Shown: positions 1-37,242 of the stretch, piece after piece
Numbering within the stretch: position 1 is the first letter of the stretch
How the letters are laid out: the number at the start of each line of letters is the position of its first letter
From: Azonexus sp.
GTDB lineage: Bacteria; Pseudomonadota; Gammaproteobacteria; Burkholderiales; Rhodocyclaceae
DNA length: 37,242 nt
Assembly (NCBI GenBank): GCA_017983615.1
Contig: JAGOBB010000021.1
Span: 1 to 37,242, forward strand
Reading direction: 5' to 3'
The notes under the pieces: model-generated
Databases searched by the model: none
What the model was told of the DNA's origin: nothing
The model's input: the letters and a program-made list of their open reading frames with translations, nothing else
Program-made: the position numbers and the translations under genes

Positions 1-241
1 AGCAGTCGTACTTGCGGTTGCAGTAATTGCACTGGATGTTGCAGGCCGGGGCGACGGCCACGTGCATGCGGGCGAAGTAGTGGTGCGCTTCTTCCGAATA
101 GCAGGGGTGGTCCTGCACCTTGGCGCGGATGTGGTCAGGGAGATGGCCCAGGGCGTCCGGCGCAGTGCCGCAACCGCTGGAAGAACAGCCGCCGCCTTCT
201 GCTGCTTCGGACGGGGTGTTGCTGATGACTGGAAGTTCCAC
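1..241 (-). CDS. nifB: NifB, nitrogenase cofactor biosynthesis radical SAM protein (5' part only)
   Basis: NifB makes NifB-co, the iron-sulfur-carbide core of the FeMo cofactor, using radical SAM chemistry. Only the first 80 or so residues lie in the window and the gene runs off the left edge. Near the edge the reverse strand encodes [14 protein letters not shown], which contains the CxxxCxxC radical SAM cluster motif in its typical NifB form, after a Ser/Gly/Cys-rich N-terminus. The start is taken as GTG at 241-239 because AGGAG (249-253) lies 8 nt upstream and no ATG is available in that frame. A sigma-54 promoter and a NifA site lie directly upstream, as expected for a nitrogen-regulated nif gene. 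Identity is firm; the exact start is less so. Confidence 0.93.
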
Positions 242-278
242 GATGAAGGCTCCTCGAATGCTGTGCGGAGCCTATTCA

Positions 279-293
279 GCAATCGGTGTGCCA
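279..293 (-). promoter_or_regulatory. Sigma-54 (-24/-12) promoter of nifB
   Basis: The minus strand reads TGGCAC-N5-TTGC, an exact match to the sigma-54 core with correct spacing. Transcription would begin about 12 nt downstream and give a leader of roughly 25-30 nt before the GTG of nifB. The NifA site at 357-372 is placed suitably upstream. Confidence 0.92.
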
Positions 294-356
294 GTGGAAA
301 TTATTTATTTAAAACAGGATGATGCGCTTCATCGACCGGCCCATTGTCGGGGGCTT

Positions 357-372
357 TGTCGCAAAGCAGACA
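357..372. promoter_or_regulatory. NifA upstream activator sequence (TGT-N10-ACA)
   Basis: TGTCGCAAAGCAGACA is an exact TGT-N10-ACA site about 65-80 bp upstream of the nifB sigma-54 promoter. This is the usual place for the NifA enhancer-binding activator. The same pattern recurs at 36790-36805. Confidence 0.85.
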
Positions 373-396
373 GCCTGTCAGGCGGGCTGTGGGCAG

Positions 397-431
397 AATG
401 CTACGGTCAATGGCAAAAAACGGCCAAATTC
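397..431 (+). repeat. Dispersed ~36-bp repeat, copy 1
   Basis: This copy begins AATGCTACGGTC, continues through TGGC and an A-run, and ends GGCCAAATTC. It lies in the 396-bp gap between nifB and the cytochrome P460 gene. Five further copies are listed at 5640, 10571, 21469, 32910 and 36058. Apart from this repeat and the nif control sites, I see no gene in 242-637. Confidence 0.8.
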
Positions 432-637
432 AAAAAACCGTCGAGTGCTGCCCGGCTTCGCGCAGCTTATTCCCCGGCCTGGAATTTTTATGCACTCATG
501 ATTTTCGTGAGCTGAATGCAGCGTAATTCATGAACGAGTCAAAAGATGCAAAACATATACTGGTTTTGCCACTATCGATGGCAAACGGCGGCAGGGCAGC
601 GCCGCTCCTACCAATCAAAACGGAAGAGACGACTACC

Positions 638-1123
638 ATGAATAAAATCACGGCATCAGTTTTTACCATCTGCATCCTGGCCTCTGCAGCGGGCGCCTTT
701 GCAGCGCAGGATACCAGCGACATCGCCTTCCCCGAAGGCTACCGCAGCTGGTACCACCATCATTCAACCGTCAACCAGACCGGCCACGACCCGGCCGGCA
801 ATGTCGGCATCCAGCACGTCTATGCCAACCCGGCCGCCGTCGAAGGCCTGAAGACCGGCAAATTCGCCAAGGGCGCCACCTTCGCCGTTGATCGCTTTAC
901 CTACGCGGAAAAGGACAACCACGTGATGGAGCAGGGCGCTCGCAAAGTGGTGGCCGTAATGGTCAAGGATGATGAACGTTACCCGGAAACTGGCGGCTGG
1001 GGCTTCCAGGGCTTCAAAGGTGGCGACCCCAAGGTCAAGGCGGTCAAGGATGGCGGAACGGCCTGCTTCACCTGCCACATTCCGCACGCCGACAACAACT
1101 ACCTGTTCACGCGCGGCCAGTAA
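638..1123 (+). CDS. Cytochrome P460 family protein
   Basis: A periplasmic c-type haem protein of 161 aa. Residues 1-23 form a signal peptide (MNKIT start, hydrophobic stretch, AFAAQ cleavage region). The body contains the P460-type FPEGYRSWYHHHS segment near residue 31, and the haem attachment motif CFTCH is at 143-147 near the C-terminus. Related proteins oxidise hydroxylamine or bind NO, but whether this one carries the P460 Lys cross-link cannot be told from sequence alone. The start at 638 is preferred over an upstream ATG at 530 because it begins the signal peptide and has GGAAGAG upstream. It stands alone, convergent with arfB. Function in nitrogen-oxide detoxification is inference. Confidence 0.85.
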   Translation: MNKITASVFTICILASAAGAFAAQDTSDIAFPEGYRSWYHHHSTVNQTGHDPAGNVGIQHVYANPAAVEGLKTGKFAKGATFAVDRFTYAEKDNHVMEQGARKVVAVMVKDDERYPETGGWGFQGFKGGDPKVKAVKDGGTACFTCHIPHADNNYLFTRGQ

Positions 1124-1166
1124 CAGCGGCCAGGCCTGAATCGACCGGCGGTTTCCAGCGGCGGGA

Positions 1167-1571
1167 CTAGTCGCCGGTCGACCGCCGCCCAGCCTTGATC
1201 GCCGCGCGCCGCCCCTTCTGCTCCAGCCGCCGCTTGACCGAACCATGCGTCGGCTTGGTCGGCCGGCGCTTGCGCGCTACCGTCGCCACGCTGGCCACCA
1301 GCAATTCCAGCCGCCGCAAGGCCTCGGCCCGGTTCTTCTCCAGGCTGCGGAATTCCTGTGCCTTGATCACCACCACGCCCTCCTTGCTGATCCGCTGATC
1401 GCCCAGCTTCAGCAACCGCTCGCGGATTTCCTCCGGCAGCGACGATGCAGCGATGTCGAAACGCAGATGTACTGCATTCGACACCTTGTTAACGTTCTGT
1501 CCCCCAGCCCCCTGGGCGCGGATGGCGGTGATTTCGACTTCGTCAGGCGGGATGGTGAGGGGCGGGTGCAT
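1167..1571 (-). CDS. arfB: ArfB, alternative ribosome-rescue peptidyl-tRNA hydrolase
   Basis: ArfB (YaeJ) rescues ribosomes stalled on mRNAs without a stop codon by hydrolysing the peptidyl-tRNA. The 134-aa protein has the catalytic GGQ motif at residues 23-25 within AQGAGGQNVNKV, a release-factor-like core, and a strongly basic C-terminal tail (KRRPTKPTHGSVKRR onward) that in this family enters the empty mRNA channel. Length matches the family (about 140 aa). It is a single gene, convergent with the P460 gene and separated from it by 43 bp. Confidence 0.93.
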   Translation of the reverse strand: MHPPLTIPPDEVEITAIRAQGAGGQNVNKVSNAVHLRFDIAASSLPEEIRERLLKLGDQRISKEGVVVIKAQEFRSLEKNRAEALRRLELLVASVATVARKRRPTKPTHGSVKRRLEQKGRRAAIKAGRRSTGD

Positions 1572-1744
1572 CGGTGTAAGGCAGGAGTGTGATCGTGCAG
1601 TCTACGCCTTGCGTGGTGGGTTGCCCGGATGTTCTTTTCAGGGGCGGCTATATGCCCAATTCGGACCCAAGTATCTCAACTTGCTACGTCCGCAAACGCC
1701 TTTTACCTGCCGCTTATCACTGCTCAATTGCACAGTGGGCAAAG

Positions 1745-2116
1745 CTAAACCCACTCCCTCGCCTCTCGTAGTGTGGCAAAAAATTTAACCGGATAGGGGC
1801 TTAAGCCTAAATCTACATAACGGCTAACCATATCAGAGACCCCCGCATTAGCTGCAACGATGGCAATCTTTAGGAGCTTGCTCGTCCTACTAGCAGCCCC
1901 ATCTATTGCAGCTGAAAATTCAACATCGTAGCTGCTTGGCGAAAAACTCTCGCACTTGCTGAAATCGTGAATAGAGTAGCGCACAGTGTCGAATTCAGGA
2001 TGGCAATGGACTTGCTCCTGCATGTGAACCATTTCTGCATTAGTGGAATGTCCGTGCCACTCAGTCAGCAGACCGTGCAACTCCCATGTTGTTTTGTACG
2101 GCATAGACGTCTTCAT
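1745..2116 (-). CDS. STAS/SEC14-like (SpoIIAA-type) hypothetical protein
   Basis: This 123-aa protein is predicted to be cytoplasmic. Its layout resembles small stand-alone STAS/SEC14-like proteins: an N-terminal strand plus a T/E-rich helix, a central segment reading YSIHDFSKCESFS, an AIVAANAG strand near residue 87, and a C-terminal FFATLREAREWV typical of the final helix. No catalytic motif is visible. The region 1745-2275 is clearly less GC-rich than its surroundings, which may point to separate ancestry. The 159 bp upstream hold no gene I can support. Family assignment is by pattern only. Confidence 0.6.
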   Translation of the reverse strand: MKTSMPYKTTWELHGLLTEWHGHSTNAEMVHMQEQVHCHPEFDTVRYSIHDFSKCESFSPSSYDVEFSAAIDGAASRTSKLLKIAIVAANAGVSDMVSRYVDLGLSPYPVKFFATLREAREWV

Positions 2117-2275
2117 TGAAAATGAAAATTTGGTCGCATCTTACCTTACTTGCTCGGTTGAAAAGGAAGCTATGACAAGCATCTCTTTTAGACCTGTTAC
2201 CGACATTTGCGACAAAGAATTAAAGGTCTGCTACTGGCCGATTTTCGCCGCCGAAATGGTGGCGCCTAGTTCGAA

Positions 2276-3130
2276 TTAGCCGCAGCTAACGCGCGCGAAC
2301 CGCGTAATTTGCACGTCAACGGCCAACGAGATTTTGGTCAGCGCGGCCGCCCTTGCTCGGCCTTCGGCGCTGGCGCGGTAGAGGTGGGGGGTCATGGCGA
2401 GGAGGTCGGCGATTGGTTCGGCGCCGTCGAGGTCCAGCGTGTAGCGGACAGTGTCGCCGGGCAGAGGAGTGAAGCCTTGCGGTGCCTGTGGCTCGGCGGC
2501 GCGCTGCGGTTTCAGCGTCGGGTAGATGATTTCGCGCAGTTCGCGCAGGTGGTCCGGGCCGGCGTCGACCTGCAGCAGCTGGCCGCCAGGTTTGAGGACG
2601 CGGGCAAATTCTGGATAGACCGGGAAGCCGAACATGCAGAGCACGCGGTCGAGGGTGCCGGGCAGCACGGGCAGGTTGGCGTTGCTGCCGACGATCCAGT
2701 TGGGCTGCGGGTCCTGCTTGGCGGCGGCGAGGGTCGCCCACTTGGAAATGTCCAGGCCGAGGATAGCCAATGACTGGCCGGCGCTGGTCGCGGCGGCGGC
2801 CAATTGGCGCAGGTAGTAGCCTTCGCCGCAGCCGGCGTCGAGGATGCTGGCCGTCGTGCCGGCCGGCAGGTTGGCGAGTGCCGCGCGGCTGGCGGCGTCG
2901 GCAATCGGCTGGTAGTGGCCGGCGTTGAGGAAGCGGCGGCGGGCGGCAACCATTTCCTTGCTGTCGCCAGGGTCCAGAGAGCGCTTTTTCTGGACCGGCA
3001 ACAGGTTGACGTAGCCCTCGCGGGCGATGTCGAAACAGTGGCCGCTGGCGCAGCGCCAGCTCGAACCGTCGCGTTGCAGCGTGTTGCCGTCGAGCGGGCA
3101 GGCCAGTGCCGGGAACGGGGTGACGGTCAT
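2276..3130 (-). CDS. rlmA: RlmA, 23S rRNA (guanine-N1)-methyltransferase
   Basis: RlmA methylates N1 of G745 in hairpin 35 of 23S rRNA. The 284-aa product has the N-terminal zinc-binding region (C11, C27, H31/C32 area), the family segment EGYVNLLPVQKKRS at 38-51 followed by DPGD, and SAM motif I ILDAGCGEG at about 96-104. The second zinc cysteine found in E. coli (CPLC) is Asp here (CPLD), so the zinc site may be altered. The gene lies 26 bp downstream of the ABC-F gene on the same strand and may be co-transcribed with it. Confidence 0.92.
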   Translation of the reverse strand: MTVTPFPALACPLDGNTLQRDGSSWRCASGHCFDIAREGYVNLLPVQKKRSLDPGDSKEMVAARRRFLNAGHYQPIADAASRAALANLPAGTTASILDAGCGEGYYLRQLAAAATSAGQSLAILGLDISKWATLAAAKQDPQPNWIVGSNANLPVLPGTLDRVLCMFGFPVYPEFARVLKPGGQLLQVDAGPDHLRELREIIYPTLKPQRAAEPQAPQGFTPLPGDTVRYTLDLDGAEPIADLLAMTPHLYRASAEGRARAAALTKISLAVDVQITRFARVSCG

Positions 3131-3156
3131 GGCTGCCGACTGCCTGTGTTATCCGC

Positions 3157-4833
3157 TCAGGCGGCCCGCTTCTGGGTGGCCGAGGCTTCCTCGCGGACGC
3201 GTTTGGCTTCGTCGAGCAGGTAGCGCTGATAATCTTCGAGGTCGCCATCAAACGGCGCGACGCCGCCCTTGGAGACCAGCCAGAACTCGTCGCAGACCGA
3301 ACGGAGCAGGGCGCGGTCGTGGCTGACCAGCATGACGGTGCCTTCGAATTCGTTGAGGGCGACGGCCAGGGCTTCGCGGGTGCTGAGGTCGAGGTGGTTG
3401 GTCGGTTCGTCGAGCAGCAGCAGGTTGGGGCGTTGCCAGACCAGCATGCACAGCACCAGCCGGGCTTTTTCGCCGCCGCTCATGGTGCCGACGGCCTGCT
3501 TGACCATCTCGCCGCCGAAATTGAAGGTACCGAGGAAGTTGCGCAGTTCCTGCTCGCGGCCCGGCACGTTGCTGCGGCCGGCGGCGATGGCTTCCTTGGC
3601 CAGGCGGACCATGTGTTCGAGCGGCGTGTCCTGCGGGCGTAGCACGTCGAGTTCCTGCTGGGCGAAGTAGCCGATGTTCAGGCCCTTGCCTTCGGTGACT
3701 TCGCCGCTGATCGCCTGCAGGTCGCGGGCGATGGTCTTGACCAGCGTGGACTTGCCCTGGCCATTGGCGCCGAGGATGCCGATGCGCTGGCCGGCCATCA
3801 CCGAGCGGTTGATGCCGCGGACGATGACGGTCGGCGGCGTGCCGGCCGGTGCGTCTTCCGGCGGCGGATAGCCGATGGTGGTATCGACCATCGAGAGCAT
3901 CGGGTTGGGCAGGTTTTGCGGTTCCTGGAATTCGAAAGTGAATTCGGCATCGGCCAGTACCGGCGCGATCTTTTCCATGCGGTCCAGTGCCTTGACCCGG
4001 CTCTGCGCCTGCTTGGCCTTGCTGGCCTTGGCCTTGAAGCGGTTGATGAAGGACTGCAGGTGAGCAATCTTCTCGGCCTGTTTGGCCATCGTCGCCTGCT
4101 GGAGCAGCATCTGCTCGGCGCGCATGTCTTCGAACTTGCTGTAGTTGCCGCCGTAGCGGACCAGCTTGGCATTGTCGATGTGCAGCGTGACGCCGGTGAT
4201 GGCGTCGAGGAATTCGCGGTCGTGGCTGATCATGACCAGCGTGCCCGGGTAGCGCTTGAGCCAGGCTTCGAGCCAGACCAGGGCGTCGAGGTCGAGGTGG
4301 TTGGTCGGTTCGTCGAGCAGCAGGATGTCGGACGGGCACATCAGGGCGCGGGCCAGTTGCAGGCGCATCCGCCAGCCGCCGGAGAAGCTGTTGACCGGGT
4401 TGTGCAGCTCGCTGACCTTGAAGCCGAGGCCAAGGATCAGCGACTGGGCGCGGGCTTCGGCGTCGTGTTCGCCGGCGTCGTTGAGCGCCATGTAGGCTTC
4501 GGCCATGCGCATGCCGTCGTCGCTGGCTTCGGCGTCGTGCACCTCATTGCGGGCGGCGAGCAGGCGGGTGTCGCCGTCGATCACGAAGTCGGTGGCACTC
4601 TGCTCGGTTTCCGGCATGTCCTGCGCCACCTGGCCCATCTGCCATTGCTTGGGAATGGAATAGTCGCCGCCATCTTCATGCAGCGTGCCGTTGAGCAGCG
4701 CGAACAGCGTGGATTTGCCGGCACCGTTGCGGCCGACCAGGCCGACCTTCTCGCCGGGGTTGATGGTGACGGAAGTCTTGTCGAGCAGCACTTTCGAGCT
4801 GCGGCGCAAGGTGACGTTCTTGAGCGTGATCAT
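3157..4833 (-). CDS. ABC-F family ATPase (YheS-like)
   Basis: ABC-F proteins are soluble twin-ATPase factors that act on the ribosome and have no membrane domain. This 558-aa protein has two nucleotide-binding domains: Walker A GRNGAGKST near residue 34 with signature NSFSGGW and Walker B ILLLDEPTNHLD, then a charged linker rich in Lys/Ala and a second domain with GANGQGKST, TMSGGEK and LLLLDEPTNHLD. The start is placed at MITLKNV (4833) because the family begins with this beta-strand; an ATG nine codons upstream (4860) is possible. The C-terminus ends in a short charged extension. YheS-like is the best subfamily guess, not proven. Confidence 0.88.
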   Translation of the reverse strand: MITLKNVTLRRSSKVLLDKTSVTINPGEKVGLVGRNGAGKSTLFALLNGTLHEDGGDYSIPKQWQMGQVAQDMPETEQSATDFVIDGDTRLLAARNEVHDAEASDDGMRMAEAYMALNDAGEHDAEARAQSLILGLGFKVSELHNPVNSFSGGWRMRLQLARALMCPSDILLLDEPTNHLDLDALVWLEAWLKRYPGTLVMISHDREFLDAITGVTLHIDNAKLVRYGGNYSKFEDMRAEQMLLQQATMAKQAEKIAHLQSFINRFKAKASKAKQAQSRVKALDRMEKIAPVLADAEFTFEFQEPQNLPNPMLSMVDTTIGYPPPEDAPAGTPPTVIVRGINRSVMAGQRIGILGANGQGKSTLVKTIARDLQAISGEVTEGKGLNIGYFAQQELDVLRPQDTPLEHMVRLAKEAIAAGRSNVPGREQELRNFLGTFNFGGEMVKQAVGTMSGGEKARLVLCMLVWQRPNLLLLDEPTNHLDLSTREALAVALNEFEGTVMLVSHDRALLRSVCDEFWLVSKGGVAPFDGDLEDYQRYLLDEAKRVREEASATQKRAA

Positions 4834-5050
4834 GAGCGAACTTTCTGGGAAGCCGAGCATGATAGCCAGCGCCGGCCGGCATTCCTACGACTATTTGCCG
4901 ATTCGTCGGTCGGGACTGCGGTTTTGTTGTGCGCTGCACCAATCGGCTGGCTGGCGTTGGGGAACATGTCGCATTTCCGACAAGGACGCCGATTTTATCG
5001 GCTTGATATTCAAGGAATATTTCTGGCGCCGCTTTTGCTTGTTATCGGCC

Positions 5051-6403
5051 ATGAAAACCTTTCTCGACTGGTCGGCTTACGACACCTACGGCGTCGGCGA
5101 CGCCTATGCCGGCATTCCGGCGACTGGCGGCAATTACGCCAAGGCGGTCGCCGTCTGCATGAACAACCACCAGTGCCAGCGCGACGGCAAGGGCGTCATG
5201 TGCCCGAGCTACCGCATCACGCACGACCCGGCGCATTCGACCGGCGCCCGGGTCAAGGCCTTCAAGGCGGCGCTCAATGGCGAGTTGACGCTAAAACCGG
5301 GCGATGATCCCTTCGCCCACCCCGATCTGGCGGCGGCGATGGATCTCTGCGTCTCGTGCAAGGGCTGCAAGAAAGAATGCCCGAGCGCCGTCGACATGAC
5401 GCTGATCAAGACCGAATACCTGGCGCACCGGAACGAGTGCCTCGGCCTTTCCCGGCGGAGCAGGCTATTTGGTGGTCTGCCGCAATGGCTGCATCGCTGG
5501 CGCGCACCATTGGCCGTGCTGGTCCGCTGGCGCAATGCCTCGCCGATGATTGCCAAGTTGGCTGAACGCTGGCTGGGCATTTCGGCCCGGCGGCCGATTC
5601 CGGAGATCGTCGACCGCCCGATTGTGGCGCCAAACCCGGAATGCTACGGTCGGCCCAAAAAAGTGGCCATTTTCGTAGACACCTTCACGCATTACTACAC
5701 GCCGGAAGTCGCCGAGGCGGCGATAAAGGTGCTGCAGGCCGGTGGCTACACGGTCGAAATCCTGCGCCCGGCGGCCGACGACGGCGAACCGGAACGCCCG
5801 CTCTGTTGCGGCCGGACCTACCTGTCGCAGGGCATGGTCGATGCGGCGAAACTGGAGGCGCAGCGAGTGATGGCCGCCCTCGGTCCGGCGCTGGCCGAGG
5901 GGACGCCGATTGTCGGGCTGGAACCGTCCTGCCTGCTGGCTCTGCGCGACGAGTTCTACAGCCTGTCGCTCGGACCGGACATCGGTCAGTTGAGCAAGCA
6001 GGCCTTCCTCTTCGAGGAATTCCTGATGCGCGAGGGCAACAAGGGCCTGAAACTGCCGCTCAAGCCGCTGCCAGGGGGCAGGGCCGTGGTCCATGGTCAT
6101 TGCCACCAGAAGGCCTTCGGCGCGATGAAATCGGTGAAAAAGGTGCTCGGCTGGATACCGGAATTCGAGTTCGAGATCGTCGATGCCAGTTGCTGCGGCA
6201 TGTCCGGCAGCTTCGGGCTGGAGGCCGAGCATTACGAGGCCTCGGTGGCGATGGGCGAACTGGCCTTGTTGCCGGCGGTGCGGGCGGCGCCGGCCGATGC
6301 GCCTATCGTTGCCGACGGATTTTCCTGCCGGCACCAGATCAAGGACGGCACCGGGCGGGACGCGGAGCACGTTGCCGTGCTCCTGGCGCGGGCGCTGGCC
6401 TAG
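5051..6403 (+). CDS. (Fe-S)-binding CCG-domain protein, like the C-terminal half of FAD-linked D-lactate/glycolate oxidases
   Basis: This 450-aa protein corresponds to the iron-sulfur half of large FAD-linked D-2-hydroxyacid dehydrogenases. Cysteine clusters lie at C36/C42/C51 (the CPSYR segment followed by HST) and at CVSCKGCKKEC (100-110). Two CCG-type modules follow, with LCCGRTY, HGHCHQKAF and SCCGMSGSFG. The FAD-binding half is absent: the 217 bp upstream contain no such domain and the gene starts fresh at 5051 with only a weak ribosome site. It may work with a separately encoded flavoprotein, as in GlcDEF, or be a relic. A dispersed repeat (5640-5675) is read in frame between the two halves. 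Its TAG stop overlaps the stop of the convergent gene through a shared CTAG. Confidence 0.8.
   Translation: MKTFLDWSAYDTYGVGDAYAGIPATGGNYAKAVAVCMNNHQCQRDGKGVMCPSYRITHDPAHSTGARVKAFKAALNGELTLKPGDDPFAHPDLAAAMDLCVSCKGCKKECPSAVDMTLIKTEYLAHRNECLGLSRRSRLFGGLPQWLHRWRAPLAVLVRWRNASPMIAKLAERWLGISARRPIPEIVDRPIVAPNPECYGRPKKVAIFVDTFTHYYTPEVAEAAIKVLQAGGYTVEILRPAADDGEPERPLCCGRTYLSQGMVDAAKLEAQRVMAALGPALAEGTPIVGLEPSCLLALRDEFYSLSLGPDIGQLSKQAFLFEEFLMREGNKGLKLPLKPLPGGRAVVHGHCHQKAFGAMKSVKKVLGWIPEFEFEIVDASCCGMSGSFGLEAEHYEASVAMGELALLPAVRAAPADAPIVADGFSCRHQIKDGTGRDAEHVAVLLARALA
5640..5675 (+). repeat. Dispersed ~36-bp repeat, copy 2 (in frame inside a CDS)
   Basis: It starts AATGCTACGGTC, then GGCCCAAAAAAGTGGCC and an ATTTTC tail. 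Within the Fe-S protein it encodes the segment ECYGRPKKVAIF, which lies at the start of the first CCG module. Confidence 0.85.
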
Positions 6404-7371
6404 GCGGGCAGGTAGGCCGGAAGCAGCGGGGCGCGGCCGGTGGCCAGGTAGGCCTGGCAGCGCTCGATGTATTCCCGCGTGCTCTTGGGCATGGCGGTTC
6501 TGGCGCGGGAAATGTAGAAGATCAGGTCGCGGCCCTGGCGGATCAGTTGCAGACCATCCGACAGATTGTAGGTGAACGGCGCGCTGTTAACACCCGGGCC
6601 GGCCAGCCATTCAATGTCGGCCAGGCGCTCGCCGGCGGTAACCATGCGGGCCCAGACGTCGAAGATGTCGCGGTCGGTACGCAGGGTTTCAGTCTTGATC
6701 TTGGCCGCGGTGGCCAGGTCGCAGACCGGGCCTTCGATGTCGGCAAAGGCCGGGATGCCGCTGAAGGTGTCGATCATCATCCGGGAGATCTTGTCGATGT
6801 CGCGCAGGGTCTGGCCGATCTTGATGTAGCGGCTTTCGTAGAAGTCTTCGAGCGGGATCGAGAAGGCGCGGAAGGGTTCTCCCCACAGCTCGTCGATGCC
6901 TTCTTCGCCACTGCGGTGCAGTACGCAGCGACCGAGTTCCATGGCGTCGAGGAGGCATTTGCCGCATTCGCGCATTAATGGGTTGTCGCTGAGGATTTCG
7001 ATGCCGCAGGCCTGCAGTTCGACCAGTTTGCGGAAGATGTCGGCCGCCCGGTTGAACAGGGCGCCGGCCAGCATGGCACCCTTGACGCGCTTGCGGGCCG
7101 CATCGGTCTCGCTTTCGTAGCTCGTCCGTGCTTCAGCCAGGCGGGTGCCGGGAATGTTCAGGCCATGCTCGGTGTGATTGAAGAGGCGTCGGGTCAGGGC
7201 CTCGATCAGGCGCCTCTTGGCTTCCAGGGTATCGGCGGGTACCGGATAGGTCTTGATCCAGTAGCCTTCGTACAGCACGCGTTCCTGACCATCGATGATT
7301 CGGCGGGTGCCTTCCTGCGGGATTTCCATGTCGGAAGGGCCGGTTGTTGAAGATAGATGCGTCGTGGTCAT
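6400..7371 (-). CDS. Hypothetical protein, 323 aa
   Basis: I do not recognise this family. The product is soluble, with no signal peptide or membrane segment, and appears mostly helical with many charged residues (TLEAKRRLIEALTRRLFNHTEHGL, GQTLRDIDKISRMMID). Cysteines are few and not arranged in a metal motif, apart from an ECGKC pair near residue 136. A second ATG 14 codons downstream (7329) could be the real start, because the first residues are Ser/Thr-rich. It is transcribed alone, toward the Fe-S gene, and its TAG stop shares CTAG with that gene's stop. Confidence 0.7.
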   Translation of the reverse strand: MTTTHLSSTTGPSDMEIPQEGTRRIIDGQERVLYEGYWIKTYPVPADTLEAKRRLIEALTRRLFNHTEHGLNIPGTRLAEARTSYESETDAARKRVKGAMLAGALFNRAADIFRKLVELQACGIEILSDNPLMRECGKCLLDAMELGRCVLHRSGEEGIDELWGEPFRAFSIPLEDFYESRYIKIGQTLRDIDKISRMMIDTFSGIPAFADIEGPVCDLATAAKIKTETLRTDRDIFDVWARMVTAGERLADIEWLAGPGVNSAPFTYNLSDGLQLIRQGRDLIFYISRARTAMPKSTREYIERCQAYLATGRAPLLPAYLPA

Positions 7372-7468
7372 GGTCAGGTCACTGGCTCGTTACGAGTTGA
7401 GACACCCAATTGCTGTGCAGCTAAATTGGACATTGGCGAATATTCAATGTTCCGGTCGATGTCGGCTA

Positions 7469-8821
7469 TCAGCGAATGGGAAATTGTACCGCGACTATTA
7501 GGCCGTTAGTTATATCTGATGTGTCAAGTTTGAACTGGGCGCCATGCAGTTCGGCGATGCGCGCGACGATCGCCAGCCCGAGGCCGCTGCCCGGCTGGTT
7601 TCCTTGATCCAGTCGATGAAAGCGGCGAAGTACCAGTTCGCGGGCCGCGGGTGGAATGCCCGGGCCGCTGTCGCTGACGGTGAACAGGCAGCCGGTTTCG
7701 TTGCGCGAGACCGCGACGCGGACCAATCCACCCTGCGGGGTGTAGCGGACCGCATTGTCGACCAGGTTGCGGATCAGCATGCGTAGCCAGTCAGCCTGGC
7801 CGGTGACGACGCAGGCAGGCCCGGCGTTCAGGTCGAAATCGAGATTCCGGGCCAGGATCTGTGGCCCAAGATCGGCGCAGACGGATTCGGCGAGTAGCCC
7901 GAGGTCGACGGGCTGCGGATCGGGCAAGCCGGATTCGGGGTCAAGGCGGGCCAGTTGCAGCATCTGGTCGACCAGATGGGAGGCCCGGGTAAGGCCGCTT
8001 TGCAGTTGATCGAGCGAGCGGTCGCGCTCCGCGGCATCGCGGGCGCGGAGGGCAACCTGGACCTGCGCCAGTAGCGCGGCCAGGGGCGTGCGCAGTTCGT
8101 GGGCGGCGTCGGCTGTGAATCGGCGTTCGGCTTCCAGCGTGCGCTCCACCCGTAGAAACAGGCCATTCAGGGCATCGAGCAGTGGCTTGATTTCGGCTGG
8201 AGCGGTCGCCGGGCATACCGCTTGCAGTTGTTGCGGATCGCGGCTGGCAATCTGGCGGGCCATGCCATCGAGTGAGGCAAAGCCTTTTCGTGTGACCAGC
8301 CATACCCAAAGCCCGATGATGGGCAGACCGAACAGCGCGGGCAACAGCAGGCGCCAGGCGATCTGGCCGATCAGTTCGTCGCGGACGTGATGACTCTCGC
8401 TGACTTGAACCTGCAGGCTGCGATCATCGTTCCACTGGCTGAAATGCCGCCAGCGTCCTTCGCCATCCGGTGTTTCCGAGAAGCCGTCGGCGGCAGTGAT
8501 CGGACCGTCCGGCGCGTTGTTCGATCGCATCAGCAGGCTGCCGTCGGCGTGCCAGATCTGGAAACGCAGGCGGCGCTGATACTTGTGCATGGCCTCGCCA
8601 AAATCGTCGATTTCGCCGCCATCGTTGCCCTCGTGGGCCTCGTGGCTGGCAATGGCGAGCAGGGTCTGACCAGCCTGGGCCAGTTGGGCGTCGAACAATT
8701 CATCGACTTCGTGGTGAGCGTCGAGGTAGCTGAAAACCATGGTGACCAGCCAGGCCACGGCGACGCCGCCGAGCAGCAGGCTGAGCAGGCGGCGACGTAG
8801 CGAGAACCAGACGGTGTTCAT
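7469..8821 (-). CDS. Sensor histidine kinase (QseC/PmrB-like)
   Basis: The inner-membrane kinase partner of the response regulator encoded just upstream. Of 450 aa, the first hydrophobic segment is at about 12-32 and the second at about 155-176. They enclose a periplasmic sensor region of about 120 residues with several His and acidic residues (HEVDELFDAQ, HEAHEGNDGGE). A HAMP-like linker follows, then the phosphoacceptor H241 in ADAAHELRTPLAAL, the N-box NLVDNAVRYT near 352, and G-boxes DSGPGIP (384) and GSGLGLAIV (411). The start overlaps the regulator's stop (ATGA), showing tight co-translation. The signal is unknown; His-rich patches make a metal ligand possible but unproven. Confidence 0.92.
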   Translation of the reverse strand: MNTVWFSLRRRLLSLLLGGVAVAWLVTMVFSYLDAHHEVDELFDAQLAQAGQTLLAIASHEAHEGNDGGEIDDFGEAMHKYQRRLRFQIWHADGSLLMRSNNAPDGPITAADGFSETPDGEGRWRHFSQWNDDRSLQVQVSESHHVRDELIGQIAWRLLLPALFGLPIIGLWVWLVTRKGFASLDGMARQIASRDPQQLQAVCPATAPAEIKPLLDALNGLFLRVERTLEAERRFTADAAHELRTPLAALLAQVQVALRARDAAERDRSLDQLQSGLTRASHLVDQMLQLARLDPESGLPDPQPVDLGLLAESVCADLGPQILARNLDFDLNAGPACVVTGQADWLRMLIRNLVDNAVRYTPQGGLVRVAVSRNETGCLFTVSDSGPGIPPAARELVLRRFHRLDQGNQPGSGLGLAIVARIAELHGAQFKLDTSDITNGLIVAVQFPIR

Positions 8822-9474
8822 TTGCCGATCGTGTAGCCGACCCCGCGCAGGGTGCGGATCAGGTCGCTACCTAGCTTTTTGCGCAGGTGGTGGATATGGA
8901 CTTCGAGGGCGTTGCTGTCCGGTTCGTCGCGCCAGCCGTAGACCGACTGTTCGAGCTGGGTGCGGGTCAGTACGCGGCCAGCGTTTTCGAGCAGCATCTG
9001 GAGCAGCGAGAATTCCCGGCTGGACAGTTCGACGGCTTGTCCGGCAAGGGTGACTTGATGTGCTGCAGGGTCGACCGACAGGTCGCCATGGACGAGCAGC
9101 GGTGCCGCTCGTCCGGCGCTGCGCCGCGTCAGCGCGCGGATGCGCGCGGTCAGTTCGTCGAGGTCGATCGGCTTCACAAGGTAATCGTCGGCGCCAGCAT
9201 CGAGGCCAGATACCTTGTCGCCGGTGGCATCACGGGCGGTCAGAATCAGGATGGGCACGGCTTGGCCGCGGCTACGGGCGCGAACCAGAACTTCCATGCC
9301 CGAAAGACGCGGCAGGCCGAGATCGAGGACGACAAAATCGAAGGTCTCGGTCTGCAGCGCCTGGTCGGCTGAATGGCCGTCGCGCAGCCAGTCGACCGCG
9401 AACCCGGCCTGACGCAGGCCGACGGTCAGGCCGTCGCCGAGTTCGGGATCGTCTTCGACTAGGAGGATGCGCAT
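8818..9474 (-). CDS. OmpR-type response regulator (QseB/PmrA-like)
   Basis: A 218-aa two-component regulator. The receiver domain begins MRILLVEDD and has the phosphoacceptor D51 in VVLDLGLP and the conserved K in DDYLVKPID. The C-terminal winged helix ends with the family motif RTLRGVGYTIGK. The start is set at 9474, because the upstream extension reads through the cytochrome b gene in another frame. Thirteen bases separate it from the cytochrome b stop. PmrA/QseB regulators bind TTAAG-type half-sites spaced 11 bp apart, and such an array lies upstream of this operon (11250-11288) and of the efflux operon (21305-21321). Autoregulation and control of efflux are therefore likely inferences. 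Confidence 0.93.
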   Translation of the reverse strand: MRILLVEDDPELGDGLTVGLRQAGFAVDWLRDGHSADQALQTETFDFVVLDLGLPRLSGMEVLVRARSRGQAVPILILTARDATGDKVSGLDAGADDYLVKPIDLDELTARIRALTRRSAGRAAPLLVHGDLSVDPAAHQVTLAGQAVELSSREFSLLQMLLENAGRVLTRTQLEQSVYGWRDEPDSNALEVHIHHLRKKLGSDLIRTLRGVGYTIGK

Positions 9475-9487
9475 GGCGTCGATTCTA

Positions 9488-10093
9488 TCAGCTTGCGAGC
9501 CACCAGCTGGCGGTTGCGACCCAGGCCAGCAGGACGAGGGCGGCCAGTGGTCGGGCCGACGGAATGGCTTCGTCCGGTGCGCCGAGCTTGTGGCCGGTGA
9601 ACATGGCGCGGACCATGTTCTCGCCGTGCAGGATGCTGCCGGAAATGACGCCGGCGACGTGCACAATGACGACAGTCAGCATCGTGGCCGCCAGGGCTTC
9701 ATGAAACTCGGCCAGCCAGTCGTCACCGAGTTCGTTGTAGGCCGACCAGCCGGAGAGGCCGCTCAGGATGCCGAGGCTGAGCAGGGCAACGATAGCCCAG
9801 CCGCCGGCCGGGTTGTGGCCAGTGTGGTGGGCTGGTTGTAGATCAAGCATGCCTTCCAGATAACCGGCGACAGCGCGCGGGCCGCGGACGAAATCGACGA
9901 AGCGGGCGTAGCGGGAACCGATGAATCCCCAGGGGAGGCGGAAGGCCGCGACGGCGACGACGACCCCGCCGGACACCGCATGAACCAGCCGCCAGCTTTC
10001 GCTGTCTGCGGTCAGCCAGGCGACGATGAAGCCGCCGACCATCAACCAGTGGCCGAGGCGCACCGGCCAGTCCCAGACAAGAATTTTTTTCAT
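9488..10093 (-). CDS. Cytochrome b561-type membrane protein of the SHP/DHC operon
   Basis: A cytochrome b of about 201 aa with several membrane helices. Likely haem-ligating histidines include those in WDWPVRLGHW, LVHAVSG, EFHEALAA and VVIVHVAG. In other bacteria this type is encoded next to SHP and DHC and is thought to pass electrons from the quinone pool to DHC and then to SHP. The start is set at ATG 10093-10091, immediately after the arm of the 240-bp foldback element. An in-frame ATG two codons earlier lies inside the arm. The ribosome site (GAGG) lies within the element arm, so translation may depend on opening that stem. Confidence 0.88.
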   Translation of the reverse strand: MKKILVWDWPVRLGHWLMVGGFIVAWLTADSESWRLVHAVSGGVVVAVAAFRLPWGFIGSRYARFVDFVRGPRAVAGYLEGMLDLQPAHHTGHNPAGGWAIVALLSLGILSGLSGWSAYNELGDDWLAEFHEALAATMLTVVIVHVAGVISGSILHGENMVRAMFTGHKLGAPDEAIPSARPLAALVLLAWVATASWWLAS

Positions 10094-10333
10094 GATCATT
10101 GAAACCTCAGTTGGACGCGGCTGATGGTGCGTTTGGGCGGGATGGCCGGCGCGAAGCGACGACGCGGCAGGCTCGCGCCTGCAAGGAGGAGCGACAAAGC
10201 CGGACGCCCGAGCAGACGTGCCAGCGGCCGCGTAGCGCTGTCACCCTATGGGTGATTGAATCGAAGGCACAAAGGCCAGGATTCAGGCGGCTAGCCAGAG
10301 ATGGATAAGCGGTCAACTGAGGTTTCAATGATC
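10094..10333. mobile_element. 240-bp foldback element A between DHC and cytochrome b
   Basis: Left arm 10094-10113 and right arm 10314-10333 are exact inverted repeats of 20 bp (GATCATTGAAACCTCAGTTG and its complement). Inside are a 54-bp core (10148-10201), a 6-bp hairpin with TCGC loop (10167-10182), an inner imperfect stem, and a separate hairpin TCACCC-TAT-GGGTGA (10241-10255). The core is 51/54 identical to that of element B (19952-20191), which is also exactly 240 bp. The element begins 1 nt after the DHC stop codon and ends against the ATG of cytochrome b. No protein is encoded: the core is read in different frames in the two copies. Mobility is inferred from the two copies only. Confidence 0.85.
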
Positions 10334-10334
10334 T

Positions 10335-10796
10335 CTACTCCCGCAGTTCCGGAATGGCGATGTCGTGTTCTCCGTAGTTGCCGCTGGCCGCACCGCGATG
10401 GCAGGCCTCGCAGTTGGCGGCCGACTTGACGCGCGGATCGCGCCAGAACTTGGCAGGTACTTCGCGGTGCTTGCGCACGAAACGCTGGGTCTCGGTGATG
10501 CGCGGCGGGTTGCCGGCGCTGCCCAGGCGGCCAGCATTGCCGGCATAACGCTCAAGGAACGCGGTGATTTCCTGCCTTTTTTGGGGGGTGACCGTAGCAT
10601 CGCTGCCGAAATGCTTGTCCAGGCCGGCCATGATTCGCCGCCAGTCGTCGGCGGCCAGCAAGGCGGGCTGGTAGGCGATGTGGCAGCTACTGCACTCGGC
10701 CTTGAAGCTGGCCGGTGCATTGGCCGGCATCGGCAGACGGTCGGCCAGGGCGGGCATGCTCAGGCCGAGCAGGGCAATCAGGGTGATGGTTTTCAT
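10335..10796 (-). CDS. DHC, dihaem cytochrome c
   Basis: A periplasmic electron carrier of 153 aa with a signal peptide (MKTITLIALLGLSMPALA) and two haem motifs, CSSCH at 35-39 and CEACH at 129-133. This matches the dihaem cytochrome c that partners SHP in purple bacteria and Shewanella. It lies one base after the SHP stop. A dispersed repeat (10571-10601) is read in frame as DATVTPQKRQE around residues 66-76, in the linker between haem domains. The stop codon is followed by element A. Confidence 0.9.
   Translation of the reverse strand: MKTITLIALLGLSMPALADRLPMPANAPASFKAECSSCHIAYQPALLAADDWRRIMAGLDKHFGSDATVTPQKRQEITAFLERYAGNAGRLGSAGNPPRITETQRFVRKHREVPAKFWRDPRVKSAANCEACHRGAASGNYGEHDIAIPELRE
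10571..10601 (-). repeat. Dispersed repeat, copy 3 (inside DHC)
   Basis: On the minus strand it reads GATGCTACGGTC, a C-run, AAAAAA and GGCAGG. The GCTACGGTC core is exact while the 3' part is more diverged than in other copies. It is in frame in the DHC gene. Confidence 0.7.
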
Positions 10797-10797
10797 G

Positions 10798-11202
10798 TTA
10801 GCGAACCTCGCTCATGTAGGTGACGAAATCGGCCTTCTCGGCCGGCGTGCAGGCGCGGCCAAGGACTTCCTTGCAGTTGCGGCCGAACCATTTTTCGACT
10901 TTGGCCGGATCGGTGAAACGTTCGGGATTGGCGGCGACGGCGATCGGCCGGATGCTCTTGCCGGTCACCGCATGCTGGCCGGCGTTGGCGGGGTTGTCGG
11001 TGTGGCAGCTGGTGCAGGCCGGCATCTTGTCGTTGATGGCGAAGCGCTGGCGGAACAGCGTTTCACCCCGTTTTGCGGCGGGCGCGAAGCCGGCTTGCAG
11101 GGCGACGGCTTCGGTCGCATAGGCCTGGCGGATCTGCTGCGGGGTTTCGGCGTGGCAGGCCAGGCTGGCGAGCAGCAGGCCGAGGATGGGGAGTGCTCTC
11201 AT
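10798..11202 (-). CDS. SHP-type monohaem cytochrome c (DUF1924)
   Basis: Homologue of sphaeroides haem protein, a high-spin, oxygen-binding cytochrome c. The 134-aa precursor has a signal peptide (residues 1-18), a single haem motif CTSCH at 63-67, and two later cysteines (C110, C118) that could form the disulfide known in SHP. The segment AANPERFTD at about 90-98 is close to where SHP has its labile Asn haem ligand. The start at 11202 is chosen because AAGGAG lies 7 nt upstream; an upstream ATG (11226) lacks this. It is the first gene of the operon SHP-DHC-cytochrome b-regulator-kinase. Confidence 0.88.
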   Translation of the reverse strand: MRALPILGLLLASLACHAETPQQIRQAYATEAVALQAGFAPAAKRGETLFRQRFAINDKMPACTSCHTDNPANAGQHAVTGKSIRPIAVAANPERFTDPAKVEKWFGRNCKEVLGRACTPAEKADFVTYMSEVR

Positions 11203-11233
11203 CGTCGTTCTCCTTGGGTTGTCCATGGAGAGC

Positions 11234-11288
11234 AGTGTAGGGAGCGAGTCTTAAAGCGGTCTTAGGCGAAGCTTAAGCCGGGATTAAC
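11234..11288 (-). promoter_or_regulatory. Promoter and QseB/PmrA-type box array of the SHP operon
   Basis: Four half-sites spaced exactly 11 bp lie on the minus strand: GTTAAT (11283-11288), CTTAAG (11272-11277), CCTAAG (11261-11266) and TTTAAG (11250-11255). Each pair is separated by 5 bp. Ten bp after the last comes TACACT (11234-11239), a plausible -10 element. This is the pattern bound by PmrA/QseB regulators, one of which is encoded four genes downstream. The same box-N10-TACACT layout occurs before czcB. Confidence 0.78.
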
Positions 11289-11340
11289 ACGGTGGCTTGG
11301 CTGGCTGCAAATCGAGCGGCTGCGTCGGGCACGTAAATGA

Positions 11341-11377
11341 AAAAGGGAGCCGGAATGTGCATTCCGTGCTCCCTTTT
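11341..11377. terminator. Bidirectional hairpin terminator
   Basis: AAAAGGGAGC pairs with GCTCCCTTTT, and the inner part CGGAATG pairs with CATTCCG, giving a long stem flanked by A- and T-runs. It lies just after the stop of the 68-aa gene (minus) and between it and the SHP promoter. Confidence 0.85.
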
Positions 11378-11400
11378 ACGGCAATCTAATCAGTTCGGTG

Positions 11401-11607
11401 CTATCTGCCCATGTGCTGGAGAACCGTGTGCAGACGTTCGGCGGCATAGGCCGCTTCCGGGTCGTTTTCCGTCAGTTTCAGGACATCTGCCCAGTTGATG
11501 TAGCGATCAAGTCGAACAAGGGCATTGGCGCTGACCGAATCCAGGTTGACCGCTAAAGCGATGGCATCCCCGCTGCCGTCGAGCTTGTACTCAAACAAAC
11601 CTTGCAT
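11401..11607 (-). CDS. Hypothetical protein, 68 aa
   Basis: A small acidic soluble protein of unknown family (MQGLFEYKLDGSGDAIALAV at the start, ending LHTVLQHMGR). A good ribosome site GGAGAA lies 5 nt before the ATG, and a strong terminator follows 24 bp after the stop, so it looks like a real single-gene transcription unit. No motif, signal peptide or membrane segment is visible. The 139 bp upstream should hold its promoter, but I cannot point to one confidently. Confidence 0.7.
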   Translation of the reverse strand: MQGLFEYKLDGSGDAIALAVNLDSVSANALVRLDRYINWADVLKLTENDPEAAYAAERLHTVLQHMGR

Positions 11608-11746
11608 GTTTCTTCTCCAGATTGTCGTTGGTTAGGCGCAGCCAGTTTATAGATCAGGCCGCGCAATTGAAATGCCGATTCGTCTGCCGGGCAATGTTTT
11701 TTCCTGCATTTTCGTGCTTTGCCTGCTGTCACAACGAGCGATGCGT

Positions 11747-12472
11747 TCAGGCAAACCGGAAAACATGGCTTTCGGGCGCCAATTCGCGCTGCCAGACGGT
11801 CAGGTCGGGCGGCTTCAGCCAGAGGGTCCAGCTGTGCTGAACGTTGCGGAAGGCTTCATCGACACCCCTGAATACCTGCGGCGTCAGGACGGCGAGACAG
11901 TTGCCCCCGGGGTGGCGGACGGACTGGTAGCGGATCAGTTCGACGCCGGCCTTGCGGGCCTCACCGGCGAGGTGCTGGGTGGCCGTGTAATCGGCCGGAT
12001 CGGTCCACCGGGCGCGGTCGGCGACAAGCGGGGGTAGCGTGAGGTCGAGGGCGCGCGGGGTGGTGCCGTGGAATTCGAACAAGGTGATCGGGATCGATGC
12101 TTCGCGGCCAGCCAGGCCCTCGCTGTCCAGCCAGAAGCGCAGGCGCCAGTAGCCGCACTCGGCGCAGGCGGTCTTTTCGTCGTCGGCGCCGTAAAAGACG
12201 CCGGGGTCGGTGCGCGCCCGAAAGCGCGAACCGGCTGGTGGCTTCGGCCAGTAGCGGAAGGGTGTCGCCAACAGCCAGTGCAGGCCCCGGGCATCGCGGG
12301 GCAGGACGGGCTTGGCTTCCTCAAGAATGTTTTCGAGCAGAGACTGGTCGCCGAGGTCGCCATGAACCAGCGTCATCGTCGCCACCCGGTGCTGCGCCTC
12401 GACAGCCCGCCAGCCCTTGCCCAGCCAAGGCCGGGCTTCAGACGCGAGCGCGGTGGGCGTCCAGGTATTCAC
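11747..12472 (-). CDS. RES-domain toxin
   Basis: RES toxins of RES/Xre (MbcT-like) systems deplete NAD+. The 241-aa protein carries the family signature: RARTDPGVFYGADDEKTACAEC gives the conserved Arg and Tyr, with the Glu in CAECGYWRLRFW, and the later RYQSVRHPGG with N-C-LAVL is the typical C-terminal part. At 241 aa it has an N-terminal extension compared with the shortest family members. The start used is GTG at 12472, which overlaps the antitoxin gene by 35 bp; a later start is possible. Antitoxin-first order and overlap fit type II operons. Confidence 0.85.
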   Translation of the reverse strand: MNTWTPTALASEARPWLGKGWRAVEAQHRVATMTLVHGDLGDQSLLENILEEAKPVLPRDARGLHWLLATPFRYWPKPPAGSRFRARTDPGVFYGADDEKTACAECGYWRLRFWLDSEGLAGREASIPITLFEFHGTTPRALDLTLPPLVADRARWTDPADYTATQHLAGEARKAGVELIRYQSVRHPGGNCLAVLTPQVFRGVDEAFRNVQHSWTLWLKPPDLTVWQRELAPESHVFRFA

Positions 12473-12821
12473 AGACGTGCAGCAGGCCGTCGACGCGTTT
12501 GACCACGTCCAGCGGATGGCGGTTGTCGAAAGCCTGGTTGGCGGATTTGAGCCAGCTACGGGCTAGGTCGTCGTTGCCGCCGACCAGCGAGGAAACCGAA
12601 CGGTAGAGACGCACGAAATGGGCCGACAGCTCCCAGGTCTTGCTGCCTTCGGGGATGAAATACTTGCCGTTAAGCAGCCGCGAGGCCGAGGGCTGGCTGG
12701 TGCCGATGATCGCGTTCAGGTCGCTGGAACCCAGACCAAGGCGCCGGGCTGCTTCGATCACCGCGGTGGACAGCACGCGGGAGCGGTCGGAGCGGGGAAG
12801 GGCTTGCGGGGCAGTGGACAT
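12438..12821 (-). CDS. Xre/MbcA/ParS-family antitoxin (DUF2384)
   Basis: The 127-aa partner of the RES toxin. It has an N-terminal helix-turn-helix-like region (VIEAARRLGLGSSDLNAIIG, then PSASRLLNGKYF) and the C-terminal DUF2384 region (VGGNDDLARSWLKSANQAF, HPLDVVKRVDGLLHVCEYL). The C-terminus normally plugs the toxin active site. The gene precedes and overlaps the toxin gene. An AT-rich 20-bp palindrome 26 bp upstream of the start is the likely autoregulatory operator. Confidence 0.88.
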   Translation of the reverse strand: MSTAPQALPRSDRSRVLSTAVIEAARRLGLGSSDLNAIIGTSQPSASRLLNGKYFIPEGSKTWELSAHFVRLYRSVSSLVGGNDDLARSWLKSANQAFDNRHPLDVVKRVDGLLHVCEYLDAHRARV

Positions 12822-12846
12822 GATGGGTGTCGGCTGATGGAGTTGT

Positions 12847-12866
12847 ATTTATTCTATAGAATAAAT
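12847..12866. promoter_or_regulatory. Palindromic operator of the RES/Xre operon
   Basis: ATTTATTCTATAGAATAAAT is a perfect 20-bp palindrome in a GC-rich genome, 26 bp upstream of the antitoxin ATG. It overlaps the AT-rich stretch that must contain the promoter. Binding by the Xre antitoxin is inferred from position and symmetry. Confidence 0.75.
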
Positions 12867-12949
12867 TATCGATTTCAATGTTTATTTGAATGAGCGATCA
12901 TGCCGGGCGGTAAATCGTTCAGCCGATTGGGCGGCGTAGAATCCGCGAC

Positions 12950-13162
12950 ATGAAACTACCAATTCTCATTTTTATCGCCCTTGCCGGATGTTCTTCATGG
13001 CATTGGGAAAAGCGCGGCGCGCTCGACGGCGATTACGCCAGCGACGAGAATTTCTGCAAGCAGCAGGTCTATTCCGGCACCGACGGCGTGGTCACCAACG
13101 CGACCGTGCGCAACATGCACGCCTGCCTGATGGCAAAAGGCTGGCAGAAAGTAAGGAACTGA
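12950..13162 (+). CDS. Small lipoprotein, 70 aa
   Basis: The N-terminus MKLPILIFIALAGCSSW is a short type II signal peptide with lipobox LAGC, Cys14 being the lipidated residue. The Ser at +2 favours the outer membrane. The remaining 55 residues have two cysteines (NFCKQQ and MHACLMAKGW), which could form a disulfide; FCKQQ and ACLMAKGW are common features of small enterobacterial-type lipoproteins. It is divergent from the toxin-antitoxin pair and convergent with the next gene. Confidence 0.78.
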   Translation: MKLPILIFIALAGCSSWHWEKRGALDGDYASDENFCKQQVYSGTDGVVTNATVRNMHACLMAKGWQKVRN

Positions 13163-13182
13163 CCCCGCCAGCGGGCGGCCAT

Positions 13183-13749
13183 TTACTCGATGGTCAGGCT
13201 GCTAATCCAGCGCGAGTTGGGCGTGATCTCCGAGCGCTCACCCGGGCCGTAGGGCGGGATGGTGGTGTCGGCCGGCGGGGCGCCAATCATGACGAGATCG
13301 ACGGCCTGCGGGGTGCCGATGATCCCCTTGTCGGTGATCTCCATCCGGTAGTACAGCCCATTCCAGAGCTTGGCGCCGAAATCCTTGGGCGCCTTGTAGA
13401 GGAAGAGCAACGAGTGTTCCAGCCAGCGCAGGTCGCCCCGATTGATGGTGCCCGGGTTGGGGTAGGGATAGGGCACGTGGCACTGAATTTCCTCGCCCTC
13501 CAGACATTTGAATTCCTTCATCGACAGGAAGAAATCCTTCATCTTGGCGTGGTCAAGATGCAGGGTGAAGGTGGTCGCGTCGCCCTTCGGCTTGAACTCG
13601 ACGCTGCCGAGCGGAATGGTTTGCCCGTCCCGGGTGTGCAGCTTGATCTGCTTGCTGCCGGCCAGGTCCCAGGCCGAAGCGCTCAGCGGCAAGGCCATGG
13701 CGAGAAGAGCGGCAGAGAGGCCTGCGAATTGGCGCAGATACAGGTTCAT
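13183..13749 (-). CDS. Exported hypothetical protein, 188 aa
   Basis: I do not recognise the family. Residues 1-26 are a clear Sec signal peptide ending LSASAWD. The mature part seems to be mainly beta-strand (GSKQIKLHTRDGQTIPLGSVEF, GDATTFTLHLDHAKMKDFF) with two cysteines around EFKCLEGEEIQCHVPYPYPN that may be disulfide-bonded. The start at 13749 follows AAAGAGAC and begins the signal peptide; a longer open frame upstream is non-coding. It lies 131 bp downstream of the 143-aa gene on the same strand, so it may be a separate unit. Confidence 0.75.
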   Translation of the reverse strand: MNLYLRQFAGLSAALLAMALPLSASAWDLAGSKQIKLHTRDGQTIPLGSVEFKPKGDATTFTLHLDHAKMKDFFLSMKEFKCLEGEEIQCHVPYPYPNPGTINRGDLRWLEHSLLFLYKAPKDFGAKLWNGLYYRMEITDKGIIGTPQAVDLVMIGAPPADTTIPPYGPGERSEITPNSRWISSLTIE

Positions 13750-13880
13750 GGCTTTGTCTCTTTCTGACGAGTGCGTCTGGCTATCATACGTTTGGACGGC
13801 CGATCTTGCTGGCGATCTGGCAGTTTGACAAGGCCGCCCGGCATTGGTTGGCGTCCTGTCGAATTTTTCGATGGCGCAGT

Positions 13881-14312
13881 TCAGCGCAGTGCGGAGAGGG
13901 CATGCAGGGTTTCCTGGCGCATAGCTTCGATTGACCGGCTCATGGTCTTGTTGGCCTCCTCGCTGGATTCCAGGCGGCCGACTTCGGTACTCCATTGGGT
14001 GCGCAGGGCCTGTGCGCCAGCCTCAACCTTCGGCGCGGTGAGATGGGCGAGGTCGCCGATGAAGATGACGCGGGTCCAGCCGGCGATGGCGTCGCCCTTT
14101 TGATGATCGTCGCTGTAGGTCAGGTGGTCGACCAGCAGTTGCAGGGTCGCCAGTTCCTGCAACAGAGCGAATCCGGCGGCGCGCTGGTTGCGGTTCTGCT
14201 CCGTCGCGTCGTTGCGCCAGGTGTTGTACGACAGGCTGGCCAAAGCGATCAGCAGGCTGATGATGGCCAGCAGATTGGCTTGCAGCAGTTTGCGGAAACC
14301 GGTGGCGGTCAT
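13881..14312 (-). CDS. Membrane-anchored hypothetical protein, 143 aa
   Basis: Unknown family. One N-terminal membrane helix (about residues 11-29, LLAIISLLIALASLSY) is followed by a largely helical charged domain that probably lies in the periplasm (NDATEQNRNQRAAGFALLQELATLQLL). No cysteines or metal motif are seen. It starts 14 bp after the DoxX stop and so is likely the third gene of the HvfA-like/DoxX operon. The start at 14312 is the only ATG that begins just before the membrane helix. Confidence 0.65.
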   Translation of the reverse strand: MTATGFRKLLQANLLAIISLLIALASLSYNTWRNDATEQNRNQRAAGFALLQELATLQLLVDHLTYSDDHQKGDAIAGWTRVIFIGDLAHLTAPKVEAGAQALRTQWSTEVGRLESSEEANKTMSRSIEAMRQETLHALSALR

Positions 14313-14326
14313 GATGATTTCGCGCC

Positions 14327-14827
14327 TTACAGCACCTTGCGGCGCAGGAGATGATCGACCGACAGCTTGCCGGGGCCGAGCAGGATCAGCGGCAGCAGCA
14401 TGCCGATGAACAGCATGGGCAGCTTGAAGTTGCCGAAACCGTTGTCGGTGAAGCCGTAGCCCATCAGCAGTTCGCCGTAGCTCGACCACATGTCGGGCCA
14501 ATGCACGGCGGCAATGGCGACGACGGTCAGGATCAGCAGCGAGACCGAGAAGAAGCGGGTGCCCAGTCCGATGACCAGCGCGATGCCGCCAAGCAACTCG
14601 AACCAGGTGGACATCTGCCAGCTGATTTCGGGCGGCACCAGGTTGAACGGGAAGGGAAAGCGGTCCTGGATGTCGGCAAACCAGTTGCTGCCATTGAATT
14701 TTTCGAGGCCGGATTCGAAGAAATCCCAGCCGAGCAGCAGGCGCAGGCTGAGCATGCCGAGCCAGAGTCCTAGCAGGTCGAGGCTGGAGAAGGTGTGGGT
14801 GAGCGTGCGGTGGAGGGTGTTATTCAT
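14327..14827 (-). CDS. DoxX-family membrane protein (HvfX-like)
   Basis: A 166-aa inner-membrane protein with four predicted helices: [61 protein letters not shown], and [18 protein letters not shown] near the end. The [15 protein letters not shown] segment is typical of DoxX. DoxX proteins accompany HvfA-type Cys-rich precursors in hvfABCX-type loci. Here it follows the HvfA-like gene but is separated from it by a hairpin and a run of ten C (14853-14897). The start at 14827 is set by homology to the cytoplasmic N-terminus. Confidence 0.82.
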
Positions 14828-14852
14828 TTTCTGGCTCCGGGTATGAGGTGTC

Positions 14853-14862
14853 GGGGGGGGGG
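14853..14862. repeat. G10/C10 homopolymer upstream of the DoxX gene
   Basis: Ten consecutive G on the plus strand (C on the transcribed sense) lie 26-35 nt before the DoxX ATG and just after a strong hairpin. Tracts of this length can change by slippage. Here it would alter leader length or transcription, not a reading frame. Confidence 0.8.
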
Positions 14863-14868
14863 CGTGCC

Positions 14869-14897
14869 GCTTTCCGGGCGACAGACGCCCGGAAAGC
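14869..14897 (-). terminator. Strong hairpin between HvfA-like and DoxX genes
   Basis: GCTTTCCGGGCG and CGCCCGGAAAGC pair perfectly over 12 bp with a 5-nt loop, beginning 11 bp after the HvfA-like stop. There is no U-run after it in the direction of transcription. It may therefore act as an mRNA stabiliser or partial attenuator that raises the precursor level relative to DoxX. Confidence 0.7.
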
Positions 14898-14907
14898 ATT
14901 CGCTGGA

Positions 14908-15168
14908 TCAGTGTTTCTTGTCAGCCCCGCACTTGGCTTCACCGCACTTGCCATCCTTCTTCTTCTCGGCAACCTTTTTGTCAGCGCCGCATTTGGCTTC
15001 GCCACATTTGCCGTCCTTGGCCTTGCTGTCGGCCTGGGCTATTTGGTAACCGGCTTCGAGCTTGCTGGCGCCGAAGGGATTGTCGCCGGCCGCATAAGCC
15101 AGCGGGGTCAGGGTGGCTGCAGCAAAGGCGGAACCGATGGCGAGGGAAACGATCTTGGTGGTTTTCAT
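14908..15168 (-). CDS. HvfA-like Cys-rich metallophore (bufferin-type) precursor
   Basis: An 86-aa exported precursor with a signal peptide (residues 1-26, ending LAYAAGD) and two identical 14-residue repeats, [14 protein letters not shown], at 52-65 and 72-85. Each carries the GKCG motif that in HvfA-type RiPPs is converted by a DUF692 enzyme to thiooxazole-type, copper-binding cysteines. The neighbour DoxX fits hvf loci, but neither the DUF692 enzyme nor its DUF2063 partner is in the window. The start at 15168 has GGAG 7 nt upstream. An unmodified thiol metal-binding protein is the alternative. Its place after the metal efflux operon supports a metal role. Confidence 0.8.
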
Positions 15169-15225
15169 TTTGAATCTCCGTTGAGTGAGGTCTTGATCAA
15201 GCAGCGATTGGCTACTTGAGCAATT

Positions 15226-15252
15226 AGTCGGAGAGACCCTGAAAATCCTTAC
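15226..15252 (-). promoter_or_regulatory. Possible ECF-sigma promoter of the HvfA-like operon
   Basis: The minus strand reads GTAAGG-N16-CGACT about 60 bp upstream of the HvfA-like start. This resembles the GTAAC-N16-CGAA pattern of some proteobacterial ECF sigma factors that control such operons. There is no sigma factor gene in the window, so the call is tentative. Confidence 0.35.
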
Positions 15253-15334
15253 AAGATATTCTTCTGATCGTCGAAATTCCGCATAGCGCGCGGCTTGCGG
15301 GCCATTGCGTGGTATTGGCCGCCGCTGATCGCGG

Positions 15335-16573
15335 TCAGTCCATGGCCCACAGGCGGTGGGCATCGAGCTGCAGGCGGTAGTGCAGCTCCAGGGCGTCCAG
15401 TTGCATCAGGCGGGCCGACAATCGGGCTTCGTTGGCCAGGCGCCGGGCGGCCAGCAGTTCGTTGAGACTGCCTTCGCCGAGCAGATAGGCACGGGCGGTC
15501 ATGTCGGCAGCCTGGGTCAGGCGTTCGGCGGCATTGCGGCTGGCTTGCCACGACGCGAACGCGGCACTGGCCGTTTGGTAGAGCATCGCCGCTTCGGCGG
15601 AGATTTTTTGGGTAGCCGCCGCTTCCTGGAAATTGGCGACCTCGGCCAGGGCCGATGCCGCATCCGACGTGGCGCGGCGGCCGCCGCCGGGCAGCGGAAT
15701 GCTGATGTAGGCGCCGACGATCTGGTCTTCGCCGGCCCGCTCGCGGGAAACATGGAGGCCGAAGGTCGGGTCGGGCAGGCGGTCGCCACTCGCCCGGCTG
15801 GCGGCGATGCGGGCGCGCTGTGTTTCGCCACGCGACAGTTCGAGTTCGTGGCTGTGTTCGAGGATGGCGCTCACCCAGTCGGCTTCGCTGCCCTCGACCG
15901 GCGTCGGATCGACAATGGCGGTCGGCGCGCTGATCGGCAGACCGGGATAGCGGCGCCGCAAGTCTTCGGCGGCAGTCTGCTGGCGGACACGGGCCTGGGC
16001 GAGTTGCGCGGCCGCCTGGGCCAGCGCCGCCTCAGTCTGGATCGTTTCGAGGCGCGCGGCGTCGCCCAGTTGCTGGCGGCGCTGGACCGCCTTGGTCTGC
16101 TTTTCCAGCAGTGCCAGCTGCTCGCTCCATTGGGTGCTGGCGGCACTTTCCTTGAGCCAGACAAACCACGATTTCAGCAGCTTGCGACTGGCCTCGTGCA
16201 GCGCGTCGCCATGCCCGGTTTCGGCCAGTGCGACGCCGGCGGAACCCAGTTCGCTGTCCAGCGAAGCCTTGCCGGGCAGCCGTACCGGGCGCTCAATGGC
16301 GGCGTTCCATTCGTTGAAGCGCTCGTCCGGCCCTGTGTTGGGGCGGCTGCGGCGTTGCTGGCCGCCCAGGCGAAGGCTCCATTCGTAGCTGCCCGCTTCC
16401 AGGCGGCTGCGATTGGCCTGTTCGACCCGAATCTGGCTGCTGGCCGCCTGTACCGACGGGTTGGCAAGCAGGACGCGGGAGACGACCTCGGCGGGCGGGA
16501 GGGCGCTGGGGGATTCGGCACAGAAGCCGGTGCCGCCGATGCCGCCAAGGAGCAGAAGGATCAGGCGTTTCAT
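15335..16573 (-). CDS. czcC: CzcC, outer-membrane channel of the metal efflux system
   Basis: A TolC-family outer-membrane factor of 412 aa with a signal peptide (residues 1-18). It contains the two coiled-coil-rich repeats of the family, with long Ala/Gln/Arg helices around LETIQTEAALAQAAAQLAQARV and EVANFQEAAATQKISAEA, and the strand motif YISIPLPGGGRRA. It forms the exit duct for the CzcA pump with the CzcB adaptor. Unusually it is last in the operon, after the DUF3240 gene, whose stop it overlaps (ATGA). Confidence 0.87.
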   Translation of the reverse strand: MKRLILLLLGGIGGTGFCAESPSALPPAEVVSRVLLANPSVQAASSQIRVEQANRSRLEAGSYEWSLRLGGQQRRSRPNTGPDERFNEWNAAIERPVRLPGKASLDSELGSAGVALAETGHGDALHEASRKLLKSWFVWLKESAASTQWSEQLALLEKQTKAVQRRQQLGDAARLETIQTEAALAQAAAQLAQARVRQQTAAEDLRRRYPGLPISAPTAIVDPTPVEGSEADWVSAILEHSHELELSRGETQRARIAASRASGDRLPDPTFGLHVSRERAGEDQIVGAYISIPLPGGGRRATSDAASALAEVANFQEAAATQKISAEAAMLYQTASAAFASWQASRNAAERLTQAADMTARAYLLGEGSLNELLAARRLANEARLSARLMQLDALELHYRLQLDAHRLWAMD

Positions 16574-16872
16574 AGCCGTCCCGCCTCGATGACCGGCATC
16601 AGCCAGAAGAAGACGTTGGCCCGCGGCAGTTCGTGCTTGATCAAGGCCAGGACTTCCCGCATCGCCGACTCCGGTCCGACCGTCTGGATGCGGGTGCGGG
16701 GCGAATGTCCGCTCACCAGCTCGGCCGCTTCGACCAGGCTGACGACTGAACCGTGTCCTTCGGCCGGGCTGGCCGTGAACCCGACGACCAGGTCGGGGCG
16801 GGAAAGTAGCAGATCTTCGATGTGTTGGGCGACATCGTCAGGCATGAGCAGGTTGAGCAGGACATCAGCCAT
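16570..16872 (-). CDS. DUF3240 family protein
   Basis: A 100-aa soluble protein with a PII-like ferredoxin-fold pattern (MADVLLNLLMPDDVAQHIEDLLL, then VVGFTASPAEGHG, and TRIQTVGPESAMREVLALIK). DUF3240 proteins are encoded in many Cus/Czc-type RND efflux operons, and their role is not established. The start at 16872 follows GGAGA by 6 nt and overlaps the CzcA stop. The stop overlaps the CzcC start, so the three genes are translationally linked. Confidence 0.82.
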   Translation of the reverse strand: MADVLLNLLMPDDVAQHIEDLLLSRPDLVVGFTASPAEGHGSVVSLVEAAELVSGHSPRTRIQTVGPESAMREVLALIKHELPRANVFFWLMPVIEAGRL

Positions 16873-19800
16873 GCTTTTTCTCCGTGAAGCTGACGTTGGG
16901 TACAACGCCGAAGCGGCGGAACAGGATGGGTAGCAGGACCAGGGTCAGCGCGGTCGAGGTGAGCAGGCCGCCGATGACGACGATGGCCAGTGGGCGCTGC
17001 ACTTCCGAGCCGGGGCCGCTGGCGAAGAGCATCGGGACGAGGCCGAAGGCGGCGATGCTGGCGGTCATCAGCACCGGGCGCAGCCGGCGTCGGGCGCCTT
17101 CGACTACCGCTTCGGCGACCGGCAGGCCGCGCCCCAGCAACTGGTTGAAATAGGTGACCATGACAACGCCGTTGAGCACCGCGATGCCGAGCAGGGCGAT
17201 GAAGCCGACCGAGGCCGGTACCGACAGATATTCGCCGGAAATGAGCAGGCCAAAGACGCCGCCGATCATCGCAAACGGGATGTTGGAAAGGACCAGCAAG
17301 GCCTGACGCACCGAGCCAAAGGTCGAGAAGAGCAGGAAGAAGATCAGCGCCAGGGCGACCGGCACGACGACCATCAGGCGCGCCGCCGCCCGTTGCTGGT
17401 TCTCGAACTGGCCACCCCAGGCCAGTTGGTAGCCGTCGGGCAGCTTGACGTCGCGGGCAACGCTGGCCTTTGCATCGTCGACAAAGCCGACCAAGTCACG
17501 GTCGCGGACATTGGACTGGACGACGACATAGCGCTGGGCGTTTTCGCGGTCGACCTTGACCGGGCCGTCGATGCGTTCGAGGCGGGCAACGCTGGCCAAG
17601 GGCACGCTGCCGCCACCGGGCAGGCTCAGGCGCAGGGCCGCGAAATCGGCCGGCGAGGCGCGCAGGCTGTCCGGGCCGCGCAGGACGACCGGTACGCGGC
17701 GACCCTGCTCGATGACCGTCCCGACATTGCGCCCTTCGAGCAACGCCTTCAGGTCGTTCTGGATGGCATCGACATTCAGCCCGAAGCGGCCGGCGGCCAG
17801 GCGGTCGATGGCGATCCTGAGGTACTGCACGCCGTCGTTCTTCAGGGTGAAGGTATCTTCGGCGCCGCGGACCTTCTTGACGGTGTTTTCGACCTCGACC
17901 GCAAGCCTGTTCAGCGTGGCGAGATCGGGGCCGAATATCTTGATCGCCAGGTCGCCACGGACGCCAGTCAGCATTTCCGAGACGCGCATGTCGATTGGCT
18001 GGGTGAAGGAGAAGCCAACGCCGGGAAAATCGGCCATGACCGCCCGCAACTGGTCGGCCAGCCAGGCCGGATCGGGATTGCGCCAGCTGTCGCGAGGCTG
18101 CAGGACCATGAAGGTGTCGGTCTGGTTGAGGCCCATCGGGTCGAGACCAAGTTCGTCGGAGCCGGCGCGGGCGACGATGGCTTTGACTTCCGGTACCTGG
18201 GCGAGGATTGCCTGCTGGACGCGGCTGTCGATGGCGATGGTCTGGTCGAGGCCGATCGAGGGCAGCTTTTCCAGCTGCATGATGATGTCGCCTTCGTCCA
18301 TGGTCGGCATGAAGCTCTTGCCGAGCAGCAGGAAGGCGCCGGCCGCCGCAGCCAGGGCAATGGTCGCGCCGAGCAGGTAGCTGCGGCTGTGGGCCAGCGC
18401 CGACGCGAGAACGCGCTCGTAGAGGGCGGCCAGCTTTTTGACCAGCCAGGGCTCATGATGGGCGCCGCGCCGGATCATGTAGGAGGCGAGCACCGGCACG
18501 ACGGTCAGCGACAGCAACAGGGATGAAGCCAGCGCGAAGACGATGGTCAGCGCGACCGGGCCGAACATCTTGCCTTCCAGTCCCTGCAGGGTCAGCAGCG
18601 GCAGGAAGACGATGATGATGATGACGATGCCCGAGGCGACCGGTGCCGCAACTTCACGCGCGGCGCGGAAGATCAGGTGCAAGGTCGGCAGGTTGTCGGG
18701 GGCGTCGGCGAGCTGGCTCTCGACGTTTTCGACGACGACGACGGCGGCATCGACCAGCATGCCGATGGCGATGGCCAGGCCGCCCAGGCTCATCAGGTTG
18801 GCCGACAAGCCGGCCATGCGCATCAGGATGAAGGTGGCGAGCGCCGACAGCGGCAGCATCAGGGCGACGACCAGCGCTGCGCGCAGGTTGCCGAGAAAGG
18901 CGAGGAGCAGCAGCACGACGAGCACGATGGCTTCGAGCAGCGCCTTGGAGACGGTGCCGACGGCGCGCTGGACCAGGTTGCTGCGGTCGTAGAAGGCTTC
19001 GATGGTGACGCCGGGTGGCAGGGTCGGGGCGATTTCGGCCAGCCGGGCTTTGACACCGGCGACCACGGCCTGGGCATTGGCGCCGCGCAGGCCGAGCACC
19101 AGTCCTTCGACAGCCTCGCCGTTGCCGCTCTTGGTCACTGCGCCGTAACGGGTCAGGGCGCCGAGGCCGACCGTGGCGACATCGGCGACGCGAACGATGT
19201 TGCCATCCGTGGCCTGCAAAACAATCGCTTTTACATCATCGACCGTAGCAATTGCACCTTCGGCCCGCACCAGCAACGATTCTTCGCCATCGTTCAGGCG
19301 GCCGGCGCCGTCGTTGCGGTTGTTGGCTTCCAGCACGGCCTGCAGGTCTTTCAGCGCCAGTCCGCGCGCTGCCAGCAGTTGCGGGTTGGGGACGATCTCG
19401 AAGGTGCGGACTTCGCCGCCCAGGCTGTTGACGTCGGCGACGCCGGGAATGGTACGCAGTTGCGGGCGGATCACCCAGTCGAGCAGGGCGCGCTTGTCGG
19501 CCAGCGACAGGTCGCCCTCGATCGTGAACATGTACATCTCGCCGAGCGGCGTGGTGATCGGTGCCATGCCGCCGCTGACGCCGGGCGGCAGGTTGCCCAT
19601 CGCGGCGGCCAGCCGTTCGCCGACTTGCTGGCGCGCCCAGTAGATGTCGGTGCCGTCCTCAAAATCGAGGGTAATGTCGGTCAGCGCGTACTTGGAGGTC
19701 GAACGCAGCAGGCGCTGGTGCGGAATGCCGAGCAGTTCCTGCTCGACCGGCACGGCAAGGCGGGTCTCAACCTCTTCCGGCGTCATGCCCGGCGCCTTCA

Positions 19801-19951
19801 GGATGATCTTGACCTGGGTCGTCGAGACATCGGGAAAGGCGTCGATCGGCAGGCCGAGGAAGGCCTGCACGCCGGCGCCGACGAGCATGACGGTGAGCAC
19901 CAGCAGCAACAGGCGCTGGGTCAGGGAGAAGCGGATCAGGGCGGCGAGCAT
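16865..19951 (-). CDS. czcA: CzcA/CusA-type heavy-metal RND efflux pump
   Basis: The inner-membrane proton-driven pump of a tripartite metal efflux system, 1028 aa, the usual RND length with 12 helices and two large periplasmic loops (first loop begins FLGLPIDAFPDVSTTQV; second contains QPIDMRVSEMLTGVRGD). The fourth helix, near residue 398, reads AIGMLVDAAVVVVEN. It lacks the DFG Asp and has DAA instead of DGA, which in Nies's HME classes is closer to monovalent Cu/Ag pumps than to Co/Zn/Cd pumps. So Cu/Ag is possible despite the name. The ATG directly follows element B, whose arm contains the AGGATC ribosome site. Confidence 0.9.
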   Translation of the reverse strand: MLAALIRFSLTQRLLLLVLTVMLVGAGVQAFLGLPIDAFPDVSTTQVKIILKAPGMTPEEVETRLAVPVEQELLGIPHQRLLRSTSKYALTDITLDFEDGTDIYWARQQVGERLAAAMGNLPPGVSGGMAPITTPLGEMYMFTIEGDLSLADKRALLDWVIRPQLRTIPGVADVNSLGGEVRTFEIVPNPQLLAARGLALKDLQAVLEANNRNDGAGRLNDGEESLLVRAEGAIATVDDVKAIVLQATDGNIVRVADVATVGLGALTRYGAVTKSGNGEAVEGLVLGLRGANAQAVVAGVKARLAEIAPTLPPGVTIEAFYDRSNLVQRAVGTVSKALLEAIVLVVLLLLAFLGNLRAALVVALMLPLSALATFILMRMAGLSANLMSLGGLAIAIGMLVDAAVVVVENVESQLADAPDNLPTLHLIFRAAREVAAPVASGIVIIIIVFLPLLTLQGLEGKMFGPVALTIVFALASSLLLSLTVVPVLASYMIRRGAHHEPWLVKKLAALYERVLASALAHSRSYLLGATIALAAAAGAFLLLGKSFMPTMDEGDIIMQLEKLPSIGLDQTIAIDSRVQQAILAQVPEVKAIVARAGSDELGLDPMGLNQTDTFMVLQPRDSWRNPDPAWLADQLRAVMADFPGVGFSFTQPIDMRVSEMLTGVRGDLAIKIFGPDLATLNRLAVEVENTVKKVRGAEDTFTLKNDGVQYLRIAIDRLAAGRFGLNVDAIQNDLKALLEGRNVGTVIEQGRRVPVVLRGPDSLRASPADFAALRLSLPGGGSVPLASVARLERIDGPVKVDRENAQRYVVVQSNVRDRDLVGFVDDAKASVARDVKLPDGYQLAWGGQFENQQRAAARLMVVVPVALALIFFLLFSTFGSVRQALLVLSNIPFAMIGGVFGLLISGEYLSVPASVGFIALLGIAVLNGVVMVTYFNQLLGRGLPVAEAVVEGARRRLRPVLMTASIAAFGLVPMLFASGPGSEVQRPLAIVVIGGLLTSTALTLVLLPILFRRFGVVPNVSFTEKKHG

Positions 19952-20191
19952 GATCCTAGAAACCGCAGCTGGAAGCGCTCGCCGGTGTGCCCGGGCTGGT
20001 GCATGGCGCGAAGCGACGACGCAGCAGGCTCATGCCTGCAAGGAGGAGCGACAAAGCCAGGTGCCGGTCCGGGCACACCGGCGGGCGCGTAGCGGACTCA
20101 CTGATCGGGGGATCCTTGTCGAAGTTGGCAAATTCAAAGTTCATTCGGCGTCCCATACTGCAATGAGCGGTCAACTGCGGTTTCTAGGATC
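19952..20191. mobile_element. 240-bp foldback element B between czcB and czcA
   Basis: The arms (19952-19971 and 20172-20191) are inverted repeats, GATCCTAGAAACCGCAG plus three further bases, with mismatch only near the inner end. The core 20005-20058 is 51/54 identical to element A, with a hairpin GCAGGC-TCAT-GCCTGC (20024-20039) and a perfect 14-bp inner stem (19981-19994 with 20069-20082). Arm bases differ from element A at three positions, and both strands change together. The right arm overlaps the czcB stop codon by 2 nt, and the left arm ends directly at the czcA ATG. It encodes no supported protein. Confidence 0.87.
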
Positions 20192-21263
20192 ATTCCTTGC
20201 CGACTCCGGTCAGCATGGCTTTGAGGCCGGATACGCCCTTGACGGCGACGCGCTCGCCGGCCTTGATGCCGTCGACGGTGACGCTGTCGCCACCCTGGCT
20301 GACGATGCGCACCGGGCGAACGGCGAAGGTGGTTCCCTTGTCGTCGTTGGCCGTCTGTACGAAAGCGAGGGTGGAGCCCTGGTTGCGGGCGATGGCCGAC
20401 GCTGGCAGGTGCTGCTGCTGGCTGGCCGGACCGGCGATTTCAACCTCGACGACCTGGCCGGGTCGCAAGATCTCGGCGCCCTTGGCGATTTCGGCGCGGA
20501 GCAGGACCGTCTGGCTGGCCGCGTCGACAGCACGCCCGACGGCGATCAGCCGGCCGACGACTTCGCTGCGAGCCAGCTTGACCGGGCTGCCTTCGCGCAG
20601 CGTCGCTGCCAGTTCCAGCGGGGCCTGGATTTCCAGCCACAGTGGCGACAGCTTGGCGATGCGATAGATCAGGGCCGAGGTTTCGACACGCTGGCCGAGC
20701 TGGACGCCCTGTTCGAGCACGACGCCGTCAATCGGGGCGGTCAGCGCCAGTTTGCCGCCCAGCTTGCCCGGCGCAGCGCCGGCCAGCGCCAGTCCCTGGC
20801 GCCTTTCGCTGGCCTGCGCGCCGGCCTGGGCGGCGGCGGCACGGGTGGATTGCAGCCGGGATTCCGCAATCAGGCCCTCGGCGAACAGTTGTTCGTCGCG
20901 TTTCAGGGTTTGTTGCAACAGCGCTGCCTGGCTGTCCGCCTGCAGGGCGTCGCGTTGCAGTTCAAGTGCTTGCGGGCTGGCCAGATGGGCAACGACCTGC
21001 CCGCGCTTGACGTTCGATCCGGGCGCCACGGCCAGCATTTCGATCATGCCGCCGACCGGGGCGGCGACGACGCGCAACTGCTCGTTGGGAACCAGCACGC
21101 GGGCGGGCAGGAGACCGCCTGCGGAGCCGGACTGGCTGACCAGCGCAGTCTCGATGCCCAGGGCCTTGAGTTGGGTAGCTTGCAGCGTGATCGATTCGCC
21201 GGCGCAGGCCAGGTGGCAGGCAGCGGCGAAAATGAGCGGAGACAGCAGAAGTTTGGGCAACAT
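20190..21263 (-). CDS. czcB: CzcB, periplasmic adaptor of the metal efflux system
   Basis: The membrane-fusion protein linking CzcA to CzcC, 357 aa. It has a signal peptide (MLPKLLLSPLIFAAACHLACAGE), a biotinyl-lipoyl-like half motif (VAAPVGGMIEMLAVAPGSNVKRGQVV), a coiled-coil hairpin (LQRDALQADSQAALLQQTLKRDEQ) and beta-barrel segments (LTAPIDGVVLEQGVQLGQRV). No His-rich N-terminal metal-binding segment is seen. The start is placed at ATG 21263, which begins the signal peptide; a GTG at 21299 lies at or before the likely transcription start. It is first in the operon, and its stop codon lies in element B. Confidence 0.88.
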   Translation of the reverse strand: MLPKLLLSPLIFAAACHLACAGESITLQATQLKALGIETALVSQSGSAGGLLPARVLVPNEQLRVVAAPVGGMIEMLAVAPGSNVKRGQVVAHLASPQALELQRDALQADSQAALLQQTLKRDEQLFAEGLIAESRLQSTRAAAAQAGAQASERRQGLALAGAAPGKLGGKLALTAPIDGVVLEQGVQLGQRVETSALIYRIAKLSPLWLEIQAPLELAATLREGSPVKLARSEVVGRLIAVGRAVDAASQTVLLRAEIAKGAEILRPGQVVEVEIAGPASQQQHLPASAIARNQGSTLAFVQTANDDKGTTFAVRPVRIVSQGGDSVTVDGIKAGERVAVKGVSGLKAMLTGVGKE

Positions 21264-21288
21264 GGCTCGATCCAGGAACGGTCGAGCG

Positions 21289-21321
21289 AGTGTATTCACC
21301 CTAGATTAAGGCTCGCTTAAG
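21289..21321 (-). promoter_or_regulatory. Promoter and QseB/PmrA-type boxes of the efflux operon
   Basis: On the minus strand: CTTAAG (21316-21321), 5 bp, CTTAAT (21305-21310), 10 bp, TACACT (21289-21294). Box spacing, the 10-bp gap and the -10 hexamer are the same as in the SHP promoter at 11234-11288. Control by the response regulator encoded at 8818-9474 is inferred. Confidence 0.75.
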
Positions 21322-21468
21322 TGGTGGTATTGCCGTGGAGAGGCTTGCGGGAGTTGGTTCGGCGATTGACCGCTGGCTATTAGATCGCGTCCCGATGTCA
21401 TGCGCCGGGAAATACGGCTGGGGATATTGTGCGAAGCGCCGGAGGGCAAGAAGCGGGGCAGCTTTTTT

Positions 21469-21504
21469 GATTTTTGCCGTTTTTTCGGGCCGACCGTAGC
21501 ATTC
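21469..21504 (-). repeat. Dispersed ~36-bp repeat, copy 4
   Basis: On the minus strand it begins GAATGCTACGGTC, then GGCCCGAAAAAACGGC and AAAAATC. It lies 40 bp downstream of the ankyrin gene stop, in the 21322-21543 gap where I see no gene. Confidence 0.85.
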
Positions 21505-21543
21505 TGGAAAACTGGGGCAACGGCAGGCTTTTGGCGCGAGGGG

Positions 21544-22089
21544 TTAGTCGCGTACCCGTTCGAAAATAATCGAGGCTGGGTCGGCAACTTCATGCGCATG
21601 CACCATCCTCGGCTGCGTCTCGGCAAAAGAGATCGACCATTGGTCGTCGGAAAGTTCGACTTCACGGACGAAGGTGACGCGGCGCTCGTTGGTGCAGCGT
21701 CGCTCCTTCAGGCCGGTGGGGGGGCCGTAGTTGTTGCTTCGCCGTTCGCGTCGCTTGCGGCGCTCGCCATGCTGGGCGCGCGGAACCTCAATGTCGGGTA
21801 GCGGGGCTGCGCCATGCTTCAGGAGCAGGTCGACGACGTGCCAGTTTTTCCCCCGGGCGGCCATCCGCATGGGGGCGCCGGCGCCATCGGCATTGGCTGC
21901 ATTGATATTGGCGCCGCGCTGGAGCAACGCTGCGACGATCGCCGCATGCCCCCTGAAACATGCGGTGCGCAGCGGCAGACCCGGGGTGCCATGCATGTCG
22001 GCGGCTTCAAGTTCAGCACCCCGATCAAGCGCTTCTTCCACTGCGGGAAGATTGCCTTGTTCGATGGCTTTCTGAAGTTTGCTGTTCAT
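21544..22089 (-). CDS. Ankyrin-repeat protein
   Basis: A 181-aa soluble protein. Residues 1-95 contain about three ankyrin repeats (LPAVEEALDRGAELEAAD, TACFRGHAAIVAALLQRGANINAAN, MAARGKNWHVVDLLLKHGA). The C-terminal part is different: an Arg-rich stretch (GERRKRRERRSNN), then GLKERRCTNERRVTFVREVELSDDQW, a segment of unknown role. It has no signal peptide. The start at 22089 gives the first ankyrin helix; longer upstream frames look non-coding. The partner is unknown. Confidence 0.8.
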   Translation of the reverse strand: MNSKLQKAIEQGNLPAVEEALDRGAELEAADMHGTPGLPLRTACFRGHAAIVAALLQRGANINAANADGAGAPMRMAARGKNWHVVDLLLKHGAAPLPDIEVPRAQHGERRKRRERRSNNYGPPTGLKERRCTNERRVTFVREVELSDDQWSISFAETQPRMVHAHEVADPASIIFERVRD

Positions 22090-22328
22090 GGGTTTCGTCA
22101 AGTATCCGTTCCGGGTTTGCCTGGAGAAGTTGCAAATGGCATTTCGTGGATGTTGGCGAATCATACCCAGCCATGTCGATCCAGGCTGTCAAATATTTCA
22201 CGTTCATGAGGAATTGCTTGCCGCTTGAGCGACAGTTTTCCGGGGTCAATGCCACGTCATATGTGGCTTCGCGGACAGAAGATTCCGGTGGTGGGCGATA
22301 GGCTGCCGGTTGAAGGCCGTTCTGCCAC

Positions 22329-22360
22329 GGCCCGAAAAATGGGCTTGGTGCTTTCGGGCC
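22329..22360. repeat. 9-bp inverted repeat in the 22090-22496 gap
   Basis: GGCCCGAAA and TTTCGGGCC pair perfectly around a 14-nt loop. The 407-bp gap otherwise shows no gene I can support. The hairpin has no T-run and could be part of a leader of the zinc-ribbon gene or of a divergent control region. Confidence 0.5.
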
Positions 22361-22496
22361 CTGTATTACAGGAATCTGAAATGAAGTGGACTGTCAGTGA
22401 CGGCGGCGGGTGCGGCATTCTGGGAATCGACGGGGTAGCCTGTGCCAGGTCTTCGCAACCTTCCCGCAAGGGATTGATGCTCCCCTTGGTGACACA

Positions 22497-22685
22497 ATGA
22501 TCGGGCTCTCGGACCGATTTGCCAGCCTGGAATCCGAATCAAGGCACTGTCCGCTTTGCAATGGTGCGATCAAGCGCATCCCTCGGCGTTTCATCGACCG
22601 CTTGCTGAGCATGTTCTCGCCCGTTCATCGCTATCGTTGCCGTTCAATGCGCTGCGGCTGGGAAGGTAACTTGCCGGAGAAGTGA
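22497..22685 (+). CDS. Small zinc-ribbon-like protein, 62 aa
   Basis: The predicted protein has CPLC near residue 18 and a second pair of cysteines in RYRCRSMRCGW near residue 50, an arrangement able to hold one zinc. The stretch between is basic (IKRIPRRFIDRLLSMF). The product would be cytoplasmic. A good hairpin terminator follows 31 bp after the stop. The start at 22497 is preferred over an in-frame ATG at 22410, because the extra residues look random; neither has a strong ribosome site. The function is unknown. Confidence 0.6.
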   Translation: MIGLSDRFASLESESRHCPLCNGAIKRIPRRFIDRLLSMFSPVHRYRCRSMRCGWEGNLPEK

Positions 22686-22716
22686 TTGGCGCCGAGTATC
22701 TTCATCCAATGAGGCA

Positions 22717-22752
22717 CGAAAAAGCCGCCCTGAATGCCGGGCGGCTTTTTCG
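22717..22752. terminator. Bidirectional rho-independent terminator
   Basis: CGAAAAAGCCGCCC and GGGCGGCTTTTTCG form a perfect 14-bp stem with an 8-nt loop and flanking A/T runs. It separates the convergent zinc-ribbon gene and the yceI operon. Confidence 0.93.
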
Positions 22753-22767
22753 TGTGCGGGAAACGAC

Positions 22768-23337
22768 TTACTGCTTGACGGCTTCGAGCGAGATGTCGAT
22801 GGTCACATCGTCGCCGACATTCGGGGCATATTTGCCCATGTTGAAATCGGTGCGCTTGACGGTGGTGGTCGCGTTGGCACCGATCGCATCCTTCTTCATC
22901 ATCGGATGTGGCATGGCCTGGAAGTTGGTGACCTTCAGGGTGACTGGCTTGGTCACGCCCTTCAGCGTCAGCTTGCCTTCGATGCTGACCGGCTTGTCGC
23001 CTTCGAAAACGACCTTGGTGGACTTGAAGGTGGCGGTCGGATACTTGGCAGTGTCGAGGAAATCCTCGCCCTGAATGTGCTCGTTGAAGGTCGTCGAGCC
23101 GGTGCTGATCGACTTGGTGTCGATGACGATGTCGACGGTAGCCGTCTTGGCAGCCTTGTCGAGGACGACGGTGCCGGTGGCCTTGTCGAAGCGGCTCATC
23201 TGGACCGAGAAGCCGAGGTGGCTGTACGAGAAGCGCGGGAAGGTGTGGTTGCCGTCGAGCGTGAAGGTTTCCGGCGCGGCGAAGCTCGGTGCGGCGGCAG
23301 CGAGGGCAAAGGCGAGGGTGGCGAGTTGTTTCTTCAT
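22768..23337 (-). CDS. YceI family periplasmic protein (copy 2 of the operon)
   Basis: A 189-aa exported lipocalin-like protein: signal peptide 1-20 (ending PSFAAPE), then ETFTLDGNHTFPRFSYSHLGFS, VDIVIDTKSISTG, FLDTAKYPTATFKST and NMGKYAPNVGDDVTI, all standard YceI landmarks. YceI proteins bind polyisoprenoid lipids and are often encoded with cytochrome b561. It is last in the operon and followed by a strong terminator. Confidence 0.92.
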   Translation of the reverse strand: MKKQLATLAFALAAAAPSFAAPETFTLDGNHTFPRFSYSHLGFSVQMSRFDKATGTVVLDKAAKTATVDIVIDTKSISTGSTTFNEHIQGEDFLDTAKYPTATFKSTKVVFEGDKPVSIEGKLTLKGVTKPVTLKVTNFQAMPHPMMKKDAIGANATTTVKRTDFNMGKYAPNVGDDVTIDISLEAVKQ

Positions 23338-23363
23338 GGGGATTCTCCGATGTGGTTGGGGGG

Positions 23364-23915
23364 TTATTTGCCTGAGGCGGTGATGCGGAATTTGATCTGG
23401 ACGTCGTTGGCGACGATGTCGAACTTGGCCCAGGCGCCTTCGCCGATCGAGAAGTCGGCGCGGCGGATGGTGAAGGCACCTTCAAAGACGCCGCTGTTGC
23501 CCTGAGCAGTGAAGGTGGCCGGGACGACGACATCCTGCGTCTTGCCCTTGATGCTCAGTTGTCCGGTGACTTCGTAGCGGTTGCCGCCGAGCGCCTTGAC
23601 GCTGCTGGACACGAAGCGGGCGGTCGGAAAGGCCTTGGTGTTGAACCATGGCTTGCCGGCAACTTCGTCGTCGCCTTCCGGGGCTCCGGTATCGACGCTG
23701 GCCAGCTCGACATCGAAAGTCGCTTTGCCGGCGGTCGGCTTGGCCGGGTCGAAACTGAGCTGGCTGGAAAACTTGCGGAATTTGCCATCGACGGCAACGC
23801 CCATCTGCTTGTAGACGAAATTGACGGCGCTTTTGTCGGGCTGGACCTGGGTGTATTCAACAGCGTGGGCAGACAGTGCGGACGCCAGTGCGAGCGATAG
23901 GAGGATGCGCTTCAT
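23364..23915 (-). CDS. YceI family periplasmic protein (copy 1 of the operon)
   Basis: A second, diverged YceI protein of 183 aa with signal peptide 1-18 (ending SAHAVEY). Landmarks are SAVNFVYKQMGVAVDGKF, KATFDVELASVDTG, WFNTKAFPTARFVSSS and FSIGEGAWAKFDIVANDV. It is only moderately similar to its neighbour, so the pair is probably an old duplication with separate roles. It directly follows the cytochrome b561 gene. Confidence 0.92.
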   Translation of the reverse strand: MKRILLSLALASALSAHAVEYTQVQPDKSAVNFVYKQMGVAVDGKFRKFSSQLSFDPAKPTAGKATFDVELASVDTGAPEGDDEVAGKPWFNTKAFPTARFVSSSVKALGGNRYEVTGQLSIKGKTQDVVVPATFTAQGNSGVFEGAFTIRRADFSIGEGAWAKFDIVANDVQIKFRITASGK

Positions 23916-23916
23916 G

Positions 23917-24459
23917 TCAGTTTTCCGTGGAATGGCGGGGCAGCATGCGGGTCAGGATGTCGTCGCGGTCGATAAAGTGGTGCTTCAGCGCGGCGCCGAT
24001 GTGGCCGGCCAGCACGGCGACGAAGAACAGGTTCAGGCTCTTGTGCACCAGGGCCAGCAAGTCGCCCAGTTCCTTGTTCTTGTCGAGCAGGTCGGGAATG
24101 GGCAGGACGCCGAAATACACGGTCTGGAAACCCTTGGCCGAACTCATCAGCCAGCCGGAAATCGGGATCGCGATCATCAGCAGATAGAGCGCGAAGTGGC
24201 CGCCGTGGGCGGCGAGCTGCATCAATTTCGGCATGCTGTCGGGCAGGGCCGGCGGCTGATGTGTGGCGCGCCAGGCGAGGCGGACGAGCAGCAGCGCGAA
24301 GGCGGTGACGCCGGCCCACTTGTGCCAGGAATAGAGCTTCAGCTTGTCCGGAGACAGCGGCAGGTCGTGCATGTAGAAACCGAGTGCCAGCAGGCCGAAG
24401 ATCAGCACGGTCATCAGCCAGTGCAGGCTCTTGGCGGTGGCGGTGTAGCTATTTCCCAC
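23917..24459 (-). CDS. Cytochrome b561
   Basis: A four-helix inner-membrane dihaem b-type cytochrome of 180 aa that may move electrons between quinones and periplasmic partners. Helices and likely haem histidines are seen in SLHWLMTVLIFGLLALGF, LYSWHKWAGVTAFALLLVRL, HGGHFALYLLMIAIPISGW and LVHKSLNLFFVAVLAGHIG. The start is GTG at 24459, with AAGGAG 7 nt upstream; the upstream open frame runs into ygiD in another frame. It sits between ygiD and two yceI genes, a common b561-YceI pairing. Confidence 0.88.
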   Translation of the reverse strand: MGNSYTATAKSLHWLMTVLIFGLLALGFYMHDLPLSPDKLKLYSWHKWAGVTAFALLLVRLAWRATHQPPALPDSMPKLMQLAAHGGHFALYLLMIAIPISGWLMSSAKGFQTVYFGVLPIPDLLDKNKELGDLLALVHKSLNLFFVAVLAGHIGAALKHHFIDRDDILTRMLPRHSTEN

Positions 24460-24469
24460 GGTCGGCTCC

Positions 24470-25264
24470 TTATTTTGGCAAAAATGCGTAGGCATCCATG
24501 GCGATGACGTAATCATCGATACCAGCATGGAAGCGATTGACGGTGGCATTTTCTCCACCGGCTCCGAGTGCGACAAACAAAGGCAGGAAATGTTCATCGC
24601 TGGGATGGGCGCGTGCGCCGTGCGGGCATTGCTGACGATAGCCAAGCAGTGAATTCAAATCGCCGGCGGCCAGTCGGTTGGCCACCCATTCGGGAAAGTC
24701 GCGGACATAGGCCGGCGCCTGGCCATCATGGCGGGCAGCGAACTGGTAGTCGCGCAGGTTGTGCGTGACATTGCCCGAGGCGACAACAAGAAACCCTCGC
24801 GCAGCCAGCGGCGCCAGGGCACGGCCGAGCTTCCAGGCCTGTTCCGGGCCGCTGCAGCTCTGGATGGAGAGCGGAATCACCGGGACTTCGGCATCGGGGA
24901 ACATCAGGCGCAGCGGTACCCAGGCGCCGTGGTCAAGGCCGCGGGCGGCGTCAGTTTCAACGGGCAGGCCGGCATTGCGGATCGCAGATACCACCTCCTC
25001 GGCAGCTTCGCGACAACCGGTAGCCGGGTAGCGGATATCGTACAGTTCGTCCGGAAATCCCCAGAAGTCGTGAATTGTTGCCGGACGCTCGGCAAAGCCG
25101 ACCGTCGGCACGGCGGTATCCCAGTGGGCGCTGACGATGACGATGGCGCGCGGCGAGGGCAGCCTCTTTGCCGCCGCGGCCAGCGCAGCGCCTGCCGCGC
25201 CGGGGCGCAGCGCGAAGGTCGGCGCGCCATGCGGGACGAAGAGTGCGGGTTGGGTCTGTGTCAT
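24470..25264 (-). CDS. ygiD: YgiD-type aromatic-ring-opening dioxygenase (DODA family)
   Basis: A 264-aa LigB-like extradiol dioxygenase, related to E. coli YgiD (4,5-DOPA dioxygenase). Metal-binding motifs are FVPHGAPTF near the N-terminus, VSAHWDT, the conserved GLDHGAWVPL, and ASGNVTHNL near residue 164. The C-terminal HPSDEHFLPLF is also typical. Its natural substrate here is unknown. It is divergent from a LysR gene across 95 bp, which suggests control by that regulator, and it is first in the operon with cytochrome b561 and the yceI genes. Confidence 0.9.
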   Translation of the reverse strand: MTQTQPALFVPHGAPTFALRPGAAGAALAAAAKRLPSPRAIVIVSAHWDTAVPTVGFAERPATIHDFWGFPDELYDIRYPATGCREAAEEVVSAIRNAGLPVETDAARGLDHGAWVPLRLMFPDAEVPVIPLSIQSCSGPEQAWKLGRALAPLAARGFLVVASGNVTHNLRDYQFAARHDGQAPAYVRDFPEWVANRLAAGDLNSLLGYRQQCPHGARAHPSDEHFLPLFVALGAGGENATVNRFHAGIDDYVIAMDAYAFLPK

Positions 25265-25359
25265 CGGTGCAACTCCTGAAACGATGGACGCACTGTAGTC
25301 CTGTTATTTGGATCGAAATAGCAGACAATAAGCAAATAACTATTGCCGAGATTGCAACA

Positions 25360-26247
25360 ATGGACAGGCTGGATGCGATGCACGTTTTCGTTCGGGTCGC
25401 CGAACTTGGCAGTTTTTCGGCCGTGGCACAGCAGATGGGCGTTGCCCGGTCGGTGGTGACCCGACAGATCGCCGCGCTGGAAGCGCATCTTGGTGTCAAG
25501 CTGATGGCCCGCAGTACGCGCCGCCTGGCCCTGACGTCTTCCGGAACGGCTTATCTGGAGAAGTGCCGGGTCATCCTGAATCTGGTCGATGCCGCCGAAA
25601 CTGGCGTGGCTGAGGAGCGCCTGACACCCCGTGGCCAGATTCGCATCAGCTTGCCCCTGAGCTACGGCCTGAAACGGCTTGCGCCGCTGTTGCTCGATTT
25701 CTCGCAGCGCTACCCGGAAGTGGCGCTGGACATGGACTACAGCGACCGGCGGGTCAATCTGATCGAGGAGGGCATCGACCTGTCGATTCGCATCACCAGT
25801 CGTCTCGAGGCCGGCGACGTGGCGCGCCGGATCGGTTCGAGCCGCATGCAGGTAGTCGCGTCTCCGGACTATCTGGCCCGTCACGGCTGCCCGGCAAGCC
25901 CAGCGGAGCTGGCACATCACGTCTGCCTGGGCTATACCAATGCTGGTAGTCGGCAACTCTGGCCTTTCATGGTGGATGGGCAGGTCAAGAACTTCAATAT
26001 CCATAGTCGCCTGAATGCCAACAACGGCGACGTGCTGACCGAGGCAGCCGCACAAGGGCTGGGCATCACCTGCCAGCCCGATTTCATCGCCGAATCGCTT
26101 TTGCAGGCCGGCCGGGTAGAGGCGATACTGGCTGACTTTCCGATGCCGGAACTCGGCATCTACGCCATGCTGCCTGGCAACCGCCACGTGCCCCACCGTG
26201 TTCGTGTCCTCATGGATTATCTGGCCGAAAGGCTTGCGACCGGCTGA
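25360..26247 (+). CDS. LysR-family transcriptional regulator
   Basis: 295 aa. The N-terminal winged helix-turn-helix (MDRLDAMHVFVRVAELGSFS, then RSVVTRQIAALEAHLGVKLM) and a C-terminal periplasmic-binding-like effector domain (from RGQIRISLPLSYG) are clear. Strong similarity in style to the AaeR/DsdC-like single-effector group makes ligand prediction impossible. The start at 25360 begins the family MDRLDAM segment. It is divergent from ygiD with a 95-bp AT-richer spacer, so ygiD is its probable target. Confidence 0.92.
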   Translation: MDRLDAMHVFVRVAELGSFSAVAQQMGVARSVVTRQIAALEAHLGVKLMARSTRRLALTSSGTAYLEKCRVILNLVDAAETGVAEERLTPRGQIRISLPLSYGLKRLAPLLLDFSQRYPEVALDMDYSDRRVNLIEEGIDLSIRITSRLEAGDVARRIGSSRMQVVASPDYLARHGCPASPAELAHHVCLGYTNAGSRQLWPFMVDGQVKNFNIHSRLNANNGDVLTEAAAQGLGITCQPDFIAESLLQAGRVEAILADFPMPELGIYAMLPGNRHVPHRVRVLMDYLAERLATG

Positions 26248-26352
26248 CCCCCGGGACAAAAATCTTTACCGACCCATGACAACCGGCTTAATGCGAAAGC
26301 GTTAATATGGAAAACGTTGCCTGTCAGTGCATTTTTATAAAAAAGGAAAACC

Positions 26353-26607
26353 ATGGGAATTGTCTGGACCATCGTGGTCGGCTTTGTGATTGGCGTCGTT
26401 GCCAAATGGCTGCATCCTGGCAAGGAAGGCATGGGCTTCATCCCCACCGTGCTGCTCGGGATTGTCGGCTCGGTAGTGGCGGGCCAGGCCGGCCAGGCGC
26501 TGGGTTGGTATCAGGCTGGTGAAGGCGCCGGTTTCGTTGCTTCGGTGGTCGTCGCCGTGGTCTTGCTGGTCATTTACGGCCGCTTGCGCGACAAGGAAAT
26601 GCAATGA
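26353..26607 (+). CDS. GlsB/YeaQ/YmgE family small membrane protein
   Basis: An 84-aa protein with three hydrophobic helices (VWTIVVGFVIGVVAKWL, FIPTVLLGIVGSVVAGQAG, FVASVVVAVVLLVIYGRL) and the family GLIxGxxA-like motif with HPGKEGMGF. These proteins are stress-induced membrane proteins of unclear function. An AAGGA ribosome site precedes the ATG. It overlaps the next gene by 4 bp (ATGA). Confidence 0.92.
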   Translation: MGIVWTIVVGFVIGVVAKWLHPGKEGMGFIPTVLLGIVGSVVAGQAGQALGWYQAGEGAGFVASVVVAVVLLVIYGRLRDKEMQ

Positions 26608-27278
26608 GCCGGCTGGCGATGCTCCTGGTCGCTGCTGCCTGCTACGGCAGCGCGCCCGTCCAGGCCGGAGCGCTGGTCGACCTGGCTGCCGAAGCCAGCC
26701 GGCCGGCCACCAACGACATGGTTCGGGCCAGCGTGTTCAGTGAAGCGAATGGCAAGAATCCGGCGGAACTTGCGCAGCGCGTCAATGCCGATATTGCCGA
26801 GGCACTGAAAGTCATTCGTGGCAAGAACGGCATATCGGTCAAGAGCGGCCACCAGTCGACTTATCCGGTCTATGGTCAGGCCCAGAAAATCGAAGGCTGG
26901 CGGATGCGTAGCGAACTGGTCATCGAGTCGAAGGACCAGGGCGGCGTTTCAGAGCTGCTCGGCAAATTGCAGCAGATGCGTCTGGCGGTTGGCGAAGTCT
27001 CCCTGATGCCATCGCCGGAAACCCGTCGGCAGGTTGAGGAAGAGGCTACCCGTGCCGCGATTCGCGCCTTCCAGGATCGTGCTGCCGTGGTCGCCGGCGA
27101 ATTGGGCAAGGCCTGGAAGCTCAAGCAGCTCAATGTGCAGCAGGGCGGCGGCATGCCGATGCCGATGGTGCGTTCGGCCCGCGTCGCGATGATGGCCGAG
27201 GCGGCACCGGCACCCTTGGAAGCCGGCGAGAGCCTCGTAACGACGACGGTCAGCGGGCAGATCGAACTGGCCGACTGA
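26604..27278 (+). CDS. SIMPL-domain (DUF541) periplasmic protein
   Basis: A 224-aa exported protein. The signal peptide (MSRLAMLLVAAACYGSAPVQA) is followed by a SIMPL domain: SVFSEANGKNPAELAQRVNADIAEAL, then YPVYGQAQKIEGWRMRSELV and an Arg-rich helix EEEATRAAIRAFQDRAAVVAG, and a final TTTVSGQIEL strand. SIMPL proteins such as YggE lower oxidative stress by an unknown mechanism. It is translationally coupled to the GlsB gene and convergent with the TonB receptor gene. Confidence 0.9.
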   Translation: MSRLAMLLVAAACYGSAPVQAGALVDLAAEASRPATNDMVRASVFSEANGKNPAELAQRVNADIAEALKVIRGKNGISVKSGHQSTYPVYGQAQKIEGWRMRSELVIESKDQGGVSELLGKLQQMRLAVGEVSLMPSPETRRQVEEEATRAAIRAFQDRAAVVAGELGKAWKLKQLNVQQGGGMPMPMVRSARVAMMAEAAPAPLEAGESLVTTTVSGQIELAD

Positions 27279-27292
27279 TTGCGCTCGTTGGC

Positions 27293-29293
27293 TCAGAAAT
27301 GCAGCGTCGTCCGGAGTACGGCGCTGCGCCCCTGCTGCGGCAACTGCCAGCGGGTGGTCGGCAACTGGTCGTCAACGTCCACCGGGTCGCTGTAGCGCCG
27401 GTCGAACAGGTTGTAGATGCCGAGCGCGATATCCCAGCGGCTACCTGCCGGGGCGTAGCGCAGATTGAAATTGGCCAGCGCGTAGGAAGGCAGTCTGTCG
27501 CTGCCGGCATTGCCCAGGCGCGACGCAATCCATTGCCCTTCGATCGCGGCGGTCAGGCCGGGAAGACCAGCCGGTACGGCCAGGTTCAGTTTGGCCATGT
27601 GGCGCGGTGAGTTGTCCAGGCGTTGGTTTTCATCGCTCGCGTATTGCACCGAGTAATTGGTACGCAGGCGGCTGCCGTTGGCCCATTGGTGTTCGTATTC
27701 GAGTTCAGCGCCATGTCCGCAGGCATGGTCGCCGTTGATGTACAGGCCGGTGTTGTCCACCGTGACGATGTGTTTGATGTGGAAGTGATAGATCGTGGCG
27801 CTCAGCCGCGATTGGCGGGTGAGCCGCTTTTCCCAGGAGAATTCCAGCGAGCGCATGGCCTCCGGGCGCAAGTTCAGATAGCCGGAGTAGTCCAGCCGTT
27901 CAAAGACCGACGGTACCCGGAAAGCCGTTCCGTATAGCGTTTTGAACAATCCCCAGGCACCAGCATCGTGGATGAAACCGATTCGCGGACTCCAGAACGC
28001 CCGATAGCCTTCGTACTGGTTGTGGCTGATGCCTAGGGTCAGCAGGCTGCTGGCGCCGATCTGGATTTCATCCTGAGCCATCAGCGTCAGCTGTTTGCTC
28101 TGCTGGCGGCCCTCCAGGCAGGGGGTTGAGCTGTAGCCGTAGCAACCGTAGCCCTGGTCGAAATTGAGCTGGTCCTGGCGGGAATTGACCTTGTATTCGA
28201 TGCCGAACGTCAGGCGCTGCCCACTCCAGGCGGTGTTGATCAGGCGGTTCTCAATGCTCCACCAGCTGCCGCGGGCCTTTTGAACGTTTATGAGGCGCGG
28301 GTCGGCCGGCAGGTAGGACGAATAGTCGTAGGGATACTTGCCGTCGTAGCCGTAGGCCCCGATGTTGAAGCGCTGTTCGAGGGTATTGTGGGCATCCAGT
28401 CGCCAGTTCTTGGCCAGCTGGAACAGGTCGTAATGATCGGATTCGACGTGGCCGCTGTCGTCCGGGATGGTGCCGTAGCTGCCGTGGGGAACGATGCGGT
28501 CGCGTTCGGCATGGATGAACGAGGCGCTCCAGTCGGTGCCGCGCGCTTTGATGAACAACTGGTTGCCGTCTTCGCCGCCGATGCCGTGGATGCGCTGCCC
28601 GCTGCCGTCGCCGGTCACGTCGTTGATGGTTCGGCTCCGGCCGTTGACGTCGAAGCCGGTGGCCGAAACCAGTACGTCGGCGCTGCCCACCTGGCCGCCC
28701 CAGGTCGCGCGCAATCGGCGGTCGGCTCCTGAGCCGAAACTCAGCCCGATTTCGCTGCCGTTGATGCTGTGTCCGTTGCGCGTCACGATGTTGATCACGC
28801 CGAACATCGCGTCGCCGCCGTAGATCGAGGCGCTCGGGCCGCGGATGACCTCGATGCGTTCGATCAGGCCGATATCGAGCGGAAAGGACGAGTCGACCGT
28901 GCTGCTGGCGTAGATATTGTCGTTGACCGACATGCCGTCGATCAGTATCTGCAGCCGCGGGCGGTAGTCGCCGGGCGCCGAGATGCCCCGCACCCCGGCG
29001 TAACTGTAGGTGGCGTCGTCAGTGACGTTGAAGCCCTGGAGGGTGCGCAAGGCGTCACCCAGGGTGCGCCAGCCGTAGAGGCGGATATCCTCGGCAGTCA
29101 GGATCGAGACGATGGAGGGTATCTGGTCGGGATTTTCGGCGAACTTCGGTGTGGAGATGATGTTGACCTTGACCAGTTCATCGAGCGTCATGTCAATGGC
29201 GTCGATAGCGGCCAGGGCGGGTTTTGGCGAAAACAACAGCGCGACGGCCATCAGCGATGGCACTGCGCGGTAGAGACATGCGAACCGGCTCAT
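27293..29293 (-). CDS. TonB-dependent outer-membrane receptor 2
   Basis: 666 aa. It has a signal peptide (to about residue 28), a plug domain (SIVSILTAEDIRLYGWRTLGDAL, GFNVTDDATYSYAGVRGIS, RIEVIRGPSASIYGGDAMFGVINIVTRNG) and a 22-strand type barrel ending in an aromatic-rich LRTTLHF. The N-terminal LDELVKVNIIST segment is the type seen in receptors encoded with YfiR proteins. Substrate cannot be predicted. Its start overlaps the YfiR stop (ATGA). Confidence 0.9.
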   Translation of the reverse strand: MSRFACLYRAVPSLMAVALLFSPKPALAAIDAIDMTLDELVKVNIISTPKFAENPDQIPSIVSILTAEDIRLYGWRTLGDALRTLQGFNVTDDATYSYAGVRGISAPGDYRPRLQILIDGMSVNDNIYASSTVDSSFPLDIGLIERIEVIRGPSASIYGGDAMFGVINIVTRNGHSINGSEIGLSFGSGADRRLRATWGGQVGSADVLVSATGFDVNGRSRTINDVTGDGSGQRIHGIGGEDGNQLFIKARGTDWSASFIHAERDRIVPHGSYGTIPDDSGHVESDHYDLFQLAKNWRLDAHNTLEQRFNIGAYGYDGKYPYDYSSYLPADPRLINVQKARGSWWSIENRLINTAWSGQRLTFGIEYKVNSRQDQLNFDQGYGCYGYSSTPCLEGRQQSKQLTLMAQDEIQIGASSLLTLGISHNQYEGYRAFWSPRIGFIHDAGAWGLFKTLYGTAFRVPSVFERLDYSGYLNLRPEAMRSLEFSWEKRLTRQSRLSATIYHFHIKHIVTVDNTGLYINGDHACGHGAELEYEHQWANGSRLRTNYSVQYASDENQRLDNSPRHMAKLNLAVPAGLPGLTAAIEGQWIASRLGNAGSDRLPSYALANFNLRYAPAGSRWDIALGIYNLFDRRYSDPVDVDDQLPTTRWQLPQQGRSAVLRTTLHF

Positions 29294-29832
29294 CGCGCTG
29301 CTCCTGCCATCGGCCTGGCCAGGCGCAGCATCTGTGGACTGGCTCTCAAACCGGCTCGGGTCAGTGTCTCGACGTTGACCTCGAACTGCAAGCGGCCTTC
29401 GGCGCGGACCAAGGCAATGCCGCCGCCTTCGCGGGTGAAAGTGTCGGCGTCGCTGACGGTCAGGATCGGTTGTTTGTCCACCCAGCGCAAGACGGCGGCC
29501 AGGCGGGCTTCTTCGGTATCGGGGATGAATAGCTCCTGGCAGTCGGCGATCTGTTCAGGGCTGCTGACCTTGCGGATACGCAATTCGCGCCCGCCGACCT
29601 GGCGGCCTTCGTAGCCGGCCAGGTAGGGACCGAGGCTGTCGCGGCCGAACAGGCAGAGGTTGACGACCGTCCGGGTACCCGGAAATTCCACGTATTTCAG
29701 GAAATTGACCAGATAGGCAGCCTTGAGCTGGGCCTCGGTGGTCACTTCGCCGAAGCTGGCCGGAATCGTAAACGCGAGGGTGGTCGCGAATGTGATTCGG
29801 GCTGCGAGGCGGAGAAGAATTCTGGCCGGCAT
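29290..29832 (-). CDS. YfiR-family periplasmic protein (DUF4154)
   Basis: A 180-aa exported protein with signal peptide (to about residue 28) and the YfiR landmarks AQLKAAYLVNFLKYVEFPG, VNLCLFGRDSLGPYL and LTVSDADTFTREGGGIALV, with F-E-VN near the end. In Pseudomonas, YfiR restrains the diguanylate cyclase YfiN; here no cyclase is encoded nearby. Instead it lies between two TonB receptors, 6 bp after the first and overlapping the second, so it may transmit receptor status to an unlinked inner-membrane partner. Confidence 0.88.
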   Translation of the reverse strand: MPARILLRLAARITFATTLAFTIPASFGEVTTEAQLKAAYLVNFLKYVEFPGTRTVVNLCLFGRDSLGPYLAGYEGRQVGGRELRIRKVSSPEQIADCQELFIPDTEEARLAAVLRWVDKQPILTVSDADTFTREGGGIALVRAEGRLQFEVNVETLTRAGLRASPQMLRLARPMAGAAR

Positions 29833-29838
29833 GATCGA

Positions 29839-31983
29839 TCAGAAGCGCCAGTGCGTGGTGAGCAGCCAGGCCGGCGCTATCTCGGTGGCGGCCGTCGGGA
29901 TGTAGTCTGAGAGGTATTCGAGGCGATGTCTGCCAATCAGGTTGCGCCCGATCAGGGCAAACTCCATATCCTTGTTGACGCGATAGGCGTAGCGCAGGTC
30001 CATGGTGATGTAACCCGGAATACGCGTAAAGGTCGGGGCACCGGTAGCGCTCGGCACGGTGTCGACCAGGTTGAGGCGATCCATGCCGCTCGCTCCGCGC
30101 AGCCAGAGGTCGAATTGCTGGCTGGGGGTGATATTCCACTGCGAGCGCAGCGATGCCTGGTGGCGCGGGGAGGCGCGTTCCATGATCTTGCCGTCGGCAT
30201 CGATGGTCGCATTGCTGTTGTGATCAACCTTCAGGTGGCTCCAGCTGTAAGAAAGCTGCAGGCGCCAGCCGGGTGTGACCAGCCAGTCGGCTGAGAGTTC
30301 TATGCCATCATTCCAGGCAGCCAGACCGTTGGTGGTCTGCATTTCGTTGAAGAGGACCGGGGTGCCGATGGGAATGCCGAAATAGGCGCATTTGGCAGCG
30401 TCGACGGGAATGCTGGACAGTGCGAACATCGGATGGCAGCCGAACATCCCGGTCTGCCGGCCGGAGCGGAGATCTGTGTAGCGGTAGCGATAGACATTGA
30501 TGTCGGCGCTGATGGCAGTTGAGAGCTGCTTGCGGTAGCCCAGTTCGAGCACCTGTGATTTTTCGGGGGAGAGGCCACCACTGGCATTGACGTAGGTTAC
30601 GACCGGGATATTGGCCGTAAAAGGAGGGAAAGGAATTGCCGTCTGGACGACCGATGCGCCGGCCAGGATGGAGACGTCGCGTTCGGCGCGAGCTGAGGTG
30701 CGCGGTGCCTGCGCGTACTTGAGCCAGAGCGAGTCGCTGCGCGACGGGGTCCACAGCAGGGTGGCATTGGTCGACACGTTGGTACCGTTGGCGGTCGTGG
30801 TGGCGACCCGTATCCCGGCGCCCAGCTTGAGTTTGTCGGGAATCAGCGTCCAGTCGTCGTGAATGAACAAGCCGGTATCGCGCTGGGTGGCAGACCGCCG
30901 GGTGAAAGCGATGTAGGGTTCGTTGGTCGAGATTTCGTCGCTGGCGCTGCGATGATTGAGTCCCCAGAGGATGTCGTGGCGGTCAACGGCGTAGCGGCCC
31001 TGATAGTCGAGGTCGACGGTGGTCAGAGTTTCTGTGACGAAATTGTCGATTTCGATCCCGGAGCGGGTCAGCGAGGCCTGGATCGACGATTCGATGCCGG
31101 TGTCGCCCAGCCAGCGGTAACGGCCGACCAGGCTTTCGCTGTTCAACACCTGGTTGGGGGTGATCGCACTCACATTCAGGCCGCCCTGCGAGAAGTCAGG
31201 TTGGGTATTCCATAGTTCGGTGGTATTCGAGCGGCTGGCACTGGCCCAGACGCTCAGGTCGCGGCCGGCGCCCAGGTCGTGGTCGAGGCGAAAGTCGATG
31301 ACGGCGTTGTCGAGGCGGTCCACGCTGTCGGCGGAATTCACATATTGCCGCGAGGGTTCGATGTGTCGTGCCTGGGCCGACAGTTTCCAGCTCGAGTTGT
31401 CGCTGACGGATTGGCCAGTGCGGGCATAAAAGTCGGCGGTGCCCTTGGTGCCGCCGGATACGGTGACTGCAGTACCGGTCTGGTTGCGCGTATGCTTGCT
31501 GATGATGTTGATGACGCCGTTGACCGCGTTGGCGCCCCACATGACGGCGCCGGCGCCGCGAATGATCTCGATGCGCTCGATGTCTTCGAGTGGAATTGGG
31601 TCGAGTTCCCACATCACCCCGCCAAACAGCGAGTGGTATAGGCTGCGGCCGTCAACCAGTACCTGCAGCTTGGTGGCGAAGCGCCCATTGAAGCTGCGGG
31701 CCGTGACGGCGTACCGGCCGTTGTCGATCTGGGCGACCTGAATACCGGGGGCCATGCGTAGCACGTCGGGCAGCGCCCGGGCACCGGAGCGGCGGATATC
31801 CTCGGCGGTGATCACGAAGGCGGCGGCGGGTACGTCGGCCAGGCTCTGGCTCTTGCGGGCGACCGAGGTGATGTCGGTCTTGACCAAGTCTTCGAGGCTC
31901 AATTCGTCAAGCGAATCGCCGGCTGCGTGGCTACCGGAGGTGAAAGCGGCCAGGATGGCTATCCATAGCGTTGTTCGCTTCAT
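29839..31983 (-). CDS. TonB-dependent outer-membrane receptor 1
   Basis: 714 aa: signal peptide (about 1-20), a short region LSLEDLVKTDITSVARK typical of YfiR-linked receptors, the plug (AAFVITAEDIRRSGARALPDVL, MAPGIQVAQIDNGRYAVTARSF, RIEIIRGAGAVMWGANAVNGVINI), and a beta-barrel ending AWLLTTHWRF with a terminal Phe. It is only distantly similar to receptor 2. A possible regulator box lies upstream at 32088-32120. First gene of the receptor-YfiR-receptor operon. Confidence 0.9.
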   Translation of the reverse strand: MKRTTLWIAILAAFTSGSHAAGDSLDELSLEDLVKTDITSVARKSQSLADVPAAAFVITAEDIRRSGARALPDVLRMAPGIQVAQIDNGRYAVTARSFNGRFATKLQVLVDGRSLYHSLFGGVMWELDPIPLEDIERIEIIRGAGAVMWGANAVNGVINIISKHTRNQTGTAVTVSGGTKGTADFYARTGQSVSDNSSWKLSAQARHIEPSRQYVNSADSVDRLDNAVIDFRLDHDLGAGRDLSVWASASRSNTTELWNTQPDFSQGGLNVSAITPNQVLNSESLVGRYRWLGDTGIESSIQASLTRSGIEIDNFVTETLTTVDLDYQGRYAVDRHDILWGLNHRSASDEISTNEPYIAFTRRSATQRDTGLFIHDDWTLIPDKLKLGAGIRVATTTANGTNVSTNATLLWTPSRSDSLWLKYAQAPRTSARAERDVSILAGASVVQTAIPFPPFTANIPVVTYVNASGGLSPEKSQVLELGYRKQLSTAISADINVYRYRYTDLRSGRQTGMFGCHPMFALSSIPVDAAKCAYFGIPIGTPVLFNEMQTTNGLAAWNDGIELSADWLVTPGWRLQLSYSWSHLKVDHNSNATIDADGKIMERASPRHQASLRSQWNITPSQQFDLWLRGASGMDRLNLVDTVPSATGAPTFTRIPGYITMDLRYAYRVNKDMEFALIGRNLIGRHRLEYLSDYIPTAATEIAPAWLLTTHWRF

Positions 31984-32087
31984 TTAATGTCCCTGACGAC
32001 AATTGAGCCACGGGTTGGCTTGGTAAAGCCCACGTGGTCGTGTTTTGATTTTTGATGAATGCAGGCGTTATTGTAACTAAAGTGATA

Positions 32088-32120
32088 ACTATGATGCCTG
32101 TGAATTAATTCGCGCTTAGG
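32088..32120 (-). promoter_or_regulatory. Possible third TTAAG-type box and promoter, upstream of receptor 1
   Basis: The minus strand has CCTAAG (32115-32120), 5 bp, ATTAAT (32104-32109), 10 bp, CATAGT (32088-32093), i.e. the same geometry as the SHP and czc promoters. The half-sites and -10 are weaker matches, and the gene start is 105 bp further on, so confidence is lower. Confidence 0.45.
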
Positions 32121-32164
32121 CGAAGAGCGTGCAAATTGGGATGCGGGTCGATCTGGGAGGGGGC

Positions 32165-33244
32165 TCAGGCGAGCAGTGCGACGGCCTTGATCTGGGCGCG
32201 CAGGGCAAGGCCGGGACGGATGTCCAGCTTGTTGGCCGAGCGCTGCGTAATGCGGGCGAGCAGGGGTTCGCCAGCGACATCGAGTCTGACTAGCACGTGG
32301 CCCGGCGTGTCGGTTGGCGCCAGGTCGATGACGATGGCGCTGACGCAATTCAGGATACTGGTCTGCACCTGCGGGACGAGGGCCAGGCTGACGTCGCGGG
32401 CATGGATGCGGCAGCGCAGCCAGCTGCCGACCGGTTCCTGGCAACGCGTCACGTAGATCGAGCCACCGGGAAATTCTAGGCGTGTCAGGCCGTCCGCCTC
32501 ATGCGCGGCGACCGTGGCTTCGATGACGACACCGGCATCGTCGGCGAAGGCGGCCGGCAGGTCGATACGGCTCAACACGTCGTTCAGCGCGCCACTGGCG
32601 ACCACCCGGCCTTCGTCGAGAAGGACCAGATGGTCGGCCAGGCGGGCGACTTCATCGGGGGCGTGGCTGACGTAGACGATCGGAATGGCCAGTTCGCGGT
32701 GCAGGCGTTCAAGGTAGGGCAGGATTTCCTGCTTGCGCTTGAGGTCCAGCGCGGCCAGCGGCTCGTCCATGAGCAGGATTTTCGGCGCAGCGAGCAGGGC
32801 GCGGGCGATGGCGACGCGCTGACGTTCGCCGCCGGAGAGCTGGTTGGGCGAACGGTCGAGCAGGTGGCCAATGCCGAGCATGTTGGCCATTTCCGGCAGT
32901 GAAGCGCCAAATGCTACGGTCGCCCCTCTTTTTTGGCCAAATTCCATATTTCCGCGCACCGACAGGTGCGGGAACAGGCTGGCCTCCTGGAAGACGACGC
33001 CCAGCGCGCGCTGGTGGGGCGGCAGGAACAGGCCGCGGGCTTCGTCTTGCCAGACCTCGTCGCCGACGGCGAAATAGCCGCCCGGCGCCCGCTCCAGCCC
33101 GGCCATGGCGCGCAGGCAGGTGGTCTTGCCCGAGCCGGAGTGGCCGAACAGCGCCGTGACGCCTCGCCCGGGCAGATTCAGGTCAACATCGAGGCTGAAA
33201 TCGCTGCGCTCGATACGGAGCTTTGCACGAACTCCCTGGCTCAT
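32165..33244 (-). CDS. modC: ModC, molybdate ABC transporter ATPase
   Basis: 359 aa. The ATPase domain has Walker [10 protein letters not shown] near residue 34, signature [12 protein letters not shown], Walker [13 protein letters not shown] and the switch His in VSHAPDEV. The C-terminal 120 residues form the TOBE/molybdate-binding domain. Molybdate supply serves the FeMo cofactor. The start overlaps the modB stop (ATGA). A dispersed repeat (32910-32945), on the opposite strand to the gene, encodes [12 protein letters not shown] between the Q-loop region and the LGIGHLLDR helix, where ModC proteins have a variable linker. Confidence 0.93.
32910..32945 (+). repeat. Dispersed ~36-bp repeat, copy 5 (antisense inside modC)
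   Basis: It begins AATGCTACGGTC and ends GGCCAAATTCC. The middle is CGCCCCTCTTTTTT, with the A-run replaced by a T-run. Length stays in frame with modC. Confidence 0.82.
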
Positions 33245-33915
33245 GTTGTCTTGCGCCGCGCCGGGTTGAAGGTGTACAGCGCCAGCAGCACGACGAAGCT
33301 GAACAGCACCATGCCGCCGGCCAGCCAGTGGGCCTGGGTGTACTCCAGCGCCTCGACGTGGTCATAAATCTGCACCGAGACGACGCGGGTTTTCTCCGGG
33401 ATGTTGCCGCCGATCATCAGCACGATGCCGAATTCGCCGACGGTGTGGGCAAAGCCGAGGATTGCGCCGCTTAAAAAGCCGGGCTTGGCCAGCGGCACGG
33501 CGACCGACCAGAAGGCGTCCCACGGGCTGGCGCGCAGGGTCGCGGCAACCTCCAGTGGCCGTTCGCCGATCGCCTCGAAGGCGTTCTGGATCGGCTGGAC
33601 GACGAAAGGCAGTGAATAAAACACCGAGGCGATGACTAGGCCGGGAAAGGTGAAGGGCAACAGGCCGAGGCCGAGCGACTGGGTGAGCTGGCCGACCGGT
33701 CCGTTCGGCCCCATGACGACGAGCAGGTAAAAGCCGATGACGGTAGGCGGCAGGACCAGCGGCAGGGCGACAACGGCGCCGACCACGCCCTTGAAGACCG
33801 AGCGCGTGCGGGCCAGCCACCAGGCGATGGGCGTGCCGATAAACAGCAGCAACAGGGTGACCACCGTCGCCAGCTTGAGCGTCAGCCAGACGGCGGCGAG
33901 ATCGGTGCTATCCAT
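33241..33915 (-). CDS. modB: ModB, molybdate ABC transporter permease
   Basis: A 224-aa inner-membrane permease with about five to six helices and the EAA-loop motif near [25 protein letters not shown], the contact site for Mod[11 protein letters not shown] and [19 protein letters not shown] are typical of ModB. It begins 7 nt from the end of foldback element C, with no strong ribosome site in between, so its translation may depend on coupling or stem opening. Confidence 0.93.
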
Positions 33916-33922
33916 GCAGATC

Positions 33923-34083
33923 AGAGCCTGTGAATTTTTTGGACGCGCCCGAGCAACGTGTCCGGGCGAGCACGATCAAGGCGCAAAGCACAGCCATAGC
34001 TCGGGCTATGGTGAGCATTTGCAACGCCGAGCGGGCTCGCCTGGGCGCGGGGAGCGGGCGTGGACAAGAATTTCACAGGCTCT
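33923..34083. mobile_element. 161-bp foldback element C between nifX-like and modB
   Basis: The ends AGAGCCTGTGAA and TTCACAGGCTCT are inverted repeats. The similarity of left arm to reverse-complemented right arm continues imperfectly for most of the element, and the centre is a perfect hairpin CCATAGC-TCGG-GCTATGG. It begins right after the TAA of the upstream gene and ends 7 nt before the modB ATG. It looks like a MITE- or REP-type palindromic element. It shares TTGGACGCG near the left end with element A and a GGCGC(A/G)AAGC block before the central hairpin with both A and B. Confidence 0.8.
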
Positions 34084-36057
<1,974 letters not shown>

Positions 36058-36069
<12 letters not shown>

Positions 36070-36093
36070 TTTTTCCTGCCGACCGTAGGATTT
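36058..36093 (-). repeat. Dispersed ~36-bp repeat, copy 6 (contains the flavodoxin start)
   Basis: On the minus strand it reads AAATCCTACGGTC, then GGCAGGAAAAAATGGC and AAAAATCGG. The ATG inside is the flavodoxin start codon. The copy fills most of the 34-bp gap between NifZ and flavodoxin. Confidence 0.8.
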
Positions 36094-36103
36094 GCCTTCG
36101 ATG

Positions 36104-36367
36104 TCATGGCTGCGCGTTCTGCGTCAATTCGTCCGGCAGGCAGCCGACCGGGTGGCCAAGGTTGCCATCCGGGCCGTTCTCGAACTGGACCAGGTAGATT
36201 TCCTTGGTTTCGTCCATCTCGGCAACGCCGAAATGAACCACCACGCCGCGCATGCCGGCGGGCGCGATCAGGCCTTCTTCCTCGGCGATGCCGGGCATGC
36301 CGCCGTCGTTGAGAATGTCTTCGGCCGCAAAGACCATGTCGCCGACTTCGTACTGGATCTTTTCCAT
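36104..36367 (-). CDS. nifZ: NifZ-family protein
   Basis: NifZ helps form the P-cluster of the MoFe protein. This 87-aa protein contains the compact NifZ domain: YEVGDMVFAAEDILNDGGMPGI, then GMRGVVVHFG and EIYLVQFENGPDGNLGHPVGC. Typical NifZ proteins can be longer with extra C-terminal tails; here only the SH3-like core is present. The start at 36367 has GGAG 9 nt upstream and lies 4 bp after the ferredoxin stop. Confidence 0.87.
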   Translation of the reverse strand: MEKIQYEVGDMVFAAEDILNDGGMPGIAEEEGLIAPAGMRGVVVHFGVAEMDETKEIYLVQFENGPDGNLGHPVGCLPDELTQNAQP

Positions 36368-36371
36368 GATC

Positions 36372-36701
36372 TCAGCTCCAGACATCGGCCGGCGCCAGCA
36401 GGCGCTCGACGGGTTGGTCGAACATCAGGTGCTCGTCGATGATCACGCCGACATCCTCCGGCTTGACGCCGGTGTACATGATGCCTTCCGGGTAGACCAG
36501 CACGCTCGGGCCGAGGTGGCAGGGGCCGAGGCAGCCGGTATTGGTCAGCTGAAAGCCGGAAGCCCACAGGTTGCGGGTGGTGAATTCGTCCGAAAATGCC
36601 TGCCAGGTCGAGCCGCAGCCCTTTTCCTGGCAGGAACCGCGTGGATGTCCGTTGGGGCGCCCCTGGACGCAGACGAGAACGTGTTTCTTGGGTTTTGGCA
36701 T
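36372..36701 (-). CDS. Thioredoxin-like [2Fe-2S] ferredoxin
   Basis: A 109-aa ferredoxin of the thioredoxin-fold class found in nif clusters, with ligand cysteines C11, C24, C57 and C61 (CVQGRPNG start, then GCLGPCHLGPSVLVYPEG). An extra cysteine lies in EKGCGS. Probable role: electron donor in nitrogen fixation or Fe-S cluster protection. It is the first gene of the operon that follows the sigma-54 promoter at 36732-36746. Confidence 0.9.
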   Translation of the reverse strand: MPKPKKHVLVCVQGRPNGHPRGSCQEKGCGSTWQAFSDEFTTRNLWASGFQLTNTGCLGPCHLGPSVLVYPEGIMYTGVKPEDVGVIIDEHLMFDQPVERLLAPADVWS

Positions 36702-36731
36702 GGAGCTCTCCTTATCGATGGGTAAACCATT

Positions 36732-36746
36732 GCAAGGGGAGTGCCA
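36732..36746 (-). promoter_or_regulatory. Sigma-54 (-24/-12) promoter of the nif-mod operon
   Basis: The minus strand reads TGGCAC-N5-TTGC, identical in core and spacing to the nifB promoter, with a leader of about 20 nt before the ferredoxin ATG. Confidence 0.92.
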
Positions 36747-36789
36747 GCTAAGTATCCAATGAATTCAGTGACTTGACGAAATCTGGCTA

Positions 36790-36805
36790 TGTCGGGTTTG
36801 CGACA
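36790..36805. promoter_or_regulatory. NifA upstream activator sequence (TGT-N10-ACA)
   Basis: TGTCGGGTTTGCGACA has the exact TGT-N10-ACA form and lies about 44-59 bp upstream of the -24 element. It agrees with the nifB arrangement. Confidence 0.83.
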
Positions 36806-36839
36806 AGGCTGCAAGATGGCTTGCCGGCCTTGAATGGGC

Positions 36840-36855
36840 TGTGAATTTGATCACG
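36840..36855 (+). promoter_or_regulatory. Possible CRP/FNR-family site
   Basis: TGTGAATTTGATCACG matches TGTGA-N6-TCAC(A) with one mismatch at the last base. It lies 55 bp upstream of the 66-aa gene ATG, between it and the nif operon. Confidence 0.45.
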
Positions 36856-36909
36856 GACGCTTTGTGGCAATTTGGAGAAAATTCGCGCATAGATTTACGA
36901 AAGAAAAAA

Positions 36910-37110
36910 ATGTCCGTTTCAGCCTCCAAGACCACTCAGAATCTGACCGGCAGCGCAGCTGCAGGCAAGGGTGGGATGCACGGTGGCGACGGCGATTTCG
37001 GGGCTTTCAGCCTGCGCGATACGCTGAACGGAATTGTCGTTCGCGAGGCGAATTTCAGCGAATTCCTGGCAGCGCTGAAATCTTTCGGCATGCAGCCGAC
37101 AAGGCAATAA
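36910..37110 (+). CDS. Hypothetical protein, 66 aa
   Basis: An unknown small protein with a low-complexity N-terminus (Ser/Thr/Gly, GSAAAGKGGMHGGDGDFGAF) and an ordered C-terminal part LRDTLNGIVVREANFSEFLAALKSFGMQ. An ATG at 36910 is preferred over one at 36841, because the earlier part overlaps a CRP-like site. It has only a weak ribosome site. It diverges from the nif-mod operon and could be controlled from the shared region. Confidence 0.55.
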   Translation: MSVSASKTTQNLTGSAAAGKGGMHGGDGDFGAFSLRDTLNGIVVREANFSEFLAALKSFGMQPTRQ

Positions 37111-37140
37111 GCCAGGCGCCGGAAGCTGGCGCGAAAAGGG

Positions 37141-37215
<75 letters not shown>

Positions 37216-37242
37216 AACCTGGTGCGTCCTGACGGGCTCGAA

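Follow-up and report, generated by a model that had tools for sequence, protein, structure and literature searches.

Two long foldback elements in an Azonexus contig each lie between the stop codon of one gene and the start codon of the next, and the two arms of each element change together. What are these elements, and what holds their arms in register? The window, i.e., the whole stretch of 37,242 nucleotides analyzed here (contig JAGOBB010000021.1), contains both elements, A and B. An earlier note had seen in the arms a match to the downstream ribosome site and suggested that they may be inverted copies of their target. Our comparison of copies in related genomes suggests with high probability that A and B belong to a family of non-autonomous elements (MITEs) of about 235 bp, for which we infer mobilization by an IS1380-like transposase.

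Elements A and B and their neighboring genes

Read directly, A and B span 240 bp each from GATC to GATC, and their 54-bp cores differ by three mismatches (51/54 identical), both as described before; measured between the ends proper, each has 234 bp. Three positions of the 20-nt arms distinguish A from B, each changed on both sides, which also agrees with the earlier description except for its label "T/G-type", the changes being A/C, T/A, and T/G. The left arm of B carries one extra, one-sided change, C for T. Matched ends of A/B-type elements read CCTNGAAACC(T/G)CAGTTG, with variants, and on both arms A has the ends CATTGAAACC in place of CCTTGAAACC.

Both left arms lie against an ATG, as had been noted: that of the RND pump gene (19951-19949) directly adjoins the left arm of B, and the ATG at 10093-10091 adjoins that of A, which contains a second in-frame ATG. 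The ribosome sites proposed within these arms are badly spaced, GAGG in A lying 11 nt and AGGA in B 2 nt from the ATG. On the other side, contact of the right arm with the preceding stop codon was confirmed. In A, the dihaem cytochrome gene stops with a TAG (10337-10335) immediately beyond the right end; in B, the right end shares sequence with the TGA (20192-20190) that closes the HlyD/CusB-type gene. Pfam searches assigned cytochrome b561 and dihaem cytochrome c to the neighbors of A, and AcrB/D/F and HlyD_D23 to those of B. Fold z-scores of B were -7.4 and -10.6 for its two strands, beyond what chance would give. Coordinates are collected in Table 1.

Table 1. Elements A and B, a third foldback element, and adjoining genes in the window
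Feature	Position	Strand	Remark
Element B, probable 234-bp foldback MITE	19955..20188	+	core orientation +, antisense to flanking genes
Left terminal inverted repeat of B	19955..19971	+	CCTAGAAACCGCAGCTG
Right terminal inverted repeat of B	20172..20188	-	
Left TNA of B	19951..19953	.	TGA, presumed target duplication, A/T on either side
Right TNA of B	20190..20192	.	TCA on +; on -, TGA stop of upstream gene
Conserved hairpin core of B	19970..20094	+	covariance model R1, 111.5 bits (B itself among the sequences used to build R1)
Element A, probable 234-bp foldback MITE	10097..10330	+	
Conserved hairpin core of A	10112..10237	+	R1, 105 bits
RND efflux pump gene (AcrB/D/F family)	16865..19951	-	downstream of B
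Membrane fusion protein gene (HlyD/CusB type)	20190..21299	-	upstream of B
Cytochrome b561 gene	9488..10093	-	downstream of A
Dihaem cytochrome c gene	10335..10796	-	upstream of A
Third, degenerate foldback element	33923..34083	+	arms AGAGCCTGTGAA...TTCACAGGCTCT, unrelated to A/B; R1 25.3 bits, E 4e-4, weak

Two further observations concern the window itself. The right end of A (10321-10334) reads GATCATTG, the same as the left arm, and departs from the expected end by an indel and substitutions; it looks rewritten from the left arm. A motif, GAATGCTACGGTC, is repeated at 394-437, 5636-5667, and 21463-21507 (the last copy inverted), near an A run, and a stretch resembling it ends near 10600. 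These repeats are perhaps a common regulatory site.

Element ends, target sites, and a candidate transposase

Copies of the family were located by core similarity and inner anchors, which gave 205 places, 190 of them with both anchors and 158 distinct. Terminal inverted repeats were found in 143 of the 158 distinct copies, namely those with a length of 101-344 bp and at least 12 of 17 end positions matched, 6 of the 17 being covered by the inner anchors used for extraction. Of the copies listed, most measured 234 or 235 bp. At 234 bp, A and B are below 500 bp and too short for a transposase gene.

The sequences flanking these 143 copies point to a duplicated target. The middle base of the TNA is identical on both sides in 97 copies (shuffled mean 46.8, maximum 68) and unequal in the other 46, including B, whose two TNA copies differ at exactly this base; all five flanking bases are identical in 50. 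In 130 of 143 copies, the bases that adjoin the two CC ends are complementary to each other; this position thus acts as part of the arm, so that the duplication may be 3 bp. An insertion sequence at locus L203 has five identical flanking bases, and the target duplication is accordingly given as 3 or 5 bp. A strict 5-bp duplication for A/B-type copies was considered and fails at the base next to the ends.

Sites without the element were common among relatives. For the site of B, 27 of 30 places, taken from a longer list, were empty; the other three were B itself, one ortholog, and one element from another subfamily that occupies this junction. In 19 of the 27 empty sites the sequence reads TAATG, i.e., stop and start codons overlap. 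The site of A was empty in 29 of 30 places, likewise from a longer list. Occupancy is therefore patchy, 3/30 at B and 1/30 at A with the window counted in.

Two complete transposase genes between matched ends were detected in genomes carrying A/B-type elements. The first has the ends CCTAAAAACGGCAGTT (16/16 matched) with 3/5 identical flanking bases, and the second has CCTATTTTCCTCAGTT/CCTAAATTCCTCTGTT (13/16 matched) with TTTAT on both sides (5/5). Both products pass the PF13701 cut-off (59.6 and 63.3 bits vs 34.7) and score below the curated cut-off of the NCBIfam IS1380 model NF033539 (119.9 and 140.3 bits vs 180). Further transposase remains carry CCTAGAAACCTGAGTTG or, in the genus of the window, CCTAAAAACCGTAGTTA, at the one end visible, and a broken remnant in another genome has both ends; the matches closer to the ends of A and B are one-ended. 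A search with this group gave matches in 11 of 50 genomes and none in the genome of the window, which is 85.66% complete. The transposases returned had ends resembling those of A or B, in no case exactly, and among the IS1380-family genes in a first set of relatives none had these ends. Judged from these sequences, it is likely that an IS1380-like partner transposase moved the A/B-type elements, on which it would act in trans.

Members of the IS1380 family have ISEcp1-type ends, CCTAGATTC, and a 5-bp target duplication. The A/B family resembles them in ends that start with CCT and in partner transposases that match PF13701, but differs in that these partners fall below the NCBIfam IS1380 cut-off and that A and B carry no transposase. 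With MITEs mobilized by insertion sequences in general, the family shares short, non-coding copies with matched ends, target duplication, dispersal between genes, and transposase genes with similar ends elsewhere, whereas its strong stop/start seating with a preferred orientation and the conservation of an RNA-like interior in different taxa set it apart. Among described elements, the Chunjie MITE of Geobacter uraniireducens is reported to measure 235 bp at full length, with shorter variants down to 178 bp, and to have conserved ends, direct repeats, and one copy within an operon (PMC10969869). By this description it resembles A and B in length, ends, and operon seat, in another organism group. 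The same source characterizes ERIC and Correia elements as small mobile repeats whose ends are inverted and which can influence the mRNA that contains them (PMC10969869), and as short repeats with inverted ends they are, by description, like A and B. The titles and abstract openings listed from the open-licence literature contained no description of the A/B family.

The family is spread beyond the window. Counting B itself, the Azonexus genome of the window contains 9 places that match B, and 33 of the 76 genomes searched in the genus gave core matches. Of 300 genomes sampled from the order, 13 contained an exact 17-base end motif, and a 23-base end motif occurred in at least 120 stretches of the GTDB collection, the titles among the matches listed including Azonexus, Zoogloea, Sulfuricella, Gallionella, Thiobacillus, and Lysobacteraceae. 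Among the 212 end-motif matches listed, in which an element may count on both strands, 117 pair at 220-239 bp; the remaining pairs among them span about 111 to 335 bp, with three of more than 2 kb, and 38 have no partner end, several of these at locus ends or in incomplete copies. Viral contigs gave no match to an end motif, and plasmids searched with a 32-nt end gave nothing beyond one weak partial match. One Azonexus metagenome-assembled genome (JAUYEI01; G388) holds about two dozen of the at least 120 loci, with ends close to the consensus, and is a likely place in which to seek recent element activity. At locus L056 (7083, - strand), an incomplete left end was seen by eye about 100 bp upstream of an apparent tRNA gene.

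Seating at junctions and the origin of arm covariation

The placement of A and B against stop and start codons, as described in the earlier note, proved to be general. We examined 120 copies with both flanks, with 12 orthologs removed; in 99, genes were called on both sides. The caller, an in-house codon score for which eight open reading frames of the window were the training set, served for copies and control alike. The TNA is exactly the stop codon in 47 of the 99 copies; 44 have an ATG at offset 0 or 3, and one or the other applies to 69. In element-free gene gaps of at most 400 bp, 91 of 617 WTNAW sites were stop codons and 36 of 617 lay at starts. The excess of exact stops over this control (Fisher p 3e-12) refers to gaps from the window and 104 of the at least 120 end-motif loci, which include other genera than the tested copies; a looser control gave 93/1591. 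Among 53 exact-stop sites, the ATG begins one base before the stop (ATGA) in 18 and two bases after the first base of the stop (TGATG or TAATG) in 13, and the latter may coincide with ATGA. Between co-directional genes, the core strand was antisense to the genes in 60 cases and sense in 17 (p 9e-7).

This geometry would follow from insertion into WTNAW sites with duplication of the TNA center. TGA and TAA stops in A/T context are such targets, and insertion there would spare the stop codon on one side as well as the start codon on the other, including those overlapping as ATGA or TAATG. With both genes left intact, copies would accumulate at stop/start junctions. A TNA-centered target together with survival of the insertions that spare both genes thus explains the placement, target preference and survival being inseparable here.

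The covariation of arms between copies, also claimed before, was borne out in the family comparison. In our reading, the arms of a copy match because both of its ends derive from one source element, and subfamilies carry different matched ends. Comparison of flanks identified copies at the same junction in different genomes. In 8 same-site pairs, which include the junction of B, the interiors were unlike (0.64-0.77), as different as those of random copies. These pairs are separate insertions of different subfamilies. They had 22 two-sided arm differences, 22/22 matched within each copy, along with 12 one-sided ones; 7 of the 8 differed on both arms, and one (L251/L323) had no two-sided difference. 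In 13 same-site pairs each interior had its best match, or almost its best, in the other. The 8 of these with the highest identity, taken as the closest orthologous pairs (interior identity >0.87 with both flanks aligned, range 0.88 to 0.985), had 11 one-sided arm changes and no two-sided change. Since two-sided changes made up 16 of the 236 changed arm pairs seen between similar paralogs, 0 of 11 is weak evidence. The remaining five pairs, which come from two loci and are more diverged (0.83-0.89), had 13 one-sided changes along with 8 two-sided ones. Of the latter, 4 were matched in both copies, with one compensated arm change at each of the two loci.

Inheritance from different source subfamilies therefore accounts for most of the arm covariation, while a compensated arm change at a single site also seems to occur. 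In the 8 orthologous pairs, changes affected 7/240 nt in the arms, 8/400 in the inner helices, and 75/1237 unpaired positions. The scarcity of changes at paired columns, taken together with the compensated changes, raises the possibility that something keeps the fold. In one same-site pair from different genomes (L259 at 1450 and L320 at 1454, core orientation), left and right arm variants are exchanged, with flanks and core orientation kept.

The interior core and alternative readings

The interior of the elements covaries as well. In 45 copies, mostly from the genus (the first 45 of 63 non-redundant copies), 19 of 45 predicted pairs had two-sided, pair-keeping changes, and in a taxonomically diverse set of 34 (B together with 33 of 34 located copies, L057 being left out) this applied to 23 of 26 pairs. 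In the diverse set, the long inner helix written as the host-gene strand contained 609 Watson-Crick, 6 G.T, 51 A.C, and 48 other cells. The excess of A.C over G.T indicates that the wobble-tolerant strand is the opposite one, + in the window. The same count for the arms of the 143 copies was far less lopsided (68 vs 36). The + type strand also folds better in 33 of 34 diverse cores and in 13/13 and 25/26 of 39 later matches (71/73 altogether), the later cores having been found with a model of this very strand, which favors the result, and the copies sharing ancestry.

Covariance model R1, at rough E-values of up to 1e-4, matched 74 of 369 genomes of the class and 58 of 272 genera. At 64 loci, the core has the variable motif GGCAAGGCGC..GACG-hairpin-CAAGG..GCAACGC.GCC. 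It was found inside foldback elements with CCT ends as well as inside elements with unrelated ends (TATACCCGT..., GGGGGYGTT..., CCTTTAACGCAAGTTCG...) and in longer double-core forms. At L424, L457, L458, and L464, longer foldback elements with arm spans of about 250-275 bp contain two cores in inverted order. The third element of the window fills the gap between two open reading frames on the - strand. Rfam at gathering score returned a tRNA only for the window, and in a relaxed search the region of B reached a best E of 0.25 and one Sulfuricella copy gave nothing. The strand asymmetry of pairing suggests that the core common to foldback elements with other ends is an RNA-like hairpin. It is tempting to speculate that the interior is a selfish mobile module of fixed polarity, structured RNA or single strand, which would be selected instead of the ends and borrow unrelated transposase ends across Beta- and Gammaproteobacteria; we regard this as a tentative reading, possible rather than probable.

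Other processes might have shaped the arms and the fold. The arms might be selected as a translational coupler, in which the stem formed by the arms would mask the ribosome site of the following gene until a ribosome at the upstream stop opens the stem. This would fit the stops exactly at the element edge (47/99), the ATG at offset 0 or 3 (44/99) with GAGG in the preceding arm in 33 of 46 cases (orthologs included), the mostly overlapping gene pair at the site of B before insertion (TAATG in 19/27), the fully matched arms commoner at junctions (28/62) than elsewhere (15/58; p 0.036), and the compensated change at each of two loci. However, 7 of the 46 arms, those of B's type, have GCGG in place of GAGG, mean arm mismatches are alike by location (0.95 of 17 at junctions, 1.14 elsewhere; p 0.25), similar arms are found on transposase genes, and the 8 closest orthologous pairs changed on one side only, 11 vs 0, all of which makes selection for coupling improbable. 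Where the earlier note suggested inverted copies of the target, the similar ends on transposase genes, the target duplication, and the empty sites identify the arms as element ends. The search of relatives with alignment of flanks, as suggested there, revealed a general stop/start geometry and traced the arms mainly to subfamilies. The coupling model is needed neither for the arms nor for the placement; coupling through the arm stem may still arise as a by-product.

Equally improbable, to our mind, is a host-kept, non-selfish element acting in cis on the mRNA in processing, stability, or anti-polarity. Such a role would agree with the orientation bias of 60 to 17 in co-directional pairs (p 9e-7), the covarying interior, and the fewer changes at paired columns in orthologs, but the better-folding, G.U-tolerant strand is antisense to the host genes and thus in most copies not the mRNA strand, and occupancy is patchy (3/30 at B and 1/30 at A, window included). 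Hairpin-templated (quasi-palindrome) correction after insertion could have made a good part of the arm covariation. The right end of A, with its indel and substitutions relative to the expected end and the same GATCATTG as the left arm, would be accounted for, as would the complementary base next to the ends in 130/143 copies and the two loci with compensated changes. However, two-sided changes were absent from the 8 closest orthologous pairs, and the middle TNA base is complementary in just 18 of 143 copies, under the shuffled mean of 31.8; we consider such a contribution unlikely, if less so than the two preceding readings. Inheritance of matched ends from different subfamilies of a mobile element remains our preferred reading.

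As MITEs, the A/B family is ordinary in kind and unusual in its exact stop/start seat and its end-independent core. A MITE family frequently seated to the single nucleotide on stop/start junctions is a natural experiment, in which overlapping genes have been pulled 235 nt apart. The occurrence of one kind of core with unrelated ends, with three elements and two end types in the window, suggests a module under selection, which a classification of transposons by their ends would miss. A core with differing ends also makes the reason for which MITEs retain their fold testable.
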